Part shown: in pieces, positions 1-64,000 of the stretch
Numbering within the stretch: position 1 is the stretch's first letter
Layout of the letters: each line of letters starts with the position of its first letter
DNA from: Rhodospirillales bacterium
GTDB lineage: Bacteria > Pseudomonadota > Alphaproteobacteria > Rhodospirillales > Defluviicoccaceae
Length of the DNA: 64,000 nt
Assembly (NCBI GenBank): GCA_007694935.1
Contig: REES01000078.1
Location: 1 to 64,000, forward strand
Direction of reading: 5' to 3'
The notes under the pieces: model-generated
What the model was told of the DNA's origin: nothing
Database searches by the model: none
The model's input: only the letters and a program-made list of their open reading frames with translations
Program-made: the position numbers and the translations under genes

Positions 1-1443
1 GCGGCCAGCAGTGCCGCGGTGCTGGACCTCCAAGGCGGCTCCCTCAACCTCGGGGTGCACGATTTCACCGTCTCCGGGGACTACCGCAACGCCGCCTTCG
101 GGGAGGGTAACGCCTTCGACGCCCGGGCCAACGTCAGCGGCACCGGATCGATCCTCGCCACCGGCGACGTCCGGCAGGGGATCGGCGGCGACGCCATCGA
201 CGGCGACACCGCGACCGCGGTGCTGGACTTCCAGGACGTCCGCGTCGGCACCGCCGAGACCCGGTCGTTCACCGTCCGCAACGACGGCAGCGACGGCCCG
301 GCCCTGCGCGGCGCACTGCAGACCGCGGCCGGCACCGGCAGCATCACCACCGCCGATCTCTCCGGCCCCGGGGTGACCGCGCAGAACTTTGGCGCGCTGG
401 CTCCGGGCGGGGAGACCGGGGCGTACGGCGTCACCTTCGCGCCCACCGCCCCCGGCACGCTCACCGGCCAGAGCGTGGGCATCGTCAACAACTTCGCCAA
501 CGTCGACGGCCAGACCCTGGTGTTCGAGGGCCGCGGCATCGAGGCGGCGGGCGGGGCGCTCGCCACCCTCAATCTCGATTTCGGCGTGGTCCGGGTGGGC
601 GATCCGGCGCCGACCCTCACCGTGGCGGTGAGCAACACCGCCGCCGCCGGCCCGTTGGCGGAATCCCTCGGCATCGGTGTCGGCACCGCCAGCGGCGGCT
701 TCACCGCGGCCGATACCGATCCGGGCGTGGCCATCGCTGCCGGCAGCACCGCCCCGGACCGGATCAACGTCACCCTGGATACCGCCGCCGCCGGGATCCG
801 CGACGGCAGCGTGGCGGTGGCCTACACCACTCTGCCCATCGCCGGCAGCAGCCTCGCCGAGGCTTCGGTCGGCAGCGACACGCTGGTGATGACCGGGCAG
901 GTCAACAACCTGGCCAACCCCGGCTTCGCCTTCGGCGGCGGCGGCGGGCTGTTCCAGGGCCTCGGCGGCGGCCGCTACGTGCTCGACTTCGGGGAGGTGA
1001 ACATCACCGGCGGCCCGGTCACCGCCAGCCTGCTGGTCACCAACGAGTTCGTGTTCGTCGGTGCCCCCCAGGACGACCTCGGCGGCAGCTTCACCTTCGG
1101 CGGCGATGCGGTGTTCGCCACCCTCGGCTTCGATGCCTTCGCCGACCTCGCGGCCGGCGGCAGCCTGGGCGGCTTCCAGGTCACCCTGGACCCGGCCGCG
1201 GCGGGGCTGGGCACCTACAGCTCGTTCATCGGGCTGCTGGGCCTCTCCACCTTCGCCGGATTGCCGGATCTCACCCCGGCGGAGCTGGAACTGGCCCTGG
1301 GCTACCTGCCGGAACTGGAACTCAAGGTGGTGGTGACCCCGCTGCCCGCCAGCGTGTGGTTCCTGGGCTCGGCCCTGGTCGCGCTGGGTGCCGCCGCCCG
1401 TCGCCGCCGGGCGCAGGCCCAGGCTCAAGGCAACGCCGCCTGA
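1..1443 (+). CDS. Secreted repeat protein with VPLPA-CTERM-type sorting signal (5' partial)
   Basis: The frame is open from the first base, so the N-terminus lies outside the window. At least three repeats of an immunoglobulin-like 'choice-of-anchor D' type can be seen, each opening with a similar strand: LDFQDVRVG near residue 73, LDFGVVRVGD near 194 and LDFGEVNITG near 328. The sequence is rich in Gly, Ala and Thr, as usual for extracellular beta-sandwich proteins. The last 35 residues form a tripartite sorting tail: a PLPASVW motif, a hydrophobic span (FLGSALVALGAAA) and an Arg cluster (RRRR). This matches VPLPA-CTERM, a variant of PEP-CTERM that exosortase-type enzymes are thought to process at the inner membrane. 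Export, cleavage and a surface or matrix role are inferred from the family. No exosortase gene is in the window. Confidence 0.85.
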   Translation, partial: AASSAAVLDLQGGSLNLGVHDFTVSGDYRNAAFGEGNAFDARANVSGTGSILATGDVRQGIGGDAIDGDTATAVLDFQDVRVGTAETRSFTVRNDGSDGPALRGALQTAAGTGSITTADLSGPGVTAQNFGALAPGGETGAYGVTFAPTAPGTLTGQSVGIVNNFANVDGQTLVFEGRGIEAAGGALATLNLDFGVVRVGDPAPTLTVAVSNTAAAGPLAESLGIGVGTASGGFTAADTDPGVAIAAGSTAPDRINVTLDTAAAGIRDGSVAVAYTTLPIAGSSLAEASVGSDTLVMTGQVNNLANPGFAFGGGGGLFQGLGGGRYVLDFGEVNITGGPVTASLLVTNEFVFVGAPQDDLGGSFTFGGDAVFATLGFDAFADLAAGGSLGGFQVTLDPAAAGLGTYSSFIGLLGLSTFAGLPDLTPAELELALGYLPELELKVVVTPLPASVWFLGSALVALGAAARRRRAQAQAQGNAA

Positions 1444-1471
1444 TCCCTCCGGCAGATCTGAGCATCACGAG

Positions 1472-1499
1472 CCGGGGCATCCCTCGCGGGGTGCCCCGG
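1472..1499 (+). terminator. Intrinsic terminator-like hairpin
   Basis: An 8-bp GC-rich stem (CCGGGGCA paired with TGCCCCGG) with a 12-base loop begins about 30 bases after the stop of the sorting-signal protein. The T-tract is poor (TTAGTGTTT). It sits between two convergent genes and could stop transcription from either side. Confidence 0.55.
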
Positions 1500-1556
1500 T
1501 TAGTGTTTCGGCCCAACCGGCGGAGCGGTCGCCACCGGCGCCTGGGGCCGATCCGC

Positions 1557-2336
1557 CTACAGCAAGCCCAACTGGCGGAACGACCGGGTGCCGCCCTTGG
1601 CGACGATGACGTGGTCGTAGAGGGTGATGCCGAGCTTGGCACCGATGTCGCGGATCTCCTGGGTCATGGCGATGTCCGCCTGGGATGGCGTGGGGTCGCC
1701 CGAGGGGTGGTTGTGCACCAGGATCAGGGCGCAGGCGCCGAGATCCAGGGCGCGCTTGATCACCTCCCGGGGGTAGACCGGGGTGTGGTCCACCGTGCCC
1801 TGCTGCTGCACCTCGTCCCGGATGATCCGGTTCTTGCGGTCGAGGAACAGCAGGCGGAACCGCTCTGTCCCCTCGTCGGCCATGGCGACGTGGCAGTAAT
1901 CCAGAAGCTGCTGCCAGGAGGAGACCACCGGCCGATCCGCCACCCGCTCCCGCAGCAGACGCACCGAGATCTCGCGGAGCGCCTTCAGGTGCACGATGGT
2001 CCGCTCCGACACCCGCTCGTGCCGCAGGAGCTGTTCCGGGCTTGCCGCCAGCACCCCGCCCAGGCTGCCGAAGGTGGCGATCAGGCGCTTGGCCAGCGGC
2101 TTCACGTCGACCCGCTCTACCGAATAGAACAGCAGCAGCTCCAGCAGCTCGTAATCCGGAAAGGACTCCGGCCCGGAGTCCATAAGGCGCTTGCGCAACC
2201 GGTCGCGATGGCCCTTGTAGTGGGGCTCCGGTGTCCGGGCATCAGGGGAGACGTCGGCATCGGCACGGAATGGCGCCTCCGCCGCGGCGTCGAACAGCGA
2301 GGGAATGCCCTTGCCGGACGCGGAGCGCGGGGCCAT
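1557..2336 (-). CDS. radC: RadC family JAB-domain protein
   Basis: 259 residues. The N-terminal third has a helix-hairpin-helix-like region (PDYELLELLLFYS, then KPLAKRLIATFGSL and DNA-contacting LRHERVSE). The C-terminal half is a JAB/MPN metalloprotease-like fold with the metal-binding signature HNHPSGDPTPSQAD at about residues 208-221. RadC was once called a DNA repair protein, but its real role is unsettled; links to replication forks, natural transformation and mobile elements have been proposed for relatives. Here it is chromosomal and lies 10 bases downstream of map, so it is probably cotranscribed with it. All expected metal ligands are present, so a hydrolase or isopeptidase activity remains possible. 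Confidence 0.93.
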   Translation of the reverse strand: MAPRSASGKGIPSLFDAAAEAPFRADADVSPDARTPEPHYKGHRDRLRKRLMDSGPESFPDYELLELLLFYSVERVDVKPLAKRLIATFGSLGGVLAASPEQLLRHERVSERTIVHLKALREISVRLLRERVADRPVVSSWQQLLDYCHVAMADEGTERFRLLFLDRKNRIIRDEVQQQGTVDHTPVYPREVIKRALDLGACALILVHNHPSGDPTPSQADIAMTQEIRDIGAKLGITLYDHVIVAKGGTRSFRQLGLL

Positions 2337-2346
2337 CGATCGCGGC

Positions 2347-3171
2347 TCAGGGCAGGTGATCGGTCGGCCGGTCGAGCCCGGCCGGCGAGCGGGTGAACAC
2401 CTCGACCCCGTCGGCCGTCACCCCAACCGAATGCTCGAACTGGGCGGACAGGGAGCGGTCCTTGGTGACGGCGGTCCAGCCGTCGGAGAGGATCTTCACC
2501 TCCCACCGGCCGGCATTGATCATCGGCTCGATGGTGAAAAAGATCCCCTCCTTGAGCACCGGCCCCTCCCCGGGCCGGCCGAAATGCAGCACGTTGGGGG
2601 CATCGTGGAAGACCCGGCCGAGGCCGTGGCCGCAGAAATCCCTGACCACCGAAAACCGCCGGGCCTCCACGTGGGCCTGGATGGCGTGGCCGATATCCCC
2701 GACGGTGGCACCCGGGCGCACTTCCTCGATGCCCTTCCACATCGCCTCGAACGTCACGTCCACCAGGCGCTTGGCCTTGATGCCGATTTGGCCGGCGCCG
2801 TACATCCGGCTGGTGTCGCCATGCCAGCCGTCCAGGATGACGGTGACGTCGATGTTGACGATGTCGCCGTCCCGGAGCCGCCGGTCCCCGGGGATGCCGT
2901 GACAGACCACGTGGTTGATCGAGGTGCAGATGGATTTGGGGAAGCCACGGTAGCCCAGCGGGGCCGGGATCGCCCCATGATCGCGGATGAACACCTCGCA
3001 CAGTCGATCAAGCTCGTCGGTGCGCACGCCCGGGCGGACGTGCGGCGCGATCATGTCAAGGGTGGCGGCGGCCAGCCGGCCGGCCTTGCGCATGCCGTGG
3101 AAATCCGCCGGCCCGTGCAGCTTGACCGGGCGGCTGTCGAAATGGGCGGCAGTTTCTCGCATGTTGTTCAT
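2347..3171 (-). CDS. map: Methionine aminopeptidase, type I
   Basis: Removes the N-terminal methionine from new proteins in the cytoplasm. The 274-residue length fits type I enzymes. The five metal ligands of the pita-bread fold are visible: the two Asp in DIVNIDVTVILDGWHGDTSR, the His in CGHGLGRVFHDAP, the Glu in FTIEPMIN and the Glu in FEHSVGVT. The N-terminal stretch before GMRKAGRLAA (about 25 residues) is somewhat longer than in E. coli. It lies between sfsA (about 60 bases upstream) and radC, an arrangement common in alphaproteobacteria. Confidence 0.96.
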   Translation of the reverse strand: MNNMRETAAHFDSRPVKLHGPADFHGMRKAGRLAAATLDMIAPHVRPGVRTDELDRLCEVFIRDHGAIPAPLGYRGFPKSICTSINHVVCHGIPGDRRLRDGDIVNIDVTVILDGWHGDTSRMYGAGQIGIKAKRLVDVTFEAMWKGIEEVRPGATVGDIGHAIQAHVEARRFSVVRDFCGHGLGRVFHDAPNVLHFGRPGEGPVLKEGIFFTIEPMINAGRWEVKILSDGWTAVTKDRSLSAQFEHSVGVTADGVEVFTRSPAGLDRPTDHLP

Positions 3172-3233
3172 GGATCGGAGTATGCCATTCCTGGCCCCGC
3201 CCGCACCACCGTTTGCGGGCCCAGGCCGGTCGA

Positions 3234-3992
3234 TCAGGGAAACCGCAACGGCAGCCGATCTGCGAGGGCGATGTCCGACGTGGTGATGCGACAGCGGTAG
3301 CAGAGCGCTTCAACTCCCGCGGCCATGGCGGCGTCGAGACCGGCTTGATACTCGGGATCGATGTCGGCGGCGATGGCGAAGGCATCGGCGTCGTCCCGTT
3401 GGGCGAGATAGAGCATCACCGCCCGCGCGCCGGTGCCGGCGAGGCTGGCCAGTTCCTGCAGATGCTTGGCTCCGCGCGCCGTGACCGCGTCCGGGAATTC
3501 AACCGGCGCGCCGTCTTGGCCGCGCCGCAGCGTGACGTTCTTCACCTCGACATAGCAGGGTGGGCGATCCGGCGCTTCCAGCATCAGGTCGATCCGGCTG
3601 TTCCTGCCGACCCTGACCTCCCGCCGGATCATCGGATACCCGGCCAGCTCCGGAATCCGGCCGGCGGCGATGGCAGCGGCGGCGATCCGGTTGGGCCGAC
3701 CCGTGTTGATGCCGACCAGGGTGCCGTTCACCCCCACCAGCTCCCAGGTGTAGCGGAGGCGCCGGCCGGGGGCGTCGGCCGGCGACAGCCACACCGGGCT
3801 GCCGGGGGCGCTGACGCTGAGCATCGAGCCGGAGTTGGGGCAGTGGGCGGTCACCACGTCCTGGCTTCCCTCCAGCGCCACGTCGGCCAGAAACCGCTGG
3901 TAGCGCCGGATCAGCGTGCCCGGGATCAGCGGCGGATCGAACACAACCGCCGCCGGCGCCGGGCCGACCTCACCCTCGAGCGCTGCGGCCAT
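3234..3992 (-). CDS. sfsA: SfsA family protein (sugar fermentation stimulation homologue)
   Basis: SfsA is a conserved protein with an OB-fold and a nuclease-like domain, once linked to maltose gene control in E. coli; its molecular function is not settled. Family motifs are present: PGTLIRRYQRFLADV near the start, TAHCPNSGSML, LSPADAPGRRLRYTWELV, NRIDLMLE-like SRIDLMLEAPDRPPCYVEVKN in the middle, and FPDAVTARGAKHLQEL after it. The acidic and Lys residues of the middle region resemble a PD-(D/E)XK nuclease core. I chose the ATG whose first base overlaps the stop of the upstream small gene (TGATG), which suggests translational coupling; a GTG 12 bases upstream is also possible. It is followed by map and radC. 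Confidence 0.92.
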   Translation of the reverse strand: MAAALEGEVGPAPAAVVFDPPLIPGTLIRRYQRFLADVALEGSQDVVTAHCPNSGSMLSVSAPGSPVWLSPADAPGRRLRYTWELVGVNGTLVGINTGRPNRIAAAAIAAGRIPELAGYPMIRREVRVGRNSRIDLMLEAPDRPPCYVEVKNVTLRRGQDGAPVEFPDAVTARGAKHLQELASLAGTGARAVMLYLAQRDDADAFAIAADIDPEYQAGLDAAMAAGVEALCYRCRITTSDIALADRLPLRFP

Positions 3993-4234
3993 CAGCGCGG
4001 CCACAACAGGTGGGCGAGCTCGCTCTCGTAACGGGCGGCAAGGCGTGAGCGCTGATGGAGCGGCAGCTTGTCCGGCCCCCAGGCGGCGTAGGTGCCGATC
4101 TTGCCCCGCAGTTCGGCCTGAAGGGTGCGTACGCCACGATCCTGCCAGTAGTCATTGCCGAGAGCATCGCGCAGGTCCGAAAGCCGTTCGGCAAGGGCGC
4201 GAATGTCCTGGTCGGTTGCAGATGCGCCGCTCAT
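3992..4234 (-). CDS. Small conserved-looking protein of unknown function upstream of sfsA
   Basis: 80 residues, cytoplasmic, with no signal peptide or membrane segment. The first half looks helical and charged (DIRALAERLSDLRDAL). A central YAAWGPDKLPLHQR segment is followed by another helix ending ELAHLLWPR. The start has a strong Shine-Dalgarno (AGGGAGGA about 8 bases upstream), and its stop overlaps the sfsA start by one base, so it is very probably a real first gene of the sfsA-map-radC operon. I do not recognise the family. Three copies of GACAAC lie just upstream on its strand (plus-strand positions 4260-4277). Confidence 0.7.
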   Translation of the reverse strand: MSGASATDQDIRALAERLSDLRDALGNDYWQDRGVRTLQAELRGKIGTYAAWGPDKLPLHQRSRLAARYESELAHLLWPR

Positions 4235-4297
4235 GGTGCTTGGTCCTCCCTGCTTGTCCGTTGTCGTTGTCGTTGTCGTGACCGCAGGCCGCGCGAA

Positions 4298-5233
4298 TCA
4301 GCCCGGCCGGGCCTTCTCACCGGCTGACAGCTCTTCGGTGCCGAGGGCGTCCGCGAGCCGGCTCGCCGCGCTGCCCGGACGTAGCGGGCGCGGCTGCTCC
4401 GGGTGCGGTGCCCAGGCCGTCAAGTATAGCACCTCGAAGGTGGCGGGAATCCGTCCGTCGGCATCGGCGAACCGGTCGGCATAGCCAGTGGCCGCGGCCA
4501 ACAGGGTGGCACGGCGGGTCATGCCACGGCGGCGCTCGGCCACCGCGTTGGCGGCCGCCATGCCACGCAGGTCCCGCATCAGCCGGAAGGCATCGGCGTA
4601 GGAGACGGTGAGGGTTTCCCGGTCCACCACCGGCAGGGCGAAGCCGGCACGTTGCAGCAGCATCCCGGCATCCCGGACATCGGCGAACGGCGACACCCGG
4701 GGGCTCAGGCCGCCCTCCAAGTCCATCTCGGCCTCGGCCAGGGCGGTGCGGAGTTCGTGCAGGGTGTCGCCTCCCAACATGGCCACCAGCAGCAGGCCAT
4801 CCGGCTTGAGCGCGTGCCGCAGCTGCAGCAGCGTCCCCGGCAGGTCGTTGACCCAGTGCAGGCTGAGCAGGCTGAACGCCGCGTCGAAGGTGCCGGCGGC
4901 GAACGGCAACGCCTCTTCGTCTGCGGCCAGCGCCGGCGACGGTGCCGCCGCCGCCATCCGCGGCGACAAATCCGTCTGGATCAGGCGTTCCACCCCGCCG
5001 CGGCCGTTCAGGCAACGGGCCAGGGCGCCGTGATGGCAGCCGAGGTCAAGGGCCATGGGAAACCGCCTACGGATGTCGTCCAGGCGGTCGGCGAGACGTT
5101 CGCCCACTTCGGTCAAGAGGAAATCGTAATCCGCCAGCCCGGCGGCGGCCCGATCCCGCCGATGGCGCAGCAGGCGCCGGTCGAAGACCTGCACCGGGGA
5201 TTGGGCGGCGGAGGCGGAAGCCGGGGCAGGCAT
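4298..5233 (-). CDS. BioC/NDUFAF5-like SAM-dependent methyltransferase
   Basis: 311 residues with a class I SAM-binding domain: motif I is ALDLGCHHGALARCL near residue 60, then IQTDLSPRM and the post-motif AGTFDAAFSLLSLHWVNDLPG. The HWVNDLP signature is typical of the alphaproteobacterial homologues of mitochondrial NDUFAF5, which modifies complex I subunit NDUFS7, and of BioC, which methylates malonyl-ACP. The C-terminal region (YADAFRLMRDLRGMAAANA, then TFEVLYLTAWAPH) is also characteristic of this group. The divergent position against comF is common in alphaproteobacteria and favours the NDUFAF5-like role over biotin synthesis, although a biotin transporter is encoded nearby. The substrate is therefore inferred, not shown. 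Confidence 0.87.
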   Translation of the reverse strand: MPAPASASAAQSPVQVFDRRLLRHRRDRAAAGLADYDFLLTEVGERLADRLDDIRRRFPMALDLGCHHGALARCLNGRGGVERLIQTDLSPRMAAAAPSPALAADEEALPFAAGTFDAAFSLLSLHWVNDLPGTLLQLRHALKPDGLLLVAMLGGDTLHELRTALAEAEMDLEGGLSPRVSPFADVRDAGMLLQRAGFALPVVDRETLTVSYADAFRLMRDLRGMAAANAVAERRRGMTRRATLLAAATGYADRFADADGRIPATFEVLYLTAWAPHPEQPRPLRPGSAASRLADALGTEELSAGEKARPG

Positions 5234-5336
5234 CGGTGGCGGGTGTCCTGCTGCGCGGTCGAGTTGCGGTCCTCCCGGCTATATGGCAAACGGACCCGGC
5301 CGGATCCAAGGGCGAAGAAGCAAGGGCGACGCTACC

Positions 5337-6116
5337 ATGACCGACGATGTCCTTTCGGGTCGTTCCACCCGCGCGGCCGAGGCTTTGCGACGCTTTGCCG
5401 TCCGGGCGCTCGACCTGCTGCTGCCGCCCCAGTGCCTCTGCTGCGATGCCCTGGTGGACCGGCCGGGCATGCTGTGCGCCGCATGCTGGCCCCAACTCCG
5501 GTTCATCGACCGCCCGCAATGCGCCCGCTGCGGCATTCCGTTCGAGGTGGATCCCGGGGACGGCGCCATCTGTGGTGCCTGCGCGGCCAGCCCGCCGGCC
5601 TTCGGCCGGGCGCGTGCGGCCCTGATCTACGACGACGGTAGCCGGCCGCTGACCCTCGCGTTCAAGCATGGTGACCGTACCGACGCGGCACCGGCCCTCG
5701 GCCGGTGGATGGCGCGGGCCGGGCGGGACGTTCTGGAGAGCGCAGACTTGCTGGCGCCGGTGCCCCTGCATTGGACCCGGCTGTTCGGCCGGCGATACAA
5801 TCAGGCGGCACTGCTGGCCCAGTCCGTGGGTCGTGCCGCCGGACTGCCGGTGGTGCCCGATCTGCTGGTGCGTCGGCGGCGGACGCCCTCCCTCGGCCGG
5901 CTGGGGCGAAGCGCCCGCCGACGGCTGGTCGGCGGTGCCTTTGCGGTTCATGCGGGTCATGCGTCGCGCATCCGGGATGCGCGCATCGTTCTCGTCGATG
6001 ACGTCCACACCACCGGCGCCACCGTCGAGGCCTGCACCCGCGTGCTGCTGCGCGGCGGTGCCGCCCAGGTCGACGTGCTGACCCTGGCACGGACCCATCG
6101 GCCCGCCACATCGTGA
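5337..6116 (+). CDS. ComF family phosphoribosyltransferase-like protein
   Basis: ComF proteins are related to DNA uptake machinery in competent bacteria, but in most proteobacteria their role is unproven. The protein starts with a double zinc-finger region (CLCC at residues 33-36, CAAC at 47-50, CARC and CGAC further on), followed by a type I phosphoribosyltransferase domain whose PRPP loop is visible as RIVLVDDVHTTGATVEACT near the C-terminus. The chosen ATG gives 259 residues and begins just before the hydrophobic helix ALDLLLPPQC usual in this family; an in-frame ATG 54 bases upstream would only add an unconserved, Gly/Arg-rich leader. It is divergent from the methyltransferase gene and is followed by bioMNY in the same direction. 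Confidence 0.9.
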   Translation: MTDDVLSGRSTRAAEALRRFAVRALDLLLPPQCLCCDALVDRPGMLCAACWPQLRFIDRPQCARCGIPFEVDPGDGAICGACAASPPAFGRARAALIYDDGSRPLTLAFKHGDRTDAAPALGRWMARAGRDVLESADLLAPVPLHWTRLFGRRYNQAALLAQSVGRAAGLPVVPDLLVRRRRTPSLGRLGRSARRRLVGGAFAVHAGHASRIRDARIVLVDDVHTTGATVEACTRVLLRGGAAQVDVLTLARTHRPATS

Positions 6117-6154
6117 TGCCGTCCTGATGCCGACGACAATTCCGTCGTGATGCC
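6111..6154 (+). repeat. Three direct repeats TCSTGATGCC before bioM
   Basis: Copies start at 6111 (TCGTGATGCC), 6122 (TCCTGATGCC) and 6145 (TCGTGATGCC). Start-to-start distances are 11 and 23 bases, close to one and two helical turns, so a bound protein would meet the copies on the same DNA face. They span the comF stop codon and the short gap before bioM. No BioR-like palindrome was seen here. Confidence 0.4.
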
Positions 6155-6169
6155 AACCGGGGCAGACCG

Positions 6170-6853
6170 ATGATCGAAATCCTCAACGTCAGCCATCGCT
6201 TCGGCGACCGCCTGGTCCTCGACAACATCACCCTGACCCTTGGGGAGAAGCGCATCGGGGTGGTCGGCGGCAACGGCTCCGGCAAGAGCACCTTTGCCCG
6301 GCTGCTGAACGCGCTGGTGGTGCCATCACAGGGCCGGGTGCTGATCGACGGGCTCGATACCCGGCGCGAGGCCAAAGCCATCCGGCGCAAGGTCGGCTTC
6401 GTGTTCCAGGACCCCGATGCCCAGATCGTGATGCCGCTGGTGGAGGAGGACATCGCCTTCGGGCTGAAGAACCTCAAGCTGCCGAAGCCGGTGATCGCCG
6501 GGAAGGTAAACGAGGTGCTGGACCGCTACCGCTTGACCCACCTGCGCCATCAGCACACCCACACCCTGAGCGGCGGCGAGAAGCAGCTTCTGGCGCTGTC
6601 ATCGGTGCTGGTGATGCAACCCGAGTACATCGTCCTCGACGAGCCGACCACCCTGCTCGACCTCCGCAACAAGCGGATGATGCAGAAGGTCCTCGCCGGA
6701 CTCGACCAGCGCGCCGTGGTCATCTCCCACGATCTCGATATGCTGGACGGGTTCGATCGTGTGCTGGTGATGCACGAAGGCCGCATCGTCGCCGATGGCC
6801 CGCCCAAGGCCGCGGTCCCCGCATACGTGCGGATGATGGACGGCTTGGAGTAG
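6170..6853 (+). CDS. bioM: Biotin ECF transporter, ATPase subunit BioM
   Basis: 227 residues, a CbiO-type ABC ATPase of an energy-coupling factor transporter. Walker A is GGNGSGKST at residues 33-41, the Q-loop lies in FVFQDPDAQ (the FQDPD form typical of ECF ATPases), the signature is LSGGEKQ near 130, and Walker B is YIVLDEPTT, followed by the switch histidine in [10 protein letters not shown]. With BioN it would drive biotin uptake through the substrate-binding protein BioY at the inner membrane. The three genes are consecutive on the same strand, which makes biotin the likely substrate. The start has a GGGGCAG ribosome site 4-5 bases upstream. Confidence 0.93.
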
Positions 6854-6869
6854 AGGACACGCCGCCGAA

Positions 6870-7511
6870 ATGTCCTTCGGCCTCTATATCGAGCGGCAAT
6901 CGCCGCTGCACCGCCTGGCCCCGTCGGTCAAGCTCGCGGCCTTGCTGGCCGCCGGCATCGGCGTGTTCCTGGTGCGCGACCCGCTGTGGCTGCTGCCGGT
7001 GCTGGGGATGGTGGGAGCGCTCTGGGCGGTGGCGCAGATTCCGATGCGCCAAGCCTGGCGGCAGCTCCGGCCGCTGGCGGTGCTGATGCTGTTGTTCCTG
7101 CTCGTCCACGGCTGGCTCACCAGTTGGACCCTGGGTTTTTTGGTGGTTCTCCGATTTGCCATCCTGGTGCTGGCAGCGTTCCTGGTCACAACCACCACAC
7201 GCCTCTCCGAGATGATCGAGACCCTGGAGCGGGCGATGGCACCCTTGACGCGGTTCGGTGTCAATCCTGCCAAGGTGAGCCTGGCACTTTCGCTGGCGCT
7301 CCGCTTCATCCCGCTGCTGTACGACCGGGTCCGGGAAATCCGGGAGGCGCAGCGAGCGCGCGGCCGGGAGCGGAGCATCGTCTCCATCGCCGTGCCGCTG
7401 CTGGTACGGACGCTCCGCATGGCCAACGACCTGACGGAAGCGCTGGAGGCCCGTGGCTTCGATGGCACAGTCACGGCCGACGCGCCTAAACCGCCAAAGC
7501 CCCGGCGATAG
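6870..7511 (+). CDS. bioN: Biotin ECF transporter, transmembrane coupling subunit BioN
   Basis: 213 residues, a T-component of the CbiQ/BioN family. About five hydrophobic segments are visible, beginning with [18 protein letters not shown] and a strongly hydrophobic block around residues 60-110. The conserved cytoplasmic coupling helices show the family's Ala-Arg-Gly signatures: EAQRARGRE near 165 and EALEARGFDG near the C-terminus. These contact the ATPase. It starts 16 bases after bioM and is followed 84 bases later by bioY. Confidence 0.93.
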   Translation: MSFGLYIERQSPLHRLAPSVKLAALLAAGIGVFLVRDPLWLLPVLGMVGALWAVAQIPMRQAWRQLRPLAVLMLLFLLVHGWLTSWTLGFLVVLRFAILVLAAFLVTTTTRLSEMIETLERAMAPLTRFGVNPAKVSLALSLALRFIPLLYDRVREIREAQRARGRERSIVSIAVPLLVRTLRMANDLTEALEARGFDGTVTADAPKPPKPRR

Positions 7512-7595
7512 ATCGGGCATTACCCGCTTGCGCCGCAGGGGCGGAACACGGGCAAATGCCTGATCGTCAAGGCCGGCAGACGAAAGGGAGCAGCC

Positions 7596-8150
7596 GTGTC
7601 CACCCGAGACATCGTCCACATTGCCCTGTTCGCGGCGATCGTCGCGGCGCTCGGCGTGTTTCCGCCGATCATCCTGCCCCTGGTCGGGGTGCCGATCACG
7701 GCGCAGTCACTGGGGGTGATGCTGGCCGGCTCGGTGCTTGGCGCCCGCCGCGGCGGCCTTGCCGTGCTGCTGTTCCTGGCGCTGGTGGCGGCCGGCGCGC
7801 CGCTGCTGGCCGGTGGCCGGGGCGGCTTCGGGGTATTCCTCGGCCCCAGCGGGGGCTTCCTGATCGGCTGGCCGGTGGCCGCCTTCGCGATCGGCTGGTT
7901 GGTGGAGCGCACCTGGCAGCGCCTCGACCTGGGCCGGGCGTTCCTCGCCAACGTGCTCGGGGGCATCCTCGTGATGTATGCGTTCGGGGTGCCCTGGATC
8001 GCCGTCGCTGCCGAAATCCCGCTCGCCACCGCCTTCACCGGCGCCCTCGGCTTCGTGCCCGGGGACTTGGTCAAGGCCGGGATCGCTGCGGTCGTCGCCG
8101 TCACGGTGAAACGGGCCTACCCGATCATCGAGGCCAAGACCTCGGCCTGA
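7596..8150 (+). CDS. bioY: Biotin transporter substrate-binding subunit BioY
   Basis: 184 residues with six predicted membrane helices. Family features include VPITAQSLGVMLAGSVLGARRG near residue 30 (the BioY Thr-Ala-Gln-Ser loop), LAGGRGGFGVFLGPSGGFLIGW in the middle and a helix ending PGDLVKAGIAAVVA. BioY binds biotin with high affinity and can work alone or with BioMN. The start is a GTG with a strong AAGGGAG ribosome site 5-6 bases upstream. Position after bioM and bioN makes the assignment firm. Confidence 0.95.
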   Translation: MSTRDIVHIALFAAIVAALGVFPPIILPLVGVPITAQSLGVMLAGSVLGARRGGLAVLLFLALVAAGAPLLAGGRGGFGVFLGPSGGFLIGWPVAAFAIGWLVERTWQRLDLGRAFLANVLGGILVMYAFGVPWIAVAAEIPLATAFTGALGFVPGDLVKAGIAAVVAVTVKRAYPIIEAKTSA

Positions 8151-8245
8151 CGTCCCCCCACGGTGGCGCTTGCAGCCGGCAGCCGGTGAGATAACTTCGC
8201 CTGAGCGTGACCACCAACGGGCACGCTCAGCGAGCGGGGGACGGA

Positions 8246-8485
8246 ATGCTGACACGGAGCGCCATCCTGAGGCTGGTCGGACGCAGCCGGCTGGACGACC
8301 ACGCCATCGTCGAGATCATCAGCACCGGCGCAACCGAGCCGGAGCTGGTGGAGGCGCTCAACCGGGTCAGCCGGGGCGGCGAGGTGGGTGCCGAGAAGAT
8401 GAAGCCGATCAACCCCCGGGTCGGCAAACTGTGCGAGATCCTGCTCACCTCCAGTATCGACTGGGACGAGCCGGGGACAGGATAG
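8246..8485 (+). CDS. Small protein of unknown function
   Basis: 79 residues, without membrane segment or signal. It is preceded by a strong ribosome site (GCGGGGGACGGA). The sequence opens with a helical LTRSAILRLVGRSRLDD, has a central IISTGATEPELVEALNRVSRGG, and ends with a Lys/Pro element (EKMKPINPRVGKLCEILL). It lies between bioY and the convergent nrdJ. The well-formed start and protein-like composition support a real gene. I do not recognise the family and infer no function. Confidence 0.6.
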   Translation: MLTRSAILRLVGRSRLDDHAIVEIISTGATEPELVEALNRVSRGGEVGAEKMKPINPRVGKLCEILLTSSIDWDEPGTG

Positions 8486-8516
8486 GCGGCCCCGGTTCCG
8501 GACCAAGCGGATCGGC

Positions 8517-8538
8517 CGGCCCGAGCGCGAGCGGGCCG
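8517..8538. terminator. Hairpin between convergent genes
   Basis: A 7-bp stem (CGGCCCG paired with CGGGCCG) around an 8-base loop lies between the stop of the small gene on the plus strand and the stop of nrdJ on the minus strand. There is only a short TT after it, so terminator activity is plausible but not strong. Confidence 0.4.
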
Positions 8539-8569
8539 TTATCCCGCACCCGGATCGCGGCTTCTCCGC

Positions 8570-10894
8570 TCAGCCGCACTTCGAGTAGCCGCAACTGGTG
8601 CAGGTATCACAGTCTTCCTGGCGGATCAGGCTGGGTGCGCCGCACTTGGGGCACTGGCGAAAGCGCGGGTCCGCAGCAAGCCCAACCACCTTTCGGTCCG
8701 CCTCGGCAGCCGCTTGGCGCTCGACCGCCGACGGGGCGAGGAAGCCGATGTCGATCATGTGGCGCTCGATCACCTCGCCAATGGCGGCGAGCAACGAGGG
8801 GACATAGCGCCCGCCCATCCACTGGCCGCCACGGGGGTCGAACACCGCCTTGAGTTCCTCGACCACAAAGGTCACGTCGCCGCCGCGTCGGAACACCGCG
8901 CTGATCATCCGGGTCAGCGCCACCGTCCAGGCATAATGCTCCATGTTCTTGGAGTTGATGAACACCTCGAACGGGCGGCGGCGGCCATCCTGGATGATGT
9001 CGTTGACCGTGATGTAGATGGCGTGATCGCTCTCCGGCCAGCGCACCTTGTAGGTGCGGCCGGGCAGCGCCTCCGGTCGGTCCAGCGGCCGGAACATCTG
9101 GACGATGGCACCGGAGTCGCCAAGGTCCTGGGGCATCGGCCGCGGCTTCGGCGCCACCAGCGGCAATTCCGGCTGGCGTTCCGCCCGCGCCTGATCCGCG
9201 GGCTTCTGTACCTCCAGCACCGCGCCGGTGATGTCGTTGGGACGGTAGGTGGTGCAGCCCTTGCAGCCGAGGTCATAGGCCTGCATGTAGACCGACTTGA
9301 AGTCGTCGAAGGCGATGCTTTCCGGGCAGTTGATGGTCTTGGAGATGGAGCTGTCGACATACTTCTGCACCGTCGCCTGCATCACCAGATGATCCCCCGG
9401 TGACAGTGCCTGGGCATCCACGAAGTAATCCGGCAGCGGCCTGCCGTCCCCGTAAAGCCGGCGGAACAGCCGGTAGGCGTAGTCGCTCACCTCCTCCTCC
9501 CGGCGGGTGCCGTCGCGGCTCAGGACGTGGCGGGTGTAGGTGAAGCTGAACACCGGTTCGAGCCCGGAGGAGACGTTGTCGGCAAACAGCGAGATCGTCC
9601 CCGTCGGCGCGATCGAGGTGAGCAGGGCATTGCGGATGCCGTGCCGAGCGATGGCGTCGCGGACCTCGGCGTCCAGGCGCGCCACCAGCGGCGCCGCCAA
9701 GTAGCGATCCCGATCGAACAGGGGAAACGCGCCCTTCTCGGCAGCGAGCCGGGCCGAGGTCAGGTAGGCCGCGCGCATGATCGTGGCCATCCACTGCTCG
9801 GCCAGCCGCACCGCCTCGCTGCCGCCGTAGCGCGCGCGGCACTGGATCAGGGCGTCGGCCAAGCCGGTGATGCCGAGGCCGATGCGGCGCTTGGCCTTCG
9901 CCTCGTGCGCCTGCTGGGGCAGCGGGTAGCGGGAGACGTCGATGACGTTGTCGAGCATGCGGACGGCCACCGCCACCAGTTCCGCGAGCTGACCGGTATC
10001 GATGCGGGCTTCCGGGGTGAATGGCTTGTCGACCAGGCGGGCCAGGTTGACCGACCCCAGCAGGCACGTGCCGTAGGGCGGCAACGGCTGCTCCCCACAT
10101 GGATTGGTGGCGTGAATGTCCTCGCAGTACGCGAGATTGTTGAGCTGGTTGATCCGGTCGATGAACACCACTCCCGGCTCGGCATAGGCGTAGGTCGCCC
10201 GCATGATCCGGTCCCACAGCTCCCGCGCCGGCAGGCTGCGGTAGGTGACACCGCCGAAGCAAAGTTCCCAGGGCGCCCCCTCCTTCACCGCCTGCATGAA
10301 GGCGTCGGTCACCAGCACCGACAGGTTGAACATGCGGAGCCGGCCCGGCTCCCGCTTGGCGTCGACAAAGGCCTCGATATCGGGGTGGTCGCAGCGCATC
10401 ACCGCCATCATCGCCCCCCGCCGGGAGCCGGCACTCATGATGGTGCGGCACATGGCATCCCACACGTCCATGAAGGTGAGCGGCCCCGACGCATCCGCCC
10501 CCACCCCCTTGACCGCCGCCCCCTTGGGCCGCAGCGACGAGAAGTCGTACCCGATGCCGCCGCCCTGCTGCATGGTCAGGGCAGCCTCCTTCAGGCCTTC
10601 GAAGATACCGGCCAGGTCATCGGGGATGTCACCCATCACGAAGCAATTGAACAAGGTGACCCGGCGATCCGAGCCGGCCCCGGAGAGGATGCGCCCGGCC
10701 GGCAGAACCCGGAAATCCTGCATGGCCTGGAAGAACCGGTCTTCCCACAGGCCGGCTTCCGGTTCGGGCTGGGCCAGGGCCCGCGCCACCCGGCGCCATG
10801 TGTCCTCGATGGTGCCGTCGACGGGATGACCATCCGGACTCTGCAGCCGGTATTTCATGTCCCAGATCTGCTGGGCGATCGGGGTTACCTGCAT
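8570..10894 (-). CDS. nrdJ: Adenosylcobalamin-dependent ribonucleotide reductase (class II)
   Basis: Reduces ribonucleotides to deoxyribonucleotides for DNA synthesis using a B12 cofactor, with or without oxygen. From the chosen ATG (AGGAG 8 bases upstream) the protein has about 774 residues. Class features: LPAGRILSGAG and LFNCFVMGDIPDD near the start (with an active-site Cys), MQQGGGIGYDFSSLRP, the catalytic-site block NPCGEQPLPPYGTCLLGSVN (Asn, Cys and Glu of the active site) and IAPTGTISLFADN. The C-terminus carries a zinc-ribbon-like tail, CPKCGAPSLI then CTSCGYSKCG, seen in many bacterial NrdJ. No ATP-cone domain is apparent. It is monocistronic and no cobalamin riboswitch was seen upstream. 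Confidence 0.96.
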   Translation of the reverse strand: MQVTPIAQQIWDMKYRLQSPDGHPVDGTIEDTWRRVARALAQPEPEAGLWEDRFFQAMQDFRVLPAGRILSGAGSDRRVTLFNCFVMGDIPDDLAGIFEGLKEAALTMQQGGGIGYDFSSLRPKGAAVKGVGADASGPLTFMDVWDAMCRTIMSAGSRRGAMMAVMRCDHPDIEAFVDAKREPGRLRMFNLSVLVTDAFMQAVKEGAPWELCFGGVTYRSLPARELWDRIMRATYAYAEPGVVFIDRINQLNNLAYCEDIHATNPCGEQPLPPYGTCLLGSVNLARLVDKPFTPEARIDTGQLAELVAVAVRMLDNVIDVSRYPLPQQAHEAKAKRRIGLGITGLADALIQCRARYGGSEAVRLAEQWMATIMRAAYLTSARLAAEKGAFPLFDRDRYLAAPLVARLDAEVRDAIARHGIRNALLTSIAPTGTISLFADNVSSGLEPVFSFTYTRHVLSRDGTRREEEVSDYAYRLFRRLYGDGRPLPDYFVDAQALSPGDHLVMQATVQKYVDSSISKTINCPESIAFDDFKSVYMQAYDLGCKGCTTYRPNDITGAVLEVQKPADQARAERQPELPLVAPKPRPMPQDLGDSGAIVQMFRPLDRPEALPGRTYKVRWPESDHAIYITVNDIIQDGRRRPFEVFINSKNMEHYAWTVALTRMISAVFRRGGDVTFVVEELKAVFDPRGGQWMGGRYVPSLLAAIGEVIERHMIDIGFLAPSAVERQAAAEADRKVVGLAADPRFRQCPKCGAPSLIRQEDCDTCTSCGYSKCG

Positions 10895-11022
10895 GCGCGC
10901 CACTCCTGCTCGAATCGGTCCGGACCGCGTCACTCTAAGCGCCACCCCAGGCGCCGTCAACGCGCATGTTCATGTTATGTTTCCACACCACCATCCCCGC
11001 CGCAGCCTTCCGGATTACGTCT

Positions 11023-11817
11023 TCAGCGCAAAGACTTGCGCCGATTATCCCCGGCTTGCCCGGGACTCGCGCCGGCATTTTTCCCCAGCGGGGGGTGATC
11101 CGAGTGCGGCCGCTCCGCCTCCCGGCGAAGGCGCTCCGACGCGGTCTCGATCCGGCGTCTCAGTTCATCCATGACGCCGTCACGGTCCAGTCCCGCCGGC
11201 AGTGGCGGCAGGAACTCCAGGGTGATCACGCCGGCGCGCTTGCGCAATTGCCGCCGCCCCCAGAACAGGCCGCTGTTGAGCGCGACCGGCACCACCGGCG
11301 CCCGGCATTGCCGGTACACGGCAGCAATACCGACCTGATAGGGGCGCTCCGTCCCCGGGGTGACCCGCGTCCCCTCCGGAAACACGACCACCTGTCGCCC
11401 GGCGGCGAGGGACCGGCTGGACCCGGTCACCAAGCTCTTGAGGGCCTGCACGCGCGACGAGCGGTCGATGCGGATGTTGCCGGCCTTTTGCAGGTACCAG
11501 CCGAACAAAGGCACCGCGAAGAGCTCGCGCTTGATGGCGAACACCGGGTCCTCAAGAAGGTGGTGAAAGATCAGGGTATCCCAGGCCGATTGATGCTTGG
11601 CGGCGATGACCACCGCCCCCGGCGGCACCCGTTCGCGGCCAACCACGCGATGACGCACACCGCACAACACCCGGGCCAGCCACAGTGCGCCGCGCACCCA
11701 TAGCCGCACCCCCCGCACCATGATCGGACGGGGCAACGCCAGCAGCGGCAGGTACAGGACAGCGAGGGCGCTGGTCCACCCATAGAAGGCGATCGCGAAA
11801 GCAACCGAACCGACCAT
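11023..11817 (-). CDS. plsC: 1-acyl-sn-glycerol-3-phosphate acyltransferase (PlsC)
   Basis: Adds the second acyl chain to lysophosphatidic acid at the inner membrane, making phosphatidic acid. 264 residues. An N-terminal hydrophobic span (VAFAIAFYGWTSALAVLYLPLLAL) precedes the catalytic HX4D motif in KHQSAWDT, followed by the FVFA-type block PVFAIKRELFAVPLFGWYLQKAG and the FPEGTR substrate motif. The start ATG lies 2 bases after the stop of the YdcF-like gene, so the two are probably co-translated. It is the last gene of ftsE-ftsX-ydcF-plsC. The C-terminal 25 residues are polar and unconserved. Confidence 0.93.
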   Translation of the reverse strand: MVGSVAFAIAFYGWTSALAVLYLPLLALPRPIMVRGVRLWVRGALWLARVLCGVRHRVVGRERVPPGAVVIAAKHQSAWDTLIFHHLLEDPVFAIKRELFAVPLFGWYLQKAGNIRIDRSSRVQALKSLVTGSSRSLAAGRQVVVFPEGTRVTPGTERPYQVGIAAVYRQCRAPVVPVALNSGLFWGRRQLRKRAGVITLEFLPPLPAGLDRDGVMDELRRRIETASERLRREAERPHSDHPPLGKNAGASPGQAGDNRRKSLR

Positions 11818-11819
11818 GA

Positions 11820-12464
11820 TCAGCTCTCTGACAGTCTGACCGGCGATATGGGCACGGTGCTGCCGAAGCGGTCGTTCCAGGCACGCCGGGCCCACGCCGC
11901 AAGATACTTGTTGTACTCCCGGGTTAGCAGCGTGGCGGTTCCCCGCCAGCGCCACCACTGCTCCAGCTTGACGTCCGGCGGGAACACCGGGTGCGGAATC
12001 ACCGTCGCTTCCGGCAACGCCGACCGAAGCTCGAGAAGACTGCGCGGCATGTGGTAGCTGGCGGTCACCAGGCGAAGGGAGCGGTAGCCATGGCCGCGCA
12101 TCCACGCTGCGGTCTCGGCCGCATTGCCCATGGTGTCGCGGGCGCCGTGTCCCGCCTCCACGCAGCAGGCCAAGCTGTCGGATGCCTCCGCGCTGATGCG
12201 CAACAGCTCATGGATGCCGACATCTCGGTGGACGCCGGAAACGAACACCCGCTCCGCCATATCCTCGCTGAGGAGCTGCAGGCCGGTGTCCAGGCGCTGG
12301 CTGCCACCGGTCAGGATGACGATCGCCTCGGTCCGGGTGAACGGATCAGTGACAGCATCCGGCAGACTGAAGGCGAACGCTATGAGCCCGGCCGCCCACA
12401 CGCCGCCTGCAAGCACCGCGAGGGCGACCATGGACGCGAGCAATCGGCGACGCCTGGGTCGCAT
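11820..12464 (-). CDS. YdcF/SanA family (DUF218) envelope protein
   Basis: 214 residues with an N-terminal membrane anchor (LLASMVALAVLAGGVWAAGLIAFAF after an Arg cluster), then a periplasmic DUF218 domain. Visible family motifs are AIVILTGGSQRLDTGLQLL, RVFVSGVHRDV, TMGNAAETAAWMRGHGYRSLRLVT and SYHMPRSLLELR. E. coli relatives (ElyC, SanA, YdcF) affect envelope integrity and lipid-linked precursor use, but the chemistry is unclear. Its place between ftsX and plsC, with gaps of 15 and 2 bases, fits an envelope role. Confidence 0.88.
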   Translation of the reverse strand: MRPRRRRLLASMVALAVLAGGVWAAGLIAFAFSLPDAVTDPFTRTEAIVILTGGSQRLDTGLQLLSEDMAERVFVSGVHRDVGIHELLRISAEASDSLACCVEAGHGARDTMGNAAETAAWMRGHGYRSLRLVTASYHMPRSLLELRSALPEATVIPHPVFPPDVKLEQWWRWRGTATLLTREYNKYLAAWARRAWNDRFGSTVPISPVRLSES

Positions 12465-12479
12465 GCCAGCAGCCTCCGT

Positions 12480-13361
12480 TCAGTACCGACGCGCCAGCCA
12501 ACGCAACACCGTAGCCACTGTCGTCACCAGCATCAACGCCGCTACCGTGAGTGGTATGGCCGAGAGAATTACCCAGGCCAGGCCGGGCAGCGATCCGCCG
12601 AACATGGTTTCGCCGGGCAGGCGTGCCGCCAGATGGTACAATGCCACCAGGCTCACGGCAGCACAGGCATAGCCGATGAGGCCGCTGGCGAGACCGCTGC
12701 CGAAGGCGCGGCCCGCAAACTGCCGGGCGACATAGCCGTGGCGGGCGCCAATGGTATGGAGGATATCGATCTCCTCCCGATGGATGCTGACCGCCGACAG
12801 GGTGGTCACAACCACCGCACCGGCGGTCACGATGATGATGCCGATGACCACCGCGACGGCGATCACCTCGATCGCGCCGCCCAGGCGTCGGACCGAGGCG
12901 CGCCAAGCCCCATGGTCATCGATCGCCGCTTCGGGCATTGCGTCGGCAAGCCGCGCGCTGAGTATCGGCAGCACCGTCGCCGGATCCGCCACCTCCACGT
13001 CGATCAGGCGCGGCAGCGGCAAATCGTCGGCGGCCACGCCTTCGACCAGCCAAGGCCGCAGCAGGTCCATCACAGCATCCTCGGGGATGACCGTCGCCCG
13101 CCGGACTCCGGGCGTCTTCTCGATCAGGTCGATCAGATCCTGGAGGCGGCTTTCTCCCGCGCCGGGGATGCCGTCAGCGGCGGGAACCTGGACGGTGAAA
13201 CGGCCATCAAGCCCATCCTCCCATTTGCCCGTCACGCCGTGCACGATGAAAACCGCAGCCGACGCCAGGACCGCGATGTAGACGAGAAACCCCACCAGCC
13301 ACGGCAGGAACCGCTCCATCGGGTCCCGGTACAGCGCCAGTTCGGACGGCCGGCGGGGCAT
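12480..13361 (-). CDS. ftsX: Cell division protein FtsX
   Basis: 293 residues, the membrane subunit of FtsEX, which activates peptidoglycan hydrolases at the division site. The first membrane helix (LPWLVGFLVYIAVLASAAVFIV) is followed by a periplasmic region of about 110 residues (FTVQVPAADGIPGA, then RLQDLIDLIEKTPGV) and three C-terminal helices (IEVIAVAVVIGIIIVTAGAVVV and two others). The arrangement is the usual FtsX topology. Its start ATG directly follows the ftsE stop codon, so the pair is translationally coupled. Confidence 0.93.
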   Translation of the reverse strand: MPRRPSELALYRDPMERFLPWLVGFLVYIAVLASAAVFIVHGVTGKWEDGLDGRFTVQVPAADGIPGAGESRLQDLIDLIEKTPGVRRATVIPEDAVMDLLRPWLVEGVAADDLPLPRLIDVEVADPATVLPILSARLADAMPEAAIDDHGAWRASVRRLGGAIEVIAVAVVIGIIIVTAGAVVVTTLSAVSIHREEIDILHTIGARHGYVARQFAGRAFGSGLASGLIGYACAAVSLVALYHLAARLPGETMFGGSLPGLAWVILSAIPLTVAALMLVTTVATVLRWLARRY

Positions 13362-14123
13362 TCAACCGGGAACCGGCTGAGGGCGGAGGGGGGTGCCATC
13401 GGCTCGCGGCGGCACGGTGACGGTCTCGGCCGTCCGAACCGCGGGCAAGGCAGCGAGCGCCCCGTCCTTGAGCGCCAAACGCGGATGGCGGTAGCGGCGC
13501 ACCAGTCCCTCGTCGTGGGTGGCAACCAACACCGTCGTGCCGAGACGATTCAGTTCCTCGAACAGGTACATCAGCCGGCGCGCGACCCGTTCGTCAACAT
13601 TCCCGGTCGGTTCGTCGGCCAGCAGCAGGCGTGGCCGGGCGATCACCGCGCGAGCCACCGCCACCAGCTGCTGCTGACCGCCGGAGAGCGTTGCCGGGGC
13701 CATGCCGCTCTGTGCCTCCAGGCCAACCCACTGCAGCAGCTCGCAGACGTTACGCCGCACGTCCGCATCCGGCGCACCCGCGATGCGAAGCGGCAAGGCG
13801 ACGTTGTCGAACGCACTGAGGTGGCGGATCAGGCGGAAATCCTGAAAAACCACCCCGATTCGCCGTCTCAGGTCGGGCAGGCGCCGGCGGGAGGTGCGCG
13901 TGATGTCCTGGCCGAACAGGGTGAGCGTCCCTCGGGTCGGTCGCACCGCCAGATACATCAGGCGCAATAGCGATGTCTTGCCGGCACCGCTCGGCCCGGT
14001 CAGAAAGTGGAACGAGCCCGAATCCAGCGAGAAGGTGACATCATGCAGCACTTCCGTGCCGCCAGGATAGCCGAGCCCGACACCGTCGAACGCGACGACC
14101 CTAGGGGTTTCCGCTCTGTCCAT
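13362..14123 (-). CDS. ftsE: Cell division ATP-binding protein FtsE
   Basis: 253 residues, a cytoplasmic ABC ATPase that pairs with FtsX. Walker A is GPSGAGKTS near residue 42, the Q-loop is in GVVFQDFRLI (the FQDF form typical of FtsE), the signature is LSGGQQQ, and Walker B is LLLADEPTGNVD, with the switch His in VATHDEGLV. About 35 extra residues at the C-terminus are Pro/Arg-rich and unlike the E. coli protein. First gene of the ftsE-ftsX-ydcF-plsC set; divergent from the zinc-ribbon gene, with about 125 bases between them for both promoters. Confidence 0.94.
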   Translation of the reverse strand: MDRAETPRVVAFDGVGLGYPGGTEVLHDVTFSLDSGSFHFLTGPSGAGKTSLLRLMYLAVRPTRGTLTLFGQDITRTSRRRLPDLRRRIGVVFQDFRLIRHLSAFDNVALPLRIAGAPDADVRRNVCELLQWVGLEAQSGMAPATLSGGQQQLVAVARAVIARPRLLLADEPTGNVDERVARRLMYLFEELNRLGTTVLVATHDEGLVRRYRHPRLALKDGALAALPAVRTAETVTVPPRADGTPLRPQPVPG

Positions 14124-14248
14124 CTTTTTCCGTCACAATGCCGCGGGACGGCCGGTTGCCGCCCCGCCGCGGCCGCTTGCCTCGCGCTTGAGCCACGCCT
14201 ATAAGCCGAGACTGTAGCATTATTTTTGGGCTTTCCGCCGCGTCAACG

Positions 14249-15202
14249 ATGATCGTAACCTGCCCGCGCTGCACCACCCGCTATGACGTTTCGCCGGATG
14301 CCGTCGGCAAGACCGGGCGGTCGGTGCGCTGTTCCCATTGCGGCCACCAATGGACCCTGGTTCCGGAACTGGGGAATGCCCTGGCCGAGCGATTGGCCGC
14401 GGTGCGGGCGAGACTGCCGAAGGTGGAGGAAAAACCGCGCGAATCGGTGCCGCCCCCCGCCGCGCCCCCGGTTGCCGTGTCCCCCGGACCCGCGCCGGCG
14501 GCTCCGCCGGAGGACTTCGCCGCGGAACTCTCGGCCGGCAAGGCTGAACCCGGCCCGCCGCCCGGCGCCACGGAACGGCCCGCACCCGTTTCGGCCGATG
14601 CCGGTCCAGCGGAAGCCGTCTACGCCTCACAACCCCAACCGGCCGGTCCGGACGATACCGCGTCCGCGGATGTCCCGGAAGAAAGCGAACCGCTGCCGGC
14701 GGCGCTCAGGGACGCAGGCAGAGTGGGCCCAGCCGAACCCCAACGAACCCGGCCACGGCGGTCGGCTTGGCCGATTGCGGCGGCGGTGATCGCGGTCGTC
14801 CTGATCGGCTCGCTGGCCGGCCTGATGATCGGGCGCGATCGGGTGACGGCGGCGTTTCCCGCCACCGCCGGCTTTTACGCCCTGATCGGATTGGAGGTCG
14901 TCGCGGGCTCGGGCCTCGATATCCGCGATGTCGTCTCCACCCGGCAAGAAACCGAGGCCGGAGAGGTGCTCTTCGTCGAGGGCGTGGTCACCAACCCGGG
15001 AGAGGCCACGCGGCCGCTGCCGCTGATCCGGATTGCGCTGTTCGATGCTGCAGACGACGAGTTGCAGGCAATCACGGTGTCACCGGACCGGCTCGAGCTG
15101 CTGCCCGGCGAGAGCATCAACTTCGCCGCGACGCTGGAGACCCCCGATCCGCAGGCGAGGCGGGTCAAGGTCACGTTCGCCCCGCGGCGCGGACCGGCTT
15201 GA
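14249..15202 (+). CDS. Zinc-ribbon (MJ0042-type) membrane protein, DUF3426-like
   Basis: 317 residues in three parts. An N-terminal MJ0042-type zinc ribbon has Cys at 5, 8, 28 and 31. A Pro/Ala-rich linker of about 130 residues follows. A single membrane helix (PIAAAVIAVVLIGSLAGLMIG, near 170) leads to a C-terminal domain with GLDIRDVVSTRQ and LFVEGVVTNPGEATRPLPLI, a typical DUF3426-like beta-rich module. The zinc ribbon would be cytoplasmic and the C-terminal domain periplasmic (inferred). Alphaproteobacteria often keep this gene divergent from ftsEX, as here; its role is unknown, although an envelope or division link is a fair guess. Confidence 0.85.
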   Translation: MIVTCPRCTTRYDVSPDAVGKTGRSVRCSHCGHQWTLVPELGNALAERLAAVRARLPKVEEKPRESVPPPAAPPVAVSPGPAPAAPPEDFAAELSAGKAEPGPPPGATERPAPVSADAGPAEAVYASQPQPAGPDDTASADVPEESEPLPAALRDAGRVGPAEPQRTRPRRSAWPIAAAVIAVVLIGSLAGLMIGRDRVTAAFPATAGFYALIGLEVVAGSGLDIRDVVSTRQETEAGEVLFVEGVVTNPGEATRPLPLIRIALFDAADDELQAITVSPDRLELLPGESINFAATLETPDPQARRVKVTFAPRRGPA

Positions 15203-15329
15203 GGGCCATGCGCGCCTTCGGCTTGCGGCTGTCGACGGGGAAGACCCGGCTTCCCATGTGACCGCAGGACGCCCCGTCGGCGAGCCAGGCATCGCGTGAC
15301 ATTGGCGGCCGAGACGCAGGGAACAGGCG

Positions 15330-16340
15330 ATGGTCCAGGCATCCGCGTCGCGGCTGCGCACTCAGCCGCTCGAACGGGCCGATTACAGAAGCCTGCTGTG
15401 GGCCGGACCGCCGCTTGCCGTCCTTGGCTTGGCCCACGTCCTGTTCGAAATCGTCGGCTTCGGCTACGCGCCTGTGGCTGCTGCCTTGGCGACGGCCGGC
15501 GCGGACCCCTCCAGTCTCTCCCGAGACATCGCGCTGCTGCGTGCCGGTCTCGGCTGGGGCACGACCGCTTTGGTGTTCATCGTGGTCGGGATCGGTGCGG
15601 CGATCGCGGCCTGGAGCATCCTCGCCAGCCGGGTTCGCGGACGAGCACGCATCCCGTTCCTGGGGCTGGCCGCAGGCATCACCGTGCTGGGGCTCGCCCA
15701 TCTTCTCGCGGTCGATGCGCTCGACCGCCCGCTCGGGGCGATCTTTCATGTCACCCGCGACAGTCTGGCGGTGCGGGACGTGCTGCCGGTGCACCACTTG
15801 GCGTCGGTGGCCCTCATCGTCGGCGGCATCAACGTGATGAGCGTGCTGGTTCCTGCGCTTCTGGTGGCAGCGGCAACAGCCACCGCTCTGCCGCCGCTGG
15901 ACGGCTGGAACGCGGAGACGCTGGCGCGCCGCGCCCGGCAGGTGCGGGAGTTCGTCGCCATTGCCGCCGCCTTCATGGTGGCAGGGGTCGTCCACATGGG
16001 GGCATGGACCCACTGGGCCGGGGCGGCGCTTCTCGACAAGGAGCTGGAATCGGCGCTGACCCCGCTTGCCACCGCGGTCACCCTGTTCTGGGGCGCCGCA
16101 TTCACCCTGATGATCGCCAGCTTCTACCTGCCGATGGCAGCCGTGCTGAGCCGTCTTGCCGCTGACATCATGGACCGGCGGGACATCGCCGCGGGTGAGC
16201 GCCCGGCCTGGCTGGCCGCCCGCGGGTTATCCTTTCAGTTCGGCACCCAGCTCCCGCAGATCGCGGCGATGGCGGCACCGCTGCTGGCGAGCCCGCTTGC
16301 CGCAGCGATACGCGCCACAGCCGATCACGCCCTGTTTTGA
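15330..16340 (+). CDS. Polytopic membrane protein of unknown function
   Basis: 336 residues with about seven or eight predicted membrane helices. Two helices share a similar stretch (AVLGLAHVLFEI near residue 35 and TVLGLAHLLAV near 118), which suggests internal duplication. Histidines are unusually common inside or beside helices: LGLAH twice, LPVHHLASVALI and AGVVHMGAWTHWAG. Such residues often bind heme or metal, but no family is recognised. A ribosome site (AGGGAA) lies about 8 bases upstream of the ATG. It is convergent with the TIGR02302-type gene and its upstream neighbour is the zinc-ribbon protein about 130 bases away. Confidence 0.75.
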   Translation: MVQASASRLRTQPLERADYRSLLWAGPPLAVLGLAHVLFEIVGFGYAPVAAALATAGADPSSLSRDIALLRAGLGWGTTALVFIVVGIGAAIAAWSILASRVRGRARIPFLGLAAGITVLGLAHLLAVDALDRPLGAIFHVTRDSLAVRDVLPVHHLASVALIVGGINVMSVLVPALLVAAATATALPPLDGWNAETLARRARQVREFVAIAAAFMVAGVVHMGAWTHWAGAALLDKELESALTPLATAVTLFWGAAFTLMIASFYLPMAAVLSRLAADIMDRRDIAAGERPAWLAARGLSFQFGTQLPQIAAMAAPLLASPLAAAIRATADHALF

Positions 16341-16385
16341 CCGCCTGGCGCCCGCGCGCAGACGCGCCGTGACGGCAACCGCCGA

Positions 16386-18854
16386 CTAGAAGAGGCGAAG
16401 CAGGCGCTGGATGTAGTCGAGTTCATCGCGGGCCCGGTGCGCCTCCCCTGCCCGCCGCCTGAGTTCCCGCAGCACTTCCTGGGCGCGGCGAATCTCTCCC
16501 TCTTCGGGGACCGCGACGTCACCGGTGCCGAACCCGCGGGTGCCGCCGCCGAAGCGGCCGAACGGATCGCTTCCGGGACCGGGCTGCATCATCCCGGCTC
16601 CGCCGAGCAGCAGTGCCGCACCGGGACCGAACCGCTCCGCCATCGCCTCCGCTGCCGCGCTCAGCGAACTCTGCAGATGCGCCAATGCTTCGCCCTGGCT
16701 TTCGACGGCGCTTTCGAGATCATGACGCTTCAGGCCGACGACCGCATTCCCCATCGCCCGTTCGGCGCTGCCGAGCGGTTCAGGTATACCACCGAGCAAT
16801 GAATCGAGGTCGAGCATCAACTCGCCAAGAGCCCGCCGCAGCGCCTCCTGCTCGGCCGCTTCCGGAGCGCCCCCCTGCGACGCGGTTCCGGGCGCGCCCT
16901 CCCCTAGCCATCCCTGCGCATCGCGCAAGCTTGCAAAGGTCTGGTCGAGCAGGGTCTGCTGGCGCTCGGCGAGGGCACCGAGCTCCCGCATCAGCCGCCC
17001 GGCCTCGGCAAACTCGGCAGCCGCGGCACCATCGCCACCCGACAATCCCGCGCGCAGCCTTTCGAGCAGACGCTGCAAGTCCGCCAGCATCGCCTCGGCG
17101 CCCGCGCGTGCGCCCGACTGCGCCAACTGCCGCATGGTTTCCACCACGTCCATCAGATCGGCGCCGGCCATCATGGTGGCCCACGGTGCGGCCTCTGCAT
17201 CGGCGGTGAGCCCGCGTTCCGCCAGCGCATCGGCCACGGCGGCGAGGTACTCCTCCAGCGCGCCCTGCAGGTCGTCGATCAGGCTATCCAGTTCCGCCAC
17301 ATCGGCGTCCCGCTGCAACGCTTCCGCCACGGCATCATGCGCCTCGTGCAGCCGGCGCTCCGCCATGGGCACGCGGCCCAGCTCGATCCGCAGGGCGGTT
17401 TGCCAAAGTATGTCCCGGACTTGGCTGACCGCAGCGGGCTCGCGGCCGGCGATCAGCCGACTCCGCGCCACCGCCAGAGCCAGGGACACCACGACATCGT
17501 CGGCAAACAGATCCGGGCGGCCAGCGATACGCTCCAGTACCGCTGCCACGCCCTGGCGGATTTCGGGTTCACTGTCTGTCAGCCGCCGCCGTTCGGCGAT
17601 CACCGCCCTGGCCACCGGATGGGAGAAGCTGCGTTCGGGAAGCTGTACCGCAACCGGCTCGCTGACCCCCCTCTGGCCGGCGGCATCCACGGCCTCCAGA
17701 CGAATGGTGACGGCAAACCCGGCCCACGGGTGGGCGGTCAGGTCATGGTGGCTATGGCCGGAAACCGATTGCTGCCCGGAGGGGGGCACCGGCAACTTGA
17801 GCTGGAGGGAGGCGTCTTCCCCGGTCTGCGCCGCGGTTCGCTCCAGCGTCGCGGTGACACCGACAACCCCATAGTCATCGGTGGCCCGGTAGGACAGGGC
17901 GAGCAGGCCGTCCGGGGTGGAATCGGGCGGCGCCGCAAAGGCGATCTCCGGCGCCTCATCTGCGATCACCCGGATCGGCCAGGATGCCAGCGTGCGCCGC
18001 CGCAGTTCCACCGTCAGGCGGCTTCCGCCTTCAACCACGGTCTCGGCCCGGTAGTCGCTGACAGGGCCGGGCGAACCGGTGACCGACGCAAACGGCACCC
18101 GATCGGCCCCGAGGAGGAGAACCGGCGCCTGCGGGAGTCGACCGGCCTGAGCCAGCACCGAACTGCCGACCGGAACCGGCAGCGGTTCACCCTGAAGCCC
18201 GTCTTGCGACCCGTCCCTGGCCGTGAGCAGAACCGGCGCCAGCCCGGTGTAGGCGGGGGGGGAGATCCAGACGTCGATCCGCCCGGTGTCGGTCGCGGTG
18301 GCGGTCAAGTCGGGGGCGACGGCGCGCGCCAGACGGGGGCCCGCTTCGTGGCCACCGGCCGCCACACCGATGACCAGCAGCAGCACGACAACAGCCCGGA
18401 GCGCCCATGGATCGCGGGACGCCACATCCGGCGCCGGCCAGCGCACTCTGATCCGGCTGACGGCCTCGGCCATGCGCTGCCGGTGCCGCTGCCACAAGGC
18501 GCCGCCCCCGGGGGCGTCGCAGCCGGCGGCCAAGCGATCCTCCAGAGCCGCCAACGGTCGATGGTGTAGCCCGCTGTCGATCTCGATCCGGCGCCGGGCG
18601 GCGTCGCGACCGACCGGTCCCAGCGCCGACAGGGTTCGGTACAGGGCAACCGCCGCCGCCCCCCCGAACCCGACCAGGATGAGCCCATGGGCCCAACCCG
18701 GCAATGCCGGGAGGATGTCCAGCAGCGCCAAGGTCACGAAGCCGCCGACGACCGCGGCGAACGGCCAAGCTCGTGGCCATACCCGCTCCCACAGCAACGC
18801 GCCCTTGGCCAGCCGCAACAGGCGTCGGTACCGCCGATCCTGTCCGGAACTCAC
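16386..18854 (-). CDS. TIGR02302/DUF4175 family large membrane-anchored protein
   Basis: About 822 residues. Two N-terminal membrane helices (AFAAVVGGFVTLALLDILPAL-like, then GLILVGFGGAAAVALYRTL) and a third near 150 (LRAVVVLLLVIGVAAGG) precede a large domain with beta-rich segments (VWISPPAYTGLAPVLLTARDG) and a long helical C-terminal half rich in Ala, Glu and Gln. The protein ends with helices containing RRAQEVLRELRRRAGEAHR. This architecture and its position next to lysA match the alphaproteobacterial TIGR02302 family of unknown function. I chose the GTG preceded by GAGGGAGA; a GTG 42 bases upstream, overlapping the lysA stop, would add 14 residues. Confidence 0.88.
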   Translation of the reverse strand: MSSGQDRRYRRLLRLAKGALLWERVWPRAWPFAAVVGGFVTLALLDILPALPGWAHGLILVGFGGAAAVALYRTLSALGPVGRDAARRRIEIDSGLHHRPLAALEDRLAAGCDAPGGGALWQRHRQRMAEAVSRIRVRWPAPDVASRDPWALRAVVVLLLVIGVAAGGHEAGPRLARAVAPDLTATATDTGRIDVWISPPAYTGLAPVLLTARDGSQDGLQGEPLPVPVGSSVLAQAGRLPQAPVLLLGADRVPFASVTGSPGPVSDYRAETVVEGGSRLTVELRRRTLASWPIRVIADEAPEIAFAAPPDSTPDGLLALSYRATDDYGVVGVTATLERTAAQTGEDASLQLKLPVPPSGQQSVSGHSHHDLTAHPWAGFAVTIRLEAVDAAGQRGVSEPVAVQLPERSFSHPVARAVIAERRRLTDSEPEIRQGVAAVLERIAGRPDLFADDVVVSLALAVARSRLIAGREPAAVSQVRDILWQTALRIELGRVPMAERRLHEAHDAVAEALQRDADVAELDSLIDDLQGALEEYLAAVADALAERGLTADAEAAPWATMMAGADLMDVVETMRQLAQSGARAGAEAMLADLQRLLERLRAGLSGGDGAAAAEFAEAGRLMRELGALAERQQTLLDQTFASLRDAQGWLGEGAPGTASQGGAPEAAEQEALRRALGELMLDLDSLLGGIPEPLGSAERAMGNAVVGLKRHDLESAVESQGEALAHLQSSLSAAAEAMAERFGPGAALLLGGAGMMQPGPGSDPFGRFGGGTRGFGTGDVAVPEEGEIRRAQEVLRELRRRAGEAHRARDELDYIQRLLRLF

Positions 18855-18886
18855 GGCATCTCCCTCGCCGCCGCGGTGTCCACCCC

Positions 18887-20152
18887 TCAAGTCCACGTGG
18901 GAACGTGCTGGCGAACAAGCAAGTCGTCGATGGTACCGCGGTCCCGAACCACCGCAAAGCGGGCGCCGTTGACCATCGTTTCCGCCACCAGCGGCCTCGC
19001 GTTATAGGTCGAGGCCATGACTGCGGCATAGGCGCCGGCGGTACGGAATACCAGAAGATCACCGGCCCCAACCGGCGGCAGCGGGCGATCGCGGGCGAAC
19101 GTGTCGCCTGATTCGCAGATCGGCCCGACCACGTCCACCAGTCGCGGCTCGGCGTCACCAGCCGGTTCGGTCGCCGGCACGATGGCATGGAACGCCCCGT
19201 ACAGCGCCGGGCGGATCAAATCGTTCATCGCGGCATCAACGATCACGAAGGTACGGGTCGCCCCCTCCTTGACGTAGAGGACCCTGGTGACGAGGACCCC
19301 CGCATTCCCGACCAGCAGCCGACCCGGCTCCAGGATCAGCCGGCAGCCGAGGCGGCCGACGGTCTCGCGAACGATGCCGGCATAAGCGTCCGGGTGCGGA
19401 ACCGGCTCAACCTCGTCGCCATAAGGAATGCCAAGTCCGCCGCCGAGATCGAGGGTGCGGATGTGGTGGCCATCGGCGCGGAGCATCAGGACCAGATCGC
19501 GAAGCCGGAGGAACGCCTGGCGGAATGGCTCGAGACCGGTGAGCTGAGAGCCGATGTGGCAGGCGATTCCACAGAGCTCGATGCCCGGAAGCGCCGCCGC
19601 CGCCGCGCAGACCGCGTGGGCGGCGGTCCACTCGATGCCGAATTTGTTCTCCCGGCGGCCGGTGGTGATTTTGGCATGGGTGTTGGCGTCGACGTCAGGG
19701 TTGACCCGGATGGCCGTCGACGCCACCCGCCCCAGGCGTGACGCCACATCCGACAGGGCTTCCAGCTCCGGCACCGACTCGACATTGACTTGGCAGACGC
19801 CGGCCTGGAGCGCCATGGCCATCTCATCCTCGGTCTTGCCGATGCCGGAGAACACGATCCGATCGCCCGGCACGCCGGCCGCCAGGGCCGAGCGCAGCTC
19901 GCCGCCGGAGACCACATCGGCGCCGGCACCCAGTGATGCCAGGGTGTGAATCACCGCAATGTTGGCATTGGCCTTGACGGCATAGCAGATGAGTGGGTCG
20001 AGACCGGTGAACGCCCTGCTGAACACCTGGTAGTGGCGCTCCAAGGTCGCGCGGGAATAAATGTAGACCGGGGTGCCGACGGCACCGGCGATGTCCGCGA
20101 TGGCGACGTCCTCGGCATGGAGCTGGCCGTGACGATAGGTGAAATGGTCCAT
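18887..20152 (-). CDS. lysA: Diaminopimelate decarboxylase
   Basis: 421 residues. Last step of lysine synthesis: meso-diaminopimelate to L-lysine, using PLP. The PLP lysine is in ICYAVKANANIAVI near residue 60, followed by GAGADVVSGGEL. Other family motifs are LCGIACHIGSQL, DLGGGLGIPYG (the PLP phosphate loop), ILEPGRLLVGNAGVL, and the substrate-site Cys in VVGPICESGDTFARDR. It follows the small lipoprotein gene lptM and precedes the TIGR02302-type gene, an order widespread in alphaproteobacteria. Confidence 0.97.
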   Translation of the reverse strand: MDHFTYRHGQLHAEDVAIADIAGAVGTPVYIYSRATLERHYQVFSRAFTGLDPLICYAVKANANIAVIHTLASLGAGADVVSGGELRSALAAGVPGDRIVFSGIGKTEDEMAMALQAGVCQVNVESVPELEALSDVASRLGRVASTAIRVNPDVDANTHAKITTGRRENKFGIEWTAAHAVCAAAAALPGIELCGIACHIGSQLTGLEPFRQAFLRLRDLVLMLRADGHHIRTLDLGGGLGIPYGDEVEPVPHPDAYAGIVRETVGRLGCRLILEPGRLLVGNAGVLVTRVLYVKEGATRTFVIVDAAMNDLIRPALYGAFHAIVPATEPAGDAEPRLVDVVGPICESGDTFARDRPLPPVGAGDLLVFRTAGAYAAVMASTYNARPLVAETMVNGARFAVVRDRGTIDDLLVRQHVPTWT

Positions 20153-20173
20153 CGGGCCGGGTCTCGGGTACGG

Positions 20174-20353
20174 TCAGCGCGGCGGATACTGGCGCGGGAA
20201 ATCGGACTCGGGCGGATGCTCGGGCGGCGCCTTGCGACCGCACGCCGAAGCGCCAACGCCGATGCCGACCGCCAGCAGCAGGACAATCGCGACCCTGACG
20301 GCGACCTTTGGCACGCGGATTGCCCAGTGGAGCGGTCGTCTCCCCGCCGGCAT
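20174..20353 (-). CDS. lptM: LptM-like small lipoprotein
   Basis: 59 residues from the ATG that has AGAGGG just upstream. A basic n-region and a hydrophobic stretch (VAIVLLLAVGIGVG) lead to a lipobox ASAC with Cys at residue 38, followed by GRKAPPEHPPE. The CGRK-x-PPxxPP tail right after the lipid Cys is the mark of the YifL/LptM family, which in E. coli helps LptD fold and form its disulfides. Like many relatives, it lies directly upstream of lysA. Functional connection to the lptD gene at about 32 kb is inferred. Confidence 0.8.
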   Translation of the reverse strand: MPAGRRPLHWAIRVPKVAVRVAIVLLLAVGIGVGASACGRKAPPEHPPESDFPRQYPPR

Positions 20354-20466
20354 TCGACCCTCTTTGGAACGCAACATGCGCTTGCGTATCACGGCGTCCG
20401 CGAGGGTGCAAATCCTGCCGAAGCGCCGGCCAATCGCCCGGTCGGAGCGCAGCCGGAAGCGGCAGC

Positions 20467-21615
20467 ATGCTGAGGACGCAGACCGCGCGACCGGTGTTCA
20501 TCGGCAGCGACCTCTATCGGGTCTCGCGGCACGCCCCCGGACATCCTCTGGCGATCCCGCGCGTGTCCCTGGTGATCGACCTCTGTCGCGCACTCGGCTG
20601 GCTTCCCGACGGAGCCTATCGCGAGAGCCCGGCCGCGACCGTCGCGGACCTGACCCGGTTCCATGCGCCCGAGTACGTCGCGGCCGTGGTCGATGCCGAA
20701 CGAAGCCAAGCCGTGACCGCTGCCGCCGCCCGGTTGTTCAACCTCGGCATCAACGGCAATCCGATCTACCCGGAGATGTTCCGGCGCCCGGCCACCGCCT
20801 GCGGCGCCTCGCTTCTGGCGGCACGGCTGCTGATCAATGGGGACCGGGTGATCTACAACCCGGCCGGCGGCACCCACCACGGCCAGAAGGCCCGGGCCAG
20901 CGGCTTCTGCACCTTCAACGATCCGGTGCTGGCGATCCTGGCGCTGCTGGACGGCGGCCTGCGACGGGTCTTCTACCTGGACCTTGATGCCCATTTCGGC
21001 GACGGCGTGCAATGCGCGTTCAACGATGAGCCGCGTGTCTTCACCGTCTCCCTTCATGAAGCCGGGCGGTGGCCGATGCAGCGGGACGACCTGTCCGACG
21101 GGCCCGGCGGCGTGCGGGACCGCGGCGGCGGTCATGCCCGCAACCTGCCGCTGCCGCCACCGGCCAACGACTGTGAGTTCGCGTACCTGATGGAGGCGTC
21201 GGTGCTGCCGCTGCTCCACGCGGTCGAGCCGGACGCGGTCGTGGTGCAATGTGGTGCCGATGCCTTGGCCGACGATCCGATGACCCGGCTGGCGCTCTCC
21301 AACCGGGCGTTATGGCAGGCGGTCGCCCAGGTCGCATCAATCGCCCCCCGGTTGCTGGTGCTTGGCGGCGGCGGCTACAATCCATGGTCCGTCGCCCGCT
21401 GCTGGACCGGCATCTGGGGCGTGCTCAATGGCTTCGTTGTTCCGGAGCGGCTGCCGCCGGAAGCGGAATCGGTGTTGCGGGCGGTTCGCTGGAACCACCG
21501 GCGGGCCCGGTCAGCGCCGGCGGCGTGGTTCACCGGCTTGGCCGATCCGCCGCACCCCGGCCCGATCCGGCCCGAGGTTCGAGACTTGGCCAAAGCAGCC
21601 CTCGCCTGCGGATGA
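20467..21615 (+). CDS. Histone deacetylase family (AcuC-like) amidohydrolase
   Basis: 382 residues, arginase/deacetylase fold. Catalytic features: tandem His in GGTHHGQ (137-138), zinc ligands in DLDAHFGDGVQ (Asp 174 and His 176), and the glycine loop in LVLGGGGYNPWSVARCW. Bacterial members deacetylate acetylated small molecules (acetylpolyamines, acetoin-related compounds) or proteins; the substrate cannot be decided here. It lacks neighbours that would point to acetoin use. It begins within about 110 bases of the divergent lptM gene, so the two promoters share a short region. Confidence 0.88.
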   Translation: MLRTQTARPVFIGSDLYRVSRHAPGHPLAIPRVSLVIDLCRALGWLPDGAYRESPAATVADLTRFHAPEYVAAVVDAERSQAVTAAAARLFNLGINGNPIYPEMFRRPATACGASLLAARLLINGDRVIYNPAGGTHHGQKARASGFCTFNDPVLAILALLDGGLRRVFYLDLDAHFGDGVQCAFNDEPRVFTVSLHEAGRWPMQRDDLSDGPGGVRDRGGGHARNLPLPPPANDCEFAYLMEASVLPLLHAVEPDAVVVQCGADALADDPMTRLALSNRALWQAVAQVASIAPRLLVLGGGGYNPWSVARCWTGIWGVLNGFVVPERLPPEAESVLRAVRWNHRRARSAPAAWFTGLADPPHPGPIRPEVRDLAKAALACG

Positions 21616-21766
21616 CGTCGCCAAGCGGGCGGCAGCATCATGCCGGCCCCGTCATGCAATTGCCGCACTTCGTGGCTATCAATGTCGGTCGCGGCTCAAG
21701 GCGCACCGGACGGAGCCACAACCGCGGGCACGATTTGACGTCGCCCCGTCTCAGGCTCTGATCAGC

Positions 21767-21868
21767 TCATTGGAAGTAGGCGGCAAATACCAGGAACGTC
21801 AAGGCGAAGGCAGCAGCTATCGCAGCGTACGGCGCAATCCGGGCGATGCGGGCATCCCAGTTCATCAT
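21767..21868 (-). CDS. Possible 33-residue single-pass membrane peptide
   Basis: A very short open frame with two adjacent ATGs, an AGAGGA ribosome site directly upstream, a short basic start (MMNWDARIARI) and one membrane span (APYAAIAAAFALTFLVFAAY). A -10-like TTATAA lies about 95 bases upstream on this strand. Such size and shape is typical of accessory peptides of membrane complexes, but I recognise no family. Evidence is coding shape only; chance is possible. Confidence 0.4.
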   Translation of the reverse strand: MMNWDARIARIAPYAAIAAAFALTFLVFAAYFQ

Positions 21869-22161
21869 GATCCTCTTGTTCGGTACTGAACCAATCCGCC
21901 CCTCGAACGTGTCCTCCGCTTCCGTCGCTCGTGCCGTCGCGACCGTTTCAGCGGGAAATCTTATAAGCTTCATCTGAACAAACCGTTGTCGCGAATATTG
22001 CAACGCACCATTGAGCGCGCCGCAAGGCGGTTGACGGGTGCGCCACGGCCTCCCCATCATCGCCGGAGCGACCGTCGCCGCCGACCACGCGACGGGCGTT
22101 CGCGGTGACGGCGTCCCGGTCGAACACCCGGGTGCGAAGACCAGCGAAGGCGGCATCAGAC

Positions 22162-23184
22162 ATGGCATCAGACGGCTGGAAGGCTGCGATCGAGCTGATA
22201 CACGAGATGATGGCGGACCCGCAGGCGGGGTGGACCATCGGGACCTTCGGGGCGCTGGCCGAGTATTCCCGGGTGGCGCGCGACCCCGCGCCGATGCTGC
22301 ACCTTGCCGCGGATGGCGGCGTTGCGCTGACGGCGCGAGGCGGGCTGCAGATCTCGGTGCCGCCTGAAGTCCGGCTCGTGGCGTACGAGGGCCTCAGCCA
22401 GCGATTCGACGCCTGGACTCAGACCCTGTCGTTCTGCCTGCCGCAAGACCGGGCCGGGATGGGTGGGCGCGCGGTGCTGACCGAACTGGGGCCGGACGTC
22501 GACGCCCTCCGGGCTGAAGCCAGGCACCAGATCCTGTTCGACCTCGGCATCGGCGCCCGACAGGTCGATTTCTGCGTTCGCAGCGATGATCCCGCCCTGA
22601 TCCGAGAACTGCGCAAAGGCGCGGGCAGCTCATTCCGCGACCCGCGGGCCGTCTGGATGGAGGCCGTGAAGCAAGCCAGCCCGCACCGCGTGTGCCGCTC
22701 CCGGCTGGGCCGGATCGAAGTTTATCAGCCGATCCCGTCCCGGCGCCGCCAGATTGCCTTGCCTGCGGGTCCCCACACCCACCTGCTGCCCGACCTGTTG
22801 ACCCGTCAGCGGACCCGTTCCGCCAACGCGCCGATCCCCGAGGGGTGGGTCCCGGTGCTGGGTCTGCATCCGGGAAGCCCGATAACCGACACCGAGGGGC
22901 GCGCCCGGCCGTTCGATCCCACCTTGCATCGATCGTTTCAGCGCCTGTTGGAACGCCATGGCCCGCCCGGCTACATGGAGGAAAAGGTGATGATCACCTC
23001 CGCGGTGATCGCGGGGATCCCGCCGGACCGCTACCCCCGAGCGGACACTCGATCGGTCCGCAAGGGGGCGCGGATCGCGCTCCGCCAGATGCTGCACACC
23101 CATCCCGACGTCGCGAAGCTCGACCTGTGGCTGGCGGCGATGGACCGGGGCGCGGGAACCTGCGGCGCCGATCCCGAACACTAA
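22162..23184 (+). CDS. Conserved-looking protein of unknown function
   Basis: 340 residues, soluble, no signal. The beginning (ASDGWKAAIELIHEMMADPQ, TFGALAEYSRV) is followed by an alpha/beta-like region with PEVRLVAYEGLS, LSFCLPQDRAGMGGR and LTELGPDVDALR. It then has ILFDLGIGARQVDFCVR. The C-terminal half contains PAGPHTHLLPDLL and WVPVLGLHPGSP. It resembles proteins of a proteobacterial unknown-function family (possibly DUF6925), but I cannot confirm this. The start is the ATG before ASDGW; an upstream in-frame ATG would add 19 unconserved Arg-rich residues. A gap of about 290 bases upstream holds AT-richer sequence with likely divergent promoters. It ends 9 bases from the convergent ATPase gene. 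Confidence 0.75.
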   Translation: MASDGWKAAIELIHEMMADPQAGWTIGTFGALAEYSRVARDPAPMLHLAADGGVALTARGGLQISVPPEVRLVAYEGLSQRFDAWTQTLSFCLPQDRAGMGGRAVLTELGPDVDALRAEARHQILFDLGIGARQVDFCVRSDDPALIRELRKGAGSSFRDPRAVWMEAVKQASPHRVCRSRLGRIEVYQPIPSRRRQIALPAGPHTHLLPDLLTRQRTRSANAPIPEGWVPVLGLHPGSPITDTEGRARPFDPTLHRSFQRLLERHGPPGYMEEKVMITSAVIAGIPPDRYPRADTRSVRKGARIALRQMLHTHPDVAKLDLWLAAMDRGAGTCGADPEH

Positions 23185-23193
23185 CCCCGAACA

Positions 23194-23850
23194 CTAACCG
23201 ACGAAGCCATTGGGCCGGGCTTCGGAGCTGCCGGCCGCCTCGGTGAGGTGGTCAAGAATCCAGTCGGCACGCGCCTCGACCACGGCCCTGTCGGCCGGAA
23301 CGTTCAGCACGCGAACCCGGTTGCGCCGGCGGGCGAGCAGGCCTTCCACCAGCATCTGGTAGTGAAGCTGCAACCAGGGATTGGCCGTGCGAACCCCGTC
23401 AGGATGGAGCGGGATGGCGCCCCACGGCAGCACCACGACGGCGTCATAGCAGTCCAGCGCCGCCTCGGCCTTGCGTGCCAGCTCGGCGGTGGCCTCGATA
23501 TCCGCTGCGAAGCCGTAGAACAGCCAGAAGGCGAGGAAGTCCATGGCGCAACGGTCGGCAACGAAGCCGTTGCCGACCGCCATGGCGGCTTCCTTCCGGG
23601 CCATCGCCTCATCGAACAGCTCGGCAATCAAGGCCCTGAGGCCATCGCGGCCGAGCGCATGCAGGTCAAGCCCACCCTCGAGGCGAGTGCGCATGCCCTC
23701 GGGGATCACGGTCAACTCGAGCGCCTGCGCCAGATGGGCGGCCAGCGTGGTCTTGCCGACCCCGGCGCTGCCGGTGATGGCGAGCCGCCAGCGCCGCCGC
23801 GCTTCGGGTACGCTTCCCGGTTCGCCCATCATGGTTTCTCGCCATCCCAT
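23194..23850 (-). CDS. Small P-loop ATPase/kinase of the NadR-like AAA family
   Basis: 218 residues. Walker A GSAGVGKTT at 27-35 begins the domain (ITGSAGVGKTTLAAHLAQAL), followed by VIPEGMRTRLEGGLDL, a Walker B-like VADRCAMDFLAFWLFYG and YDAVVVLPWGAIPLHPDGVR. This pattern (P-loop, ExMR, DRxxxDxLAxW) is that of AAA_28/NadR-type kinases that phosphorylate small molecules such as nicotinamide riboside, or of related orphan ATPases. The substrate is unknown. It is convergent with the unknown gene and divergent from the copper chaperone, with 56 bases between starts. Two other ATGs (18 and 21 bases downstream) are possible starts. Confidence 0.75.
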   Translation of the reverse strand: MGWRETMMGEPGSVPEARRRWRLAITGSAGVGKTTLAAHLAQALELTVIPEGMRTRLEGGLDLHALGRDGLRALIAELFDEAMARKEAAMAVGNGFVADRCAMDFLAFWLFYGFAADIEATAELARKAEAALDCYDAVVVLPWGAIPLHPDGVRTANPWLQLHYQMLVEGLLARRRNRVRVLNVPADRAVVEARADWILDHLTEAAGSSEARPNGFVG

Positions 23851-23906
23851 GGTCGGGTAGTGTATGCGAGAAGCATCATATGCAGATCCGAAAGGAGCGT
23901 TTGATC

Positions 23907-24494
<588 letters not shown>

Positions 24495-24529
24495 GTCTCC
24501 GGGGCGGCGGGCACGGCCGCTCACAGCGC

Positions 24530-25729
24530 TCAGACCGGACGGATGCGCTTGAACTGCTTGGCCAGCATCAGTCCCTGGCGCTGGTAGGAGGACCCGATGG
24601 ATGGTCCATACAACTTGTCGGGGACGGCGGCGAGGCGTTCGTACACCAGCCGCCCGACCAGCTGGCCGTGACGGAGCACGAACGGGATCTCGAACGACCG
24701 GATCTCCAGCACCGCTCGGGACCCGACCCCGTCACAGCCCGCATAGCCGAAGCCGGGGTCGAAGAACCCGGCGTAGTGGACCCGGAACTCGCCGACCTGG
24801 GTGTCGTAGGCGCGCATTTCCGCGGCATGGTCGGGCGGCACGGTAACCGCTTCGCGGGAAGCGAGAATGTAGAAGTCGCCGGGATTGAGGGTGACGGTCA
24901 TGCCGGGCTCAGCGTGCACCGGTTCCCAGTACGCCTCCGGCGCGTAGTGATCCACCCTCGCCAAGTCGATGAGATCGGCGTGGCGGCGCGCACGGTAGCC
25001 GACGGGCCCACCCGCGGCGGCGCTCAGATCCACGGTGACGGCAATGCCGCGGCCGATGTCCGCTTCCAGCAAGTCGCCATCCACCAGCGGTGTCACCTGA
25101 TGGAGCCGGCGCAGGGCGGTATCGGTGGTGGCGGCGCTGCCGCAGACAAGGCGGAGCTGATTGAGGCGGCTACCCTCCCGAACCACGATGCTGAAGGTGC
25201 GGGGCGAGATCTCGACATAAAGAGGCCCCTGGTAGCCCGGAGCGACGTGATCAAACAGCACCGCTCCGTCGGTGATCAGGCGGGTGAACACGTCCAGGCG
25301 GCCGATGGAGCTCTTGGGGTTGGCGACCCCGGACAGGGCATCCGGCAGGGCCAGGGACTCGGCCACCGGCACGATGTAGACACACCCCCGCTCCAGCACC
25401 GCGCCCGCGGCGAGGCTCATTTCGTGCATCTGGAAGTCGCAAAGGCGCGCCATGACCGTGGCGCCAGGGCCGGGCAAGAAGCTCGCCCGGACCCGGTAGG
25501 CAACGCTGCCGAGCCTGAGGTCCAGGCTCGCGGGCTGGAGCTGGTCTTCTTCGATCGGCTGGCCGGACCGAATGCCGGCCGACCGGATCAGGGCGCGGAT
25601 CGACTGCGCCGGCAGGATCCCGCCGGCGCCCGCGATGGCTCCATCCCGCCCCTCGCTTCCGGCCGCCACCGCCCCTGGGTCCCCGTCATCCACGCGTCGC
25701 CCCCGTGTTCCTTCCGTGCTCAGGAGCAA
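24530..25729 (-). CDS. 2'-deoxycytidine 5'-triphosphate deaminase, double-length form
   Basis: 399 residues, about twice the usual Dcd length. It converts dCTP to dUTP, feeding dTMP synthesis. Both halves show the trimeric dUTPase/Dcd fold. The first half has PASLDLRLGSVAYRVRAS, VANPKSSIGRLDVFTRL and LYVEISPRTFSIVVREGSRLNQ. The second has GDFYILASREAVTVPPDHAAEM, HYAGFFDPGFGY and HGQLVGRLVYERL. This fused form is known in alphaproteobacteria. The first 40 residues are poorly conserved, so translation may begin later, near GGILPAQSIRAL. It is divergent from panB. Confidence 0.9.
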   Translation of the reverse strand: MLLSTEGTRGRRVDDGDPGAVAAGSEGRDGAIAGAGGILPAQSIRALIRSAGIRSGQPIEEDQLQPASLDLRLGSVAYRVRASFLPGPGATVMARLCDFQMHEMSLAAGAVLERGCVYIVPVAESLALPDALSGVANPKSSIGRLDVFTRLITDGAVLFDHVAPGYQGPLYVEISPRTFSIVVREGSRLNQLRLVCGSAATTDTALRRLHQVTPLVDGDLLEADIGRGIAVTVDLSAAAGGPVGYRARRHADLIDLARVDHYAPEAYWEPVHAEPGMTVTLNPGDFYILASREAVTVPPDHAAEMRAYDTQVGEFRVHYAGFFDPGFGYAGCDGVGSRAVLEIRSFEIPFVLRHGQLVGRLVYERLAAVPDKLYGPSIGSSYQRQGLMLAKQFKRIRPV

Positions 25730-25864
25730 TCACTGTAGCCCCAGGATGGGCCGCGTCAACGGACCCTGGTTGTCGCCGCTCACGTGGTCCGCGCCGGCGA
25801 ATTGCGCTTGCTCCCGTCTGGCCAGGGCGTAGAGTCGCGCCGGATCGGCAAGGGAGAGAACGCG

Positions 25865-26722
25865 TTGAGCGTCCACCTCAAGCGAGAGCGAGTCACCGTC
25901 CCCGACATCCGCAGCCGCAAGGGGCAGGAGCCCATCGTCTGCCTCACCGCCTATACGGCGCTCACCGCGGTGCTGCTGGATGATACGGTGGACCTGCTGC
26001 TGGTGGGCGATTCCCTGGGCATGGTTCTGTACGGGATGGACAGTACCTTGGGCGTTACCCTGGACATGATGATCGCCCATGGCGAGGCGGTGATGCGCGG
26101 TGCCAAGCGGGCCTGCGTCATCGTCGACCTGCCGTTCGGCAGCTACCAGGAGTCCAAGGAGGTCGCTTTCCGCAACGCCGCCCGGGTGATGAAAGAGGTC
26201 GGTTGCGCCGGCGTGAAGCTGGAAGGGGGGGTGGAGATGGCGGAAACCATTCGCTTTCTCACCGAGCGCGGCATTCCGGTGCTGGGCCACGTCGGACTGT
26301 TGCCGCAGTCGGTCAACACGGCCGGTGGCTTCCGCTCACTCGGCCGGGAGGAGAAGGAAGCGGAGGAGATCCGCGCCGATGCCGACGCGGTGGCGGCAGC
26401 CGGGGCTTTTGCGCTGGTGATCGAGGGGACGGTGGAACCGCTGGCCCGGGCGATTACCGCGAGGGTCCCGATTCCCACCATCGGTATCGGCGCATCCCCG
26501 GCCTGTGACGGCCAGATCCTGGTCACCGAGGACCTCGTGGGCCTGTTTTCGGACTTCAAGCCGCGGTTCGTGAAGCGCTATGCCGAACTCGGCGCCGGCA
26601 TCGCCGCGGCAGCGAAGGAATACGCCCAAGATGTTCGCCAGCGCCGGTTCCCGACGCTGGACCACTGCTTCGGCGTCAGTCCTGCACAAAGCCCCGACAA
26701 GCCGCAGAAGAAGGCGGGATGA
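25865..26722 (+). CDS. panB: 3-methyl-2-oxobutanoate hydroxymethyltransferase
   Basis: First committed step of pantothenate synthesis: transfers a hydroxymethyl group from methylene-THF to ketoisovalerate. About 285 residues from a TTG start that has AAGGGAGA 5 bases upstream; an upstream ATG would add 27 unconserved residues. Motifs: [37 protein letters not shown] (metal-binding Asp), [43 protein letters not shown] (catalytic Glu), [16 protein letters not shown]. It overlaps panC by 4 bases. Confidence 0.96.
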
Positions 26723-27615
26723 CGGCGCCGGAAATCCCGGAGGCGACGCCCTTGGGCGAGCGCGGGCGGACCGGCCTCGGCGTGGTCCAGGCAGTGGCGG
26801 CGCTGCGCCAGGAGATCGGGCACCTCCGGCGGGAAGGCCACCGGATCGGCTTGGTGCCGACCATGGGGGCGCTGCACGCCGGGCATATCGCCCTGGTTCG
26901 CCACGCCCTGGAGGCCGCTGACCGGGTCTGCGTTTCGGTCTTCGTCAATCCGACCCAGTTCGGACCCAATGAGGACTTCGCCGTCTATCCCCGTGATGAA
27001 GCCGGGGATGCGGCCAAGCTGGCTGGTGCCGGCGCCCACCTGCTGTTCGCGCCGTCGGCGGACGAGATGTATCCGGAAGGCGAGGTCTGCCGGGTCACCG
27101 TTCCCGGGCTCGGCGACATCCTTGAGGGAGCGTTCCGGCCGGGTTTCTTCACCGGGGTCGCGACCGTGGTCGCCAAGCTTCTGATCCAGGCGTCGCCCGA
27201 TATCGCGGTGTTCGGTGAGAAGGACTACCAACAGCTTCAGGTAATCCGGCGGATGGTTCGGGATCTGCACATTCCCGTCCGGATCGAGGCCGCGCCCACG
27301 ATTCGGGAATCGGACGGGCTCGCCCTGTCGTCCCGCAACGCGTACCTGACCGCCGACGAACGGGCCATTGCGCCGGAACTGTACGCGACCCTGATGGAGG
27401 TCGCCCATCGGGCGCGACATGACCGCGCGACGGCAAACGTTGAGCGATGGGCTTCGGACCGGCTGATCGAGGCCGGCTTCACGTCGGTCGACTACGTGAC
27501 CGTCCGAGATGCCGAGACTCTGGAACCGTGGCCCGGCGGGACCCGGCCGGGGCGGGTTCTCGGCGCCGCTTGGCTCGGTCGCACCCGGCTGATCGACAAC
27601 GTCCCGGTGCCTTGA
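26719..27615 (+). CDS. panC: Pantothenate synthetase
   Basis: 298 residues. Joins pantoate and beta-alanine with ATP to make pantothenate. Family motifs: [17 protein letters not shown] (the HIGH-like ATP site), [51 protein letters not shown] split across the core, and the KMSKS-like [14 protein letters not shown]. The start codon overlaps the panB stop (ATGA), so translation is coupled. The first 25 residues are not conserved; an internal start is possible but has no better ribosome site. Confidence 0.96.
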
Positions 27616-27629
27616 GCGCCGGCCGGCGC
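27616..27629. terminator. Short GC palindrome between convergent genes
   Basis: A perfect 14-base palindrome (GCGCCGGCCGGCGC) fills the 22-base gap between the panC stop and the SPOR lipoprotein stop. It could fold as a 5-bp stem with a 4-base loop on either strand. There is no T-tract, so a terminator role is only possible. Confidence 0.3.
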
Positions 27630-27637
27630 CCCTTGCG

Positions 27638-28375
27638 TCACCCTCGGTTTCCATCGATCGGCCGGCAGAACTGGTGCTGGCGATTGAGCGCTTGGCACAG
27701 TTCAACAGCGGCGGCCTCGTCCCGGGCGGTGCCGGCAATCAGCCGCCACAGGGCCTGTCCATCCGCGCCGGCGGGAGTCTCCCGGACATCCGGGGCGAGA
27801 CCGTCGAGCAGGTCCGGAAAAGCGCGGACGAGTTGCGGCCAGGCCCTGAGCGCCTCGGCACGGGTCCGGTAGGAGCCGAGATGCACCGCCGGCCCGCCGG
27901 TCGATAAGCGTTGGGATGACGCCTCCGGCGTTGACGCCGGTGCCGCAGGCCACTCCGCCGCGGCGGTGACGGGCGATGTCGCAGGCGATGCCGGGGCCTT
28001 TGGCTGCTGAACCATGCCGTCTCCCTCGACGTGTCCTCTCTGGTTCGCCGGTGCCGCCGGAGGCGATTTCGACCCGAGATCGGCAACGCCGGTCATGGTC
28101 ACCCGCGGATCACCTGCCGGCCGCGGCAACGCCGCCTCGGAGGGTGCAGGTGGGCGCTCGACCGAGGCCGTGACGGTCCACGGCGGATCGGCGGGGTTGG
28201 ACCAGAACTCGGCACGAAACACCTCGAGCGGCGGCAGGAACCCGCAGGCCGTGAGCCCACTGGCCAACGCCGCAAACGCCACCGAGCGTGCGGCCGATTG
28301 AGATCGCAGCGGATTCTTTCCGGTCCCGCACCGCTTCAGCGGCGGGGCGGCGGCTGTTGTCGCTGGTGACGCCAT
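27638..28375 (-). CDS. Lipoprotein with C-terminal SPOR domain
   Basis: 245 residues from the chosen ATG. A basic leader and hydrophobic stretch (SVAFAALASG) end in a lipobox LTAC with Cys at 44. A Pro/Ala-rich linker of about 120 residues follows. The last 75 residues (VHLGSYRTRAEALRAWPQLVRAF, then ALWRLIAGTARDEAAAVELC) look like a SPOR domain, which binds denuded peptidoglycan glycans at division sites. An outer-membrane anchored, septum-linked protein is inferred. Convergent with panC; the upstream side faces the AT-rich orphan gene. Confidence 0.8.
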   Translation of the reverse strand: MASPATTAAAPPLKRCGTGKNPLRSQSAARSVAFAALASGLTACGFLPPLEVFRAEFWSNPADPPWTVTASVERPPAPSEAALPRPAGDPRVTMTGVADLGSKSPPAAPANQRGHVEGDGMVQQPKAPASPATSPVTAAAEWPAAPASTPEASSQRLSTGGPAVHLGSYRTRAEALRAWPQLVRAFPDLLDGLAPDVRETPAGADGQALWRLIAGTARDEAAAVELCQALNRQHQFCRPIDGNRG

Positions 28376-28545
28376 GACGAAAATGTTACGGTTGCTCGAA
28401 CACTCAGATGACAAAAAGTTGTGGTCCGGCGAAACACCAGAGTCCGCCTTCTGGGCGGCTGCCCTCTGGAGACTTTTGAAAAAGCAGCCGGCAGTCATGC
28501 GAGGGCACCTTCGTCGGCAGTGGCCAAAGATATGGGCCCATCCAA

Positions 28546-29193
28546 ATGAACCAATGGGCGGCCGCTCGCATGGGCTTCCTCTATCCGACTGGATCCACCA
28601 AATGGATATTTGGTGGCGCCATGGCTCTTAACATATTTATTTTTTCGGCGGCGCCATTTTTGGGGAAGGCTTGGCTCTCCGTGGAGAATGGATTCATCGA
28701 AAATGGGCAGGCTGCGCTACTGTTAGCTGGATTTGCACTTTTTATGCGTGCCGTGCATAAGCTAAGGCATGAACTTAGAATCTCTGCAGCAATCATGGCA
28801 TTCGCTTGCTTCTCCATGTTCTTCAGGGAGGTCGATTTCAGGCCCTTCAACATGCCTAATTGGGCGCACGCCCTGACGTCAGGCCCGATCAGGGATGGAA
28901 TATTTCTGTTTTTGTTTGCTTGCCTGCTATGTGTTTTGTATGTCAATCGAAAGGCTTTCTGCAGGGCGTTTTGTTTCACGCTTAGCTACCTATCGATGCC
29001 GCTCTATGCCATGGCTGGATTGATTTTTGCCGCTCAAATGGTCGACAAGGGGTTCATTGTTTTATCCGACCCTGTATTTTGGGAAGAACTTGTGGAGATG
29101 AATGCCTTCATATTTCTTTTCATGACATCAGTTCGACTCAATGAGTACGCGAGAGACTTGCCCGAAAGATACCGGCACTCGGCAGTTCGTTAA
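28546..29193 (+). CDS. AT-rich orphan multi-pass membrane protein
   Basis: 215 residues, about six membrane helices: IFGGAMALNIFIFSAAPFLG, AALLLAGFALFMRAV, ISAAIMAFACFSMFF, DGIFLFLFACLLCVLYV, YLSMPLYAMAGLIFAAQM and MNAFIFLFMTSVRL. A short acidic/aromatic loop REVDFRPFNMPNW lies between helices 3 and 4. Base composition is unlike its neighbours: 27 of 60 bases in 28921-28980 are G or C, and rare codons such as ATA occur. No ribosome site is clear; later ATGs (28570, 28621) are possible starts. I do not recognise the family. The gene sits alone between the SPOR lipoprotein and lptF, and is probably horizontally acquired. Confidence 0.7.
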   Translation: MNQWAAARMGFLYPTGSTKWIFGGAMALNIFIFSAAPFLGKAWLSVENGFIENGQAALLLAGFALFMRAVHKLRHELRISAAIMAFACFSMFFREVDFRPFNMPNWAHALTSGPIRDGIFLFLFACLLCVLYVNRKAFCRAFCFTLSYLSMPLYAMAGLIFAAQMVDKGFIVLSDPVFWEELVEMNAFIFLFMTSVRLNEYARDLPERYRHSAVR

Positions 29194-29545
29194 ACCGAAA
29201 TCGCGTGCGCCGTCAGGCTTCGTTTCGCTGTGTTGCGCGGCCTTGGTGATTGCTGCCGTGAAAAGGATCAACGGTCAAGCTTGTGGCGCAATGCTACCCG
29301 TGCTGCACCTAACGCCCGATTAACTTTGGCATACCGGCCACCCAAGACGGAGAACGCCCCACGTCCATGATTTCGCGACGGTGGCCACGGGGAGAAGGAT
29401 TCGCTGGAAGCCCTTGCGCCATCGCCGAGGTAAGGTAGTGACCCGCACCGGGCTCGGGCCGGAGCCGCAGACGGTATACCTTGATTTAGCGCAGCTTTTT
29501 TTGCAGTGTGACCGCTCGAAAGGCACAGATCGGGAAATTTGGGTG
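29194..29545 (+). other. Intergenic region before lptF
   Basis: About 350 bases without a convincing gene. Composition rises back from AT-rich to GC-rich along it. An AT-rich patch near 29478-29505 (CTTGATTTAGCGC, then a run of seven T) is the most likely place for the lptFGD promoter, but I see no good -35/-10 pair. No inverted terminal repeats or target duplications mark the end of the AT-rich gene. Confidence 0.4.
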
Positions 29546-30700
29546 ATGGGCGCGTTCAACCGGCAGGTCACCAAACAGTTGCTGATCGGCATGTTGCTGG
29601 TGGCACTGATCCTTACCGGTGTCCTTTGGCTGACCCAGTCACTTCGCTTTGTCGACTGGATCGTCAACCGCGGGCTTGACGTGGGTGCCTTTCTCACGTT
29701 GGTCGCCATGCTTGTGCCAAATTTCCTCGTAATCATCTTGCCGATTGCCGTGTTCACCACGGTATTGTTCGTCTACAGCCGCCTCGGCAACGACCGGGAA
29801 CTGGTGGCGATGCGGGCGGCGGGGGTCAGCCCACTTGGCCTGGCCAAGCCGGCGATCGTCGTCGCCCTGCTGGTGACGGCGTTCAGTTACGGCCTCTATT
29901 TCAGCGTTCTGCCGGCTTCCTACGCTGCGTTCAAGGATGCTCAGTGGCTGGCCCGGCAGGACTACTCGCGGGTGCTCATCGAAGAAGGCACATTCACCGA
30001 CATCGGCAACGGCGTCACCATTTATGTCCGGGAACGTGACCGCGACGGCGGGTTGCGGGGCATCCTCGTCCATGACAGCGGCAGCGAGGGCGCCCCTTAT
30101 ACCCTGATCGCCGAACGAGGGTCCCTGGTGTACGGCCCTGACGGCAGCCGTGTCGTCCTGATCAACGGCAGTCGCCAGGAAGTGAACGAGAGTGGGAGCT
30201 ACCTCTCCGTTCTGTACTTCGAACGCTACAGCCATGACCTGGTCGACAGCGCCCATGCGGATCAATCGACCCGCTACCGCGATGCCCGCGAGCGCTCGCT
30301 TCTCGAGTTGCTGAGGGCCGACGACGACTTGACCGTCCAACCCCATGACGTCGGGAAGTTCAAGGTGGAGGCACACCGGCGTCTGACCGCGCCGCTCGCA
30401 GCTCTCGGCTATCCGCTGGTGGCAACTGTCTGCCTCCTCGCCGCCCCCTTCCGTCGAGGCGGCCAGGCACCGCAAACCGTGGTGGCGGTCGTGACCGTAC
30501 TGGCCCTTGCGCTTGCTGCCCTTGGCCTGGAGAATCTGGCTGCGCGCAACCTGATGCTCGTGCCATTGCTGTATGTTCTGGCGCTCGCGCCCATTTTCAC
30601 CGGACTATGGGTACTGTCCGGTGCACCGCGCCCCCTGGTCCGGCTTTCGTCCGGACTAATGGGCCCGTCGCCCGCTACCGTCGGCAGGCGGACGGCGTAG
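29546..30700 (+). CDS. lptF: LPS export ABC transporter permease LptF
   Basis: 384 residues. One of two inner-membrane permeases of the Lpt machine. Two N-terminal helices (KQLLIGMLLVALILTGVLWLT and a span around TLVAMLVPNFLVIILPIAVF), the coupling region NDRELVAMRAAGVSPLGLAKP that contacts the ATPase, a periplasmic beta-jellyroll (EEGTFTDIGNGVTIYVRERD onward), and three C-terminal helices from LTAPLAALGYPLVATVCLLA. The start is the ATG before GAFNRQV; longer in-frame starts add an Arg-rich, unconserved leader. First of lptF-lptG-lptD-surA-pdxA-rsmA. Confidence 0.93.
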   Translation: MGAFNRQVTKQLLIGMLLVALILTGVLWLTQSLRFVDWIVNRGLDVGAFLTLVAMLVPNFLVIILPIAVFTTVLFVYSRLGNDRELVAMRAAGVSPLGLAKPAIVVALLVTAFSYGLYFSVLPASYAAFKDAQWLARQDYSRVLIEEGTFTDIGNGVTIYVRERDRDGGLRGILVHDSGSEGAPYTLIAERGSLVYGPDGSRVVLINGSRQEVNESGSYLSVLYFERYSHDLVDSAHADQSTRYRDARERSLLELLRADDDLTVQPHDVGKFKVEAHRRLTAPLAALGYPLVATVCLLAAPFRRGGQAPQTVVAVVTVLALALAALGLENLAARNLMLVPLLYVLALAPIFTGLWVLSGAPRPLVRLSSGLMGPSPATVGRRTA

Positions 30701-30724
30701 CGGAAACAAGGTCCCGGACGAGCG

Positions 30725-31828
30725 ATGGCTTACCTTTCGCGCACGCTGATTATTTACCTGGCTCGCCAGTATGTTTTGGCATTCCTGGTTGTCCTTGGCG
30801 CATTTCTGTTTGTCATACTTCTGGCAGATACGATCGAATTGTTGCGACGTACCGCGACCAAGGACGGTGTATCGTTGTCGGTTGTCTTTGAAATGGCGCT
30901 GCTTAAGCTGCCTTTTCTTGGCCAACAGGCGTTTCCCTTCGCCGGCCTGTTCGCCGCCATGGCGGTATTCTGGCGTCTGTCCCGAAGCAACGAACTGGTC
31001 GTGATCCGCGCCGCCGGCACATCCGCGTGGCAGTTCCTTCTGGGCCCCTTGGCTGTCGCGATCCTGTTCGGCGTGCTGCAGGCGACGGCGATCAGCCCCC
31101 TGGCGTCGGCCACTCTGGCGCGATTCGAGAGGATCGAGGCCATCAGCATGCACCAGCGTGATGATCCCCTGTTCATTTCCGGGTCCGGGCTGTGGTTGCG
31201 TCAGGCATCACCCGAGGGCCAGTCGGTGATTCACGCCTCACGTGTCACCCAGACCGACGAAATCGTGGAACTCAGCCAGGTCATCATTTTCCAGTTCGAT
31301 GGCCCGGACCGGTTCGCCCGACGGATCGAGGCGACACAGGCCCGGCTGGAGCCCGGCGCGTGGTTGATGGAAGGCGTCTGGTTCTTCGTGCCGGAACGGC
31401 CGGCCCAGTTCCTGGGAAGTTACCGGTTGCCGACCGACCTGACCCGCTCCCGGATTGAGGACAGTTTCGCGTCGCCGGAAACCATCTCGTTCTGGCGGCT
31501 GCCAGAGTTCATCCGAACCTTGGAGGCTGCCGGTTTCGCCGCATCGAGCCATCGGCTGCACTTCCAGGTGATGCTCGCCGCACCGCTGCTGATGGCCGCG
31601 ATGGTGCTCATCGCCGCCAGCGTCACCATGCGCCATGCCCGGCGCGGAGGTGGGTTCTTCGTCATCGTCGGCGGGGTTGCCGGCGGGTTCGTGATGTACT
31701 TCGTTTCCGACATTGTGCACGCGCTCGGCCTGTCGGATCGCGCGCCGGTGGTGCTGGCGGCCTGGACGCCTTCGCTGGCAGCAACCCTGATCGGCTTGGC
31801 GTTGATCCTGCACCTGGAGGATGGGTAG
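30725..31828 (+). CDS. lptG: LPS export ABC transporter permease LptG
   Basis: 367 residues, partner of LptF in the inner membrane. N-terminal TLIIYLARQYVLAFLVVLGA starts the first helix; ATPase-contact motif RLSRSNELVVIRAAGTSAWQF follows; then the periplasmic domain (RIEAISMHQRDDPLF, SGLWLRQASPEGQSVIHA) and three C-terminal helices with GGGFFVIVGGVAGGFVMYFV. The LptB ATPase and LptC are not in the window. The stop is 5 bases before lptD. Confidence 0.94.
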   Translation: MAYLSRTLIIYLARQYVLAFLVVLGAFLFVILLADTIELLRRTATKDGVSLSVVFEMALLKLPFLGQQAFPFAGLFAAMAVFWRLSRSNELVVIRAAGTSAWQFLLGPLAVAILFGVLQATAISPLASATLARFERIEAISMHQRDDPLFISGSGLWLRQASPEGQSVIHASRVTQTDEIVELSQVIIFQFDGPDRFARRIEATQARLEPGAWLMEGVWFFVPERPAQFLGSYRLPTDLTRSRIEDSFASPETISFWRLPEFIRTLEAAGFAASSHRLHFQVMLAAPLLMAAMVLIAASVTMRHARRGGGFFVIVGGVAGGFVMYFVSDIVHALGLSDRAPVVLAAWTPSLAATLIGLALILHLEDG

Positions 31829-31833
31829 GGCCG

Positions 31834-33975
31834 ATGGCGTACAATCGGCACTGGGTCGGCGCTCTGGGCATGGCCTTGGTGCTGGCGATGAACGCGGCGG
31901 CCGCGGCCCAGCCCATCGATTGGACGGATGATGAGCCGATCGTGTTCACCGCGGACGAGTTGATCTACGATCATGAACGGGAGATGGTTCGCGCCGTCGG
32001 CAGGGTCCAGATCGATCATGGCGGGAGGATTCTGCTGGCGGACGAGGTCACCTACGAGCAGCCGCGCGACCTGATGACGGCCACCGGCAATGTCGCGCTG
32101 CTCGAACCCACCGGCGAGGTGCTGTTTTCCGACCGGGTCGAGATCACCGGCGACCTGCGCAGCGGGCTGCTCGACAACATCCGCGCCGTGTTGTCCGACG
32201 GCGCCCGCTTCGCCGCGGTCGGCGCGGTGCGCCGGGAAGGCAACCTGACGGAGATGCGGAAGGCGGTCTACTCCCCCTGCGACCTCTGTGCGAAGGACCC
32301 GACCCGGGCGCCGCTCTGGCAGGTCAAGGCGGTCCGGGTCCGTCACGACCAAGTCGCACGGGAAATCGAATACCGGGACGCATGGCTGGAACTGGGCGGA
32401 ATTCCGGTGCTGTACACTCCATACCTGTCGCATCCCGATCCCACGGTCACGCGCAAGTCCGGCTTCCTGATGCCGATCATCGGCACCTCCACCGACCTCG
32501 GCGTGATCGTCGGCACCCCTTTCTACTGGGTGATCGCCGATGACAAGGATGCCACCATCACGCCCATCTACACCTCGGACGAGGGACCGGTCCTGGGTTT
32601 CGAGTACCGGCAGGCCTTCAAGCACGGCGTGCTCAACTTCGACGGCAGCGGCACGGTGGACAGCCAGGATGACATCCGCGGCCATGTCTTCAGCTCGTTC
32701 CGATATGATATCAGCGAACGGTGGCGCGGCGGGGCCGCATTCAATCGCACATCCGACGACACCTACCTGCGTCGGTACGGCTTCGGCGGCCCATCCCGCA
32801 CATTGACGTCCCGCGGCTTCCTGGAACGGTTCGGCCGAGAGGGCTATTTCAGCGCCAATGCGTACAGTTTTCAGCCCCTGGAGGCGGGCGCCGATCCGAA
32901 GGCGCAGCCGATCGTGGCGCCGCTCCTGGATTACAACTTTTCCGCCCAACTCGATCCCTATGGCGGTCGCACCACCGTGGACTTGAACCTCGCGAGCCTT
33001 GTCCGGCGGGAGGGGAACGATACCCAGCGGCTGTCCGCCCGTGCCGGCTGGAGCCTGCCGCTCAAGGACGTGATCGGAGGCCTGTACGAGGTTTCTGCGA
33101 CTCTCTGGGCAGACGGCTACCACGTGAACCAGTTGGAACGGCCCGGGGACAAGACCCCGTTTACCGGCTTCTCCGGCCGGATTTGGCCACAAGCCTCGGC
33201 GGACTGGCGCTGGCCCTGGCTTCGGACCGGCGAGCGGTTCGACCAGATGGTCGAGCCGGTCGTCCAGATCGCTGTCGCCCCGATCGGCGGCAGTTCGGAC
33301 AAAATTCCAAACGAAGACAGCCAGACACTGGAGATCGATGTCGACAACGTGATCAGCGCCAACCGCGTACCCGGGCTCGACCGGGTTGAAGGCGGCACGC
33401 GACTCAACTACGGTCTGGCTTGGCAGGCGTTCACCGACCGCGGCCAGAGCCTCGTGGCATTCGCCGGGCAGAGCTACCGGTTCCAACGCAGTTCTGGGCT
33501 GGATGAGGCATCCGGCTTGAGCACGCAGCTGTCCGATTTCGTCGCGTCGGTCGACGCCGCATTCGCGCCCTGGTTCAACGCCGGCTACCGGACCCGGGTC
33601 AACTCCCAGAAGCTGGGGTTCCGCAGCAACGAGGTGCTTTTCGGCGGCGGCATCGAGGCCTTGAGGCTGCGTGGCCGCTACCTGTTTCTCGCCGACGAGG
33701 CCAGCGAAGAGTTCGCGGGCCGGGAGGAATTGCGACTCAATCTCCAAAGCCAGTTCACCCGGTACTGGCGCGGCCGCGCATTCAGCTTGTACGACCTTAC
33801 CGAGGACGGGGGGTTGCGCGAGGTCGGGCTTGGGTTCACCTACGAAGATGAGTGCTTCCTGCTGGACGGAAGCTGGACCCGTCAGACCTTCCGGGATCGG
33901 GACCTGGTGCCGGACAACAGCTTCTTCATCCGCATCAGTTTCAAGACCATCGGCGAGTCGCAGACGCGGTTTTGA
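31834..33975 (+). CDS. lptD: LPS-assembly protein LptD
   Basis: 713 residues. Outer-membrane beta-barrel that inserts LPS in the outer leaflet, working with LptE. A signal peptide (LGMALVLAMNAAAAAQ) is followed by an OstA-type jellyroll domain (VFTADELIYDHEREMVRAVG, DEVTYEQPRDLMTATGNVAL) and a barrel of about 500 residues (GIPVLYTPYLSHPDPTVTRK, LNYGLAWQAFTDRG). It ends with aromatic FFIRISFKTIGESQTRF. Cys residues occur in SPCDLCAKD and EDECFLLDG, matching the disulfide pattern LptD needs. It follows lptG closely and precedes surA, whose product helps barrels fold. Confidence 0.94.
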   Translation: MAYNRHWVGALGMALVLAMNAAAAAQPIDWTDDEPIVFTADELIYDHEREMVRAVGRVQIDHGGRILLADEVTYEQPRDLMTATGNVALLEPTGEVLFSDRVEITGDLRSGLLDNIRAVLSDGARFAAVGAVRREGNLTEMRKAVYSPCDLCAKDPTRAPLWQVKAVRVRHDQVAREIEYRDAWLELGGIPVLYTPYLSHPDPTVTRKSGFLMPIIGTSTDLGVIVGTPFYWVIADDKDATITPIYTSDEGPVLGFEYRQAFKHGVLNFDGSGTVDSQDDIRGHVFSSFRYDISERWRGGAAFNRTSDDTYLRRYGFGGPSRTLTSRGFLERFGREGYFSANAYSFQPLEAGADPKAQPIVAPLLDYNFSAQLDPYGGRTTVDLNLASLVRREGNDTQRLSARAGWSLPLKDVIGGLYEVSATLWADGYHVNQLERPGDKTPFTGFSGRIWPQASADWRWPWLRTGERFDQMVEPVVQIAVAPIGGSSDKIPNEDSQTLEIDVDNVISANRVPGLDRVEGGTRLNYGLAWQAFTDRGQSLVAFAGQSYRFQRSSGLDEASGLSTQLSDFVASVDAAFAPWFNAGYRTRVNSQKLGFRSNEVLFGGGIEALRLRGRYLFLADEASEEFAGREELRLNLQSQFTRYWRGRAFSLYDLTEDGGLREVGLGFTYEDECFLLDGSWTRQTFRDRDLVPDNSFFIRISFKTIGESQTRF

Positions 33976-33994
33976 GTGGACTGAAATCGTGATC

Positions 33995-35329
33995 ATGTAT
34001 CGCAAGCCATCCCCCGGCGCTGCGCGTCAGCTGGGCGCCAAGGCTTCAAGACACAGGTGGGCCATGCCGCTGGTCGGGCTCGCCCTGGCGATCGCCGCCA
34101 GCGTCTGCCCGGGCTGGGCGGGCGGAGAGGCAAGGGCGCAGGAGACGCTTCGCATCGCCGCCGTCGTCAATGACGATGTCATCTCGGTGCACGACTTGGC
34201 GAACCGGGTCGCGCTGTTGCTGGCCACCACCGGTCAGGCGCTGACGCCGGAAAACCAGCAACGCGCCGCTCCTTATGTGATCCGCATGCTGATCGACGAG
34301 AAGCTGAAGATGCAGGAGGCCCGACGGCTCAACGTCCAGGTGACCCGGGAAGAGATCGACCGGACCCTTACCGGCATTGCCGGTCAGATCGGGGTTCCGC
34401 CGGAGAGCCTGCCCGGCCTGTTGCAAAGTGCCGGCATCGACATTTCCACCCTGATCGAGCAGGTCGAATCGGAACTGGCATGGGTCAAGACGGTCGGCCG
34501 GCGGGTGCAGGGGCAAATCACGGAAAATGACGTCGATGTCCGCATAGAACGGATACGCCAGACCGCCGGCCAGCCGGAATACCGTCTCGCCGAGATCGTG
34601 CTGCCGGCGGACGACCCCGTGAGCGCCGCCGAAACCGTGGGACTGGCGCGGCGCATCATGGATCAGTTGCGACAGGGGATCAGCTTCCAAGCGCTGGCCC
34701 GGAACTATTCGGCGGCGGCGTCGGCCGCTCTGGGCGGCGACCTGGGCTGGCTCCGTCACGCCGAGATGGACCCGGATATCCGGGCAGCGATCCAGGACAT
34801 GCGCCCCGGTGAGGTGCTGGGGCCGATCCAGGCCCTCTCCGGCTACCACATCGTGCTGATGATCGATCGCCGCGTCGCGGCCGGCATCGGCGATGGCGGC
34901 GACGGCATTGCCATCCTGGAGGTCTCGGTTCCGTTCGCCCGCGGCAGCGCCACCGATGCCGACGCCGGGCAGGCGGCAGCCCGTGCCCGGGAGCTCGCCC
35001 GTGGGGTCACCAGCTGCGAGGCGTTGTCCGATCGTGCCGCGGCCGATGCGGCGGTCGAGACCAGCGGTCCGAACGTCGTCGACCCCGTGCGCCTCGGGGC
35101 GGAGCGGCGCCAGCGGGTGCAGGGCCTCGCCGCCGGACAGGTGTCCGAACCGTTTGTGGAGGATGATGCGGCCGTGATCCTGATGGTGTGCGCCCGGGGG
35201 ACCGAAGCGGTCTCGGCGCAGATCCGCGAGGAGGTTCGGGAGATGATCTTCAATGAGCGCCTGGAGGCGACGGCGCGGCGGATGATCCGGGACCTTCGCC
35301 GGGAAGCCTTCGTCGACGTCCGCATTTGA
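33995..35329 (+). CDS. surA: Periplasmic chaperone / peptidyl-prolyl isomerase SurA
   Basis: 444 residues. A signal peptide (WAMPLVGLALAIAASVCPGWAGG, ending near AQETL) leads to an N-terminal SurA domain (VVNDDVISVHDLANRVALLL, VIRMLIDEKLKMQEARRL), then a parvulin domain (YRLAEIVLPADDP, ALARNYSAAASAALGGDLGW, MRPGEVLGPIQALSGYHIV) and a second, weaker parvulin-like segment near the C-terminus (ARGVTSCEAL, GLAAGQVSEPFVEDDA). It escorts outer-membrane proteins such as LptD. It starts 19 bases after the lptD stop. Confidence 0.93.
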   Translation: MYRKPSPGAARQLGAKASRHRWAMPLVGLALAIAASVCPGWAGGEARAQETLRIAAVVNDDVISVHDLANRVALLLATTGQALTPENQQRAAPYVIRMLIDEKLKMQEARRLNVQVTREEIDRTLTGIAGQIGVPPESLPGLLQSAGIDISTLIEQVESELAWVKTVGRRVQGQITENDVDVRIERIRQTAGQPEYRLAEIVLPADDPVSAAETVGLARRIMDQLRQGISFQALARNYSAAASAALGGDLGWLRHAEMDPDIRAAIQDMRPGEVLGPIQALSGYHIVLMIDRRVAAGIGDGGDGIAILEVSVPFARGSATDADAGQAAARARELARGVTSCEALSDRAAADAAVETSGPNVVDPVRLGAERRQRVQGLAAGQVSEPFVEDDAAVILMVCARGTEAVSAQIREEVREMIFNERLEATARRMIRDLRREAFVDVRI

Positions 35330-35351
35330 GCCGGGTGGATCAGCGCCGACG

Positions 35352-36398
35352 ATGCGTTCCAACGCCGTGGAGGGTCGGCCGCCGCTGCTGGTGACGCTCG
35401 GCGAGCCTGCGGGCATCGGACCGGATGTCGTGCTGTCGGCGTGGCTTTCCGGACGCATGCCGGAGCCGGATCGGGGTCCGGTTGCCGCTTTCGTCGTCAT
35501 CGGCGATGCCGACGCTCTCAGTGCACGATCGCGCAGGCTGGGCCTTGAGGTTCCGATCTCGGTGGTCGGCACGCCGGAGGAGGGCCGGTCGGCATTCCGG
35601 CAGGCACTGCCGGTACTGCATCGGCCCCTGTCGGCACCGCCTGTGGCGGGCCGCCCCGATCCGGCCAACGCCCCGGCGGTGCTGGCGGCGATCGAGGAAG
35701 CGGTCTCGATGGTCCGGTCGGGCAGGGGGGCGGCCGTGGTGACCGGCCCCATTCACAAGAAGACACTCTACGACGGCGGCTTCACCTTTCCCGGCCATAC
35801 CGAATACCTGGCGGCGCTCGCCGGTCCGGGTGCCAAGCCGGTGATGATGCTGGCGAGCCCACAGCTGAGAGTGGTCCCGGTGACGGTTCACCTGCCGCTT
35901 CGGGGGGCGGTCGAAGCCCTGTCGACGGACGGGATCGTGACGGCGGCACGCACCACAGCGGCAGCCTTGGCGGGTGATTTCGGCATTGCGGCTCCACGCC
36001 TGGCAGTGGCCGGCCTCAATCCCCATGCGGGGGAGGATGGCGCCCTGGGGCGGGAGGAGTTGGACATCATCGCCCCGGCCCTGGCGCACCTTCACCGTCA
36101 GGGCATCACCGTCGCCGGCCCGGTCCCGCCGGACGCCCTGTTCACGCCGTCGATGCGCGACAGTTACGATGCCGCCATCTGCATGTATCACGATCAGGCC
36201 CTGATCCCGTTGAAGGCGCTGGACTTCGACGGCGGTGTCAATGTCACCCTCGGTCTGCCGTTCGTCAGAACCTCCCCGGACCACGGAACCGCCCTGGACA
36301 TTGCCGGGAGTGGGATCGCCCGCCCCGACAGCCTGATCGCGGCCCTGCGGCTTGCCGCCGAGATCTCCGCCCGGCGGAGTACGGCCGGCATGGCATGA
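35352..36398 (+). CDS. pdxA: 4-hydroxythreonine-4-phosphate dehydrogenase
   Basis: 348 residues. Step of vitamin B6 synthesis: oxidises 4-phosphohydroxythreonine with NAD(P). Motifs: LVTLGEPAGIGPDVVL at the start (usual form TxGDPAGIGPE), TGPIHKKTLYDGGFTFPGHT (substrate and metal site), LNPHAGEDGALGREE, GPVPPDALF, and the metal His in YHDQALIPLK. Overlaps rsmA by 4 bases. The surA-pdxA-rsmA order is the same as in E. coli, supporting operon function. Confidence 0.96.
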   Translation: MRSNAVEGRPPLLVTLGEPAGIGPDVVLSAWLSGRMPEPDRGPVAAFVVIGDADALSARSRRLGLEVPISVVGTPEEGRSAFRQALPVLHRPLSAPPVAGRPDPANAPAVLAAIEEAVSMVRSGRGAAVVTGPIHKKTLYDGGFTFPGHTEYLAALAGPGAKPVMMLASPQLRVVPVTVHLPLRGAVEALSTDGIVTAARTTAAALAGDFGIAAPRLAVAGLNPHAGEDGALGREELDIIAPALAHLHRQGITVAGPVPPDALFTPSMRDSYDAAICMYHDQALIPLKALDFDGGVNVTLGLPFVRTSPDHGTALDIAGSGIARPDSLIAALRLAAEISARRSTAGMA

Positions 36399-37255
36399 CA
36401 TCGGCCCTTCCGGAACTTCCCTCCCTTCGAGACGTGATCGCCCGCTATGAGCTCAGGGCCCGCCACAGCCTTGGCCAGCACTTCCTGCTCGACCGGAACC
36501 TCACGGACCGGGTCGCCCGAGCCGCCGGCGACCTCGCCGGGATCAATGTTGTCGAGGTCGGGCCCGGCCCCGGCGGGCTCACCCGAAGCCTGCTGCGGAC
36601 GGAGGCCGAACGCATCGTTGTGGTGGAGAAGGACCCGCGCTGTGCCGCGGCGATGACCGAACTGGCCGAGGTATTTCCCGGGCGGCTCCGAGTGGTATTG
36701 GCCGATGCCTTGACGGTGTGCATGGCCGACCTGCTGCCGCCACCCCGCAAGGTGGTCGCCAACCTGCCCTACAACATCGCCACGGTGCTGCTGATCCGCT
36801 GGCTTCGGGAGATCAACCAGTACCAGGGCCTGACCCTGATGTTCCAGAAGGAGGTGGCCGACCGATTGCTGGCCGAACCCGGCACCGCCGACTACGGCCG
36901 GCTCAGCGTGATCGTACAGTGGCTATGCACGGTGCAGCGGGCGTTCAACGTGGCTCGGGAGGCTTTCACCCCGCCTCCCAAGGTGGCCTCGACCGTCGTG
37001 ACGCTGACACCCCGGCCGCACCCGCTCTGCGACGCCACATGGTCGGCGATGGAAACGGTCACCGCGGCGGCCTTCGGCCAGCGGCGCAAGATGCTGCGGC
37101 AAAGCCTCAAGTCGATCGGGGTGGACCCGGCAGACGCGGGCATCCCGCCGACATGGCGTGCCGAACAGGTGTCGGTCGAAGCGTTCTGTGCCCTGGCGCG
37201 GACGGCAGCGGCGCAGGTTGCCGCCGGCCGCGCGGCCAGGGAGCGGTTCGGATGA
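36395..37255 (+). CDS. rsmA: 16S rRNA dimethyladenosine transferase RsmA (KsgA)
   Basis: 286 residues. Dimethylates two adjacent adenosines near the 3' end of 16S rRNA late in 30S assembly. N-terminal HSLGQHFLLDRNLTDRV; SAM motif VVEVGPGPGGLTRSLL; VVEKDPRC; ADAL-type VVLADALTV; catalytic NLPYNIAT; C-terminal FGQRRKMLRQSLKSIG. Its ATG overlaps the pdxA stop. It is convergent with gmk, with about 50 bases between. Confidence 0.96.
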   Translation: MTSALPELPSLRDVIARYELRARHSLGQHFLLDRNLTDRVARAAGDLAGINVVEVGPGPGGLTRSLLRTEAERIVVVEKDPRCAAAMTELAEVFPGRLRVVLADALTVCMADLLPPPRKVVANLPYNIATVLLIRWLREINQYQGLTLMFQKEVADRLLAEPGTADYGRLSVIVQWLCTVQRAFNVAREAFTPPPKVASTVVTLTPRPHPLCDATWSAMETVTAAAFGQRRKMLRQSLKSIGVDPADAGIPPTWRAEQVSVEAFCALARTAAAQVAAGRAARERFG

Positions 37256-37307
37256 ACCGGAACGATCGGCCCGAGATGCTTCCGATCGCGGTGGCCGTCG
37301 GGGCAAT

Positions 37308-37994
37308 TCAGCCGGCCGCACCACTGACTCGGCCGATGAAGCCAGCGAGATCGGCGAGATGGTGCAACCGGTGCCTTTCCGCGGTGATGATGCTTTGGAT
37401 CACCGCAACGCTCGCTTCCAGATTCCGATTGACGACGATGTAGTCGTATTCCCTGTAGTGGCTCATTTCCGCGGCGGCCTTGGCCATCCGCGCCTCCACC
37501 ACCGCGACGGGGTCCTGGGCCCGGGCGCGCAGGCGGCGCTCCAGTTCCACTCGCGTCGGCGGCAGGATGAAGACGGTCACCGGGGTCGTAATGCCGCTTT
37601 GCCGGAGCTGCCGGGCGCCCTGCCAGTCGACATCGAACAGCACATCGCGGCCGTCGGCCAAGGCCGCTTCGACCGGGGCTCGCGGCGTGCCGTAGCGGTT
37701 GCCGAAGACTTCCGCCCGCTCCAGAAAGCCATCCTCGGCGACAACACGATCGAACTCATCCGCCGACATGAAGTGGTAGTCCCGCCCCGGCTCCTCGCCC
37801 GGACGCGGCGGCCGCGTGGTGGCCGACACCGACATGATCAGGTTGGAGTCATGGTTGATCAGCGCCCGCGCGATGGTGGTCTTGCCCGCTCCGGACGGCG
37901 ACGACAAGACGAACGGGATGCCGGACCGGCGGAGGCCGTGGCCGATGAATGGGGCATCGCCGCCGCCGTCACTCAATGTTCTGGACCTGCTCAC
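37308..37994 (-). CDS. gmk: Guanylate kinase
   Basis: 228 residues. Phosphorylates GMP to GDP. Walker A SSPSGAGKTT near residue 32, GMP-site SVSATTRPPRPGEEPGRDY, YHFMSADEFDRVV, GNRYGTP, and VLFDVDWQGARQL. The start is a GTG, 26 bases inside the end of yicC, which suggests coupled translation; the first 20 residues are unconserved, so a later TTG could be used. Last gene of the fab-mltG-yicC-gmk run. Confidence 0.95.
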   Translation of the reverse strand: MSRSRTLSDGGGDAPFIGHGLRRSGIPFVLSSPSGAGKTTIARALINHDSNLIMSVSATTRPPRPGEEPGRDYHFMSADEFDRVVAEDGFLERAEVFGNRYGTPRAPVEAALADGRDVLFDVDWQGARQLRQSGITTPVTVFILPPTRVELERRLRARAQDPVAVVEARMAKAAAEMSHYREYDYIVVNRNLEASVAVIQSIITAERHRLHHLADLAGFIGRVSGAAG

Positions 37995-38859
37995 GCAACT
38001 GATCGATGGTCGATTTCAGTTCCAGCCCGATCTGCGTCAGGGCGACGTTCACCGATTTGGCGCACAGGGTATTGGCCTCACGGTTGAACTCCTGACACAA
38101 AAAATCCAGTCGCCGGCCCACCGGTCCGCTGCTGTCCAGCAACGTGGCCGCTGCCTCGCAATGGGCTTTGAGGCGATCGATCTCCTCCCGCGGATCGGCC
38201 CGGGAGGCCAGCATGGCCGCTTCCTGCGCAAGGCGTTCTTCGGTCAGGGACGGCGCCAAATCGACGAGGCTGGCGATCTGCTCCCGGACGCGGCGGAGGA
38301 TGGTGCCGGGCTGTGCCGCCGCCAAGGTTGCGGCATCGGCGCACAGCTTGTCGATGCGCCGGACATGATCGCGGATCACTTGGCGGAGATAGGAACCCTC
38401 CTGAAGTCGCATCTCGGCCAAGCCGGTGAGCGCCCGGTCCAGTGTATCCAGGATCGCGGCTTCGACGGCGACCCGGCGCTCCTCGGTCAAATCATCCTCA
38501 ATCGGCTCGACGATGCCCCGGAGTGCCAGGATGCCGTCGACGCTGGGGGGACGGAAATCCGGGAGCTGCTTCTGGATTTCCGGCAGGACCGTCAGCACCT
38601 CCTGCAGGAGCGCATGGTTGATCCGGACGCTGGCCTGGCCCGGCATCCGTACCACCGCCAGGGTGACCCAGAAGTTGCCGCGCTTGAACCTGTGGCCCAC
38701 CCGCTCACGAACCGCGATCTCCAGTCCTTCGAAGCCGGCGGGCAGGCGATTGCGGATCTCGAGGCCACGGCCGTTGACGCTCCGGATCTCCCATGTCCAG
38801 GCGCGGTCGAAGCACTGGTCTTGGGCACGGGCGAAACCCGTCATGGAATGCAACGTCAC
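37969..38859 (-). CDS. YicC family endoribonuclease-like protein
   Basis: 296 residues from a GTG with AGGA upstream, which gives the family's usual start MTLHSMTGFARA. Motifs: WEIRSVNGRGLEIRNRLP, GHRFKRGNFWVTL, and the C-terminal block EEIDRLKAHCEAAATLLDS, GRRLDFLCQEFNREANTLCAKS. E. coli YicC cleaves RNA and affects RyhB turnover; the domain is otherwise widespread and little studied. In alphaproteobacteria it usually lies between mltG and gmk, as here. Confidence 0.92.
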   Translation of the reverse strand: MTLHSMTGFARAQDQCFDRAWTWEIRSVNGRGLEIRNRLPAGFEGLEIAVRERVGHRFKRGNFWVTLAVVRMPGQASVRINHALLQEVLTVLPEIQKQLPDFRPPSVDGILALRGIVEPIEDDLTEERRVAVEAAILDTLDRALTGLAEMRLQEGSYLRQVIRDHVRRIDKLCADAATLAAAQPGTILRRVREQIASLVDLAPSLTEERLAQEAAMLASRADPREEIDRLKAHCEAAATLLDSSGPVGRRLDFLCQEFNREANTLCAKSVNVALTQIGLELKSTIDQLREQVQNIE

Positions 38860-39209
38860 GGCAAGTCCTGTCGGTTGCGTATCACGGGCATGACGGCAGG
38901 CCGTCACGGTCGCCGAGCGGACAGCGCCACGCCGGCGGAGCCGCATCTGTTGTGAGCCACCCAGGCTTGCAAGCGTAGGCCATGCTAACCACCTGCCCGT
39001 CCGACGGTCGGTACGCGATCTCTGCCTGACGTCGCCGCAGACCTCAGTCAGGCACCGGCTGTTTCGACGCCACTCCAGGCGAGTCAAAACGGGACCGTCA
39101 CCCCACCCAAATCGCGAACTCAGGTACCCTAAAGGGGGAGCGTAACGCTCGCAAGGGTTTGCCAAGCCCGATAGCCGCAAATGGCGGACGCCTTACCCGG
39201 GCCGCCCGC
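38860..39209 (-). other. Intergenic region between mltG and yicC
   Basis: About 350 bases. The yicC frame stays open through most of it without homologous sequence. Two short palindromes are seen: GAGCGTAACGCTC at 39138-39150, near the mltG end and followed on the minus strand by a short TTT, so a weak mltG terminator is possible; and GCTTGCAAGC at 38965-38974, upstream of yicC. I see no tRNA or small-RNA structure and no strong promoter. Confidence 0.4.
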
Positions 39210-40232
39210 TCAGTCGCTCGCCGATTGGCCGGTATTTCGCCGTTGATGGGCGCGCCACTTGGCAACGTTGCGGTTATGCTCGGCAAGGGTGCGGGCAAAA
39301 GCGTGGCCGCCGGTGCCATCGGCCACAAAGTACAGTTCGTCGGTTACGGCCGGATTGAGGACCGCGCGAATCGAGTCCCGTCCAGGATTGGCGATGGGAC
39401 CGGGTGGCAACCCGGTGACGGCGTAGGTGTTGTAGGGCGACGGTGCGCGCAGATCGGCGCGGGTCAAAGGTCGCGCAAGCGACCCTTCGCCGTCGCTGAC
39501 CGCATAGGCCACCGTCGGGTCCGCTTGCAGCGGCATGCCGATCCGCAATCGATTGATGAACACGGCCGCGATTCGCGGCCGCTCTTCGGGAAGGGCCGCC
39601 TCCTTCTCGACGATGGAGGCCAGGATGAGCGCCTCCTCCGCCGTATCGAACGGCAGGTCCGCCGCCCGCGCCGGCCACAACTCGGCCAGGGTCCGCTCCA
39701 TCGCCTGCGTCATCCGGGCGACGATGTGTTCGCGCCGGTCACCGCGGGCGAAGTGATAGGTCTCCGGCAGCAGGCTTCCTTCGGGAGGCACGCCGTCGAC
39801 CTCCCCGACCAGCGTTTCGATGTCCTGAAGCAGACCGACCACCTGCTTCGAGGTCAACCCCTCCGGCAGGGTGATCCGATGCACCCGCGTCGCCCCGGTC
39901 GCCAGCATCTCCGCAGCCGCCTGGGCGCTGATGCCCGGTGGAAAACGGTACTCGCCCGCCTGAAGGGCACCGCCGAGCCCGGCAAATCGCGTGCCGAGGA
40001 GGAATACGTAGGGATTGCCGATGACGCCCGCGTCGGCGAGTTGCCCGGCGATCTCGGCGCCGCCGGCGCCGCGCTCGATCACCACCGTGGCCTCCGCCTC
40101 TAACGGGCCGGGCTGGCGGTAGGCTTGGTTCAGCCAATAGGCACCGCCAAGCACGGCGGCGGACCCTGCCGCGCCAAGCAGGACCACCAGGCGAAGGACA
40201 CGGCGAAAGAGGCTCTTGACGCCTCCGGTCAA
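39210..40232 (-). CDS. mltG: Endolytic murein transglycosylase MltG
   Basis: 340 residues. Inner-membrane enzyme that cuts nascent glycan strands and so ends their growth. One N-terminal helix (LRLVVLLGAAGSAAVLGGAYWL), a LysM-like region (ATVVIERGAGGAEIAGQLADAG), then the YceG domain: FPPGISAQAAAEMLATG, LPEGLTSKQV, the catalytic Glu in ASIVEKEAALPEERPRIAA, FINRLRIGMPLQADPTVAY and YNTYAVTGLPPGPIANPG. Its ATG overlaps the fabF stop by 4 bases. Confidence 0.95.
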   Translation of the reverse strand: MTGGVKSLFRRVLRLVVLLGAAGSAAVLGGAYWLNQAYRQPGPLEAEATVVIERGAGGAEIAGQLADAGVIGNPYVFLLGTRFAGLGGALQAGEYRFPPGISAQAAAEMLATGATRVHRITLPEGLTSKQVVGLLQDIETLVGEVDGVPPEGSLLPETYHFARGDRREHIVARMTQAMERTLAELWPARAADLPFDTAEEALILASIVEKEAALPEERPRIAAVFINRLRIGMPLQADPTVAYAVSDGEGSLARPLTRADLRAPSPYNTYAVTGLPPGPIANPGRDSIRAVLNPAVTDELYFVADGTGGHAFARTLAEHNRNVAKWRAHQRRNTGQSASD

Positions 40233-41491
40233 TTCACCGCCTTGAAGATCAACGAGGCGTTGGTTCCGCCAAACCCGAACGAGTTGGACATGGCGGCCCG
40301 AACCGGCCGTTCCTTGGCGACGCCCGGCACCAGGTCAAGATCACACCCGTCGCTCGGCCTTTCCAGGTTCAGGGTTGGCGGGACGACGCCGGTTTCGATC
40401 GCCTTGATGGCGTAGATGGCCTCGGCGGCGCCGGCCGCACCCAGCAAGTGTCCGATGGCCGATTTGGTCGAGGACATCGAGAGCCGGTACGCCGCTTCCC
40501 CGAAGACCCGCTTGACCGCGCCAAGCTCGATCTCGTCGCCCAACGGCGTTGAGGTGCCGTGGGCGTTGATGTAGTCGACATCCTCCGGGTTCAACCCGGC
40601 GCGCCGCATGGCTGCCTGCATACACCGGAATGCCCCCCGGCCGTCCTCCGAGGGCGCGGTGATATGAAAGGCATCCCCGGAGAGGCCATAGCCGACCACC
40701 TCGGCGTAGATGGGTGCCCCTCGCTTCCGCGCGTGCTCATACTCTTCGAGCACCACGACGCCGGCCCCCTCGCTCATGACGAAGCCGTCTCGATCCACAT
40801 CCCACGGCCGGGAGGCCTTCTCGGGGGTGTCGTTATACTTGGTGGAAAGCGCCTTCGCCGCCGCGAACCCGGCGAGGCCAAGACGGCACACGGCCGCTTC
40901 AGCGCCTCCGGCGATCATGACGTCGGCATCGTCCAGCATGATCAGGCGAGCGGCGTCGCCGATGGCGTGAGCCCCGGTGGCGCAGGCGGTCACCACCGAG
41001 TGATTCGGGCCCTGAAACCCGTGCCGGATGGAGACATGGCCACTGGCCAGGTTGATCAGGGCGGCCGGAATGAAAAACGGGCTCAGCTTGCGTGGCCCTG
41101 ACGCCTCCAACAGGTTCGAGGCTTTGGCGATCTCCGGCAGACCGCCGATCCCGGAGCCGATCATCACGCCGGTCCGCTCCAGATCCTCGGTGTCGGTCGG
41201 ACGCCATCCGGCATCGGTGATGGCCTGCTCACTGGCGGCCAACGCGTAGATGATGAAGGTGTCCATCCGCCGCTGTTCCTTGGGCGACACCCAATCGTCG
41301 GCGTTGAACCTGCCGTGCGCCGATTCGCCCCGAGGCACCTGACCAGCGATCTTCGCCGGCAGGTCGGAGACGTCGAAGCTCTGAATGGCGCCGATGCCGG
41401 AGTGGCCGTTGGTCAACCGATCCCAGTTGACTGTCACGCCGCTTCCGAGTGGAGTTACGAGGCCAAGCCCCGTCACGACTACCCGTCTCAT
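40229..41491 (-). CDS. fabF: 3-oxoacyl-[acyl-carrier-protein] synthase II
   Basis: 420 residues. Elongating condensing enzyme of fatty-acid synthesis. The catalytic triad is visible: Cys in VVTACATGAHAIG, first His in YINAHGTSTPLGDEIE, second His in KSAIGHLLGAAGAAEAI. N-terminal RRVVVTGLGLVTPLGSGV. A ribosome site AGGA lies 5 bases before the ATG. Between acpP and mltG. Confidence 0.97.
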   Translation of the reverse strand: MRRVVVTGLGLVTPLGSGVTVNWDRLTNGHSGIGAIQSFDVSDLPAKIAGQVPRGESAHGRFNADDWVSPKEQRRMDTFIIYALAASEQAITDAGWRPTDTEDLERTGVMIGSGIGGLPEIAKASNLLEASGPRKLSPFFIPAALINLASGHVSIRHGFQGPNHSVVTACATGAHAIGDAARLIMLDDADVMIAGGAEAAVCRLGLAGFAAAKALSTKYNDTPEKASRPWDVDRDGFVMSEGAGVVVLEEYEHARKRGAPIYAEVVGYGLSGDAFHITAPSEDGRGAFRCMQAAMRRAGLNPEDVDYINAHGTSTPLGDEIELGAVKRVFGEAAYRLSMSSTKSAIGHLLGAAGAAEAIYAIKAIETGVVPPTLNLERPSDGCDLDLVPGVAKERPVRAAMSNSFGFGGTNASLIFKAVN

Positions 41492-41585
41492 GATATCCTG
41501 CTGCTCTGCCAGATCGATTTCCTGACGACGCGCCGACCCGTCCTGGCTCGAGTCACCTCGAGCGCAGATCCGGTCGCCCCGGCCG

Positions 41586-41822
41586 TTACTGCGTCGCGTT
41601 CTTGATGTACTCGACAGCGTCCTTGACCGAGGTGATCTTCTCGGCGGCTTCGTCGGGAATCTCGATGCCGAATTCCTCTTCGAAAGCCATCACCAGTTCG
41701 ACCGTATCCAGGCTGTCCGCCCCCAGATCGTCAATGAAGCTGGCGTTCTCCACCACCTTCGATTCCTCTACGCCCAGGTGCTCGACGATGATCTTCTTCA
41801 CCCGTTCGGCAACGTCGTTCAT
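41586..41822 (-). CDS. acpP: Acyl carrier protein
   Basis: 78 residues, acidic. Carries growing acyl chains on a phosphopantetheine arm attached to the Ser of the DSL motif ([15 protein letters not shown]). The start ATG has GAGGA 8 bases upstream and gives the usual N-terminus [17 protein letters not shown]. It stands between fabG and fabF with about 175 bases upstream, room for its own promoter, although no clear one was found. Confidence 0.98.
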
Positions 41823-41998
41823 TGCGGATGTCCTCGGTTGATGAGTGTGAATTCCAGGCGCCGAACCAAGGGCTCGGCGTTCCGTGCGTTGTCGCGGCAA
41901 CCGGGCACCTTTTCAAGCCATTTTGGTATCATGGCCGTCCCGCATTGCCTAGACGCCAACCATGGCCGAGGGCTGCAACCCAAGCCACGACCGGTTGC

Positions 41999-42736
41999 TC
42001 ATACCATCGCCATGCCACCGTTGACATGAACGGTCTGACCCGTAACGTACGCCGCCTCGTCACTGGCCAGATAGACCGCGCAGGCGGCGATGTCTTGCGG
42101 AGTGCCGATCCTCCCGACCGGAATCGCGGCGACAAGTTCGCTTTGGCGATTCTCCCCAAGCGCCCGCACCATGTCGGTTTCGATGAAGCCCGGGGCGATG
42201 CAGTTGGCGGTGATCCCCCGGTTCGCCACCTCGCGGGCTACCGACTTGATCATGCCGATCATTCCCGCCTTCGACGCCGCATAATTGACCTGTCCGGGGT
42301 TTCCGGTAACCCCGACGATCGAGGTGATCCCGATGATGCGGCCATACCGGGCCTTCATCATCGACCGGAGCGACGCGCGGATCAGCCGGAACCCAGCGGT
42401 GAGGTTGATGTCGATAACCCGCTGCCAATCCGCATCCGACATCCGCATCACCAAGCCGTCCTGCGTGATCCCGGCGTTGTGAACCAGGATATCGATCCTT
42501 CCCGATGCTGCTTCAGCCGCCTTGACCAAAGCCGCAGGACCCTCCGGATCGCTCAGATCGGCCGGCACCACCCGAGCCTGACCACCGATCCGCCCGGCCA
42601 ATGCCTCCAGTTCCGCCGTGCGGGTACCGGACAGCACCACCGAGGCACCCTGGCCGGCGAGCGCGACCGCGATTGCCGAACCGATTCCGCCGGACGCCCC
42701 GGTAACCAGGGCGGCCTTCCCCGCAAGATCGAACAT
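41999..42736 (-). CDS. fabG: 3-oxoacyl-[acyl-carrier-protein] reductase
   Basis: 245 residues, short-chain dehydrogenase. Reduces 3-oxoacyl-ACP with NADPH. Cofactor loop TGASGGIGSAIA near residue 12, VHNAGITQDGLVMRM, catalytic Ser in SIVGVTGNPGQ, and YAASKAG with the Tyr and Lys. C-terminal VTGQTVHVNGGMAMV is the family ending. It lies 27 bases after fabD. Confidence 0.97.
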   Translation of the reverse strand: MFDLAGKAALVTGASGGIGSAIAVALAGQGASVVLSGTRTAELEALAGRIGGQARVVPADLSDPEGPAALVKAAEAASGRIDILVHNAGITQDGLVMRMSDADWQRVIDINLTAGFRLIRASLRSMMKARYGRIIGITSIVGVTGNPGQVNYAASKAGMIGMIKSVAREVANRGITANCIAPGFIETDMVRALGENRQSELVAAIPVGRIGTPQDIAACAVYLASDEAAYVTGQTVHVNGGMAMV

Positions 42737-42763
42737 GAACGCTTGAGGACCCGACGAAGTGGC

Positions 42764-43702
42764 TCAGGCTGCGGCCAGATAGGCTTTGATGTCGTCGGGC
42801 CCGCCGATCGAGTACGTGACCAGGCTCTTGTCGATGCGCCGGGCAAGCCCCGAAAGGACCCGGCCCGCCCCGACCTCGACAAAGGTGTTGACGCCCTGAT
42901 CGACCATCCGCTGCATGCTCTCGCGCCAGCGCACCATGGACGTCACCTGATCCACCAGCAGTCGGCGTATGTCCTCCGCCTGGCCGATCGTCGTGGCGGT
43001 CACGTTGGAAATCAGCGGCACGGCCGGATGCGCCAGCTTGATGTCGGCGAGGGCATCGCGCAACCGCACCGCCGCCGGCGCCATCAACTCACAGTGGAAC
43101 GGCGCACTCACCGGCAGCATGATGCTGCGCTTGGCGCCGAACGACACCGCGATCTCCAAAGCCCGCCGAAGCGCCCGCAGCGCCCCGCTCAGCACGACTT
43201 GGCGCGGCGCGTTGTCGTTGGCCGCAGCGCAAACATCATCCTCGGCCGCCTGGGCCGCAACCGCCTGTGCCTCCGGCAGATCCAGAGGCAGGGCCGCCAT
43301 GCCGCCGATCCCGACGGGGACGGCGGTCTGCATTGCGCGCCCCCGAATGCGCAAGATCCGCGCCGCATCGGCGATGGAGATGCTGCCGGCGGCAGCCAGC
43401 GCCGAGTACTCGCCGAGGGAATGGCCGGCGACAAACTTGGAGTGCCTGCCGAGGTCGACACCGGCCTCGCTTTCCAGCACCCGCATCGCGGCGAGGCTCA
43501 TCGCCATCAGTGCCGGCTGTGCGTTGGCGGTGAGTGTGAGCTCGTCCTCCGGGCCTTCGAACATCAGGCGCGTGAGCTTCTCGCCGAGCGCATCGTCGAC
43601 TTCTTCGAACACGCGGCGTGCCACCGGAAACGCGTCATACAGCTCGCGTCCCATGCCGACAGCCTGCGAACCCTGGCCTGGAAAGACAAACACGTGGCTC
43701 AT
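42764..43702 (-). CDS. fabD: Malonyl-CoA:ACP transacylase
   Basis: 312 residues. Transfers malonate from CoA to ACP. Oxyanion-hole Gln in FVFPGQGSQAVGMG, active-site Ser in VAGHSLGEYSALAAAG, substrate Arg region in RGRAMQTAVP, and the catalytic His in SAPFHCELM. The chosen start gives the canonical N-terminus; an ATG 24 bases upstream would add 8 residues. First gene of the fab cluster, with a promoter and a palindrome upstream. Confidence 0.96.
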   Translation of the reverse strand: MSHVFVFPGQGSQAVGMGRELYDAFPVARRVFEEVDDALGEKLTRLMFEGPEDELTLTANAQPALMAMSLAAMRVLESEAGVDLGRHSKFVAGHSLGEYSALAAAGSISIADAARILRIRGRAMQTAVPVGIGGMAALPLDLPEAQAVAAQAAEDDVCAAANDNAPRQVVLSGALRALRRALEIAVSFGAKRSIMLPVSAPFHCELMAPAAVRLRDALADIKLAHPAVPLISNVTATTIGQAEDIRRLLVDQVTSMVRWRESMQRMVDQGVNTFVEVGAGRVLSGLARRIDKSLVTYSIGGPDDIKAYLAAA

Positions 43703-43739
43703 GAGGAATACCCCCAATCGTGTCATTGCTCGGCGGCAT

Positions 43740-43767
43740 CAGATAACCGCTGTAGCATCCGTGTCAA
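43740..43767 (-). promoter_or_regulatory. Promoter of the fab cluster
   Basis: On the minus strand a perfect -35 TTGACA (43767-43762) is followed after 16 bases by a -10-like TATCTG (43745-43740), about 38 bases before the fabD ATG. The -10 is imperfect, but the -35 and position are good. Confidence 0.6.
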
Positions 43768-43777
43768 GCGTTCTACC

Positions 43778-43792
43778 TGCACTTAAAGTGCA
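43778..43792. promoter_or_regulatory. Palindrome upstream of the fab promoter
   Basis: TGCACTT-A-AAGTGCA, two perfect 7-base arms around one base, ends 10 bases upstream of the -35 box. Its position fits an activator site or an operator for a dimeric regulator. I know no factor with this exact site and do not name one. Confidence 0.45.
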
Positions 43793-44001
43793 CGAAATTC
43801 CAGAATGGTCGGCGAGGGACGCGTTCGCGCTCCCCCCACGCCATCGCAGTAGTCTGTAAAGCCAAGCCTTTCTTGCCCGAAGCTGGTTCGGCAGGGAACA
43901 TGATCGATAACCTCAAGATCGCTTGCGCCGCCGATCACGGGCATTCCACACACGACTCGATCGAACCCGGCCGGACCCTCCCCGCGCTCCGGACTGGCCT
44001 T

Positions 44002-44466
44002 CTACCAGCGCGAAAACGGGAAGCGATGCAGATTGACATTAAGATAACGAGGGTCGGCAGAGACCTCTTGACCGACCCAGGGCGGCAGCTCGGGCGAATC
44101 GGTTTCGTTACGCAACTCGATCTCCGCCACCACCAACCCAGCATTGTCGCCGGCAAACCGATCAACACTCCAGACGTGTCCGGCATGGGCCACCCGGTAG
44201 CGCACCTTCTCGATCAGCGGCGGCGGGCACAGGGTGTCCAGCATCAGCCGGGCGTCGTCCAAGGGAATGTCGTACTCGAACTCGGCGCGCGTCAACCCCT
44301 TCAGGGCGCCCTTCACCGTCAGGCAGGCACGATCGTCGGCCACCCGAACCCGCACCGTCCGCTCTGCTCCGGTGCAGAGAAAGCCCTGGCGGATGCTGAC
44401 CTGCGCCGTCGCATGTCGCCATGGCTCGCCGATTACAAGAAACTTCCGCTCGATCTCTTCTTTCAC
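44002..44466 (-). CDS. CYTH domain protein (triphosphate tunnel metalloenzyme family)
   Basis: 154 residues. The ExExK signature is visible as EIERKFLV at the start, followed by Arg/Lys-rich strands lining the tunnel (TVRVRVADDRACLTVKG, FEYDIPLDDARLML, IEKVRYRVAH) and AEIELRNE. Relatives hydrolyse inorganic triphosphate or thiamine triphosphate; many are uncharacterised. Its ATG overlaps the dnaX stop, so it is translated with dnaX. That is not the usual dnaX-ybaB-recR order. Confidence 0.9.
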   Translation of the reverse strand: MKEEIERKFLVIGEPWRHATAQVSIRQGFLCTGAERTVRVRVADDRACLTVKGALKGLTRAEFEYDIPLDDARLMLDTLCPPPLIEKVRYRVAHAGHVWSVDRFAGDNAGLVVAEIELRNETDSPELPPWVGQEVSADPRYLNVNLHRFPFSRW

Positions 44467-46283
44467 GTGTCCTCCCGCCCCGCTTCACCCGGCTCGGGAT
44501 CCGCCTCGCCCTCGTCGGGGGCCCGGACCGCAGCAATGCGGGCTCCGGGGAAGGCCGCCAGCACCTCGCGAACCAAGGGGTCAGCCGTGGCTGCGGCGAT
44601 GCGCCCGGCATCGACCGCGGCCCGCTGCTCGGCCAACGTCGGCGCCCCTTCTGCCCGAGACACCGTCACCAGCCACCGATCGCCGGTCTGCTCGGAAAGG
44701 AACCGGCTGAGCCGGCGGGGCAGATCATCCGGGGCCCGCTCGCCGAGGCGCAGCTCGATACGTCCGGGCTCGAACGCGACCAAGTGCACGGCACTGATGA
44801 GTTGGCTCTGCAGCAGCCCCTCCCGCTGCTGCGCCGCCAGGGCCACGATGTCCTCGAAGTTCGCCACCCGTGCCCGCGCCGAGGGACCGGACGGTGCCGG
44901 ATCGTCATCAACCGCTGAGCCGGATTCGACTGTGGCCAACTGCGTCGCCGGACGACCGACGGTGCCGCCGCTTCTGGGTGCCGAGGGTCGCACATCCCGC
45001 GCCGTCTGCGTCGCTCTGCTTGCCGGGTTGCCGGCAACCGATGCCGAAGAGTCGGCGGACGGAACCGGTGCGGCGTCGGGTCGTTCCCCGCCCAGCGCCG
45101 CCAACGCCTCTGCCGGCGTCGGCAGCCGCGCCGCAAAGGCGAGCCGGATCAGCGCCATCTCGGCGGCCTGGAGAGGCTCCGGTGCCGCCCGGGTCTCAGT
45201 CAGTCCCTTCAAAAGGATCTGCCACGCCCGGGTCAGTTCCGGCATCGGCAGCCTTTCGGCAAGGCTCCGGCCGCGCACCCGCTCCGCTTCCGGTACGCCG
45301 GGATCGTCGGCCGCTGCCGGGACGATCCGGATGCGGGTCAGCCAGTGGGTGAGGGACAGGAGGTCCTCGAGCACAATGGCGGGATCGGCGCCGGCGGCGT
45401 GCTGGTCGGCCAGCAGGCCGAGCACGGTGCGGATGTCCCCCGCCATTGCGGCTTCGAACACGTCGAACACCGCGGTGCGGTCGGCAAGGCCCAGCATCCC
45501 GCGGACCGTTTCGTCGTCGACCGAGCCTTCGGCGTGAGCGATCGCCTGATCCAGCAGGGACAGGCCGTCGCGGACGCTGCCGTCCGCCGCCCGGGCAATC
45601 AGTTGCAGCGCGCCATCGGTGACGCGGGCGCCCTCCCGGTCGACGATGGAGCGGAAGTGGGAGGCGAGCGTCGCCTGGTCGACCCGGCGGAGGTCGAAGC
45701 GCTGACAGCGCGACAACACGGTGACCGGAACCTTGCGGATCTCGGTGGTGGCGAACACGAACCGGACATGCTCCGGCGGTTCCTCCAAGGTCTTCAGCAG
45801 CGCGTTGAAGGCATTCCTGGAGAGCATGTGCACTTCGTCGACGATGTAGACCTTGTATCGTGCCGATGTCGGCCGGTAGCGCACCCCGTCGATCAACTCG
45901 CGGATGTCATCGACGCCGGTCCGGCTGGCCGCGTCCATCTCCAGCACGTCGACGTGCCGATCTTCGGCGATCGCACGGCAGTGCACGCAGACCCCGCACG
46001 GCGCGGGCGTCGGCCCGTCGTTTCCATCGGGTCCGATACAGTTCAGGGCGCGGGCGATGATCCGGGCGGTTGTGGTCTTGCCGATGCCCCGGACGCCGGC
46101 CAGCATGTAGGCATGGGCCATTCGGCCGGTCCGGAATGCATTTCGGAGAGTGCGCACCAGGGCGTCCTGACCGATCAGCGCATCAAACGACTGGGGCCGA
46201 TACTTGCGCGCGAGGACACGGTACGGAGAAGGCAGATCGCCCACGCCGGGAGCGGCGGCATCGGAGGGGTCGGCTTCGGTCAT
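44463..46283 (-). CDS. dnaX: DNA polymerase III subunit gamma/tau
   Basis: 606 residues from the chosen ATG. The clamp-loader ATPase: YRVLARKYRPQSFDALIGQDALV at the start, Walker A GVRGIGKTTTAR, a zinc module with Cys in APCGVCVHC, Walker B VYIVDEVHML, sensor FVFATTEIRKVPVTVLSRCQRFD. After residue about 370 comes an Ala/Pro/Ser-rich linker, then a tau-like C-terminal domain that would bind polymerase and helicase (EDIVALAAQQREGLLQSQLI). No slippery frameshift site is apparent. The SRP RNA gene is 45 bases upstream. Confidence 0.95.
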   Translation of the reverse strand: MTEADPSDAAAPGVGDLPSPYRVLARKYRPQSFDALIGQDALVRTLRNAFRTGRMAHAYMLAGVRGIGKTTTARIIARALNCIGPDGNDGPTPAPCGVCVHCRAIAEDRHVDVLEMDAASRTGVDDIRELIDGVRYRPTSARYKVYIVDEVHMLSRNAFNALLKTLEEPPEHVRFVFATTEIRKVPVTVLSRCQRFDLRRVDQATLASHFRSIVDREGARVTDGALQLIARAADGSVRDGLSLLDQAIAHAEGSVDDETVRGMLGLADRTAVFDVFEAAMAGDIRTVLGLLADQHAAGADPAIVLEDLLSLTHWLTRIRIVPAAADDPGVPEAERVRGRSLAERLPMPELTRAWQILLKGLTETRAAPEPLQAAEMALIRLAFAARLPTPAEALAALGGERPDAAPVPSADSSASVAGNPASRATQTARDVRPSAPRSGGTVGRPATQLATVESGSAVDDDPAPSGPSARARVANFEDIVALAAQQREGLLQSQLISAVHLVAFEPGRIELRLGERAPDDLPRRLSRFLSEQTGDRWLVTVSRAEGAPTLAEQRAAVDAGRIAAATADPLVREVLAAFPGARIAAVRAPDEGEADPEPGEAGREDT

Positions 46284-46327
46284 CGCTGGCGGGGAGCCAC
46301 CCTGTTCTGCCGGACGATGCGGCTGGC

Positions 46328-46425
46328 GTGGGAGACTGAACGGGCAGCCCGGGCCGGGCTCGTTACGGCTGCTTCCTTCCGGACCTGACCGGGTTGGCGA
46401 GGGACCCGTCCGCCGCCAGCCTCCC
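46328..46425 (-). ncRNA. ffs: Signal recognition particle RNA (small bacterial type, 4.5S-like)
   Basis: The conserved apical domain is present on the minus strand: GGTCAGGTCCGGAAGGAAGC, then AGCC, with the GGAA tetraloop and asymmetric bulge sequences that bind Ffh. Flanking arms pair (GGGA of the 5' end with TCCC of the 3' end; also GGCTGGCG with CGCCAGCC around 46421-46414 and 46328-46321), so the ends are uncertain by about 7 bases. The RNA guides membrane-protein insertion. Location directly before dnaX is the standard alphaproteobacterial site. Confidence 0.92.
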
Positions 46426-46430
46426 ACTGC

Positions 46431-46461
46431 ACTATATCAGTGACGCCCCGGAGGCTGGCAA
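46431..46461 (-). promoter_or_regulatory. Promoter of the SRP RNA gene
   Basis: On the minus strand a TTGCCA -35 (46461-46456) and a TATAGT -10 (46436-46431) lie 19 bases apart; with GATATA as -10 the gap is 17. Transcription would start near 46425, matching the first G of the RNA stem. Confidence 0.6.
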
Positions 46462-46526
46462 GCCCGGAGTACCCGATCGGATGCCCCGGTTGCCGGAAGG
46501 CCCCTTGCTATGGCACCGTGCCGGCG

Positions 46527-47489
46527 ATGGATAAGCGCGGCTCCCCAGCGTCCTTTTCTCTCTGCTATGCCGGTTGCAGCCTTGACCGTTCCGGGCGAGG
46601 CGCTGACGGCCCGGGCTGGCAGGCCGCGTCTCGCGACCATCCGAACGTCGCGGTGGTGCCGGTGTGGCGAAGTTCCAGCTTCATTGTGCCGGGCGTCCCG
46701 CCGGTGGCCGCCGTCTTCACCGGCGAAGCCGGGCGGGCACTCCTGGACGCCGCCGCGGAAACGGCGGTGCTGGGCCTGGACGAAGGCGGGGCACCTTGGC
46801 TGGCCGCCGACCTCTCGCCACTGGCAGAGGCGCAGGCAGCGGCACTCATGGCGCCGGCGCGGGCGATATCGCTGCGCCGGGTCGCGACAAACCTCACCGG
46901 GGAGGAGGCCGCGCGCCTCGCCTACGCCCGCGGCCTGCTGCACTGGCACCGCCACCACCGCTACTGCGGGGCATGCGGCGCGGCGACCGAAAGCCGCGAC
47001 GGGGGGCACCGCCGGGTGTGCAGCCAGCCCGGTTGCGGCGCGGAGCATTTTCCGCGCACCGATCCGGCGGTGATGATACTGGTAACCCGTGCCGGCTCGG
47101 CGGCCGGCCGGTCCGATGCGGCGTGCCTGCTCGGCCGCCAGCCTCGCTGGCCGCCCGGCTTCTACTCCACCCTGGCCGGCTTCGTCGAGCCGGGCGAGAG
47201 CCTGGAGGAGGCGGTGATCCGGGAGGTCCGGGAGGAAGCCGGCATCACCGTCTCCCGCGTGCGCTACCGTGCCTCCCAGCCCTGGCCGTTTCCGGCCTCG
47301 ATCATGCTCGGCTTCCGGGCCGAGGCCGACCAAGGCGTGGTGATCGTGCCCGACCCCGGCGAACTGGAAGACGCCCGCTGGTTCACCCGCGGGGAAATCG
47401 CCGCGTTCCACGGGCTCGGTCTCCGCTTGCCCACCCAAGAGTCGCTGGCGCGCTGGCTGCTTGATGAGTGGCTAGCGGAAGGCAGCTGA
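46527..47489 (+). CDS. nudC: NAD+ diphosphatase NudC
   Basis: 320 residues from the chosen ATG (a GTG 87 bases earlier, nearer the SRP RNA, is possible). Cleaves NAD(H) to NMN and AMP, and in E. coli removes NAD caps from RNA. N-terminal domain with SLCYAGCSLDRSG, zinc ribbon with Cys in YCGACGAATES and CSQPGCGAEHFPR, Nudix box GFVEPGESLEEAVIREVREE then AGI, and the NudC-specific SQPWPFPASIMLGF. The promoter area overlaps that of the divergent SRP RNA. Confidence 0.94.
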   Translation: MDKRGSPASFSLCYAGCSLDRSGRGADGPGWQAASRDHPNVAVVPVWRSSSFIVPGVPPVAAVFTGEAGRALLDAAAETAVLGLDEGGAPWLAADLSPLAEAQAAALMAPARAISLRRVATNLTGEEAARLAYARGLLHWHRHHRYCGACGAATESRDGGHRRVCSQPGCGAEHFPRTDPAVMILVTRAGSAAGRSDAACLLGRQPRWPPGFYSTLAGFVEPGESLEEAVIREVREEAGITVSRVRYRASQPWPFPASIMLGFRAEADQGVVIVPDPGELEDARWFTRGEIAAFHGLGLRLPTQESLARWLLDEWLAEGS

Positions 47490-47615
47490 GGCGCCCATCT
47501 CCGGATCTGGGATGCTGCCCCTCCGGATGGCTTCGCAAACGCTTCGCGGGGCTCCCATTCCGGGGCGAAATGGGGTATTTTCGTAGGCTGCAGTCCAAGA
47601 CTTCGGAGGGTTGCC

Positions 47616-48170
47616 GTGGCCGCCGGTATTTCGATCCGTGAAGCTCATCCCGTGGACGCCCCCGCCATCGCGCGCGTTCATGTGGAGTCTTGGCGGACCG
47701 CCTATGCCGGCCTGCTTCCGGAAACGGTGCTGGTGCGCATGAGCCTGCCCAACCACACCGCGTTGTGGGCGCGGGTGCTGGGACAGCGTCGCAACCGCGA
47801 CGTCGTGCTGGTGGCGGAAGGCGGCGGCCACGGCGTGATCGCCTTTGGCAGTTGCGGACGGGTGCGGGAGAAACGGCTGGCGCCGGCCGGCGAAATCTAC
47901 ACGCTTTATGTCCACCCGGAGTTTCAGAATCGCGGCATCGGCCAGCGCTTGCTGCTGCGGCTGTTCGATGCCCTGGTCGCCCGCGGCCTGACCTCGGCGG
48001 TGGCCTGGGTGCTGGCCGAGAACCCATCGCGGTTCTTCTACGAAACCATGGGCGGACGGCGGGTCGCCGAACGGAACGAACCGCTGGGGACGGTGACCGT
48101 CCACGAGGCCGCCTACGGGTGGTCCGACATCACCCAGTTCCGCGCCCAGACCGACGCCCGCAAGGCGTGA
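47616..48170 (+). CDS. GNAT family N-acetyltransferase
   Basis: 184 residues from a GTG start. The acetyl-CoA site is visible: EIYTLYVHPEFQNRGIGQRL with the R/Q-x-x-G-x-G/A loop (QNRGIG), preceded by a strand ending in IAFGSCGRVRE and followed by VAWVLAENPSRFFYETMGG. The start region SIREAHPVDAPAIARVHVESWRTAYAGLLP is common in small-molecule or protein acetylases of this group. The substrate is unknown. It lies convergent with pheA. Confidence 0.88.
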   Translation: MAAGISIREAHPVDAPAIARVHVESWRTAYAGLLPETVLVRMSLPNHTALWARVLGQRRNRDVVLVAEGGGHGVIAFGSCGRVREKRLAPAGEIYTLYVHPEFQNRGIGQRLLLRLFDALVARGLTSAVAWVLAENPSRFFYETMGGRRVAERNEPLGTVTVHEAAYGWSDITQFRAQTDARKA

Positions 48171-48192
48171 GGTACCGGTCCCGCAAAGTGCT

Positions 48193-49053
48193 TCAGTCGT
48201 CGTCGCCGCGCTCGAGACGATAGGAATGCTGGGGGTAGGTGCCGAGGATCCGAACCTCCCGGGAGAAGAAATCGAGTTCCTCCAGGGCCAGCCGGACGTT
48301 GGCGTGGTCGGGATGGCCTTCAACCTCGGCGTAGAACTGGGCGGCGTTGAACCGCCCGCCGACCAGGTAGCTCTCCAGCTTGGTCATGTTGACGCCGTTG
48401 GTGGCGAAGCCGCCAAGGGCCTTGTACAGCGCCGCCGGCACGTTACGCACCCGGAACACGAAGCTGGTCATGGTCGGCCCGGACTTGGGATGGGGGACGA
48501 TCGCCTCCCTGGCCATGATCAGGAAGCGGGTGGTGTTGTGCTCCGCGTCCTCGATGTTGGCGCGGAGCGAGACCAAGCCATAGGTCTCCCCCGCCAGTTC
48601 CGATGCGATCACCGCTTGGGTCGGGTCCCCTCGGGCCGCGACCTCGGCGGCGGCACCGGCGGTATCCACATGCACCACCGGCTCGATACCGAGAGTGCGG
48701 ATCAGGTTGCGGCACTGGTTGAGGGCGTGGATGTGGCTGTGGACGTGGGTCAGGGCGTCGGCCCGGGCGCCCGGTATGCCGAGCAGGTGGTGATTGATGC
48801 GCTGGTAATGCTCACCGATGATGTAGAGGCCCGAATCCGGCAGCAAGTGATGGATGTCGGCCACCCGGCCGGCCACGCTGTTCTCGATCGGGATCATGGC
48901 GAGAGCGGCCTCGCCGCCCCGAACGGCGGCAAAGGCGTCCTCGAACGAGCGGCACGGCAGGGTGGTCATTTCCGGCCGCACAACCCGGCAGGCCAAGTCG
49001 GAGTAGGCGCCGTGCGAGCCCTGGAAAGCAATGATCCGCGTCGGGTCGGTCAT
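48193..49053 (-). CDS. pheA: Prephenate dehydratase
   Basis: 286 residues. Makes phenylpyruvate for phenylalanine synthesis. Monofunctional: the PDT domain begins at IIAFQGSHGAYSDLA and includes MIPIENSVAGRVADIHHLLP (Thr-rich active site partner) and ASELAGETYGLVSL. The TRF-like motif is NTTRFLIMAR, and an ACT domain follows (FVFRVRNVPAALYKALGGFA, LESYLVGGRFNAAQFYAEVE). No chorismate mutase domain. A start 24 bases upstream (GTG then ATG) is possible. Follows kdsB on the same strand. Confidence 0.95.
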   Translation of the reverse strand: MTDPTRIIAFQGSHGAYSDLACRVVRPEMTTLPCRSFEDAFAAVRGGEAALAMIPIENSVAGRVADIHHLLPDSGLYIIGEHYQRINHHLLGIPGARADALTHVHSHIHALNQCRNLIRTLGIEPVVHVDTAGAAAEVAARGDPTQAVIASELAGETYGLVSLRANIEDAEHNTTRFLIMAREAIVPHPKSGPTMTSFVFRVRNVPAALYKALGGFATNGVNMTKLESYLVGGRFNAAQFYAEVEGHPDHANVRLALEELDFFSREVRILGTYPQHSYRLERGDDD

Positions 49054-49100
49054 GGTCGATGAAGATGGAGCCATCACGGGTGGGTCAGGGCGAGTATCGG

Positions 49101-49859
49101 TCAGCGCGGCTGGTCGGCCAGCAACCGACGGACCCGGGCGAGATCGTCGGGAGTATCGACCCCGAGCGGAACGGTGTCAACGAGGGCGGCATCGATGCGC
49201 ATGCCGTGTTCCAGCAATCGGAGTTGCTCCAGCCGCTCGCGCCGCTCCAGAATGCCTTGCGGCAGGCGGACGAACCGGGCCAGCGCCGCGCGGCGATAGG
49301 CGTAGATCCCGATGTGATGGAAGAGCACGCCGTCGCCCGACGGCACGGCGGCCCGGCTGAAGTAGAGCGCCCGGCCGCTGGCACGGCCCGGAGCCAGCGC
49401 CACCACCGCCTTGACGACGTTGGGATCGTCACGCTCGTGCGGCGCCGCCACCGCCACCAGGGTTGCGACCTGGACGGCAGGATCCGCAAGTGGGGCGAGG
49501 ACCGCTCTCACCGCCTCCGCCTCGATGCACGGCAGGTCGCCTTGCAAGTTGACGACAATCGGATAGCAGCCCTCCGGGTCGATCGCCTCGACCGCTTCGA
49601 ACACCCGGTCGGAGCCCGACGGGAGATCCGGTCGGGTCAACACCGCCCGCCCTCCCGCTGCCGTCACTGCGTCGGCGATCGCCTGGTCCGCGGCCGCAAC
49701 CAGCACCGGACCGATGCCGGCGGCCTCGGCCCGCCTGAGCACCCGCACGATCATCGGCTGGCCGTGGATGTCGGCGAGAGGCTTCCCGGGCAGCCTCGTT
49801 GACGCCATACGGGCAGGGATGACCACGATCGCTTGGCTGAAGCTGTCCATATGGGTCAT
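49101..49859 (-). CDS. kdsB: 3-deoxy-manno-octulosonate cytidylyltransferase
   Basis: 252 residues. Activates Kdo as CMP-Kdo for the LPS core. Motifs: VVIPARMASTRLPGKPLADI at the start, RVLRRAEAAGIGPVLVA, CTP-binding LTRPDLPSGSDRVFEAVE, VVNLQGDLPCIEAEAV and HHIGIYAYRRAALARFVRLP. Divergent from the cytochrome c gene; followed by pheA. This triple arrangement is usual in alphaproteobacteria. Confidence 0.96.
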   Translation of the reverse strand: MTHMDSFSQAIVVIPARMASTRLPGKPLADIHGQPMIVRVLRRAEAAGIGPVLVAAADQAIADAVTAAGGRAVLTRPDLPSGSDRVFEAVEAIDPEGCYPIVVNLQGDLPCIEAEAVRAVLAPLADPAVQVATLVAVAAPHERDDPNVVKAVVALAPGRASGRALYFSRAAVPSGDGVLFHHIGIYAYRRAALARFVRLPQGILERRERLEQLRLLEHGMRIDAALVDTVPLGVDTPDDLARVRRLLADQPR

Positions 49860-49938
49860 ATACCACTGATGTTTTCAGTGTCGAATGCCTTGGCAGGACG
49901 TGAGATGGGCACCGGCGTCGGTTGGCCGCCGACATCGA

Positions 49939-49967
49939 TTGAACCCGGGGCGAGCTTCCGGCTACAT
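49939..49967 (+). promoter_or_regulatory. Likely promoter of the cytochrome c gene
   Basis: TTGAAC (49939-49944) and CTACAT (49962-49967) are spaced by 17 bases, about 50 bases before the ATG. The -35 is close to consensus and the -10 is fair for a high-GC alphaproteobacterium. Confidence 0.45.
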
Positions 49968-50017
49968 TCCCATCGTCCCGGTTTAACAAGACCAGAAGGG
50001 AAGGGTAGGAGCCGGTA

Positions 50018-51025
50018 ATGAACGTCTCGTTGCTCGAACGCCTTGGGCTCGGCGCGCTGGTATGCGCATGGCTGATCTACGGCAGCAATTTCATCGGCAA
50101 TCTGCTGGTGCAGGTGGACGAACCGGAGGTGGTGGCGGTGCGCGTTGCGCCACCCCCGGTGGCCGAGCCGGTGGTGCCCGAACCGGAAGTCGATTTCGCG
50201 ACCCTGCTCGCCGCAGCCACTCCCGATGCCGGTGCCCGCGTCTACCGGCGTTGCGTGGCTTGCCATACCATCGAGGAAGGGGGCCCGCATCGGGTCGGCC
50301 CCAATCTGCACAACATCGTCGGCAAGGATATCGCCGCCAAGGAAGGGTTCAACTATTCGGGCGTGCTGGCCGGGCTGGAGGGCAGCTGGACGCATGAGCG
50401 ACTTGATGCGTTCCTGGAGAATCCCAGCGGCTATGCCCCCGGCAACCGGATGACCTTCGCCGGGCTCCGCAATGCCCGGGAGCGGGCCGACGTCATTGCG
50501 TACCTCCGTGCCAACACCGATGATCCACCACCACTTCCGGAACCTGAGGTGGTTACGCCGACGGCCGAACCGGATCCGCCCAGCATTGTCGATCCCGGGC
50601 CGCCAGAGGTAATTGACGAGCCGGCGACGGAGGTGATGGAAGAGGCCGCGGCCGTCGAGGGGGGTGGCGCCGGTTCTATCACATCGATGATCGCCGCTGC
50701 CTCGGCAGACGACGGCCAGCGGGTATACCGGCGTTGCGTGGCTTGCCACACCATCGACGAAGGCGGTCCGCACAGGGTCGGCCCCAACCTGCACAACATC
50801 GTCGGCAAGGACATCGCCTCCAAGGATGGTTACAATTACTCCAACGCATTGAAGAACGTTGAGGGCGAGTGGACTTACGAAAAACTTTGGGACTTCATTC
50901 ACGATCCCCGCGGCTTCGCCCCCGGCAACAAGATGACTTTCGCCGGCATCAAGCGTGATGACGAGTTGGCGGCGGTGATTGCCTACCTGAAGGAGAACAC
51001 GGAATCGCCACCCCCCCTGGAATGA
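50018..51025 (+). CDS. Membrane-anchored diheme cytochrome c with tandem duplicated domains
   Basis: 335 residues. An N-terminal uncleaved helix (LGLGALVCAWLIYGSNFIGNL) anchors the protein on the periplasmic side, as in CycM. A Pro/Val/Glu-rich linker leads to a class I cytochrome domain with CVACH at 79-83 and Met ligand in GNRMTFAG. A second Pro/Glu-rich linker follows, then a second, nearly identical domain (CVACH at 240-244, GNKMTFAG). Single-domain CycM links complex III with oxidases; here the copy number is doubled. The ribosome site is GGTAGGAG. Overlaps hisN by 4 bases. The gene is divergent from kdsB. Confidence 0.92.
   Translation: MNVSLLERLGLGALVCAWLIYGSNFIGNLLVQVDEPEVVAVRVAPPPVAEPVVPEPEVDFATLLAAATPDAGARVYRRCVACHTIEEGGPHRVGPNLHNIVGKDIAAKEGFNYSGVLAGLEGSWTHERLDAFLENPSGYAPGNRMTFAGLRNARERADVIAYLRANTDDPPPLPEPEVVTPTAEPDPPSIVDPGPPEVIDEPATEVMEEAAAVEGGGAGSITSMIAAASADDGQRVYRRCVACHTIDEGGPHRVGPNLHNIVGKDIASKDGYNYSNALKNVEGEWTYEKLWDFIHDPRGFAPGNKMTFAGIKRDDELAAVIAYLKENTESPPPLE
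50189..51003 (+). repeat. In-frame tandem duplication inside the cytochrome c gene
   Basis: The segment from about 50189 to 50520 recurs at about 50672 to 51003, an offset of 483 bases (161 codons). Runs such as TACCGGCGTTGCGTGGCTTG are identical in both copies, so the duplication is recent or kept similar by gene conversion. The copies are separated by a linker of about 150 bases. Confidence 0.75.
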
Positions 51026-51795
51026 CCGGCTTGGCCGACGCCGCCACGCTCGCCGAACGCATGGCGGACGCGGTGCGGCCGGTCGTCATGGCGCTGTTTC
51101 GCAGCCACATCACGATCGAAGCCAAGGCCGACACCAGCCCGGTGACCGCGGCCGATCGGGATGCCGAGGCGGTCATGCGCCGCATGATCAACGAGGCGTT
51201 CCCGGATCACGGCATCATCGGCGAGGAACACGGCAGGGAGCGGGAGGACGCCCGGTTCGTCTGGGTGCTGGATCCGATCGACGGTACCAAGGCGTTCGTC
51301 ACCGGCAAGCCGCTGTTCGGGACGCTGATCGCGTTGCTCGACGGCGGCCGGCCGGTCGTGGGCGTCATCGACATGCCGGCGCTGAAGGAGCGCTGGGTTG
51401 GCCGGGCCGGGCAGCCGACCCTGTTCAACGGTACCCCGGTGGCCTGCCGCGACGTTGGCCGCCTTGCTGATGCATGGCTTTATGCCACCACGCCGGATAT
51501 GTTTCGCGGCCCCGACGCCCCGGCGTTCGAGAGCCTCGCCGGCCGTTGCCGTGCCGCCGTGTTCGGTGCCGACTGCTACGCCTATGGCCTGCTCGCCAGC
51601 GGCACGGTCGACCTGGTGTGCGAGGCCTCGCTTCAGGTCTATGATTTCTGTGCCCTGGTGCCGGTGGTGACCGGTGCGGGCGGCATCATGACCGACTGGC
51701 ATGGCCGGCCCCTCGGGCTCGCGTCCGACGGCCGGGTGCTCGCTGCCGGCGGCGAAGCGGTGCATGCCGCCGCCCGAGAGGTCCTGGCACGTTGA
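51022..51795 (+). CDS. hisN: Histidinol-phosphatase, inositol monophosphatase family
   Basis: 257 residues. Removes phosphate from histidinol phosphate in histidine synthesis (family-based). Metal-site motifs: IIGEEHGRE (Glu), VLDPIDGTKAFVTGKPLF (two Asp), and YDFCALVPVVTGAGGIMTDW. The ALVPVVxGAGG form is that of the HisN subgroup, not of the inositol or PAP phosphatases, but neither is fully excluded. Overlaps the cytochrome c stop by 4 bases and is followed almost directly by yejA. Confidence 0.88.
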   Translation: MTGLADAATLAERMADAVRPVVMALFRSHITIEAKADTSPVTAADRDAEAVMRRMINEAFPDHGIIGEEHGREREDARFVWVLDPIDGTKAFVTGKPLFGTLIALLDGGRPVVGVIDMPALKERWVGRAGQPTLFNGTPVACRDVGRLADAWLYATTPDMFRGPDAPAFESLAGRCRAAVFGADCYAYGLLASGTVDLVCEASLQVYDFCALVPVVTGAGGIMTDWHGRPLGLASDGRVLAAGGEAVHAAAREVLAR

Positions 51796-51845
51796 CACCA
51801 AGGGCAATCTTTGGCTGGGCCCTTGCCGATCCCCGTTGGACGCCC

Positions 51846-53798
51846 GTGACCCGGATGCTCCTCGCCTTGATCCTGGCGATCACCATGCTGGCGGGAACAG
51901 GTGCGATGGCCACGGAAGCGGGCGTCAACCGCGGGCATGCCATCGCCATGTTCGGCGAGCCCAGATATCCGGCCGATTTCGCTCACTTCGATTATGTCAA
52001 TCCCGAAGCGCCCAAGGGCGGCCTTCTGCGACTGGGCGTCAGCGGCACCTTCGACAGCTTCCACCCCTACATCATTCGCGGATCAGCCGCCGTGGGCGTC
52101 GCCGCCGAAACCCTGACGGTGGCGAGCGAGGACGAGCCTTTCACCCGCTACGGCCTGATCGCCGAGACCATCGAGTGGCCCGACGACCGGTCCTGGGTGG
52201 CGTTCACCCTGCGCCCGGAGGCGCGCTGGCACGACGGCCGGCCGATCACCGTCGACGATGTGATCTTCTCGTTCGAGACGCTGAAGGAGCGGGGAGCGCC
52301 GATTTTCCGCTTCTACTTCGGCTCCATCGAAAAAGCCGAGCAGATCGGCGAGCGGACCGTCCGGTTCACGTTTTCGGAAGCGATGAACCGGGAGCTGCCG
52401 CTGATCGCGGGCGAGTTGCCGATCCTGCCCAAGCACTACTGGGAGGAGCGGGATTTCGAGCGCAGCACCCTGGAGCCGCCGCTCGGCAGCGGCCCTTACC
52501 GGGTGGTGGGTTTCGAGGCGGGGCGCCACGTGGTGGTGGAGCGGGTGCCCGATTACTGGGGCCGGGACCTGGCGGTCAACGTCGGCCAGAACAACTTCGA
52601 CCGCATCCGCTATGACTATTTCCGGGACGACACCGTAGTGCGGCAGGCACTCAAGGCTGGCGTGATCGACTACCGCATGGAGAACCAGGCCAAAGCCTGG
52701 GCCACCGACTTCGACGTGCCGGCGGTGGCCCAGGGATGGCTGGTCAAGGAGGAGTTACCGCACGAACGCCCGACCGGACTTCAGGCATTCGTGTTCAACA
52801 CCCGCGTGCCGATGTTTGCCGACCCCACGGTGCGCAAGGCGCTGGCCTACGCTTTCGATTTCGAATGGACCAACCGCGCCCTGTTCTTTGGCCAATATGC
52901 CCGGACGGAGAGCTACTTCAGCAACTCCGAGCTGGCCTCCGAGGGGCTGCCCGGGGGCGACGAGCTCGCCATCCTGGAGGCCTACCGCGACCAGTTGCCG
53001 CCGGAGGTGTTCACGCGGACGTACCGGCCGCCGTCCACCGACGGCTCCGGCTGGCCGCGGGACAACCTGAGCCGGGCCTTCGAACTGCTGGCCGAGGCAG
53101 GCTGGGAGGTGCGCGACATGCGCCTCGTCAACCTGGCGACGGGAGAGCCGATGCGCTTCGAGATCCTGCTCGTCAGCCAGGCGTTCGAGCGGATCGTGCT
53201 GCCGTTCGTGCGCAATCTGCAGCGGCTCGGCATCGACGCCCGGGTGCGCCTTGTAGACCAGTCGCAGTACATCAACCGGCTGCGGGCGTTCGACTATGAC
53301 ATGATCGTCGTCGTGTGGGGACAGAGTGAATCGCCCGGCAACGAGCAGCGCAACTACTGGGGCTCGGCGGCGGCGCAGTCACCGGGCTCCCGCAACTACG
53401 CCGGCATCGCCGATCCTGTCGTGGACGAGTTGATCGAGCTGCTGATCCAGTCGCCGGACCGCGACACCTTGATCGCCCGCACCCGGGCGCTGGACCGCGT
53501 CCTGCTGTGGGGTCACTACGTCATTCCCCAGTGGCATTCCCGCGTTGACCGCATCCTGTTCTGGAACCGGTTTTCCCGCCCCGAGGTGCTCCCCGATCGG
53601 GGCGTCAACCTTGATACCTGGTGGTTCGATGCCGACAAGGCCGCGCGACTCGACCGGCGCCTGGTGACCGGCGAGGTTGCCGAGGCGACGCCTGGTGATC
53701 GTCCCAGCATCGCCTTGACCGCGGGGCTGCTGGCGGCGCTGCTGGCGGCCGGCTACCTGTTGGTGCGTCGGTCGCTCCGCCAGCGGCCACAGTTCTGA
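51846..53798 (+). CDS. yejA: Peptide ABC transporter substrate-binding protein YejA
   Basis: About 650 residues from a GTG start. A signal peptide ([20 protein letters not shown]) leads to a family 5 (SBP_bac_5) binding domain typical of YejA, with [20 protein letters not shown], the tryptophan-rich [34 protein letters not shown] and [21 protein letters not shown]-terminal hydrophobic helix ([19 protein letters not shown]) is unusual for this family and would anchor the protein in the membrane. A TTG 54 bases upstream overlaps the hisN stop. Binds oligopeptides and, in E. coli, microcin C. Confidence 0.9.
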
Positions 53799-53811
53799 TG
53801 CGAGGCGCCTG

Positions 53812-54903
53812 GTGACCGCGTACATCATCCGCCGGCTGCTGCTGATCGTGCCGACGCTGCTGGCGATCATGCTGATCAACTTCCTGATCATCCAGACCGC
53901 CCCCGGCGGCCCGATCGAGCAGATCATCGCCGAACTGACCGGCGAAGGTCCGGCCATCACCGAACGGGTGACCCGGGCCGGCACCGAGATGATGCCGGCG
54001 GTGGATCGGGACGCGGGCGGCCGGTATCGCGGTGCACAGGGTCTCGATCCCGAATTCATCGCCCAGTTGGAACGGCAGTTCGGCTTCGACAAGCCGCTGC
54101 ACGAGCGGTTCTTCGCGATGATCCGCAGCTACATTGTATTCGATTTCGGCAACAGCTACTTCCGCGACCGTTCGGTGGTCGAGTTGGTGCTGGAGAAGAT
54201 GCCGGTTTCGATCTCGCTGGGGCTGTGGACCACCTTGATCGTCTACCTGGTGTCGATCCCGCTCGGCATCGCCAAGGCGGTGCGCGATGGCAACCGCTTC
54301 GACGTCTGGTCCAGCGTGGTGATCGTCATCGGCAACGCCATCCCGGCGTTCATGTTCGCGGTGCTGCTGCTGATCGTGTTCGCCGGCGGCAGCTACCTCG
54401 ACTGGTTCCCGCTCCGGGGCCTCACCTCCGACAACTGGGAGGAGCTGTCATGGCCCGAGCGGATCATCGACTACTTCTGGCACATCACCCTGCCGGTGCT
54501 GGCGTTGGTGATCGGCGGCTTCGCCACCCTGACGATGCTCACCAAGAATTCTTTTCTTGATCAGATCCACCAGCAGTACGTGATGACCGCCCGGGCCAAG
54601 GGGCTGACCCAGAACCAGGTTCTGTACGGCCACGTGTTCCGCAATGCGATGCTGATCGTCATCGCCGGCTTCCCCACCGCGTTCGTCTCGATCCTGTTCA
54701 CCGGCACCGTATTCATCGAGATCATTTTTTCGCTGGACGGGCTGGGCTTGCTGGGGTTCGAGGCGGCGTTCAACCGCGACTACCCGCTGATGTTCGGTAC
54801 CCTCTATTTCTTCTCGCTGGTCGGGCTCCTGCTCAACCTGGTGGGTGATCTGATGTACACGGTCGTCGATCCCCGCATCGATTTCGAGCGGCGGGAGGTG
54901 TGA
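53812..54903 (+). CDS. yejB: Peptide ABC transporter permease YejB
   Basis: 363 residues, GTG start. First helix [23 protein letters not shown], then a large periplasmic insertion (about 100 residues), further helices, and the EAA loop that contacts the ATPase ([23 protein letters not shown]). C-terminal [37 protein letters not shown] is a YejB/DppB-type end. It lies 13 bases after yejA and is followed by yejE. Confidence 0.94.
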
Positions 54904-54904
54904 G

Positions 54905-55996
54905 GTGACGCCCCTGACCCGCCGCCGGCTGGCGAACTTCCGGGGCAACCGCCGCGGCTGGTGGTCTCTGTGGATCTTCCTGGTGCTCTTCGTCATCAGC
55001 CTGTTCGCCGAGTTCGTCGCCAATGACCGGCCGTTCCTGGTGGTGTACGACGGCGGCATCTTCACCCCGGTGTTCAAGAACTATCCGGAGACCACCTTCG
55101 GCGGCACCTTCTCCACCGCCACCGACTACAGCGATCCCGTGGTGCGCGCCTTGATCGCGGAGAAGGGCTGGATGCTGATGCCGCTGATCCCGTTCAACCA
55201 TCGCTCGGTGGCGTGGAACCTGCCGGAGCCCGCCCCGTCGCCGCCGGACGCGGTGCACTGGCTCGGCACCGACGACCAGGCCCGCGACGTGCTGGCCCGC
55301 ACCATCTACGGCTTCCGCATCTCCGTGCTGTTCGGGTTCACCCTGACCCTGGTGTCGGCGATCGTCGGGGTGGCTGCAGGCGCGGTGCAGGGCTATTTCG
55401 GCGGCTGGATCGACCTCGGCTTTCAGCGCGTCATCGAGGTGTGGTCGTCGATCCCGACCCTCTACGTGCTGATCATCCTCGCCAGCATCATCGAGCCTAA
55501 CTTCTGGTGGTTGCTGGGGATTCTGCTGCTGTTCCAGTGGATGGGGTTCGTGGGCGTGGTCCGCGCCGAGTTCCTGCGCGCCCGCAACTTCGACTACGTC
55601 CGGGCGGCCAGGGCGCTCGGCGCTCCCAACGTGGTCATCATGTTCCGCCATGTCCTGCCCAACGCGGTGGTGGCCACCTTGACCTTCATGCCGTTCATTC
55701 TGGCCGGTTCGGTCACGGCGCTGACCGGGCTCGACTTCCTCGGCATCGGCCTGCCGCCGGGGTCCGCCTCCCTGGGCGAGCTGCTGGCCCAGGGCAAGGC
55801 CAATCTGCAGGCGCCGTGGCTTGGCCTCACCGGCTTTTTCGTGATCGCCCTGATGCTCTCTTTGCTGATCTTCATCGGCGAGGCGGTCAGGGATGCGTTC
55901 GACCCGCGCCGCACGTTCGTCGACGCCGGCGCCGGCGCAGTCGGCCGGCCGGTCCCGGGCGCCGCCAAGCCGGCTCCCGCCGGAGCCCGCGGATGA
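54905..55996 (+). CDS. yejE: Peptide ABC transporter permease YejE
   Basis: 363 residues, GTG start one base after the yejB stop. First helix WWSLWIFLVLFVISLFAEFV. It is followed by the YejE-specific periplasmic stretch containing YPETTFGGTFSTATDYSDPV and LGTDDQARDVLARTIYGFRI. The EAA loop is YVRAARALGAPNVVIMFRHV. The C-terminal 20 residues are Ala/Gly/Pro-rich. Overlaps yejF by 4 bases. Confidence 0.94.
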   Translation: MTPLTRRRLANFRGNRRGWWSLWIFLVLFVISLFAEFVANDRPFLVVYDGGIFTPVFKNYPETTFGGTFSTATDYSDPVVRALIAEKGWMLMPLIPFNHRSVAWNLPEPAPSPPDAVHWLGTDDQARDVLARTIYGFRISVLFGFTLTLVSAIVGVAAGAVQGYFGGWIDLGFQRVIEVWSSIPTLYVLIILASIIEPNFWWLLGILLLFQWMGFVGVVRAEFLRARNFDYVRAARALGAPNVVIMFRHVLPNAVVATLTFMPFILAGSVTALTGLDFLGIGLPPGSASLGELLAQGKANLQAPWLGLTGFFVIALMLSLLIFIGEAVRDAFDPRRTFVDAGAGAVGRPVPGAAKPAPAGARG

Positions 55997-57630
55997 GCCC
56001 TAAGTCGGCACCGACCCTGCTCGAGGTGGAGGACCTGTCCGTCACCTTCGGCCGCGGCACGCGGTCGGTGGCGGCGGTGCGCCACGCCTCGTTCACCATC
56101 AGCACCGGCGAGAGCGTGGCGCTGGTGGGCGAGAGCGGCTCCGGCAAGTCGGTGACCGCGCTGAGCATCGTGCGGCTGCTGCCCTATCCCCAGGCCTGGC
56201 ACCCGTCAGGTGCGATCCGCCTTGGCGGAGAAGAGGTGCTGAGCCTGCCGGAGACGCGGATGCGGGCACTCCGCGGGAACCGCGTCAGCATGATCTTCCA
56301 GGAGCCACTGTCCTCCCTCAACCCGTTGCACAGCATCGAAAAGCAGATCGCCGAGGTGCTGATCGTCCACCGCGGCATGACCCGGCGGCAGGCGCGGGAC
56401 CGGGTGGTGGAGTTGCTGGACCTGGTCGGCATGCCGGATGCGCGGCACCGGCTCGGCGCCCTCCCCCACGAGTTCTCCGGCGGCCAGCAGCAGCGGGTGA
56501 TGATCGCCATGGCGCTGGCCAACGAGCCCGACCTGCTGATCGCCGACGAGCCGACCACCGCCCTCGACGTGACCATTCAGGCGCAGATCCTGAAGTTGCT
56601 GGCGGACCTGCAAAGCAGGCTGCGGATGGCGCTGCTGCTGATCACCCATGACCTCACCATCGTCCGCCGGGTGGCCGAGCGGGTGTGCGTGATGAACCGG
56701 GGTGAAATCGTCGAGCAGGGCCGGGTGGCCGATGTGTTCCGCGAGCCGGCGCATCCCTACACCCGCCACCTGCTCAATTCCGAGCCCCGCGACCGCCCGG
56801 AGCCGGCCCCGGCCGAGGCTCCGGTCTTGATGGAAGCCACCGACAACCGGGTCTGGTTCCCGATCAAGCGCGGCATGTTGCGGCGCACCGTGGATCACGT
56901 CAAAGCGGTTGACGGCATCAGCCTCAGCCTCCGCCGCGGCCACACCCTGGGCGTCGTCGGCGAGAGCGGCTCCGGCAAGAGCACGTTGGCCCGGGCCTTG
57001 ATCCGCCTTCAGTCCAGTGAAGGGCCGATCGTGTTCGACGGCCGGCTGATCCAGGGTCTCTCGTGGAAGGCGCTCCGGCCGCTGCGAAGGCGCATGCAGA
57101 TCGTGTTCCAGGACCCGTTCGGCAGCCTGAGCCCGCGCCTCTCGGTCGGGCAGATCGTCGGTGAAGGCTTGCAGATCCACCGCATCGGCACGCCGGGGGA
57201 GCGCCGCAAGCTGATCGCCGACACCCTTAACGAAGTCGGCCTCGATGCCGACGTGCAGGACCGGTATCCCCACGAGTTCTCGGGCGGGCAGCGCCAGCGC
57301 ATCGCCATTGCCAGGGCGCTGGTTCTCAAGCCGGACTTCATGGTGCTGGACGAGCCCACCAGTGCCCTGGACGTGTCGGTGCAGGCGCAGATCGTCCAGC
57401 TCCTGCGCCGGCTGCAGCGGGCGCACGGGCTGACCTACCTGTTCATCAGCCATGACCTCCGGGTGGTTCGGGCTCTCGCCCACGAGGTGCTGGTGATGCG
57501 GGCCGGCCGGGTGGTGGAGCAGGGCCCGGCAGAGACGATCTTCGCCGATCCCAGCGATCCCTACACCCGAGCCCTGATGGCGGCCGCCTTCCAGCTCGAG
57601 GCGGTGGAGACCGGAGCGGTCGCCGTCTGA
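55993..57630 (+). CDS. yejF: Peptide ABC transporter ATPase YejF (two ATP-binding domains)
   Basis: 545 residues with two fused ABC domains. Domain 1: Walker A GESGSGKSV near 40, FQEPLSSLNPLH, signature FSGGQQQR, Walker B LLIADEPTTALD. Domain 2: Walker A GESGSGKSTLARAL near 325, FQDPFGSLSPRLS, signature FSGGQRQR, Walker B FMVLDEPTSALD. Both switch His residues are present (THDL and SHDL). Its ATG overlaps the yejE stop, completing yejABEF. Confidence 0.95.
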   Translation: MSPKSAPTLLEVEDLSVTFGRGTRSVAAVRHASFTISTGESVALVGESGSGKSVTALSIVRLLPYPQAWHPSGAIRLGGEEVLSLPETRMRALRGNRVSMIFQEPLSSLNPLHSIEKQIAEVLIVHRGMTRRQARDRVVELLDLVGMPDARHRLGALPHEFSGGQQQRVMIAMALANEPDLLIADEPTTALDVTIQAQILKLLADLQSRLRMALLLITHDLTIVRRVAERVCVMNRGEIVEQGRVADVFREPAHPYTRHLLNSEPRDRPEPAPAEAPVLMEATDNRVWFPIKRGMLRRTVDHVKAVDGISLSLRRGHTLGVVGESGSGKSTLARALIRLQSSEGPIVFDGRLIQGLSWKALRPLRRRMQIVFQDPFGSLSPRLSVGQIVGEGLQIHRIGTPGERRKLIADTLNEVGLDADVQDRYPHEFSGGQRQRIAIARALVLKPDFMVLDEPTSALDVSVQAQIVQLLRRLQRAHGLTYLFISHDLRVVRALAHEVLVMRAGRVVEQGPAETIFADPSDPYTRALMAAAFQLEAVETGAVAV

Positions 57631-57643
57631 CGGCCGGTCGGCC

Positions 57644-57928
57644 CTATTCCTTCGGCAGCACCCGCCGCCAACGCCGGATGCTGACGGTCTCGAACAGCCC
57701 GGCCTTGGCGTAGGGATCGTTGGCGGCGAACCGCTCCGCCAGCAGACGGTCGGCGAAATCCATGATCAGGAAACTTCCGGTCATGTGCTCGCCGTCATCG
57801 CTGAGGGTGGGGCCGGCAGCCACCAGCTGGCTCTGGAAGGTCGCCAGGTATTCCAGGTGGGCCTGGCGGGTGTCCTTGCGCAACGATTCATGGCCCGGCT
57901 TGTCCCGGCAATCGATCACGAACAGCAT
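57644..57928 (-). CDS. YciI family protein
   Basis: 94 residues, ferredoxin-like small fold. Typical residues include the His-Asp type pair in [11 protein letters not shown] (His) and [21 protein letters not shown], followed by [19 protein letters not shown]. The family is of unknown function; E. coli YciI has weak hydrolase-like features. The start overlaps the end of gpsA by 13 bases, a common pairing in alphaproteobacteria. Confidence 0.9.
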
Positions 57929-58959
57929 GGGTTGCTCCCTTCCTCTCCGGCACGGACATCGACGCCGGCCGGCCGCTCGGCCGCCGGGGGGCGGGCAAGC
58001 AGGTCGGCGATGACGGCATCAATGTCGGCGCCGTGGTTGATGACGGTGTCGACCGCGAAACAGATCGGCATGTCCAGCCCATGTCGGCGCGCCAGCGCCG
58101 ACACCGAGGACGCCGAGAACGCTCCCTCGGCCACGCTCCGGCGACCGGCAAGAAAGCGATCCAGGGACTCCCCCCGGCCCAGCGCCACCCCGAGGGCGTA
58201 GTTGCGAGACTGCATCGAGGTGCAGGTGAGCACCAGATCGCCGAGGCATGCAAGGCCCATCAAGGTCTCGGTTCGCGCACCCTTGGCCCGCGCCAGCCGG
58301 GCCAGTTCGGCGAGCCCGCGGGTGATCAGCGCCGCCCGTGCGCTTTCTCCCAGCCCGCGGCCCTCGACGATGCCGCAGGCAATCGCCAGCACGTTCTTGA
58401 CCGCGGCACCGATCCCGGCCCCCACCACGTCGTCGTGGGCGTAGATGCGGAACAGGGTGGTGTTCAGGGCCGATGCGATCGTCTGCAACAGTCCGGCATC
58501 GGCACAGGCGAGGGTGACCGCGGTCGGCCGCCGCCGCGCCACCTCGCCCGCAAAGCTGGGACCGGCGAGCACCGCGACCGGCGCCGCGGGGACCACCTCG
58601 GCCACCACCTCGCTCATCAGCAGGCAACTGTCCCGCTCGATCCCCTTGGCGCAAACCACGGCAGGGAGCCGATCCGGCCAGGCAGGCGAAGCCTCGCTCA
58701 GGACCCCCCGAAGGAACTGCGCGGGCACGGCCAGGAGCACCATATCGGCGGCCCCGGCCTCGCCCAGATCGTGCGTGGCGCGGATCGCCGGGTCCAGGGC
58801 AACACCCTGAAGGAACAACGGGTTTTCGTGGTGGTCGTTCACCGCGGCCACCACCTCCCGCTCCCGCGCCCACAGGCAGACATCGCGCCCGGCCTCCCGG
58901 GCAACGATCGCGAGGGCCGTTCCCCATGCCCCTGCCCCGATTATCCCAACCTTCTGCAT
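57916..58959 (-). CDS. gpsA: Glycerol-3-phosphate dehydrogenase [NAD(P)+]
   Basis: 347 residues. Reduces dihydroxyacetone phosphate to glycerol-3-phosphate, the backbone of phospholipids. N-terminal [20 protein letters not shown] (dinucleotide fold), [37 protein letters not shown], the catalytic Lys region [21 protein letters not shown], and [20 protein letters not shown]. Operon with yciI. Works with plsC in phospholipid synthesis. Confidence 0.96.
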
Positions 58960-59157
58960 CGGCCCCTTATGCCCGCCGCGTCGGCCCGGGACAAGGCGGC
59001 GCTACCCGAGGGCGGCGGAGGGTTTGGCGGAGAGGGCCGCGCGGTGCCGGCAAGAGTCCCCAGCACGGCTCCGGTAGCCTGGACAAACCTCCGACAGGGC
59101 ATCATGTTAGCGCCATCCCAGGCATCAGGTTCGGTGCAGTCACAGTCGGGAACGGGC

Positions 59158-59580
59158 ATGATGCATTCGGTCGCCAATTCCGCCGGTCGCTATTCCGAGA
59201 CCACCCGAGGGATCAGCGTGACGGTGTTGCCGATCTACCTGGAGGAGCAGTCGACGCCGGAAGCCAGTCACTTCGTCTGGGCCTACCACGTGCGGATCGA
59301 GAACCACGGTGGGGAGACGGTCCAGCTGATCAGCCGGCATTGGCAGATCACCGATTCCCGCGGGCGCCTGCAGGAGGTGCGCGGCGAGGGCGTGGTGGGC
59401 GAGCAGCCGGTGCTGCGGCCCGGTGAGGCTTTCGAGTACACCAGCGGCACGCCGCTGCCGACACCTTCCGGCATCATGGTCGGTTCCTATCAGATGCGCA
59501 CGGAGGACGGCGAGCAGTTCGACATCCGCATCCCCGCGTTCTCCCTGGACAGTCCCCATGGCCGCCCGCAGATGCACTGA
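59158..59580 (+). CDS. apaG: ApaG domain protein
   Basis: 140 residues, beta-sandwich. Motifs: [14 protein letters not shown] at the start, [57 protein letters not shown] and MVGSYQM. ApaG-type domains bind nucleotide pyrophosphates in some relatives; the bacterial single-domain role is unsettled. Two adjacent ATGs are available; an upstream ATG at 59104 would add 18 unconserved residues. Followed by folE. Confidence 0.92.
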
Positions 59581-59610
59581 CCGGCCGGCGCTTCGGCGAG
59601 CGAGACAGCG

Positions 59611-60279
59611 ATGAACCCCCACAAGCCGTTCAGCGTCGCCAGCGACCGCAGGCCGGCCGACGGCACCCAGAACCGCGACGGCGCCGCCAAGCCAAGCCGC
59701 GAGGAAGCCGAGGCGGCGGTACGCACCCTGATCCAGTGGGCCGGGGACGACCCGGAGCGTGAGGGCCTTCGCGACACCCCAAGGCGCGTGGTCGACGCCT
59801 ATCGGGAGTTCTTCAGCGGCTACCAGGCCGACCCGGCGGAGATCCTCCGGCGCACCTTTACCGAGACCGATGGCTATGACGAGATGGTGCTGCTGAGGGA
59901 CATCCGGTTCGAATCCCATTGCGAGCATCACCTGGCCCCGATCATCGGCCGCGCCCATGTGGCCTACCTGCCGCACCGGCGCGTCGTCGGCATCAGCAAG
60001 CTGGCCCGGCTGGTAGAGGCTTTCGCCAAGCGCCTGCAGATCCAGGAGAAGATGACGGCGCAGATCGCCAACACCATCGCCGAGATCCTGGAGCCGCTGG
60101 GGGTCGCCGTGGTGATCGAGGCAGCGCACCAGTGCATGACCACCCGCGGCGTGCACAAGCCCGGGGTGGTGATGGTGACCAGCCGGATGCTGGGCGCCTT
60201 CCGCGATGATGCCGCCACCCGGCGGGAGTTCCTGGCGATGATCGGCAAGCCCGCCGGCGCCGAGGTGCCGCTGGGCTGA
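59611..60279 (+). CDS. folE: GTP cyclohydrolase I
   Basis: 222 residues. First step of tetrahydrofolate synthesis. Zinc ligands are in [14 protein letters not shown] (Cys and His) and [13 protein letters not shown] (Cys). Other motifs: [42 protein letters not shown] and the substrate-site HRRVVG. The first 30 residues are polar and unconserved, as in other proteobacterial type IA enzymes. Confidence 0.96.
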
Positions 60280-60393
60280 GTTCCGTAGGCCTGATGCTCG
60301 CCGTCGTGACCGGCGCATTTCCCTTGACGCGGTTTCCCCGAGCCAGTTGAGTGTGGCCGCTCAGCGTGCCGGCCGCCCGGGAGGTCCGCCACC

Positions 60394-61842
60394 TTGATGG
60401 ACTTCCGTCCGATTTTTTTCGTCATCGGCATCCTGTTAAGCATTCTCGCCGCCGGGATGTGCGTCCCGGCGCTGGTCGATGCCGCCGCCGGCCATCCCGA
60501 CTGGGCGGTTTTTGCCATCGCCGCCGGGGTCACCCTGTTCTTCGGCGGCGCCTTGATGCTGTCGTGTCGCACCCCCCGGATCCGCATCTCGGTCCGCCAA
60601 GCGTTCGTGCTGACCACGCTGAGCTGGATCGCCATCACCGTGTTCGCGGCGCTGCCGTTCCACTTCTCGGACCTGGAACTCGGCTACACCGACTCCTTCT
60701 TCGAGGCGATGTCCGGCGTCACCACCACCGGCTCGACGGTGATCGTGGGCCTGGACTTCGCCCCACCGGGTATCTTGTTGTGGCGGGCTCTGCTGCAATG
60801 GCTGGGCGGGCTCGGCATCATCGTCATGGCGATTTCGGTGCTGCCGATGCTGGGGGTCGGCGGCATGCAGATGTTCCGGGTCGAAGCGTTCGAGACCGGC
60901 GAGAAGATGATGCCGCGGGCGGCCCAGATCTCGGCCGCGCTGAGCATCATCTATCTGGTTCTCACCGCGGCCTGCGCTGCGGCGCTATGGGCGGCGGGGA
61001 TGACTTTCTTCGATGCCGTCTGCCATGCCATGACAACCCTCGCCACCGGCGGCTTCTCCACCCGGGATGCGTCGGTCGGCTACTACGACAGCGCGTCGAT
61101 CGATGCCATCATCACCGTCGGGATGATCGCCGGGGGCTTGCCGTTCGTGCTGTACCTGAAGACGGTGCAGGGTGAAGCACTGGCCTTCTCCGCCGACAGC
61201 CAAGTCCGCTGGTACCTTGGCTTTGCCGCCATCTCGGTCGCGGTCACCGCGGCGCTGTTGTGGGTGGATGCGGGCTTCTCGGGGGGCGCGGCAGTGCGGT
61301 ACGCCGCATTCAACGTGATCTCGATCATGACCGGCACGGGGTTTGCCACGGACGATTTCTGGCTGTGGGGGGCCTTCGCCGGACCGATCTTCTTCTACCT
61401 GATGTTCATCGGCGGCTGCACCGGATCCACCTCCTGTGGGATCAAGATCTTTCGGTTCCAGGTGCTATGGGCGGCGACGGTCACCCAGTTTCATCACCTG
61501 CTGCGTCCCCACGGTGTTTTCATTCCGTACTACAACCACCGACCGATACCGGGAGAGGTCATTACCTCTGTTCTGAGTTTTTTCTTGTTGTATGGTGTAT
61601 GTTTTGCGCTCCTGGCGGTGGGGCTCGGCATGCTGGGCCTCGATTACACCACTGCCATTTCTGGTGCCGCGACGGCGATTTCCAATGTCGGGCCGGGGCT
61701 CGGCCCGGTGATCGGCCCCGCCGGCAACTTCGCCACCCTGCCGGATGCCGCCAAGTGGCTGCTGTCCGTCGGCATGCTGCTGGGCCGGCTGGAACTGTTC
61801 ACCGTGCTGATGCTGCTGACGCCGGCGCTGTGGCGCGGCTGA
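60394..61842 (+). CDS. trkH: TrkH family potassium uptake protein
   Basis: 482 residues, about ten membrane helices. The four pore loops are visible: SGVTTTGSTVIVG, TTLATGGFSTRD, SIMTGTGFATDD and TAISNVGPGLGPVIG. Glycines of the filter are in place. It works with TrkA (not in the window) to import K+. A ribosome site GGGAGG lies 13 bases upstream, which would suit a TTG three bases before the ATG. The next gene, a hydrogenase, is separate and has its own promoter. Confidence 0.95.
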   Translation: MMDFRPIFFVIGILLSILAAGMCVPALVDAAAGHPDWAVFAIAAGVTLFFGGALMLSCRTPRIRISVRQAFVLTTLSWIAITVFAALPFHFSDLELGYTDSFFEAMSGVTTTGSTVIVGLDFAPPGILLWRALLQWLGGLGIIVMAISVLPMLGVGGMQMFRVEAFETGEKMMPRAAQISAALSIIYLVLTAACAAALWAAGMTFFDAVCHAMTTLATGGFSTRDASVGYYDSASIDAIITVGMIAGGLPFVLYLKTVQGEALAFSADSQVRWYLGFAAISVAVTAALLWVDAGFSGGAAVRYAAFNVISIMTGTGFATDDFWLWGAFAGPIFFYLMFIGGCTGSTSCGIKIFRFQVLWAATVTQFHHLLRPHGVFIPYYNHRPIPGEVITSVLSFFLLYGVCFALLAVGLGMLGLDYTTAISGAATAISNVGPGLGPVIGPAGNFATLPDAAKWLLSVGMLLGRLELFTVLMLLTPALWRG

Positions 61843-61943
61843 CCGCGACAGGAACGCGACTAAGTCTCACTGCCGTCTACTTCGAAAATGAGAGTCGTTT
61901 TCTAGTCCAGCCTAAGCTTTTCTGGCGTTTTTCGAGAATCAGG

Positions 61944-61973
61944 TTGCTTTCGTCCGCATGCCTGCGCTATAAA
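61944..61973 (+). promoter_or_regulatory. Likely promoter of the hydrogenase operon
   Basis: TTGCTT (61944-61949) and TATAAA (61968-61973) are spaced by 18 bases, in a locally AT-rich stretch. About 80 bases of leader follow, including a 6-bp stem GGCTGG/CCAGCC at 61983-62008. No sigma-54 signature (GG-N10-GC) fits this region. Confidence 0.5.
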
Positions 61974-62052
61974 ACACGCGTAGGCTGGGGTCCGTCGTGA
62001 CGCCAGCCCAAACTAATAATGTGGCGACAAGAAACGTTAGGGAGGATGCGCG

Positions 62053-63240
62053 ATGGCCCCCAATGGCCAGCACTCGACGTATGTCCAGGCTGACGACCTC
62101 GACGCCTGCGTCGATCTATTCGGCCGCCTCAAGCGCCGGGATTTTCTTAAATTCTGCACGGGCGTGGCGGTAACACTGGGGCTTTCGCCGGCGCTCGGCG
62201 CGCGTATTGCCAAGGCGGCGACCAGCCCGGCCCGGCCGACCGTGTTCTGGCTGTCGGGGCAGGCCTGCACCGGCTGCACCGAGACCCTGCTGCGCTCCCA
62301 CCACCCGACCGTCGACACCCTGATCCTCGACATGATCTCCCTCGACTATCACGAGACCCTGGCCGCCGGCTCCGGCGAGCAGGCGGAGATCTTCAAGGAC
62401 CAGTCGATGAAGCGGAACTGGGGCGAATACGTGCTGGTGGTGGACGGCTCCATCCCCACCAAGGACGGGGGCATCTATTGCCAAGTGGCCGGCCACCCGT
62501 TCGTCGATGACGTCCGGCACGCCGCCGAGGGCGCGGCCGCCATCATCGCCATGGGGTCGTGCTCCGCCTGGGGCGGCATCCCGTCGGCCGATCCCAACCC
62601 CACCGAGGCCAAATCGGCGCAGGACGTGCTGCCCGGCAAGACGGTGATCAACATCCCCGGCTGCCCGCCGAGCCCCTACAACTTTCTCTCCACCGTCCTC
62701 TACCTGCTCACCTTTGGCAAGCCGCCGGAGCTGGATGCCCAGAACCGACCGCGATTCGCCTATGGCCGGCTGATCCACGAGAACTGCGAACGCCGGCCGC
62801 ATTTCGATGCCGGCCGCTTCGCGCTGGAGTTCGGTGACGCCGGTCATCGCCAGGGCTGGTGCCTGTACAAGCTCGGCTGCAAGGGGCCCGAAACCTACGC
62901 CAACTGCCCCGCCATCGGCTTCAATGACGCCGGCTTCGGCGCTTGGCCGGTGGGCACCGGGCATCCCTGCTTCGGCTGCACCGAGAAGGGCATCGGCTTC
63001 ACCAAGCCGATGCACGCGATGGCGGAGGTGCTGACGGTGACCCCGCCCAACCTGTTCCCCCGAGTCGCTGAGCCCAAAGGACAGGGCGTGACACCCGCGG
63101 CGGCGGCTCTGGCCGCCGGTGTGGTCGGCCTTGGTGTCGGTGCGGGCGCGGTGCTGACCTCCCGCCTCGGCAAGGATGTCCCCCCGGACGAAGCCGCGTT
63201 CGAACCCCCGCACTACACCGAGAAGCCGGACAACCAGTAA
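62053..63240 (+). CDS. [NiFe] hydrogenase small subunit (HybO-like)
   Basis: 395 residues. Holds three iron-sulfur clusters that carry electrons from the Ni-Fe site. A twin-arginine signal (KRRDFLKFC, Arg 28-29) directs folded export. Proximal cluster: CTGC in SGQACTGCTETLL, MGSCSAWGGIP, and IPGCPPSPYN. Distal/medial clusters: HENCERRPHF, WCLYKLGCKGPETYANCP, HPCFGCTEKGIG. A C-terminal hydrophobic helix (AAAALAAGVVGLGVGAGAVLT) anchors it to the membrane. With the HybA-like gene next, the order matches hybOA of E. coli hydrogenase-2 (group 1c type). Strong AGGGAGGA ribosome site. Confidence 0.93.
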   Translation: MAPNGQHSTYVQADDLDACVDLFGRLKRRDFLKFCTGVAVTLGLSPALGARIAKAATSPARPTVFWLSGQACTGCTETLLRSHHPTVDTLILDMISLDYHETLAAGSGEQAEIFKDQSMKRNWGEYVLVVDGSIPTKDGGIYCQVAGHPFVDDVRHAAEGAAAIIAMGSCSAWGGIPSADPNPTEAKSAQDVLPGKTVINIPGCPPSPYNFLSTVLYLLTFGKPPELDAQNRPRFAYGRLIHENCERRPHFDAGRFALEFGDAGHRQGWCLYKLGCKGPETYANCPAIGFNDAGFGAWPVGTGHPCFGCTEKGIGFTKPMHAMAEVLTVTPPNLFPRVAEPKGQGVTPAAAALAAGVVGLGVGAGAVLTSRLGKDVPPDEAAFEPPHYTEKPDNQ

Positions 63241-63255
63241 CGGGTGGAGGCGGCC

Positions 63256-64000
63256 ATGACCGTTGATCGTCGCGCGTTCCTCAAGGGGGCCGCAACCGGC
63301 GGGAGTGCGGCAGCGCTTGCCAGCGTCACCGCCCCCGGCGAAGCCGGGGCATTCGCCCGGCCATCGAAACCGCGGCCGACCCAGGCGCTGGGGCTGCTGT
63401 ACGATTCCACGCTCTGCGTCGGCTGCAAGGCGTGCGTCGCCGGCTGCAAGGACGCCAACGACATGCCGGTGGAGCGCTCCCGCGACCAGGAAAGCTGGAA
63501 CAGCATGGTGACGCCTGAGCAGCGGAACCAGGTGGTGCGCCAAGTCGGCGATACCCAGCCCATCTGGGACACGCCCAAGTCCCTGTCCGGAAGCACCCTC
63601 AATATCATCAAGGCCTACGTGCACGGCCGTGCCGAGGTGAAGGACCGGGCCGAGGATGGTTTCGCCTTCATCAAGCGGCAGTGCCTGCACTGCAACGATC
63701 CGTCTTGCGTGTCGGCGTGCCCGGTCAGCGCCATGACCAAGGATCCGGACACCGGCATCGTCAACCATCACGTCGACCGCTGCATCGGCTGCCGCTACTG
63801 CGTGTGGGCGTGCCCGTTCAACATCCCCCGGTTCGACTACGACAGCGCGTTCGGCAAGCTGCGCAAATGCGAGCTGTGTGACCACCGGCTGGCCGAAGGA
63901 GAACTTCCCGGCTGCGTCGCCACCTGCCCCACCGGCGCCACGCTGTTCGGCAGGGTGGATGACCTGGAAGCGGAAGCCCGCCGGCGCATCGCCCTCAAGC
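63256..64000 (+). CDS. HybA-like ferredoxin of [NiFe] hydrogenase (3' partial)
   Basis: At least 248 residues; the window ends inside it. A twin-arginine signal (DRRAFLKGA) is followed by four [4Fe-4S] modules: CVGCKACVAGCK, CLHCNDPSCVSACP, CIGCRYCVWACP and CELCDHRLAEGELPGCVATC-P. The arrangement matches HybA, which passes electrons from the hydrogenase small subunit to the membrane protein HybB. Ribosome site GGAGG 6 bases upstream; 15 bases after the small-subunit stop. Confidence 0.92.
   Translation, partial: MTVDRRAFLKGAATGGSAAALASVTAPGEAGAFARPSKPRPTQALGLLYDSTLCVGCKACVAGCKDANDMPVERSRDQESWNSMVTPEQRNQVVRQVGDTQPIWDTPKSLSGSTLNIIKAYVHGRAEVKDRAEDGFAFIKRQCLHCNDPSCVSACPVSAMTKDPDTGIVNHHVDRCIGCRYCVWACPFNIPRFDYDSAFGKLRKCELCDHRLAEGELPGCVATCPTGATLFGRVDDLEAEARRRIALK

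Follow-up and report, generated by a model that had tools for sequence, protein, structure and literature searches.

Results

The window, by which we mean the whole 64,000-nucleotide stretch analysed (contig REES01000078.1 of a Rhodospirillales bacterium from the family Defluviicoccaceae), carries on its plus strand, at 50018..51025, a gene that starts with ATG and encodes in a single open frame a cytochrome cy/c552/CycM-like protein of 335 amino acids with two cytochrome c domains. CycM of Bradyrhizobium we take to be of the same type as c552 and cy. The protein begins with a predicted transmembrane anchor (residues 5-30, 50030..50107), followed by a first Pro/Glu-rich linker (residues 31-59, 50108..50194), cytochrome c domain D1 (residues 60-167, 50195..50518), a second Pro/Glu-rich linker (residues 168-217, 50519..50668) and cytochrome c domain D2 (residues 218-328, 50669..51001), all encoded on the plus strand. 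Each domain has one CVACH motif and one Met ligand, at residues 79-83 (50252-50266) and Met145 (50450-50452) in D1 and at residues 240-244 (50735-50749) and Met306 (50933-50935) in D2, with a register offset of exactly 161 residues. The open frame, this offset and the CxxCH and Met of each domain, all claimed in an earlier sequence-only reading, were borne out by the frame and the sequence. Moreover, Pfam Cytochrom_C matched the protein in two stretches, and CxxCH, GP and Met were invariant in D1 and D2 across 14 two-domain proteins. A 348-codon open frame also runs antisense through most of the gene (49856-50902, minus strand), probably as a by-product of the high G+C content.

Using the 14 aligned two-domain proteins as input, AlphaFold2 returned a model (mean pLDDT 77.8) in which residues 5-30 form a helix, two regions adopt cytochrome c folds with confidence, and residues 31-55 (pLDDT below 50), 180-184 and 186-217 are disordered; the Pro/Glu-rich linker noticed ahead of each domain is thus present and largely predicted to be disordered. 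The pTM was low (0.47), hence the mutual arrangement of D1 and D2 is not fixed by the prediction. The anchor is moderately hydrophobic, its best 17-residue segment reaching a hydropathy of 1.59, just under a cut of 1.6. The top PDB match in Foldseek was c552 of P. denitrificans (3m97, the soluble domain with its linker; TMt 0.88); in sequence comparison, too, this protein is one of the two closest solved relatives. Pfam, the closest solved relatives, the AlphaFold2 helix and Foldseek all agree with the proposal of a membrane-anchored, two-domain CycM/cy/c552-like protein; uncleaved membrane insertion, heme attachment and redox activity are inferred. Against the NCBIfam model for cytochrome c-550 CycA (NF043008) the protein scored 142.9 bits, below the cut-off of 240.

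Upstream of the cytochrome gene, and divergent from it, lies kdsB for 3-deoxy-manno-octulosonate cytidylyltransferase (49101..49859, minus strand; NF003948, 357.9 bits, cut-off 281), which is adjoined by the prephenate dehydratase gene pheA (48193..49077, minus strand; NF008866, 453 bits, cut-off 359). Downstream lies a histidinol-phosphatase-like gene (51022..51795, plus strand; TIGR02067, 289 bits, cut-off 275.15), with a 4-nt overlap between its ATG and the stop of the cytochrome gene. The divergent kdsB-pheA arrangement is widely conserved, and in relatives the same locus houses a single-domain cytochrome. A divergent kdsB was found at 23 of 36 multi-domain and 59 of 97 single-domain loci, pheA alone at 5 of 36 and 29 of 97, respectively. 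An Rfam scan of 47000-54000 gave no match.

The same genome also encodes a separate cytochrome c1 (G000:C112), the CcoN subunit of a cbb3 oxidase together with a CcoP-like diheme protein, and subunit II (COX2) of an aa3 oxidase, the last on a 12,511-base contig that ends about 300 bases past the gene. No strong match to aa3 subunit I was found in this genome; presumably its gene lies past the end of the subunit II contig. The contig that carries aa3 subunit II also encodes a divergent protein of the COX1 type, about 480 residues long (L222, G000:C125, 9018-10457, minus strand; Pfam COX1 42.1 bits, cut-off 34.8). Several family members, for example on G001:C67 and G002:C3, likewise have weak COX1 matches close to their strong match for aa3. 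Since no PF00034 proteins were found in this genome beyond the CcoP-like protein and two small cytochromes (L005, L006), the window protein is likely its main electron carrier.

The two copies are clearly related. Two families of nucleotide repeats, D1 of 154 nt and D2 of 86 nt, have a common spacing of 483 nt, indicating that the repeat is not due to chance; Tandem Repeats Finder did not detect it. Nucleotide identity between the copies was 82% in the first repeat block and 71% in the second, and at the amino-acid level D1 and D2 were identical at 70 of 105 positions (67%), with 42 of 52 in the heme half and 28 of 53 in the other half. The two domains had been described as almost identical, which does not hold over their whole length and applies only to a 41-residue core of the heme half, where residues 74-114 (50237..50359) match residues 235-275 (50720..50842) at 37 positions, as read from the sequence. 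The proposed measurement of synonymous divergence showed that, judged by their silent sites, the copies are old: by the NG86 method dN was 0.27 and dS 0.90, the latter being 0.72 in the first part and 1.12 in the second. Identical codons were used at 42 of the 68 sites where both domains have the same residue, other than Met and Trp, as compared to 36.5 expected at saturation (P 0.10), and by half the values were 26 of 41 (22.3 expected) and 16 of 27 (14.2 expected); this codon-level test gives no support for recent conversion in the window. In a core picked after seeing the data (residues 74-105), 22 of 31 codons were shared as compared to 17.0 expected (P 0.04). Thus, with dS near 0.9 and codon sharing near saturation, neither the doubling nor any homogenisation of the copies is recent.

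The suggested search for other two-domain CycM proteins found them in the family, the order and the class. Among the 10 other family genomes searched, the two-domain protein is present at full length in four (G004, G005, G009, G010), the locus encodes a single-domain protein in another four (G002, G006, G007, G008), and in two (G001, G003) it is cut by contig ends. Counting the window, the locus is therefore two-domain in five of nine readable cases. A loss of the cytochrome in G001, which belongs to the same genus, was considered and is unsupported, because its kdsB lies 190 bases from the contig end, placing the cytochrome off the contig. The four two-domain relatives are 45-47% identical to the window protein, one of them being encoded in the single-contig chromosome CP058705, and in G004, G005 and G009 D1 is 56-60% identical to D2. 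In the order, a match over both domains was found in at least 8 of 317 genomes, namely the five family genomes and G197, G198 and G140. When genomes spread over the class were sampled, at least 10 of 385, the window's included, matched both domains in one hit. When 29 new loci from the class sample were inspected, at least 10 proved two-domain. A separate scan, of 80 loci, used a two-domain alignment as query and is biased towards two-domain forms. Carriers of two- or multi-domain forms include Caenispirillum, Novosphingobium, Cribrihabitans and a Kiloniellaceae record. One of the 10 inspected two-domain loci of the class, L201 (G439:C239), has near-identical two-domain repeats and seems to be exported, lacking the usual anchor and linker. 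At another kdsB-divergent locus, L047 (JAKAOO010000152.1, from 3839, plus strand) encodes a membrane-anchored cytochrome of 443 amino acids with three domains. Across the order and the class the single-domain form prevails, with doubled and tripled forms recurring. The idea that single-domain versions are the rule at the kdsB-divergent locus therefore stands for the order and fails for the window's own family, so that the objection that two-domain forms might be standard in the clade applies in part.

In a tree of KdsB, PheA and HisN-like proteins, the family forms one group (92/93) with the window branching first. A single clade of two-domain family members was rejected on this tree (AU p 0.0155), and by our own reading three losses or four gains of the second domain fit it about equally well. 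In domain trees the D1 and D2 of the window were sisters (100/96 and 100/95 in two trees), and the D1 of G009 and G010 grouped with the single domain of G008; forcing the five D1 together was rejected (p 0.013), as was forcing the five D2 together (p 0.020). Trees of the half-domains, built on 54-56 columns only, were then compared. The conflict was located in the heme half: in its tree the window copies were sisters (100/95), and a D1 clade (p 0.00012) and a D2 clade (p 0.00015) were both rejected. In the tree of the other half the window copies were not sisters, with sisterhood not rejected (p 0.43), nor were the D1 and D2 clades (p 0.24 and 0.14).

The identity gap between the halves of the window protein, +23 points, is the largest of 36 within-protein pairs; the window had been named beforehand, yet the top value among 36 would be somewhat conspicuous in any case. 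Among single-domain pairs of like identity, 2 of 450 reached 23 points (mean -4.0, sd 8.4). The simplest reading of this pattern is that the heme halves of the window protein probably underwent partial, not recent, intragenic conversion; the alternative is a stronger constraint on the heme half in the window lineage. A D1/D2 profile score for the direction of homogenisation favoured neither direction clearly in the window, giving, for the two halves, +6.9 and -2.8 in D1, and -0.7 and -0.2 in D2. In relatives, the codon test could be applied to the 29 of 36 multi-domain proteins that have enough flanking codons, the other 7 having too few. In the first half of L044, 37 of 42 codons were identical as compared to 23.0 expected (P 2e-6); L043 gave a signal of recent homogenisation in both halves; and in the first half of the D2-D3 pair of L047, 40 of 47 were identical as compared to 22.3 expected (P 6e-8). 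These data support recent homogenisation that is strongest in one half in L044, and recent repeats in L043 and in L047 D2-D3.

We also analysed the basic ring at the heme edge at nine positions, which follow the horse cytochrome c numbering and were transferred by alignment. The ring carries a charge of +6 in D1 and +8 in D2, and the rest of the domain -7 and -11, respectively. In a sample of 96 single-domain and 36 multi-domain proteins (33 duplicates skipped, no hydropathy filter), comparison of the distal with the proximal ring within each of the 36 multi-domain proteins showed the distal one to be more basic in 19, equally basic in 13 and less basic in 4, the 36 rows being related rather than independent. 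This hints at some specialisation of the beads and is a lead only. Net charge was tried as a mark of the two-domain state and rejected: the initial contrast between a mean of +5.4 (28 single domains) and a value near -1 in both domains of 19 two-domain proteins shrank with more rows to +2.5 (77 single) versus 0.0 per domain (32 multi), in a sample that left out 61 of 170 rows, the window among them (1.59 versus the hydropathy cut of 1.6). A tree test of net charge yielded one supported pair only; hence we make no such claim.

Discussion

Our results show that a known type of tethered electron carrier has a two-domain variant that is real, old and recurrent. The heme sites and docking rings of both domains are conserved, the doubling is old, the architecture recurs, and genes for bc1, cbb3 and aa3 subunit II, the proposed partners, lie in the same genome. 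We consider it rather probable that this is a cy/c552/CycM-type carrier whose module was duplicated in frame to give two near-equivalent heme domains working between bc1 and an aa3 or cbb3 oxidase. According to this model, the duplicated unit would be a linker plus a heme domain. An uncleaved N-terminal helix would anchor the protein in the cytoplasmic membrane, with D1 on a flexible tether of some 30 residues and D2 further out, on a linker of some 50. Each domain, a complete class I cytochrome c with a basic docking ring around the heme edge, would take an electron from cytochrome c1 of bc1 to the aa3 or the cbb3 oxidase, the two beads most likely acting as near-equivalent parallel carriers that also exchange electrons with each other, and the doubling would raise the local carrier concentration and the reach per anchor. 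We infer the partners, the equivalence of the beads and the kinetic benefit. Points that speak against the model are the more basic distal ring in many multi-domain proteins, the score below the NCBIfam c-550 cut-off and the lack of a strong aa3 subunit I match in this genome. The tether before D1 is ordinary in length, at about 30 residues compared with a mean of 35 in 77 single-domain relatives; since D2 lies beyond D1 and about 50 more residues, the longer reach of D2 would be the concrete gain of the duplication. The earlier suggestion of shorter electron transfer or service to two partners is plausible, and the retention of both docking rings makes a pair of similar carriers a better fit than a pair of specialised ones.

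A division of labour, in which one bead docks bc1 (or one oxidase) and the other the oxidase (or the other oxidase) in a two-step relay, appears rather unlikely to us. It would agree with the more basic distal ring (19 of 36, less basic in 4) and with the clearly distinct D1 and D2 (56-60% identical) of G004, G005 and G009, and it has precedents in T. thermophilus c550, the N domain of which alone accepts electrons from sulfite oxidoreductase in the part of that report considered here (PMC3561395), and in the actinobacterial diheme cytochrome cc, described in the portion consulted as joining complexes III and IV (PMC8361435). However, the window beads share nearly the same heme half (37/41) and have a full ring each, a separate cytochrome c1 is present, unlike in actinobacteria, and AlphaFold2 predicts no fixed arrangement of the domains (pTM 0.47). 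Still less probable is a tandem duplication with little function, a module gained and lost with small effect. The scattered distribution would fit it, given that two-domain family members are not a clade (AU p 0.0155), that three losses explain their tree about as well as four gains do, and that close relatives are without the module, as would the recent repeats in L043 and L047. Nevertheless, the window copies have kept heme sites, Met ligands and rings despite saturated silent sites, with dN 0.27 versus dS 0.90. An assembly artefact, one copy being a misassembled repeat, could be suspected in a source genome fragmented into 145 contigs and is excluded in practice, since the copies differ at 18-29% of bases and the same architecture occurs in four other assemblies, including the single-contig chromosome CP058705, which together take the place of a read-mapping check.

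Going beyond the favoured carrier with two near-equivalent domains, we tentatively propose, as a possibility that we rate well below even, that Alphaproteobacteria repeatedly make two- and three-bead 'heme strings', the heme-docking halves of which are kept alike by intragenic recombination, giving interchangeable hemes and longer reach. If true, a heme string would be a lightweight alternative to the fixed relay of a supercomplex. How electrons pass from complex III to complex IV by tethered cytochromes, and whether tether length and heme number set the rate, is an open issue in supercomplex work, for which the natural variants with one, two or three domains that related bacteria carry at this locus offer a ready comparative series. 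The plain annotation 'cytochrome c' conceals their heme number. We found no description of a doubled cy/c552/CycM protein in the open-licence PMC literature, to which the search was confined, subscription papers lying outside its scope; the portions consulted of PMC11762602 and PMC8879329 hold nothing on doubled forms.

Like c552 of P. denitrificans and cy of R. capsulatus, the window protein combines an N-terminal membrane helix, a flexible linker and a class I cytochrome c domain; however, those have one heme domain and the window protein has two, making it a variant and not a plain member of the type. Cytochrome c4 likewise has two class I domains that arose by duplication, tightly packed and without such a tether, unlike the window protein with its predicted membrane helix and disordered interdomain linker. 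R. capsulatus cy, which transfers electrons from bc1 to cbb3, has a membrane helix and a 69-residue linker ahead of its cytochrome domain; according to the part of the report used here, a linker of about 45 residues is proficient for respiration, whereas fast electron delivery to the reaction centre requires all 69 (PMC7876108). The window protein has about 30 residues before D1 and about 50 between its domains, as compared to those 69. The diheme c550 of T. thermophilus is similar in that two independent heme domains, in rapid redox equilibrium, are joined by a Pro-rich linker, as described in the portion consulted (PMC3561395). It differs in passing electrons from sulfite oxidoreductase to c552 and in having domains of different kinds, the comparison being one of layout. 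Finally, the actinobacterial QcrC (diheme cytochrome cc) is also a single protein with two hemes c that works between complexes III and IV, as far as the consulted part of the source describes it (PMC8361435). QcrC replaces cytochrome c1 inside complex III, whereas the window genome has a separate c1 gene.
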